Assembly: GCA_007279775.1 (NCBI GenBank)
Contig: QYPD01000002.1
Location: forward strand, 1-14,330
Direction of reading: 5' to 3'
Length of the DNA stretch: 14,330 bases
Source: Spirochaetia bacterium
GTDB taxonomy: Bacteria > Patescibacteriota > Minisyncoccia > UBA6257 > UBA9933
Shown: one piece after another, positions 1-14,330 of the stretch
Layout of the letters: each line of letters starts with the position of its first letter
Numbering within the stretch: position 1 is the first letter of the stretch
The notes under the pieces: model-generated
Told to the model about the DNA's origin: nothing
The model's database searches: none
The model's input: only the letters and a program-made list of their open reading frames with translations
Made by a program: the position numbers and the translations under genes

Positions 1-16
1 GTAAAAGAATAGATTT

Positions 17-103
17 GCGCAGGTGGTAGAGCGGTCAATTACAACAGACTGTAAATCTGTCGGCCTTTGGCCTACGGGGGTTCGAATCCCTCCCTGCGCA
101 CCA
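17..103 (+). tRNA. tRNA-Tyr (anticodon GTA)
   Basis: A class II tRNA folds cleanly. The acceptor GCGCAGG (17-23) pairs with CCTGCGC (93-99), with discriminator A100 and an encoded CCA at 101-103. The anticodon stem ACAGA/TCTGT encloses the loop CTGTAAA, which reads GTA. A long variable arm (around 61-76) and the T-loop TTCGAAT are both present. The long arm plus GUA anticodon fits bacterial tRNA-Tyr. It is the only tRNA here with an encoded CCA, and that CCA is also the first three bases of a long inverted repeat. Confidence 0.95.
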
Positions 104-246
104 GGCAGTGAAAACTCGATAAATTTTAACCCTAATTTGTTGAGATTTATTTTTTAGGTTGAGAATATTAACATAAAAAATTTGATTCAGAAAATTAGGT
201 AGTAAGTTAAAATTAGACAAATTACAATCGAGTTTCTACTGCCTGG
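101..246. repeat. Inverted repeat starting at the tRNA-Tyr CCA end
   Basis: The left arm CCAGGCAGTGAAAACTCGAT (101-120) is complementary to the right arm ATCGAGTTTCTACTGCCTGG (227-246) with two mismatches. A weaker inner match lies between about 122-140 and 195-214, so most of the element could fold as one long imperfect hairpin. The right arm is followed by CGCA, which resembles an inverted copy of the tRNA 3' end. No coding capacity is credible inside. It could be a MITE-like insertion, a tRNA-processing stem or a remnant; the sequence alone does not decide. Confidence 0.7.
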
Positions 247-266
247 CGCACACTTTGACATTTCTC

Positions 267-338
267 GCCGGAGTAGCTCAATGGCAGAGCAGCGCTTTTG
301 TAAAGCGAAGGTTGGGGGTTCGACTCCTCTCTCCGGCT
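267..338 (+). tRNA. tRNA-Thr (anticodon TGT)
   Basis: The acceptor GCCGGAG (267-273) pairs with CTCCGGC (331-337), with discriminator T338 and no encoded CCA. The D-arm is GCTC/GAGC. The anticodon loop TTTGTAA reads TGT inside stem GCGCT/AGCGA, whose outermost pair is a G-A mismatch. The T-arm GGGGG/CCTCT, with two G-U pairs, encloses TTCGACT. Confidence 0.92.
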
Positions 339-347
339 CGTTCATCA

Positions 348-420
348 GCCGATGTAGCTCAGTTGGCAGAGCACGTCTTTGGTAAAGACGAGGTCAGCGG
401 TTCAATCCCGCTCATCGGCT
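348..420 (+). tRNA. tRNA-Thr (anticodon GGT)
   Basis: The acceptor GCCGATG (348-354) pairs with CATCGGC (413-419), discriminator T420, no encoded CCA. The anticodon stem CGTCT/AGACG encloses TTGGTAA, reading GGT. The T-arm AGCGG/CCGCT encloses TTCAATC. It lies 9 nt after tRNA-Thr(TGT), so the two are probably one transcript. Confidence 0.94.
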
Positions 421-430
421 CAAAGATTCA

Positions 431-539
431 CCCCGTTAGATTTATGGGCAATTAGCTCAGTGGTTAGAGCGCTTCGTTGACATCGAAGAGGCCACTGGTC
501 CGATTCCAGTATTGCCCACATAATAAAAATCTAACGGGG
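431..539. repeat. 13-bp inverted repeat enclosing tRNA-Val(GAC)
   Basis: CCCCGTTAGATTT (431-443) is the perfect complement of AAATCTAACGGGG (527-539). The arms stand 2 nt before and 8 nt after the tRNA-Val gene, so in the transcript they would form a stem closing over the whole tRNA. This resembles the processing stems seen around some stable RNAs, but it could also be the footprint of a duplication involving the decayed tRNA that overlaps the right arm. Confidence 0.7.
446..518 (+). tRNA. tRNA-Val (anticodon GAC)
   Basis: A 73-nt tRNA: acceptor GGGCAAT/ATTGCCC, discriminator A518, D-arm GCTC/GAGC, anticodon stem CTTCG/CGAAG around TTGACAT (GAC), T-arm ACTGG/CCAGT. CCA is not encoded. The T-loop is TCCGATT, so position 55 is C rather than the usual T (pseudouridine 55 in the mature RNA). 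Confidence 0.93.
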
Positions 540-579
540 CAAGTCGAAAAGGCCAGAGGTCCGACCCCTCTAACGCCCA
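537..579 (+). pseudogene. Decayed tRNA, internal deletion (tRNA-Val-like)
   Basis: From TCGAA (543-547) onward the sequence parallels the 3' half of the preceding tRNA-Val(GAC): variable loop AGGCC, a perfect T-arm AGAGG/CCTCT around TCCGACC, the acceptor 3' strand ending CGCCC, and discriminator A579. GGGC (537-540) could be the surviving 5' acceptor end. The D-arm and 5' half of the anticodon arm are missing, so this cannot be a working tRNA. It shares the unusual C at T-loop position 55 with the intact Val tRNAs. Confidence 0.7.
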
Positions 580-580
580 C

Positions 581-610
581 AAAAAATCCCGCGTGAGGCG
601 GGATTTTTTA
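581..610. terminator. Bidirectional intrinsic terminator
   Basis: The hairpin ATCCCGC-GTGAG-GCGGGAT is flanked by an A-run on the left and a T-run on the right, so it can stop transcription from both sides. It would end the tRNA transcript on the plus strand and the macAB/DUF5666 operon on the minus strand. Confidence 0.9.
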
Positions 611-622
611 ATTGAATCTATA

Positions 623-1084
623 TTATTGGCCTTGGGCGCTTTGCGTTCTTTGGGGAATTGGCGCGTCTAATTGGATTGATTGAGCGGTTATGCTGCCGTC
701 GGAATTCGCTGAACCGTTTACAATAACTTGTTCGCCGGTTTTTAATTGGTCAATCGTTGACGTCGCGTATTTTGATATTTGGGTTGTGGCGGAAAAAAAT
801 ACGATTTTTGAACCGCCATTATTATTGAGTTGGACCGTGATACTGTTGACGTCTTTTGAAATTACTTGCCCGGCGGTAAATCCTCCGCCGCCGCTTCCGG
901 AGCGTCTGCCTGAAAAACCGTTAGCTGTTGCGCCAGCACCTTGCTGAAACGTCTGTCGGTTCATCGCATTGTTTTGCGAATTGGAAGATTGACTTTCGCC
1001 GTATTTCATTCCGGAATAAAACATAACTCCGCCGATAATGATAATTATGGCCAAACAAGGCAAAAACTTTTTAATTTTATCCAT
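623..1084 (-). CDS. Membrane-anchored DUF5666-like protein
   Basis: A 153-residue protein. Residues 1-6 are basic and 7-27 form one hydrophobic segment without a clear cleavage site, so it is probably anchored and faces outwards. Residues 28-70 are a Gln/Asn/Ser/Gly-rich linker with an RRSGSGGGG stretch. Residues 72-140 form a small beta-rich domain with the pattern GQVISKDVNSITVQ, then FSATTQI, then LKTGEQVIVNGSANSDGSITA, which is typical of DUF5666/OB-like extracytoplasmic domains. The function of that family is not established. It follows the macAB genes on the same strand and may share their transcript; a weak candidate -10 TATAAT (complement of 1101-1106) lies before it, so separate expression is possible. 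There is no Shine-Dalgarno before the ATG. Confidence 0.72.
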   Translation of the reverse strand: MDKIKKFLPCLAIIIIIGGVMFYSGMKYGESQSSNSQNNAMNRQTFQQGAGATANGFSGRRSGSGGGGFTAGQVISKDVNSITVQLNNNGGSKIVFFSATTQISKYATSTIDQLKTGEQVIVNGSANSDGSITAQSIQLDAPIPQRTQSAQGQ

Positions 1085-1144
1085 TTTTATTTACTATTTA
1101 ATTATACGACCTTATAGTTACTACAAATAAAATATTTAAATTAT

Positions 1145-1210
1145 TTACTCGTAGCGCAGCGCCTCAATCGGGTTAAGGGCGGCTGCGTGGCGGGCCCGCC
1201 TCGACGCGCC
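1145..1210 (-). pseudogene. Remnant of a second MacB-type permease C-terminus
   Basis: Read on the minus strand, 1210 to 1145 encodes GASRRARHAAALNPIEALRYE followed by TAA, with an in-frame stop directly upstream (1213-1211). The last nine residues, LNPIEALRYE without its first L, match the end of the intact permease next door, which ends RRASNLNPIEALRYE. The codons are clearly more GC-rich (CGG, GCC, CTG, CGC) than in the neighbouring gene, so this looks like the tail of a different paralogue rather than a fresh duplication. No start or ribosome binding site is present. It is probably the scar of a deleted ABC permease gene. Confidence 0.72.
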
Positions 1211-1240
1211 TTAAATTTACGTTTAAAATTTTAAATCCCT

Positions 1241-2461
1241 TTATTCATAACGTAATGCTTCTATTGGATTTAAGTTCGAGGCGCGGCGGGCGGGATAGTA
1301 CCCGAAAATAATTCCGATTGCCGCTGAAACTCCGAAAGCGAGAAGGACGGAGAAAGTTGAAATTGAAGTACTTATGCCTCCGAACTGCGAAATTAAGTAA
1401 GCAATAAGCCACCCCAAAATAATGCCGATAAATCCGCCAGCGAAGGTCAACATAACCGCCTCGCTTAAAAATTGTAAATTAATATCTCTCTTTTTGGCGC
1501 CGATGGCTTTCCTAAGCCCGATTCCGCGCGTTCTTTCGGTGACGGTGGTCAACATCATATTCATAATTCCTATGCCGCCGACAACCAAAGAAATCCCCGC
1601 GACCGAGCCCAAAAGAATGGTGAACGTATTTGTAATTGAAGAAGCGGCCGCCACGATGTCGGATTGATTTAAAATGTTGAAATCGGCGAGCTGTGGATCG
1701 GAAATGTTGTGTCTTTCCAAAAGCATTGCCGTAATTTGGGTTTGCAGATCGGCCATTGAGTTTTGGTCTATGGCTTGGACGTCTATAGTGGTTAAATATT
1801 CATTGCCGGTTAAAAATCTTTGGGCAGTAGTGTAGGGGATGAATATCAAATTATCGGGATTGCTGAAACCGCTGCCGCCTTTTGATTTGGTCACGCCGAT
1901 TATTTTAAATTCAATTTGTTTTATTTTAATTGTTTGGTTTATGGGGTCGTTTCCGGCGCCAAAGAGGTCGTCTCTCGTTGCTGGCCCTATGACCGCCACT
2001 TTTGAAGCCGCTCTTATGTTTTGTTCGGATATAAATTGGCCGGTGTCCAGTTCGGTATTTCTCGTTAAAAGATAATCAATGTTTGTTCCGATAATTTGGG
2101 TGTTGGTATTTGTTCCTCTGGCAGTTACTTGATTGCGGCTTGAAACTTCGGGCGATACCGCTTTAACGGTTGGCAAAGCGGCAATAGCGTCGGCGTCGGC
2201 GGCGGTTAGACTTTGCGCTCCGCCTCGTCCCGTGCTTATTTGCGTTCCAACGCCGCGCTGGACGCCCGGGAGCACCATGAGCAAGTTGGAGCCGAGAGAC
2301 TGAATACTTGATTGAATCGTTGTTTGCGCGCCCGAACCGATTGATATCATGGCGATAACCGAAGCAATGCCGATGATTATTCCGAGCATAGTTAAACCCG
2401 ACCGGGTTTTGTTGGCCAATAGGGCTGAATATGTTTCTTCAAATAAATCGGAAGTTGTCAT
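1241..2461 (-). CDS. MacB-type ABC transporter permease (FtsX/MacB_PCD)
   Basis: A 406-residue inner membrane subunit. Residues 1-22 are cytoplasmic with the familiar NKTRSGLTMLGIIIG start, and the first membrane segment is about 23-43. A large extracytoplasmic core (about 45-270) corresponds to the MacB periplasmic domain. Three further membrane segments (about 278-304, 331-360, 366-392) make the FtsX-like domain, which contains the GGIGIMNMMLTTVTERTRGIG coupling region and ends in the family hallmark LNPIEALRYE. Length is normal for the stand-alone permease type in which the ATPase is a separate protein. It starts 6 nt after the ATPase gene, so it is translated as part of the same operon. 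Such permeases transmit ATP-driven motion to the extracytoplasmic side (mechanotransmission) rather than form a classic channel. The substrate cannot be told. Confidence 0.93.
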   Translation of the reverse strand: MTTSDLFEETYSALLANKTRSGLTMLGIIIGIASVIAMISIGSGAQTTIQSSIQSLGSNLLMVLPGVQRGVGTQISTGRGGAQSLTAADADAIAALPTVKAVSPEVSSRNQVTARGTNTNTQIIGTNIDYLLTRNTELDTGQFISEQNIRAASKVAVIGPATRDDLFGAGNDPINQTIKIKQIEFKIIGVTKSKGGSGFSNPDNLIFIPYTTAQRFLTGNEYLTTIDVQAIDQNSMADLQTQITAMLLERHNISDPQLADFNILNQSDIVAAASSITNTFTILLGSVAGISLVVGGIGIMNMMLTTVTERTRGIGLRKAIGAKKRDINLQFLSEAVMLTFAGGFIGIILGWLIAYLISQFGGISTSISTFSVLLAFGVSAAIGIIFGYYPARRASNLNPIEALRYE

Positions 2462-2467
2462 ATTTTT

Positions 2468-3178
2468 TTAACGCGAATGATGGATAATTCTTTCTTTATG
2501 GTTTTTTTCGTCTTCAACTATTTTACCGTCGCGGATATGGATTATTCTGTCGGCGTGTTCGGCAACATAGCGTTCGTGGGTGATTAAAATAATCGTCCGT
2601 TTTTGTTCTCTGTTTAATTCTTGGAATGTTCCGAGGACAATTTCTCCGGTTTTGGTGTCTAAATTTCCAGTCGGTTCATCGGCTAAAATCAGCGACGGAT
2701 TATTTACAAGGGCGCGGGCGATTGCCACTCTTTGCATTTGTCCTCCCGAGAGCTGATTTGAAAAATGGAAGAAATGCGATTCTTCCAAACCAGCGTTTTC
2801 AAGCGATTCTTTTGCCAGAGCTTCGCGTTTCTTTTCGGGAATTTCGGCGTAAATCAACGGTAACATAACATTTTTTAAAACCGTGGCTCTCGGCAAAAGA
2901 TTGAAAGACTGGAAAACAAATCCAATTTTTAGTTTTCTGACGTCTGCCAGCTGGTCATCGGATAAATCCGCGACATTTTGCCCATCAAGAAAATATTCGC
3001 CCTTGGTCGGGGTATCAAGCGCTCCAATTATGTGCATTAATGTGGATTTTCCGGAACCCGACGGGCCCATAATCGCCACAAACTCGCCGTCTTTAATTTC
3101 AAACGAAATTTCTTTAAGCGCGTCCGTTTCTATAGAACCGCTTTTGTAAGTTTTTGAAATATTTTTACATTCAATCAT
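2468..3178 (-). CDS. MacB/LolD-type ABC transporter ATP-binding protein
   Basis: A 236-residue cytoplasmic ATPase with all motifs intact: Walker [10 protein letters not shown] (38-46), Q-loop around Q90, ABC signature LSGGQ (143-147), Walker B LILADEP (163-169) with the catalytic E168, D-loop NLD (172-174), and switch H201. The sequence [14 protein letters not shown] after the Q-loop is typical of the LolD/MacB subfamily. The start codon follows the upstream fusion protein gene by 2 nt, and AGGAAG inside the end of that gene can act as ribosome binding site. It powers the permease encoded next. Confidence 0.95.
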
Positions 3179-3180
3179 TT

Positions 3181-5016
3181 TTATCTTCCTGTCGTTCCTG
3201 GCGAAATCGAACGTACCGCGCCTCCACCGGTGCTTCTTTGACCGGTTAGAGATTGCAAAATGTTTTGTTGAGATTGCTGGGTTGAAGCGGTTGAGGGCGA
3301 AATAGTTCTTGTTACGACTAAGTCTCCTTCATTGGCGCCGCTTAGAATTTCAGTCATCGTATCGTTGGAAAGGCCGATTTCAACGGTTTGGTTTGTAGGC
3401 AGAGTTAAGGAGGCGACGCCGTTTGAGCTGGCGATTTCCTGGTCGGAAAAGTTTCCTTGAAGAATTTCAATGTAATAACCATTGTTCCCCGACGATTTAA
3501 CCGCCGCGTTCGGAGTTACAAGAACGTCTTGGTCAATATTTGTGACAATGGAAGCGGAAACGCTCATACCCGGCTTTATTCTGTCGTCCTGGGTATCAAA
3601 GGCGATTTTAACGGTGTAATTGACGACTCCTTGGCTGACAGCGCCTATGGTGTCTATTTCGGTCACTTGGCCGCTAATGCTTAATCCTTCAACGGCGTCA
3701 AAAGTAAGAGTGGCTTTTTGGCCGAGTTTGATTTTGGCGATATCAACTTCGTTAAGCGTGATTTCCGCCAATTGCTGTTTGGCAATAATTGTGGCGACGG
3801 CGGCGCCCGAAAAAACAGTATCTCCCTTTTTGACGTCTATTTCGGCAATGATTCCGTCAAACGGCGCGCGGATATAATAATCTAAGAGGTTTTCTTGCGC
3901 GTCTTGGAGCGCATTTTCTTTTTCAGCTACGGCAATTTTTTGGCTTCTGATTTCAAGCGCATCGGCTCCGGCTTTCAAATTGGCGAGCGATTGTGTTTTT
4001 TCTTCAATAGAACGTTCGGCGTTAATAATATTTGACTTGTTATTTTCTATGGAAGTTTTGGCGGATAAAAGGCTGATTAAGTAAGAATTTGTAGTGCCGG
4101 TATAAGATTGGAGATTGGATTGGTAAGTCAAAACGGTTGAAGGCACGGCAACGTTATTTTTCTTCATTAAATCGTAAACATAATCTACGTAGTTATTCGC
4201 CTTTTTGACGGTGTCCGATATAAGCTTGGTTGTCCCGTAGGTTTCGGAAATGATGTTTTCTATGGTTTCTTTATCGGAATTTCGGCTGGTAGCTTTATAG
4301 TCGTTAAAATTTTGGTCGTATCCCGCTTTCGCTATCTGGTAAGAAGAATTCAATTCATATTTATAAGTCATTGCTTTCGCTCCGCCCTCAAAAGAGGCGA
4401 CTTGGTCGGCGTACCAATCAATGTTTTGCTGGATTTTAGTCAGGGTGGTTGAATAAAATATGTCGTTTAATCCGGTCATTACGGTCGGCAAATTAAGGAA
4501 AGCGTTTGAAACGGTATTGAATCCGTCTTCGTACGACTTTGCGAGGCTATCTTCGGCGCTCTGTTTTGACTCTTGCGCCTGGGCGAACGAATGCTCCGAT
4601 TGAAGAAGTGAAAGTTCATCGGCGGGTTCCAATAGTTTTTCAAGATTCAATTGCGCGGTTTCCAAATTTGTTTCGGCGTCTCTTATCGCTTTTTGGGCGT
4701 CTTTGTCGTCTATCTTGGCGATAATTTCTCCGGCTTTGATTTCATCTCCTTTTTTAAAATTGACGGCGGTGATGTCGCCGCTCGCTTTCGCTTTAATATA
4801 AACTTGGTTTGAAGTCGTAACCTGCCCAGTGCCGCCAACGGAAACAATAAGCGTTCCTTTTTGGAGCTCGGCAATGGCATAGCGGATTTCCGTTGACGTT
4901 CCGCCGAAAAAAGCGTAGGCGAAATATCCGCCGCCGGCTATGGCTACTAACGCGAGAATAGAAATAATTTTATATTCTAATATTCCTTTAAATGCTTTTT
5001 TAATAAAGTGAGTCAT
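3181..5016 (-). CDS. MacA/HlyD-family membrane fusion protein
   Basis: A 611-residue extracytoplasmic adaptor of the MacA type, first gene of the operon. A short basic N-terminus is followed by one membrane anchor (about 14-37). The first half of the lipoyl-like domain carries SGDITAVNFKKGDEIKAGEII (about 88-110), and the second half carries RAPFDGIIAEIDVKKGD (about 380-397). Between them lies an unusually long alpha-helical coiled-coil region of about 270 residues with many heptad-like Leu/Ala positions. The beta-barrel and membrane-proximal domains follow, with LNEVDIAKIKLGQ, then KPGMSVSASI, and a Ser/Thr/Gln-rich tail. Family members are usually 350-450 residues; the excess is in the hairpin, which may have to span a thick envelope. 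No TolC-like partner is in the window. Confidence 0.9.
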   Translation of the reverse strand: MTHFIKKAFKGILEYKIISILALVAIAGGGYFAYAFFGGTSTEIRYAIAELQKGTLIVSVGGTGQVTTSNQVYIKAKASGDITAVNFKKGDEIKAGEIIAKIDDKDAQKAIRDAETNLETAQLNLEKLLEPADELSLLQSEHSFAQAQESKQSAEDSLAKSYEDGFNTVSNAFLNLPTVMTGLNDIFYSTTLTKIQQNIDWYADQVASFEGGAKAMTYKYELNSSYQIAKAGYDQNFNDYKATSRNSDKETIENIISETYGTTKLISDTVKKANNYVDYVYDLMKKNNVAVPSTVLTYQSNLQSYTGTTNSYLISLLSAKTSIENNKSNIINAERSIEEKTQSLANLKAGADALEIRSQKIAVAEKENALQDAQENLLDYYIRAPFDGIIAEIDVKKGDTVFSGAAVATIIAKQQLAEITLNEVDIAKIKLGQKATLTFDAVEGLSISGQVTEIDTIGAVSQGVVNYTVKIAFDTQDDRIKPGMSVSASIVTNIDQDVLVTPNAAVKSSGNNGYYIEILQGNFSDQEIASSNGVASLTLPTNQTVEIGLSNDTMTEILSGANEGDLVVTRTISPSTASTQQSQQNILQSLTGQRSTGGGAVRSISPGTTGR

Positions 5017-5049
5017 TTTTAAAAAATTTATAAAAATAATTTGCCAAAC

Positions 5050-5076
5050 AGAGGCAAATCCTCACAATTTGCCTCT
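5050..5076. promoter_or_regulatory. Hairpin in the macA leader
   Basis: AGAGGCAAAT (5050-5059) and ATTTGCCTCT (5067-5076) are perfect complements with a 7-nt loop. It lies about 35-65 nt before the macA start on the minus strand. No run of T follows directly on either strand, so it is not a classic terminator. It could be an operator or a leader structure of the macAB operon. AT-rich -10-like sequences occur upstream (for example the complement of 5109-5114) but no convincing -35 was found. Confidence 0.5.
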
Positions 5077-5164
5077 ATTTGAGTGTCCCTATTTATAGTA
5101 ATACATTTATTATAAGTTTATTATTACACTTTTCGGCTGTTTAATTATAATGCAAGATTCATGC

Positions 5165-5193
5165 TTGCCATATTTTAAATTATGGTATATTAT
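5165..5193 (+). promoter_or_regulatory. Candidate promoter of rpmG-tRNA-Trp
   Basis: TTGCCA (5165-5170) is followed 17 nt later by TATTAT (5188-5193). An overlapping extended -10, TGGTATATT (5183-5191), would give a 15-nt spacer. Transcription would start about 15-20 nt before the rpmG ATG, leaving a very short leader. Confidence 0.5.
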
Positions 5194-5218
5194 TTGGAAG
5201 TATAAAATAAACAATAAA

Positions 5219-5386
5219 ATGGCTAAATCGAAATTTTCGGAAAACTTGATAAAAATGAAGTGCGCCGTCTGCAAACGGGTTAATTATTACACCCGCAGGA
5301 AAAAGAGCCAGGAGCGCAAACTTGAACTTAAAAAGTATTGCAAATGGTGTAAAAAGCACACTATTCATAAACAGGCCAAGGTTTAG
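5219..5386 (+). CDS. rpmG: 50S ribosomal protein L33
   Basis: A 55-residue protein of normal L33 length. It begins MAKSKFSEN and contains a zinc-ribbon of two CxxC pairs (C15/C18 and C41/C44) between basic, Tyr/Thr-rich strands (YYTRRKK). The in-frame reading extends to an ATG at 5150, but the first 23 residues that this would add are hydrophobic and unlike L33, and the promoter lies inside them, so 5219 is the start. There is no Shine-Dalgarno. The gene is followed 6 nt later by tRNA-Trp, a conserved bacterial arrangement that normally continues into secE and nusG; those are absent here. Confidence 0.95.
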   Translation: MAKSKFSENLIKMKCAVCKRVNYYTRRKKSQERKLELKKYCKWCKKHTIHKQAKV

Positions 5387-5392
5387 CGCTGT

Positions 5393-5463
5393 GGGTCTAT
5401 AGTTCAATGGCAGAATAATGGTCTCCAAAACCATTGATCGAGGTTCGAATCCTCGTGGACCCG
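5393..5463 (+). tRNA. tRNA-Trp (anticodon CCA)
   Basis: The acceptor GGGTCTA (5393-5399) pairs with TGGACCC (5456-5462); discriminator G5463 is the identity base expected for tRNA-Trp. The anticodon stem ATGGT/ACCAT encloses CTCCAAA (CCA), and the T-arm CGAGG/CCTCG encloses TTCGAAT. The 3' CCA is not encoded. Confidence 0.95.
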
Positions 5464-5514
5464 CGAATATAGCGGGTTAATAAAATAATCGGGATATTCT
5501 TTGCCCAAGGCGAA

Positions 5515-5554
5515 TCCGCCTATGGCGGAGATTCCCTGCCTACCGGCAGGCAGG
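5515..5554. repeat. Two adjacent GC-rich palindromic units
   Basis: TCCGCC-TAT-GGCGGA (5515-5529) and CCTGCC-TACC-GGCAGG followed by CAGG (5535-5554) form two small hairpins in the space between tRNA-Trp and the next gene. The first belongs to the same TCCGCC/GGCGGA type as the units at 7734 and 8236. They look like dispersed REP-like units. Nothing else was recognised in 5464-5585. Confidence 0.7.
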
Positions 5555-5585
5555 CCTCAATTCCCGCAAGTAGAAAATTTCTTAT

Positions 5586-5636
5586 AAAAAAGAGGGGCCC
5601 ATCAGCGAACAGTAAACTGTAAGCTAACAGTGCCCC
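5586..5636 (-). terminator. Terminator of the small minus-strand gene
   Basis: Read on the minus strand, GGGGC (5636-5632) pairs with GCCCC (5598-5594), which is followed by TCTTTTTTAT. The wide loop contains a second small hairpin, ACTGT/ACAGT (5631-5616), so the structure is branched. It lies about 20 nt after the stop codon of the 70-residue gene. Confidence 0.7.
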
Positions 5637-5654
5637 GGTGGTGGTCAACAGCGT

Positions 5655-5867
5655 TTATGCTGCCTGAGGTGAAAGAATGTGTTGCTGTTTCGGCTTGAAC
5701 GTTTTCGGCCTTGCCTTCGGTGTGTGACGGGAAGTCGTGACGATAAAACCTTGTGCGAGAAGATTGCCAATGATTTTCTTTTTCTCGCCGCGGCCTTCAG
5801 CGTTCTCTGCCCCATCAATGCCAAACGAACCCGGTTTCCTGTAAGTGATTGAAAATTTTTTACACAT
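5655..5867 (-). CDS. Small basic protein of unknown function (70 aa)
   Basis: Not recognised. A 70-residue, lysine/arginine-rich soluble protein without membrane segment, cysteine pair or obvious fold. The C-terminal third (HTPKARPKTFKPKQQH) is rich in Lys, Pro and Gln and probably unstructured; such a composition could suit nucleic acid binding, but that is a guess. What supports a real gene is its equipment: the full ribosome binding site AGGAGG (5881-5876) 8 nt before the ATG, a good promoter upstream (TTGACC, 17 nt, TATTAT) and a branched terminator downstream. In this window such a strong Shine-Dalgarno is shared only with the 110-residue gene at 10896. Confidence 0.65.
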   Translation of the reverse strand: MCKKFSITYRKPGSFGIDGAENAEGRGEKKKIIGNLLAQGFIVTTSRHTPKARPKTFKPKQQHILSPQAA

Positions 5868-5937
5868 CCTCTCTTCCTCCTTTTTCTAAAAAAGTTGTTA
5901 AGGATACATACACGGGATACCTAAATCATCCCTTATA

Positions 5938-5970
5938 TGGTATAATAACAAAATTCAGGCATTTGGTCAA
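5938..5970. promoter_or_regulatory. Overlapping divergent promoters (pcm / small gene)
   Basis: On the minus strand TTGACC (complement of 5965-5970), 17 nt, TATTAT (complement of 5942-5947) form a near-consensus promoter for the 70-residue gene. On the plus strand TGGTATAAT (5938-5946) is an extended -10 for pcm without a clear -35. The two -10 hexamers cover the same bases, so RNA polymerase can serve only one direction at a time. Confidence 0.7.
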
Positions 5971-5974
5971 GAAG

Positions 5975-5983
5975 TTATCCACA
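5975..5983 (+). promoter_or_regulatory. DnaA-box-like 9-mer before pcm
   Basis: TTATCCACA is an exact match to the DnaA box consensus. It lies just upstream of the minus-strand -35 and in the leader of pcm, 8 nt before its ATG. A single 9-mer can arise by chance, but its place between the divergent genes is suggestive of control by DnaA. Confidence 0.45.
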
Positions 5984-5991
5984 TTTTTAAA

Positions 5992-6690
5992 ATGAATCAA
6001 GATTATGAAAATTTAATAAATTCTTTGATAAGCGACGGATATTTAAAAATGCCTTTATTGATTGAGGCGTTTAAAAAAATAGACCGCGCCGATTTTGTTC
6101 CGGAAGAATATAAAAACAGCGCGTATGTCAACGAGCCGTTGCCCATTGGCTTTGAGCAAACTATTTCCCAGCCGTTAACGGTTGCTTTTCTGATGGAGCT
6201 TTTGGAACCGAAGCCCGGAGAAAAAATTTTAGATATTGGAGCCGGCTCGGGATGGACATGCGCCATTCTCGCTTATGCGACAAGCGAAGAATGGCTAAAA
6301 TCAAAAATCAAAAATCAAAAATCAAAAATAAACGAAGAAACAGAAAAAAGAGGATTTGTTGTTGGGATAGAGCGTGTTCCTAAATTGAAAGAATTTGCCG
6401 AAAAAAATCTGGCGAAATACGGTTTTATTGAAAATGGGATTATTAAACTTTTTTCAGCCGATGGCGTAAAAGGTTATAAAAAAGAAGCGCCTTACGATAA
6501 AATAATCGCCGGAGCGGCAGCAAAAGGCGATGTGCCGGTCGAATGGAAAAAACAACTTAAAATCGGCGGTAGAATCGTGGCGCCTGTCGGGAACAGCGTG
6601 GTGGTGATAGATAAAACAGGCAAGGGCAAATACAGCCGGAAAGAACATTTCGGCTTTAGCTTTGTTCCCCTTATTGGGGGCGCAGATTAA
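5992..6690 (+). CDS. pcm: Protein-L-isoaspartate O-methyltransferase
   Basis: A 232-residue SAM-dependent methyltransferase that marks isoaspartyl residues in aged proteins for repair. The N-terminal part has the family region FVPEEYKNSAYVNEPLPIGFEQTISQP (35-61) with the conserved Ser59. SAM motif I is ILDIGAGSGW (79-88), motif II is VVGIERV (123-129), and PYDKIIAGAAA and GGRIVAPVG follow. Between the strand ending at T97 and motif II there are about 20 additional residues, lysine-rich and low in complexity (K103-N114), encoded by a heptanucleotide tandem repeat. The last residues and the stop codon fall in another repeat (6682 onward). No Shine-Dalgarno precedes the ATG; transcription probably starts at the extended -10 near 5946. 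Confidence 0.93.
   Translation: MNQDYENLINSLISDGYLKMPLLIEAFKKIDRADFVPEEYKNSAYVNEPLPIGFEQTISQPLTVAFLMELLEPKPGEKILDIGAGSGWTCAILAYATSEEWLKSKIKNQKSKINEETEKRGFVVGIERVPKLKEFAEKNLAKYGFIENGIIKLFSADGVKGYKKEAPYDKIIAGAAAKGDVPVEWKKQLKIGGRIVAPVGNSVVVIDKTGKGKYSRKEHFGFSFVPLIGGAD
6301..6328 (+). repeat. Heptanucleotide tandem repeat (TCAAAAA)4 inside pcm
   Basis: Four exact copies of TCAAAAA in a row within the pcm reading frame. Seven is not a multiple of three, so loss or gain of one copy would shift the frame of the second half of the enzyme. Confidence 0.9.
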
Positions 6691-6764
6691 TGCAGATAAA
6701 ACGCAGATGACCGCAGATAGTATCGGCGTAAATCAGCATAAAAATCTGCGGATATCAGCGTTTT
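6682..6764. repeat. GCAGAT repeats forming a long hairpin
   Basis: GCAGAT occurs at 6682, 6692, 6703 and 6713, about one helical turn apart. The stretch 6698-6718 is complementary to 6744-6764 (18 of 21 positions), giving a 21-bp imperfect stem with a 25-nt loop. It overlaps the pcm stop codon and ends just before the rplJ promoter, where it might also slow read-through. It looks like a dispersed repeat unit that entered at the 3' end of pcm. Confidence 0.75.
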
Positions 6765-6771
6765 GTGGGTG

Positions 6772-6800
6772 TTGACAAAGAAGGCGAACGGATATAGTAT
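6772..6800 (+). promoter_or_regulatory. Promoter of rplJ-rplL
   Basis: A consensus TTGACA (6772-6777), a 17-nt spacer and TAGTAT (6795-6800). The start of transcription would be near 6807, exactly at the beginning of the L10 leader. Confidence 0.85.
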
Positions 6801-6807
6801 TAAATCA

Positions 6808-6897
6808 AATCCGCAGACAGGAGGCGGCCAAGTAAGCCCTCCCGAGGAAAAGTCAAAAGCTTTTTTATTTGTCTGCGGCCTAAATAGGTCGTTTTTT
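6808..6897 (+). ncRNA. Ribosomal protein L10 leader with attenuator
   Basis: The closing stem CCGCAGACA (6811-6819) pairs with TGTCTGCGG (6870-6878). Inside, GGAGG (6820-6824) faces the CCTCCCGAGG region, with an A-rich internal part as in known L10 leaders that bind L10(L12)4. A second hairpin, CGGCCT/AGGTCG (6876-6891), is followed by TTTTTT (6892-6897) and is a standard terminator. It uses CGG of the closing stem, so the two are mutually exclusive. This gives a simple switch: the L10-bound or unbound leader decides between the closing stem and termination. The identification rests on position and structure, not on a covariance model. Confidence 0.85.
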
Positions 6898-6930
6898 ATT
6901 ATTAAAGATAGCTTTCGGATTTGTTCGTAG

Positions 6931-6994
6931 ATTCGGATGAATTCGCCCGCCTCGCCTTGACGGCGAGTCGAGGCGGGTAGTTTCGGATCGCATT
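6931..6994. repeat. Pre-start repeat split by a 32-bp palindrome
   Basis: The 15 nt at 6931-6945 and the 17 nt at 6978-6994 together equal, base for base, the uninterrupted 32 nt at 11676-11707 before mraZ. Between them (6946-6977) lies a 32-bp GC-rich palindrome with arms CCCGCCTCG/CGAGGCGGG and an alternative inner pairing CTCGCC/GGCGAG. No target duplication is seen at the junctions. Additional TTCGGAT units (6914, 6932, 6982) belong to the host repeat. The rplJ ATG follows 3 nt later. Confidence 0.85.
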
Positions 6995-6997
6995 AAT

Positions 6998-7501
6998 ATG
7001 TTAAACAGAACACAAAAAGGCGAACGGTTAAAACAAGGCGAAGAACTTTTGGAAAAAAACAAGAGCTTGATTTTCGTTGATTTCACCGGAATCGGAGTTG
7101 AAGATATGAAATCTTTGCGCCGGGCGTTAAAAACCGTTGAAGCGAAAATAAAAATCATCAAAAAGAAGCTTTTGAGAATCGCTTTTGAAAAGAAAAAAAT
7201 AGATTTCAATCCGGAGCAATTTGATTCGCAATTGGGCGTGGTTTTTTCGGAAAAAGAGATTTCCGACGTCGCCGGCCCGGTTTACAAATTTTTCAAAGGG
7301 GTTGAAAAGAAAGGATTCAAAATTTTAGGCGCGTACAATTTAAGCGAGAAAAACTTTTTTGACGCGGCGACGACATTAAAAATAGGCCAATTGCCTTCAA
7401 GAGAAGTTTTGCTCGGGCAATTTGTTGGAATGTTGGCAATGCCGATTAAAATGTTTATGAATGTGTTGGAACAAAAATCAAAATTGGTCGATGTAAAATA
7501 A
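6998..7501 (+). CDS. rplJ: 50S ribosomal protein L10
   Basis: A 167-residue L10 of usual length. The N-terminal globular domain shows the typical SLIFVDFTGIGVEDMKSLRRAL and the basic KIKIIKKKLLRIAF pattern for binding 23S rRNA, and SREVLLGQFVGMLAMPIKMFMNVL leads into the C-terminal helix that carries the L7/L12 dimers. It is the first gene of the rplJ-rplL operon, behind the L10 leader, and should be autoregulated there. The start has no Shine-Dalgarno and is preceded by the split repeat. The usual upstream genes rplK and rplA, and nusG/secE, are not next to it. Confidence 0.95.
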   Translation: MLNRTQKGERLKQGEELLEKNKSLIFVDFTGIGVEDMKSLRRALKTVEAKIKIIKKKLLRIAFEKKKIDFNPEQFDSQLGVVFSEKEISDVAGPVYKFFKGVEKKGFKILGAYNLSEKNFFDAATTLKIGQLPSREVLLGQFVGMLAMPIKMFMNVLEQKSKLVDVK

Positions 7502-7504
7502 GTG

Positions 7505-7593
7505 AAATCTCAAAAATCAAATATCAAATGTACAAATAAAATATTAAATCTTTTCAAACCAGATTTTATTTTTAAGATGTATTTTTGAGATTT
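7505..7593. repeat. Nested inverted repeat between rplJ and rplL
   Basis: The outer arms AAATCTCAAAAAT (7505-7517) and ATTTTTGAGATTT (7581-7593) are perfect 13-bp complements. Inside lie AAATAAAAT (7534-7542) and ATTTTATTT (7563-7571). The spacer between the two genes is thus nearly one AT-rich hairpin. It could affect the rplJ:rplL ratio, for example by protecting or processing the RNA, or be only an inserted repeat. Confidence 0.75.
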
Positions 7594-7616
7594 GAGATTT
7601 TATATTTAATATTATT

Positions 7617-7982
7617 ATGGATAAGTTCAATGATATAATTGAAAAAGTGGAAAAATTGACGGTTGTGGAGCTTGCGGAATTAATCAAGGCTCTCGAAGAA
7701 AAGTTTGGCGTTTCAGCCGCAATGCCCGCTTCATCCGCCTCCGCTGAAGCTTCGGCGGACAAGGAAGAAAAAACCTCTTTCGACGTTATTCTTAAAGCCG
7801 TCGGAGACCAAAAAATCGCCGTTATTAAAGCTGTTAAGGAAGCGACAGGTTTGGGCTTGAAAGAAGCTAAAGATATAGTTGATGCTGCTCCGAAACCGGT
7901 AAAGCAAGGCCTTAAAAAAGCCGATGCCGAAGAACTTAAGAAAAAACTTGAAGACGCGGGAGCGACAGTAGAATTGGCGTAA
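7617..7982 (+). CDS. rplL: 50S ribosomal protein L7/L12
   Basis: A 121-residue L7/L12 of standard length. The N-terminal dimerisation domain (about 1-32, [22 protein letters not shown]) binds L10. A flexible hinge (about 33-54) is Ala/Ser-rich. The C-terminal domain, from about 55 on, recruits translation factors and has the conserved [30 protein letters not shown] and a GATVEL end. Hinge residues 40-48 are encoded by a GC-rich palindrome. There is no Shine-Dalgarno; it is co-transcribed with rplJ and ends in a good terminator. Confidence 0.97.
7734..7759. repeat. Palindrome within the rplL hinge
   Basis: CCGCTGAAGCTTCGGCGG (7741-7758) is an 18-bp palindrome with one G-T pair, and TCCGCC (7734-7739) can alternatively pair with GGCGGA (7754-7759). 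It encodes SASAEASAD (residues 40-48), which lies in the unstructured hinge where extra residues are tolerated. Confidence 0.75.
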
Positions 7983-8065
7983 ATCAACCAATAACTAATC
8001 CTGTACGAATATACTAATGCAAAAACGAATTAGTATATTAGTATAAAAATTCGTAATTAGTTGAT
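7983..8065. repeat. AT-rich compound inverted repeat after rplL
   Basis: The inner arms AATATACTAAT (8008-8018) and ATTAGTATATT (8029-8039) are perfect. The outer ATTCGTAATTAGTTGAT (8049-8065) is matched with bulges by segments of 7983-8010 (ATCAAC, TAACTAAT, ACGAAT). It starts at the rplL stop codon and lies before the terminator. Confidence 0.7.
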
Positions 8066-8073
8066 ACAAGAAG

Positions 8074-8098
8074 GTCCGTTGAAATAACGGGCTTTTTT
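8074..8098 (+). terminator. Terminator of the rplJ-rplL operon
   Basis: GTCCGTT (8074-8080) pairs with AACGGGC (8086-8092), including one G-U pair, around the loop GAAAT, and is followed by TTTTTT. This is a standard intrinsic terminator. Confidence 0.9.
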
Positions 8099-8140
8099 GT
8101 TATATACTGGGTGAGTAAGGGCGTATAGCCTCGACGTAAA

Positions 8141-8158
8141 GGGCGCATAGTTTAATGG
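8141..8158 (+). pseudogene. Duplicated 5' fragment of tRNA-Val(CAC)
   Basis: The 18 nt GGGCGCATAGTTTAATGG are identical to the first 18 nt of the intact tRNA-Val(CAC) at 8268-8285. Here the copy breaks off inside the D-loop and continues directly into a hairpin. A still more degenerate relative, GGGCGTATAG, precedes it near 8119. Confidence 0.8.
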
Positions 8159-8250
8159 GTTGGCCGATAAATTCGCGAAGCGGATTTATGACGGCCAACG
8201 GGCGATTATAGAAAATCGCCCAGGAAGAGTGCTCTTCCGCCGAAGGCGGA
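8159..8250. repeat. Run of four hairpins before tRNA-Val
   Basis: Four stems follow one another almost without gaps: GTTGGCCG plus ATAAATTCGC against GCGGATTTAT plus CGGCCAAC (8159-8199, 18 bp with one wobble and a GA bulge); GGGCGATT/AATCGCCC (8200-8221); GGAAGAG/CTCTTCC (8223-8238); and TCCGCC/GGCGGA (8236-8250), overlapping the third. None has a downstream T-run. No ORF or other RNA gene was recognised between the truncated and the intact tRNA. Confidence 0.8.
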
Positions 8251-8267
8251 TTATTAAAAAATAAATA

Positions 8268-8339
8268 GGGCGCATAGTTTAATGGTAAAACGTCGCATTC
8301 ACATTGCGAAGACTATAGGTCCGATTCCTATTGCGCCCA
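8268..8339 (+). tRNA. tRNA-Val (anticodon CAC)
   Basis: A 72-nt tRNA: acceptor GGGCGCA/TGCGCCC, discriminator A8339, D-arm GTTT/AAAC, anticodon stem TCGCA/TGCGA around TTCACAT (CAC), T-arm ATAGG/CCTAT. CCA is not encoded. The T-loop is TCCGATT with C at position 55, as in tRNA-Val(GAC). Confidence 0.92.
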
Positions 8340-8356
8340 CATTGAACATATAAACA

Positions 8357-8989
8357 ATGAATATACCAAATTTACCAACTGATAATTTATATAAATTTAT
8401 GGCTATTTTTGGCTTAGTTATTATTATTTCAGGGTTTTATTTTTATACTACAATAATCGATAAATATTCTTTGGCTGCTTCAAGTTTGATTAAAGAGGAA
8501 GGAATTTTAAAAATAGAAACAGATTATCTTTCAGATGAAGTTGCTCTATTAGAAACTAGGATAGAAATAGCTAATGGGCAAGGAGATAAAAACATTTTAA
8601 ATAACGTACTGGCAGACTATAAAGCGGTAAAAGATGAATTAAAACAAAAAGAAATTGCTCGCGAGAGTATTGAGCAGAAAATATATGATTTAGAATTTAT
8701 AGAAAAAGACGTCAATGCTATTAAAGCATATCATTTTGGGGCAATTGGTCTTGGCATGGTTTTAATGGTGTATGGTTTTTGGCTTTGGTACTCAAAATTG
8801 CAATACTATCAGGATCTAATTATTAGACGTGAAGTTGGCGGTATAGAGATAAAAAATAAAAAAACTTGGGAAAGGTTAATTGGTACATTTTTAATTCTGG
8901 TGTTATTGTTGGCTACCGCAATTTTATTTAAAAAGACATTTGAAAATTATTACTCATATATTATTAGTAATTTATTGCATAAAATATAA
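8357..8989 (+). CDS. Membrane protein with coiled coil, unknown function
   Basis: Not recognised. A 210-residue protein with three likely membrane segments (about 12-34, 123-147 and 169-193). Between the first and second lies a charged stretch (about 40-118) rich in Glu/Lys/Leu with heptad spacing, likely a coiled coil. It ends with a short Tyr/Ile-rich tail. The start is the ATG 17 nt after tRNA-Val(CAC), without Shine-Dalgarno. The gene is visibly more AT-rich than rplL and mraZ and has few GC-ending codons, which may mean a different origin. The topology would place the coiled coil on one side of the membrane, as in small scaffold or sensor proteins, but no function can be assigned. Confidence 0.75.
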   Translation: MNIPNLPTDNLYKFMAIFGLVIIISGFYFYTTIIDKYSLAASSLIKEEGILKIETDYLSDEVALLETRIEIANGQGDKNILNNVLADYKAVKDELKQKEIARESIEQKIYDLEFIEKDVNAIKAYHFGAIGLGMVLMVYGFWLWYSKLQYYQDLIIRREVGGIEIKNKKTWERLIGTFLILVLLLATAILFKKTFENYYSYIISNLLHKI

Positions 8990-9035
8990 ATTATATAAAA
9001 TCTTTTATCTTTCCGTAAAGAATTTTAATTTATTC

Positions 9036-9578
9036 ATGCCAAATAATATAGAATGCGAAATAAGGAGTTTTATAACTGAAAATCAGCATAAAGGGCTTAT
9101 TGAGCGTTTTAAAAAAGACGCGGAATTTTTGGGCGAAGACGAGCAAATAACTTATTATTTTGATTCTAAGCAGGATTTGCGGATACAGAAAAATAGCAAA
9201 TACTCAAAAATCTGGCTTAAAAAAGGCGAGATTCACGACGAACACAGAGAAGAAATTGAGGTTAAGCTTGATAAAGAAGATTTTGATAGGCTGGAACAGC
9301 TCTTTTTAGCCCTTGGTTATAAAGTAGAAATTAAATGGTTTCGCAAAAGGCGCTCTTTCAAATGGGACGATATTGATGTAGCATTGGATTATACAAAAGG
9401 GTATGGTTATATCATTGAGCTTGAAAAAATGACAATAGAAGCCGAGAAAGAAAAAGTATTCGCGTATCTTAAAGATAAATTGCAGGAATTGAACGTTCAA
9501 TTAACTCCGAAAGAAAAGTTCAACGAGAAATATCAATACTATAAGCAAAACTGGCGGCAGTTGATTGAAAATTCTTAA
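9036..9578 (+). CDS. CYTH-domain protein (triphosphate tunnel family)
   Basis: A 180-residue protein. The N-terminal signature ECEIR (6-10) corresponds to ExExK with Arg for Lys. It is followed by YYFDSKQDLRIQ, SKIWLKKG, the acidic strand EEIEVKL, the basic FRKRRSFKW, and the hallmark DYTKGYGYIIELEK. This is the order of strands in the triphosphate tunnel metalloenzyme fold (adenylate cyclase class IV, thiamine or inorganic triphosphatases). In bacteria such proteins mostly hydrolyse triphosphates using Mg or Mn held by the glutamates; the exact substrate is open. The ATG at 9036 was chosen because a longer reading from 8940 overlaps the previous gene and adds unrelated residues. Confidence 0.8.
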   Translation: MPNNIECEIRSFITENQHKGLIERFKKDAEFLGEDEQITYYFDSKQDLRIQKNSKYSKIWLKKGEIHDEHREEIEVKLDKEDFDRLEQLFLALGYKVEIKWFRKRRSFKWDDIDVALDYTKGYGYIIELEKMTIEAEKEKVFAYLKDKLQELNVQLTPKEKFNEKYQYYKQNWRQLIENS

Positions 9579-9597
9579 AATAAATAATTATTTATTT
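9578..9597. repeat. Perfect AT palindrome at a gene junction
   Basis: AAATAAATAATTATTTATTT is a perfect 20-bp palindrome beginning at the last base of the CYTH stop codon and ending directly before the next ATG. It might be an operator or merely an AT-rich chance structure. Confidence 0.5.
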
Positions 9598-10065
9598 ATG
9601 ACTATGAAGAAAAAAATAATTCCACTTGTTTTCGATAATTATATCGCCGCTATTAAAAATAGTGCCGGTTCTAAGTTGTTCAGAAATTTTTACGCGAGAG
9701 TGGGTAATAAGAAAATTGACATAATGAATAATGGCGAACTTTCTTGCGCGTTTTATGTTTCGTCAATTTTATTTCTATTCGGATTTATAAAAAGCATCCA
9801 CAGCACCGTTGATTTCGTGATTAATGATTTGCGGCAATCTGGGTGGAAAATTATAAAAAAGCTGAAACCCGGCAGTATTATAATTTGGGAGAAAACTGAT
9901 TTTAAAAATAGCGATGCCCATAAACATATTGGTTTCTATGTTGGAGAAGATAAAGCAATCAGCAATGATTATAAATATGGTTATCCCTTAAAGCACAATT
10001 GGACATTTGGGAATAAAAGAAAAATTGAAGCAATATTTTGGAATGATGAATTTTTGGGGAAATAG
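9598..10065 (+). CDS. Papain-like / NlpC-P60-like protein
   Basis: A 155-residue cytosolic-looking protein without signal peptide. LSCAFYVSSIL (48-58) places a Cys50 at the start of a helix; about 40 residues on, WKIIKKLKPGSIIIWEK (83-99) is the strand pair seen in NlpC/P60 and CHAP enzymes; then HKHIGFYVGEDKAISN (108-123) supplies a His110 followed by a strand. Cys-helix plus GD/GS-I-V strand plus H-x-G-Y/F is the catalytic layout of papain-like amidases that cut peptidoglycan peptides or amides. The assignment is by pattern only. Start choice is uncertain: ATG 9598 or 9604; an earlier ATG at 9565 would overlap the CYTH gene. No Shine-Dalgarno is seen. Confidence 0.62.
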   Translation: MTMKKKIIPLVFDNYIAAIKNSAGSKLFRNFYARVGNKKIDIMNNGELSCAFYVSSILFLFGFIKSIHSTVDFVINDLRQSGWKIIKKLKPGSIIIWEKTDFKNSDAHKHIGFYVGEDKAISNDYKYGYPLKHNWTFGNKRKIEAIFWNDEFLGK

Positions 10066-10073
10066 GTAAAATT

Positions 10074-10799
10074 ATGTTAGCCATTATTAAACTTCGCAAA
10101 GAACTTAAATCCAAATCCAATCCCCGAAAAGCGAAAATTCTTCGGGGATTTTTTGAAACCGGAAAAGGGGAATATGGCGAGGGCGATGTGTTTTTAGGCG
10201 TTGTTTCGGCAGAGACAAAAAGAATAGCGCTTAAATTTAAAGATTTAAATTTTAAAGAATTACAAGAATTATTGAGATCCAAGATACATGAAGAACGCGT
10301 GGCTGCCCTTAGAATTTTAATCCATCAATTCCAAGTCGTCATGCTTTGCTATAGCAAAGCACCCAAGTCTGAAATATTCAATTTTTATTTGAAAAATACC
10401 AAGAATGTTAATAACTGGGGTTTGGTTGATATGTCCGCGCCGAAAATAGTAGGAGAGTATTTATTGTCTACTTCCCCGCGGGAAAGTAGACAAGTTCTTT
10501 ATAAATTCGCCAAATCAAAAAATCTTTGGGAAAGGCGGATTGCGATAATTTCAACCTTTGCTTTTATAAGGCAAAATAGGCTTGAAGATACGTTAAAAAT
10601 TTCCAAAATGCTTTTAAACGACAAACAAGATTTAATTCATAAAGCTGTTGGCTGGATGCTGCGGGAAGTGGGCAAGCGTTCGCAGATAACTTTGGAAAAA
10701 TTTCTTAAAGCCAATTATAAAAATATGCCCAGAACGATGTTGAGATATGCCATAGAAAGATTTCCGGAGAAAAAGCGGAAAGGGTATTTAAACGGTTAA
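10074..10799 (+). CDS. AlkD-type DNA alkylation repair glycosylase
   Basis: A 241-residue all-alpha HEAT-like repeat protein of the AlkD/AlkC family, which removes 7-methylguanine and 3-methyladenine bases. Residues that in Bacillus cereus AlkD contact the lesion appear conserved: W115 and D119 in NNWGLVD, Arg in WERRIAI (152-158), and W194 in GWMLRE. The first Asp of the usual NNWDLVD is Gly116 here. Strong family segments are KNTKNVNNW, LNDKQDLIHKAVGWMLRE and MPRTMLRYAIE. Two palindromes are built into the gene and encode residues 90-96 and 131-140, both in loops between helices. The start follows the previous gene by 8 nt, so they are likely co-transcribed. Confidence 0.9.
   Translation: MLAIIKLRKELKSKSNPRKAKILRGFFETGKGEYGEGDVFLGVVSAETKRIALKFKDLNFKELQELLRSKIHEERVAALRILIHQFQVVMLCYSKAPKSEIFNFYLKNTKNVNNWGLVDMSAPKIVGEYLLSTSPRESRQVLYKFAKSKNLWERRIAIISTFAFIRQNRLEDTLKISKMLLNDKQDLIHKAVGWMLREVGKRSQITLEKFLKANYKNMPRTMLRYAIERFPEKKRKGYLNG
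10342..10361. repeat. Perfect 20-bp palindrome inside alkD (first)
   Basis: TGCTTTGCTATAGCAAAGCA reads the same on both strands. It encodes most of MLCYSKA (residues 90-96), which lies between two helices where relatives have a charged loop. Confidence 0.9.
10464..10493. repeat. 30-bp palindrome inside alkD (second)
   Basis: The arms TTGTCTACTT (10464-10473) and AAGTAGACAA (10484-10493) enclose a central CCCGCGGG, with one mismatched pair (10474/10483). It is exactly ten codons long and encodes residues 131-140, L then STSPRESR then Q. Confidence 0.9.
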
Positions 10800-10802
10800 A
10801 TA

Positions 10803-10831
10803 TTGATGTTGCCGTTAATTTGTGTGATACT
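10803..10831 (+). promoter_or_regulatory. Promoter of the 110-residue gene
   Basis: TTGATG (10803-10808), a 17-nt spacer, and GATACT (10826-10831) preceded by TGT as extended -10. The leader then contains a hairpin AGCCAA/TTGGCT (10843-10866) before the ribosome binding site. Confidence 0.65.
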
Positions 10832-10895
10832 TTAATTTAGTCAGCCAAGTCAATAATGTTTTGGCTTTAAAAACTTATAAATATGGAGGTGGAAC

Positions 10896-11228
10896 GTGAA
10901 AAATACAGTAAAGAAAGCGGCGGAAGTCATCCCTGTCGGGACAGAAAGGGATGACGTGAAAGTTTGGCTGGTTGTTAACGGTCCAACGGAAACCGTGGTT
11001 CGTGTAATGACCGCGATTGGCTTCAAAAACAACGCCGAAGCAAAAGCCAGGGCGGAGGCGGTGAGAAATCAGGAGGTGCTTTGTTTGCGCAAGGTCGGCT
11101 ATGGGCTGGCAGGCGAGCTGAAGCGATCAATAAAAATAATAAACTGGAGGTTTTTTCTCACGACTGATTACACTTTCCAGTGGACAGATTGGAAGTATAA
11201 AACAATGAAAATGGTGAAGCCCACTTGA
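10896..11228 (+). CDS. Orphan protein of unknown function (110 aa)
   Basis: Not recognised. Starts with GTG behind a strong ribosome binding site GGAGGT (10885-10890) at 5 nt distance. The 110-residue product is soluble and basic. A strand-like stretch KVWLVVNGPTETVVRVMTAIGF is followed by an Ala/Glu/Arg-rich helix (NNAEAKARAEAVRNQEVLCL), then KVGYGLAGELKRS, and a Trp/Tyr/Thr-rich end (about 83-104). Residues 11-20 are encoded by a palindrome, so the ancestral protein may have begun near KVWLVV. The gene is a self-contained unit with its own promoter, folded leader and strong terminator, which argues that it is highly expressed. No neighbour suggests a role. Confidence 0.75.
   Translation: MKNTVKKAAEVIPVGTERDDVKVWLVVNGPTETVVRVMTAIGFKNNAEAKARAEAVRNQEVLCLRKVGYGLAGELKRSIKIINWRFFLTTDYTFQWTDWKYKTMKMVKPT
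10926..10955. repeat. Palindrome in the 110-residue gene
   Basis: GTCATCCC (10926-10933) pairs with GGGATGAC (10948-10955), and TGTC/GACA (10934-10943) form a short inner hairpin. The unit is 30 bp, exactly residues 11-20 of the product. Confidence 0.85.
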
Positions 11229-11252
11229 ACGGGCGAACCTTTCAGGGATTAC

Positions 11253-11289
11253 AATGGCGTCGTCATCACAGGATGAGGCGCCATTTTTA
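11253..11289 (+). terminator. Terminator of the 110-residue gene
   Basis: AATGGCG (11253-11259) pairs with CGCCATT (11279-11285), inner TCATC with GATGA, and a T-rich stretch TTTTTAT closes the structure. It lies 25 nt after the stop codon. Confidence 0.88.
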
Positions 11290-11305
11290 TATCTTGTTTA
11301 TAAAT

Positions 11306-11314
11306 TGTGGATAA
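11306..11314 (-). promoter_or_regulatory. DnaA-box-like 9-mer
   Basis: TGTGGATAA is the exact complement of the DnaA box TTATCCACA. A second exact copy lies at 11443-11451, but there it overlaps the MraZ repeats. Two boxes 130 bp apart, on either side of a terminator, do not make an origin. Confidence 0.4.
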
Positions 11315-11335
11315 AATAGGGGCGAGAAAGTAAAA

Positions 11336-11360
11336 AATCCTTTTAAATAAAGGGTTTTTT
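11336..11360. terminator. Second, possibly bidirectional terminator
   Basis: AATCCTTT (11336-11343) pairs with AAAGGGTT (11349-11356, one G-U pair) around TAAAT, with A-run before and T-run after. It separates the orphan gene from the division cluster. Confidence 0.75.
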
Positions 11361-11395
11361 ATTTACCTGAGAGTTCTAAATTAATTTAATTGTGG

Positions 11396-11424
11396 TTGAC
11401 CGAAAGCGATTAATAAGGCAGAAT
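11396..11424 (+). promoter_or_regulatory. Promoter of the mraZ division cluster
   Basis: TTGACC (11396-11401), a 17-nt spacer and CAGAAT (11419-11424). Transcription should begin near 11431, directly at the MraZ repeats, leaving a leader of about 280 nt before mraZ. Confidence 0.65.
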
Positions 11425-11434
11425 TAAACATAAG

Positions 11435-11478
11435 TGGGGGAATGTGGATAACTATGGGGATAAGTACTCATTGTGGGG
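11435..11478 (+). promoter_or_regulatory. MraZ operator (TGGRN direct repeats)
   Basis: TGGGG (11435), TGGAT (11445) and TGGGG (11455) are spaced exactly 10 bp apart, i.e. 5-nt units with 5-nt spacers, which is the arrangement described for E. coli MraZ at its own promoter. A fourth TGGGG (11474) is shifted by one base from the register. The block lies right after the -10, where a bound repressor would hinder transcription start. Confidence 0.8.
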
Positions 11479-11490
11479 GATAACCAATTC

Positions 11491-11618
11491 GCTGATATTG
11501 TTTCCCTCAACCCGCTTCGCTCCGTCCAGCGACTCCGCTCGCTAGTCCTCGTCGAGCAATCCCGCTTAGGCGGGAACCATGCTTGCTCGACTGTGGGGTT
11601 TCGTGAACCAATATCAGC
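11491..11618. repeat. Nested inverted repeats in the mraZ leader
   Basis: The outer arms GCTGATATTG (11491-11500) and CAATATCAGC (11609-11618) are perfect and extend by TTC/GAA after one mismatch. Inside are AGCGA/TCGCT with GACT/AGTC, then GTCGAGCAA/TTGCTCGAC enclosing TCCCGC-TTAG-GCGGGA. If transcribed, this makes a closed multi-arm RNA of about 128 nt. It may be a structured leader or an inserted palindromic element. Confidence 0.72.
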
Positions 11619-11657
11619 TTATCTTGATAGAAATTAGAATAATTTAAAAACGATATT

Positions 11658-11707
11658 TTCGGATCCATTCGGATAATTCGGATGAATTCGTAGTTTCGGA
11701 TCGCATT
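11658..11707 (+). repeat. TTCGGAT repeats and uninterrupted pre-start repeat
   Basis: TTCGGAT occurs at 11658, 11668, 11677 and 11695. The 32 nt 11676-11707 equal the two halves found before rplJ (6931-6945 plus 6978-6994), here without the palindromic insert. The mraZ ATG follows one base later. Confidence 0.85.
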
Positions 11708-11708
11708 T

Positions 11709-12140
11709 ATGTTCATCGGAGAATTTAGCCACAATTTAGATAATAAGGGTAGAATCGCGGTGCCGGCGAAGTTTAGAAATAAATTGACCGCCGGAGCGAT
11801 TATCACGCGCGGCCTGGACCGCTGCCTTTTTGTTTTTGATTCCAAAGAGTGGGAAGCGCTGGCGCAAAAATTAATTTCTTTGCCGCTGACGCAAGCGAAC
11901 TCGCGCGCGTTTACAAGATTGATGCTTGCCGGCGCCGCCGATGTTGAATTGGACAAGCAAGGCAGAATTTTAATTCCGGATTATTTGCGCGAATACGCCG
12001 GGTTGAAAAAACAATCGGTGATAACCGGATTGTACAACAGGTTTGAAATTTGGGACGCGGAAAGTTGGAAACAATATAAAACGAAAACCGAAAGCCAGTC
12101 AGACGAGATAGCGGAGAAATTAGGAGAACTCGGTATTTAA
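11709..12140 (+). CDS. mraZ: Transcriptional regulator MraZ
   Basis: A 143-residue protein of normal length with the two SpoVT-AbrB-like DNA-binding half-domains in tandem: DNKGRIAVPAKFR (11-23) and DKQGRILIPDYLR (about 82-94), joined by the helical SRAFTRLMLAGAADVE. MraZ forms a ring and binds TGGGN repeats in front of its own operon, repressing the division and cell wall cluster. The matching repeats at 11435-11478 make autoregulation likely here. It is the first gene of the cluster, followed by rsmH. There is no Shine-Dalgarno; the start is preceded by the TTCGGAT repeat. Confidence 0.96.
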   Translation: MFIGEFSHNLDNKGRIAVPAKFRNKLTAGAIITRGLDRCLFVFDSKEWEALAQKLISLPLTQANSRAFTRLMLAGAADVELDKQGRILIPDYLREYAGLKKQSVITGLYNRFEIWDAESWKQYKTKTESQSDEIAEKLGELGI

Positions 12141-12262
12141 TTTTCAATTTACAATGACCAATTTTCAATCAAAATCCAAATGTTTAATGTTTAATGTCTA
12201 AATTACTTGATATTTGTGAAATTGAAAGTTCATTGATAATTGGAAATTGATAATTGAAAATT
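12139..12262. repeat. Long imperfect hairpin between mraZ and rsmH
   Basis: AATTTTCAATT (12139-12149) and AATTGAAAATT (12252-12262) are perfect 11-bp arms, and the following bases (12151-12169 against 12233-12251) continue the pairing imperfectly. The element overlaps the mraZ stop codon and ends one base before the rsmH ATG, so a hairpin in the mRNA would occlude the rsmH start. Confidence 0.75.
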
Positions 12263-12263
12263 T

Positions 12264-13139
12264 ATGTCACACATCCCCGTACTTTTAAAAGAAGTAATTG
12301 AAATTTTAAATCCCAAGCCTGGAGAATTTTTCATAGATGGAACGTTTGGGGCTGGAGGGCACAGCACGGCAATTTTGAAAAAAATCGGTTTAAATGGAAA
12401 ATTATTGGGAATTGATTGGGATAAAAAAGTGATTGCAAATTTCAAATTGCAGATTGCAAATTATAAAAATTTAATCCTGGTTCAGGGTAACTACGCAGAT
12501 ATTCCGGAAATTTTGAATGAGAGAAAGCTGCATAGGGCCGATGGATTGATTATTGATTTGGGTTTGTCTTCTGACCAGTTGGAAAGTTCGGGCAGAGGAT
12601 TCAGTTTTCTGAAAGACGAAATTCTTGATATGAGATTTGATTCGGAAAGCGGAGCGCTGTCGGCTGCGGAAATAATAAACAGTTTAAGTGAAAAAGAATT
12701 AGCCGATATATTTTGGAAGTACGGCGAAGAAGGAAATTCAAGGAGAATAGCCAAAGAAATCGTTGAAAAAAGAAGGAAAAATCGGATAAAAACAACATTT
12801 GAACTGGCGGAAATCGTGGAAAACGCCGTTTCGCGCCGAGGCAAAATACATCCAGCAACGAAAGTTTTTCAGGCGTTAAGGATTTATGTCAACGATGAAC
12901 TGGAGAATTTGGAAAGATTATTGAAAAATTTGGGCATAATTTTAAAACCACAAGGCAGGGCGGCGATAATATCTTTCCATTCGCTGGAGGACAGATTGGT
13001 AAAAAATTATTTCAGAGATATGGCGAAAAGCGGGCGGGCGGAAATTCTGACGAAAAAACCAATTGTTCCGTCTCAAGAAGAAATAAAAAATAATCAAAGG
13101 TCGAGATCAGCTAAATTAAGGGCTTTGTATAAAATTTGA
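12264..13139 (+). CDS. rsmH: 16S rRNA (cytosine1402-N4)-methyltransferase RsmH
   Basis: A 291-residue SAM-dependent enzyme that methylates C1402 in the decoding centre of 16S rRNA. It shows HIPVLLKEVIEIL at the start, SAM motif FIDGTFGAGGHS (23-34), GIDWD (49-53), ADGLIIDLGLSSDQL, GRGFSF and DMRFD, KVFQALRIYVNDEL, SFHSLEDRLVKNYF, and the typical end NQRSRSAKLRALYKI. Length is slightly shorter than the usual 300-315. Residues 56-68 come from a stretch with an 11-nt direct repeat (GATTGCAAATT at 12431 and 12452), but the length there is normal. It is the second gene of the division cluster, as in most bacteria; no Shine-Dalgarno is seen. Confidence 0.97.
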   Translation: MSHIPVLLKEVIEILNPKPGEFFIDGTFGAGGHSTAILKKIGLNGKLLGIDWDKKVIANFKLQIANYKNLILVQGNYADIPEILNERKLHRADGLIIDLGLSSDQLESSGRGFSFLKDEILDMRFDSESGALSAAEIINSLSEKELADIFWKYGEEGNSRRIAKEIVEKRRKNRIKTTFELAEIVENAVSRRGKIHPATKVFQALRIYVNDELENLERLLKNLGIILKPQGRAAIISFHSLEDRLVKNYFRDMAKSGRAEILTKKPIVPSQEEIKNNQRSRSAKLRALYKI

Positions 13140-13175
13140 AGTCAAAAATGAACAAATTTTATTTACAAAACCTTT

Positions 13176-13277
13176 ACCCAGCCCTTTAAGCACGTGGAAT
13201 CAAAATAAAAATAATTTATTAAAATTAAATTATAATTTCTAAATTGGTTATTATTCAACGGGCATAGAGGGCTGGGT
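13176..13277. repeat. 10-bp inverted repeat framing the rsmH-ftsL gap
   Basis: ACCCAGCCCT (13176-13185) is the perfect complement of AGGGCTGGGT (13268-13277). Between them is a very AT-rich stretch with a -10-like TATAAT (13231-13236) but no -35. Another imperfect hairpin (CAATG at 13281, CATTG near 13306) follows. Confidence 0.6.
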
Positions 13278-13338
13278 GCTCAATGTGATAGTAAAATTTA
13301 CTTCGCATTGGGCTCATAAATTAAAATCACATTGGCAT

Positions 13339-13653
13339 ATGACAATAATTCAACCTCACAAAAGCAATAACGGTTCAAATTTTTTGGTTTCTATTTTAAT
13401 GATGGGCTGTGTCGTCGTGGCGCTTTGGGGGATATTTTTATATAATCAACTTGTTGATATCCGCCATGAAGTGGGTAGTAGGGGAAACAATATCCAAAAG
13501 GCTGAAGTGACAAACGCGGAATTGAAAAATTCTTTTTATAATATTACCGATACGGATAGTTTAAAATCCGCATCAAACGCGCAAACGTTGATTTTGGACC
13601 AAAACCCGCAGTACGTTAAAGTGGCGGAAAACAGGCAATTAAGCACAAACTAA
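13339..13653 (+). CDS. FtsL-like division protein
   Basis: A 104-residue bitopic membrane protein: a short N-terminus (MTIIQPHKSNNGSN), one membrane segment (about 16-37, FLVSILMMGCVVVALWGIFLY), then an extracytoplasmic helix-forming stretch (NQLVDIRHEVGSRGNNIQKAEVTNAELKNSFYNI) compatible with the FtsL/DivIC coiled coil. Sequence similarity to FtsL is low, as usual for this family; the call rests on topology, size and position between rsmH and ftsI. An alternative GTG start at 13276 would add 21 residues but lies in a hairpin and lacks a family-like sequence; ATG 13339 is preferred. Confidence 0.72.
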   Translation: MTIIQPHKSNNGSNFLVSILMMGCVVVALWGIFLYNQLVDIRHEVGSRGNNIQKAEVTNAELKNSFYNITDTDSLKSASNAQTLILDQNPQYVKVAENRQLSTN

Positions 13654-13687
13654 TTAACCAACTATCTAATTATCCAATTAATTAAAC

Positions 13688-14330
13688 ATGCAATGGCGGA
13701 TTAAAGGATTAATAATTTTTTTCGGCGCCCTCTTTCTATTTTTAATTTTTAACGTTTATAACGTTCAAATAAAAAAGGGAGCTTATTATTTAACCAAAGC
13801 CCAAATGCAAGAAGAGGCGAGCGGAGGCTTTGAGGCACCAAGGGGAAATATTTATTTTTTAGATAAAAACGATAATTCCGTTCAAGCCGCCATGAATAAA
13901 GATTATCAGATAATTTACGCCGTTCCGGTTGAAATTCAGGCGAGTGGCGATCAGACATCGGCTTACGCGGAAAAATTAAGTCCGATAACCGGCGTTTCGG
14001 TTGAGGAATTAAGCGGAAAATTCAGTAAAGGAAACGACAAATACGAACTTATTTTAGAAAAAGCATCTTCGCAGCAAACAACCGAGATTAAAAATTTAAA
14101 TCTTAAAGGGATTTACATCAGTAACCATCTTTTGCGTTTTTATCCGTTCGGCGATTTGGCGGCGCATGTTTTGGGATTTACCGATTATTCAAGCGGTTCG
14201 GCGGAAGGCAAATACGGCGTGGAGCTTTATTTTAACGATTTACTTTCCGGAAAAGACGGCGGAATTGAAGATGGAAAGCTCATCGCGGCCGAATCGGGGA
14301 AAGATTTGATTTTAACGATAGACCCCACGA
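13688..14330 (+). CDS. ftsI: Penicillin-binding protein FtsI/PBP2-like (5' part)
   Basis: The reading frame is open from ATG 13688 to the window end, giving 214 residues of a longer protein. A short cytoplasmic start (MQWRIKG) and one membrane anchor (about 7-25) are followed by the class B PBP N-terminal (dimerisation) region: FEAPRGNIYF with the conserved RGxI, then LRFYPFGDLAAHVLGFTDY and GKYGVELYFNDLLSGKDG, typical of FtsI/PBP2, ending at DLILTIDPT just before the transpeptidase domain. The catalytic SxxK motif lies beyond the window. It makes septal peptidoglycan cross-links together with FtsW and is localised by FtsL-type partners. Confidence 0.93.
   Translation, partial: MQWRIKGLIIFFGALFLFLIFNVYNVQIKKGAYYLTKAQMQEEASGGFEAPRGNIYFLDKNDNSVQAAMNKDYQIIYAVPVEIQASGDQTSAYAEKLSPITGVSVEELSGKFSKGNDKYELILEKASSQQTTEIKNLNLKGIYISNHLLRFYPFGDLAAHVLGFTDYSSGSAEGKYGVELYFNDLLSGKDGGIEDGKLIAAESGKDLILTIDPT

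Follow-up and report, generated by a model that had tools for sequence, protein, structure and literature searches.

A 32-bp GC-rich palindrome upstream of rplJ is probably a minimal mobile DNA unit in a Patescibacteria draft genome

Results

A GC-rich palindrome splits a repeat upstream of rplJ

We analyzed a window of 14,330 nucleotides with a G+C content of 0.397, which is contig C25 of a draft genome (hereafter G000; 427,610 bp, 45 contigs, 64.55% complete). The features of interest are listed in Table 1. Between the leader of ribosomal protein L10 and the start codon of rplJ lies a GC-rich palindrome of 32 bp, which is predicted to fold into a hairpin of -22.6 kcal/mol and ends 20 nt before the start codon. 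The original prediction held that the 32 nt preceding mraZ recur at rplJ as 15 + 17 nt with this palindrome between them, and that no base was lost and no target duplicated at the join. Both statements were confirmed letter by letter: positions 6931-6945 and 6978-6994 are identical to 11676-11707, and the join is clean, with a possible shift of its placement by one base (G).

Table 1. Genes, repeats and palindromes in the window.
Feature	Position	Strand	Basis or remark
20-bp palindrome CCTGCCTACCGGCAGGCAGG, one letter off the order-wide 20-mer	5535..5554	.	Sequence comparison
Ribosomal protein L10 leader	6793..6906	+	Rfam RF00557, 38 bits, below gathering score 44
Host element, right part of ~104-bp imperfect hairpin, split by 6946-6977	6911..6994	+	Left border by eye
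32-bp GC-rich palindrome CCCGCCTCGCCTTGACGGCGAGTCGAGGCGGG, putative inserted unit	6946..6977	.	Hairpin fold; absent from the orthologous G001 site
rplJ (ribosomal protein L10)	6998..7501	+	Pfam PF00466
26-bp GC-rich palindrome, in-frame in rplL hinge	7734..7759	.	Sequence comparison
Uninterrupted host element before mraZ, paralogous copy	11618..11708	+	G001 has it too
mraZ	11709..12140	+	Pfam PF02381
Empty site in rsmH (60-nt nested palindrome in G001)	13029..13030	+	Join placed as aligned

Copies of the pre-start repeat and of the palindrome were collected across G000, as had been proposed with the original prediction. With up to 3 mismatches, the 32-nt repeat occurs in 12 places; the 17-nt core of the repeat occurs in 34 with up to 2. 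The palindrome occurs in only 2, both exact although up to 3 mismatches were allowed. Reversed-letter controls returned zero matches in each case, so these counts are not due to chance. The only other palindrome copy in G000 is located at C4:3968-3999.

The 32-nt repeat proved to be the terminal arm of a dispersed, imperfect-hairpin element of ~104 bp with two related ends. A model built from an alignment of 14 copies placed this host element at 35 sites in G000 and at 32 sites in G001, the only same-genus relative compared (a 76% complete draft), after merging 64 and 56 two-strand hits respectively. Its hairpin is predicted from the letters and not from covariation, since two-sided compensatory changes were found at 0 of 27 predicted pairs. 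Judged by eye, several copies stop a few bases short of a start codon, for example at mraZ and rplJ; the left part of the rplJ copy is shorter than in its G001 counterpart. The second palindrome copy occupies the same position within another copy of the element. Among right-end hits of the element (up to 4 mismatches in 21) in the parts of the two genomes that were compared, 59 were uninterrupted and 2 were split by the palindrome in G000, and 29 were uninterrupted and 0 split in G001. One more split row was seen in each genome and was not due to the 32-bp palindrome. Because mraZ and rplJ are each preceded by a paralogous copy of one element, comparing these two stretches alone reveals no event at a single site.

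The ~104-bp element has empty orthologous sites of its own. Two copies in G000 (C4:5419-5529 and C4:6543-6652, L130) are missing from G001 and one copy in G001 (C27:1553-1634, L114) is missing from G000; all three sit between a stop codon and the next start codon. Another copy lies in-frame within an open reading frame (G000 C29:15918-16028, L142), which from its letters we take to resemble an aminotransferase gene, and in this placement it is like the palindromic elements of Rickettsia. A separate stretch of 151 nt at G000 C4:2036 (L130), with inverted ends CCCAGTAGTGAAAACTCGAC / GTCGAGTTTCTACTACTGGG, is also missing from G001. It has ATG at both borders, which looks like the target duplication of a second, MITE-like family, and related arms are present at window positions 95-252.

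Orthologous sites in a same-genus relative are empty

A search with rplJ covered 61 genomes including the window's own and matched in 58, and 30 loci were compared, that of the window and those of 29 relatives. The original prediction would have been undermined by relatives that always carry the palindrome before rplJ; the 32-mer was found in 0 of the 29 relatives' loci. In G001, whose rplJ protein is 88% identical to the window's, the stretch from the L10 leader to the start codon holds an uninterrupted element that lacks the 32 bp. Once the 32 bp are omitted, the two genomes match at 34 of 36 nt spanning the join; the 15 + 17 nt match at 28 of 32, since the bases next to the start codon differ. 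At the second copy, the G001 ortholog of C4:3968-3999 is the element with exactly 32 nt missing there. Alignment with relatives, which had been suggested as a check, uncovered empty G001 sites at both 32-bp loci. The earlier claim of direct evidence for insertion or excision of units needs to be read accordingly: precise mobility of the unit stands on the empty orthologous sites and on other palindromes that behave likewise, and the comparison of mraZ with rplJ by itself concerns paralogous copies.

The window and 20 of the 45 G000 contigs were aligned to 20 of the roughly 80 contigs of G001. Aligned blocks 250 nt or longer numbered 29 (53,586 bases), and within them we counted 44 indels of 12 nt or more; the longer version was that of G000 in 24 instances and that of G001 in 20. 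Only three indels of at least 20 nt had a G+C content of at least 0.6, and all three were palindromes present as extra letters in G000. Besides the C4 copy, these were a perfect 20-bp palindrome at C8:2535, which is intergenic though covered by a mechanical upstream extension of a reading frame, and a 30-bp unit in-frame in murE at C17:6572, both missing from G001. The murE unit has four extra letters beside its hairpin that might be a tag of another kind. The rplJ pair falls outside the 29 blocks and was found separately. One case runs in the opposite direction: rsmH of G001 has 60 nt in-frame beyond the window's rsmH, consisting of a palindrome nested in a palindrome. No target duplication was evident in the clean filled/empty pairs. 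Within the limits of a single relative, orthologous empty sites at the two 32-bp loci and for three further palindromic inserts show that such palindromes are mobile as units.

Several comparisons yielded no clean pair. The palindrome in thrS of G001 was rejected as a clean insert because it replaces other letters, and the 20-bp palindrome at 5535-5554 of the window lies where the G001 region is too different for a clean ortholog comparison. For a second genus pair, 15 of 24 sites in G073 were compared with 20 stretches of G072 and gave 0 clean filled/empty pairs, either because these genomes are too diverged or because the 20-mer lies within longer repeats common to both. A common target sequence was considered and discarded, as the clean sites differ from one another. 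A G seems to stand on one side of the join, and the contexts of the 20-mer in G073 do not all have one.

Related palindromes occur across the order

Of 244 genomes in the order, 93 contain an exact match to the 20-mer CCTGCCTGCCGGCAGGCAGG; the copies total 383, with at most 24 per genome and none in the reversed-letter control. The incomplete G000 holds 4 exact copies. The 32-mer, with up to 3 mismatches, was present in 3 of the 244 genomes. A search of genome contigs, which may omit records near the window's genome, returned one exact 32-mer, from Candidatus Raymondbacteria, and exact matches in viral contigs numbered 0.

GC-rich units often sit within other palindromic elements. A variant of the 20-mer lies inside the ~104-bp element at a different position from the 32-mer (C41, L031). 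In a second family of host repeats, the 20-mer is present in 2 of 6 copies, at two sites separated by 4 nt, and in a third family 2 of 7 copies carry 20- and 16-bp forms at one site, the rest being uninterrupted in both families; these counts refer to the copies shown and not to every copy found. In the distant relative G077, a one-mismatch 32-mer and the 20-mer were each seen by eye between the arms of a larger hairpin.

By eye, the 20-mer seemed to split two tRNA-like D-arms in G073 (L151 position 30 and L153 position 1501). This tRNA reading was abandoned, as ARAGORN predicted no tRNA at either place, whether the 20 bp were kept or removed; its single call was an intact neighboring tRNA-Val.

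The palindrome in the rplL hinge encodes SASAEASAD. When rplL of 28 relatives was aligned, a similar palindrome at the same place was seen by eye only in G009 (L066), and the others have an Ala/Gly-rich or other linker. Upstream of rplJ, other genomes (L055, L056, L065, L066, L068 and L074) have differing ATTCG-rich or otherwise palindromic stretches after the L10 leader (by eye), as if the spot between the leader and the rplJ start had been filled repeatedly across the order.

Y1 transposase and reverse transcriptase as candidate movers

The original prediction noted that no transposase was visible and offered a trans-acting enzyme such as a REP-associated tyrosine transposase explicitly as an inference. 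The search for such enzymes that it suggested found two Y1_Tnp genes in G000, one intact and encoding 236 aa, the other truncated where its contig stops. The intact gene (L045:1318-2028, G000 C37) forms a small self-contained unit with hairpins of the same type before, inside and after it. These hairpins, GAAGTT[GC]AACTTC, have nothing in common with the GC palindromes and have one further full copy beyond the Y1 locus in the part of the genome examined. Compared with the NCBIfam REP transposase model, the intact protein scored 42.7 bits against a cut-off of 80.

Across the order, Y1 was detected in 70 of 244 genomes and the 20-mer in 93, with 27 genomes having both, 66 the palindrome only, 43 Y1 only and 108 neither (odds ratio 1.03, Fisher p = 1.0). 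The unrelated hairpins of the intact gene and this lack of co-occurrence speak against the REP-associated transposase that had been put forward. The null result makes a Y1 mover less likely, though enzymes can be lost and drafts are incomplete. Since an RNA route has been proposed for the hairpins of Allomyces, we also tested reverse transcriptase (PF00078). It was present in 107 of the 244 genomes, 48 of which also had the 20-mer, a weak association (p = 0.063, genome size uncontrolled); the p value was 0.65 for genomes with at least five 20-mers. Co-occurrence across the 244 genomes establishes neither enzyme as the mover.

Discussion

We consider the 32-bp palindrome to be probably a minimal non-autonomous mobile DNA unit that belongs to a wider set of GC-rich hairpins of 20-32 bp, one of which, the 20-mer, is identical to the letter in 93 of the 244 genomes surveyed. 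In the lineage of the window, the palindrome would have inserted exactly into a resident ~104-bp element that follows the L10 leader and precedes rplJ, with no base lost and no evident duplication of the target. The hairpin might be processed in single-stranded form by a trans-acting enzyme. We infer insertion and not loss by parsimony, since copies of the host elements are as a rule empty; the comparison covered parts of two incomplete drafts, with a single same-genus relative.

Enzymes of the Y1 (HUH) class act on single-stranded hairpins without target duplication, and in principle such an enzyme is the best fit to the lack of duplication seen here. A Y1 transposase of this genome, acting in trans on the palindromes, has the presence of the two Y1 genes in its favor. 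Nevertheless, the hairpins around the intact gene, the REP transposase score below its cut-off and the odds ratio near one do not favor it, and we regard this mover as doubtful. Slightly less likely still is gene conversion, by which the palindrome would have entered one host element once and then been copied to another through recombination or template switching. Both 32-bp copies interrupt the element at one and the same position, and the 15 nt before and the 9 nt after are identical in both; one of the two may for this reason have arisen by gene conversion. This process would not account for the 20- and 30-bp units at unrelated places, nor for the repeat family in which the 20-mer is inserted at two sites 4 nt apart, and it still requires a first insertion.

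Alternatively, the palindromes might be ancestral and have been cleanly deleted in G001. Hairpins are prone to deletion, and only two genomes were compared per site. Such a history, however, would require four or more independent exact losses, with no direct repeats at the flanks apart from one base at rplJ. Copies of the host elements are mostly uninterrupted in both genomes, and the rsmH insert runs the opposite way, being filled in G001. Precise loss thus appears improbable. We find it hardly credible that the palindrome has a fixed regulatory role in the rplJ leader, or that misassembly produced it. Its strong predicted fold and its placement directly after the L10 leader, close to the start codon, would suit a regulatory role, but it is missing before rplJ in G001 and at the loci of the other 28 relatives, and the same letters occur at an unrelated second locus. 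Both copies lie inside contigs with orthologous flanks, which argues against misassembly.

Among known systems, those closest in behavior to our units are the mobile GC clusters of yeast mitochondrial DNA (PMC4478555) and the hairpin elements of sponge and Allomyces mitochondria (PMC2800124); the units are members of neither, as they reside in the draft genome of a prokaryote. These reports describe short GC-rich palindromes in an AT-richer genome, distributed sporadically, with filled and empty sites in relatives. They also describe nesting, merging and an occasional location in genes without frameshift. No dedicated enzyme is known there, likewise here. Filled and empty sites of GC-rich palindromes in relatives are found in our material as well, as are sporadic distribution, nesting and in-frame placement in genes, on a bacterial chromosome and not in mitochondrial DNA, with letters unrelated to the mitochondrial clusters. 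Allomyces elements lack a flanking duplication, as do the units here (PMC2800124), while yeast clusters have a putative two-base (AG) target duplication, none of which was seen here (PMC4478555).

The likeness to bacterial REPs is partial. REPs are described in PMC3733652 as palindromes of 20-40 bp that are intergenic and sometimes in genes, and our units of 20, 30 and 32 bp agree with this. The 20- and 32-bp units start and finish with the stem and lack an unpaired GTAG or CGTC; the GTAG adjoining the copy at rplJ is part of the host element and also occurs in the empty site. REPs usually exceed 100 copies per genome (PMC2817692), whereas the incomplete G000 has 2 exact copies of the 32-mer and 4 of the 20-mer. 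A further mark of REPs is a cognate RAYT transposase (PMC2817692) flanked by the repeat. The 20- and 32-bp units here are untagged, few and do not flank the intact Y1 gene, which has other hairpins around it, the second gene being cut at a contig end. CGTC REPs likewise lack a transposase (PMC3733652). For REPINs, precise excision of a palindromic unit without its own gene has been reported, yet REPINs are inverted REP pairs with a spacer, and loss of single palindromes was not found in that study (PMC3116915); at rplJ, C4 and C8 a single palindrome appears to be inserted. MITEs are defined by terminal inverted repeats and target duplication, and there is no duplicated flank at rplJ, C4, C8 or murE. 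The palindromic elements of Rickettsia, as described in PMC3733652, lie in-frame in protein genes like the units in murE and rsmH. They differ in belonging to unrelated bacteria and in their letters, and several of our units are intergenic. Our literature searches found no paper joining 'miniature inverted-repeat' with 'Patescibacteria', none with the letters of the 20-mer and, among the papers listed, no account of such palindromes in this group; the main text of PMC6006769 does not mention Parcubacteria, Patescibacteria, CPR or Candidatus.

More tentatively, these hairpins could form a class among the smallest mobile DNA in bacteria: single units of 20-32 bp that would insert precisely without target duplication, often in other hairpin elements, and spread without a dedicated transposase by means of the replication or repair machinery or an unrecognized enzyme. 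The spread of short palindromes is an old open question both in bacteria, for REPs, and in mitochondria, for GC clusters. With the present pair of congeneric species, occupied and empty sites are resolved to the single base, and the units are too short to have ends separate from the hairpin, so that the mover becomes testable. The palindromes also alter conserved genes in-frame, namely murE and rsmH, as seen from their empty orthologs, and rplL, as suggested by comparison of its hinge.
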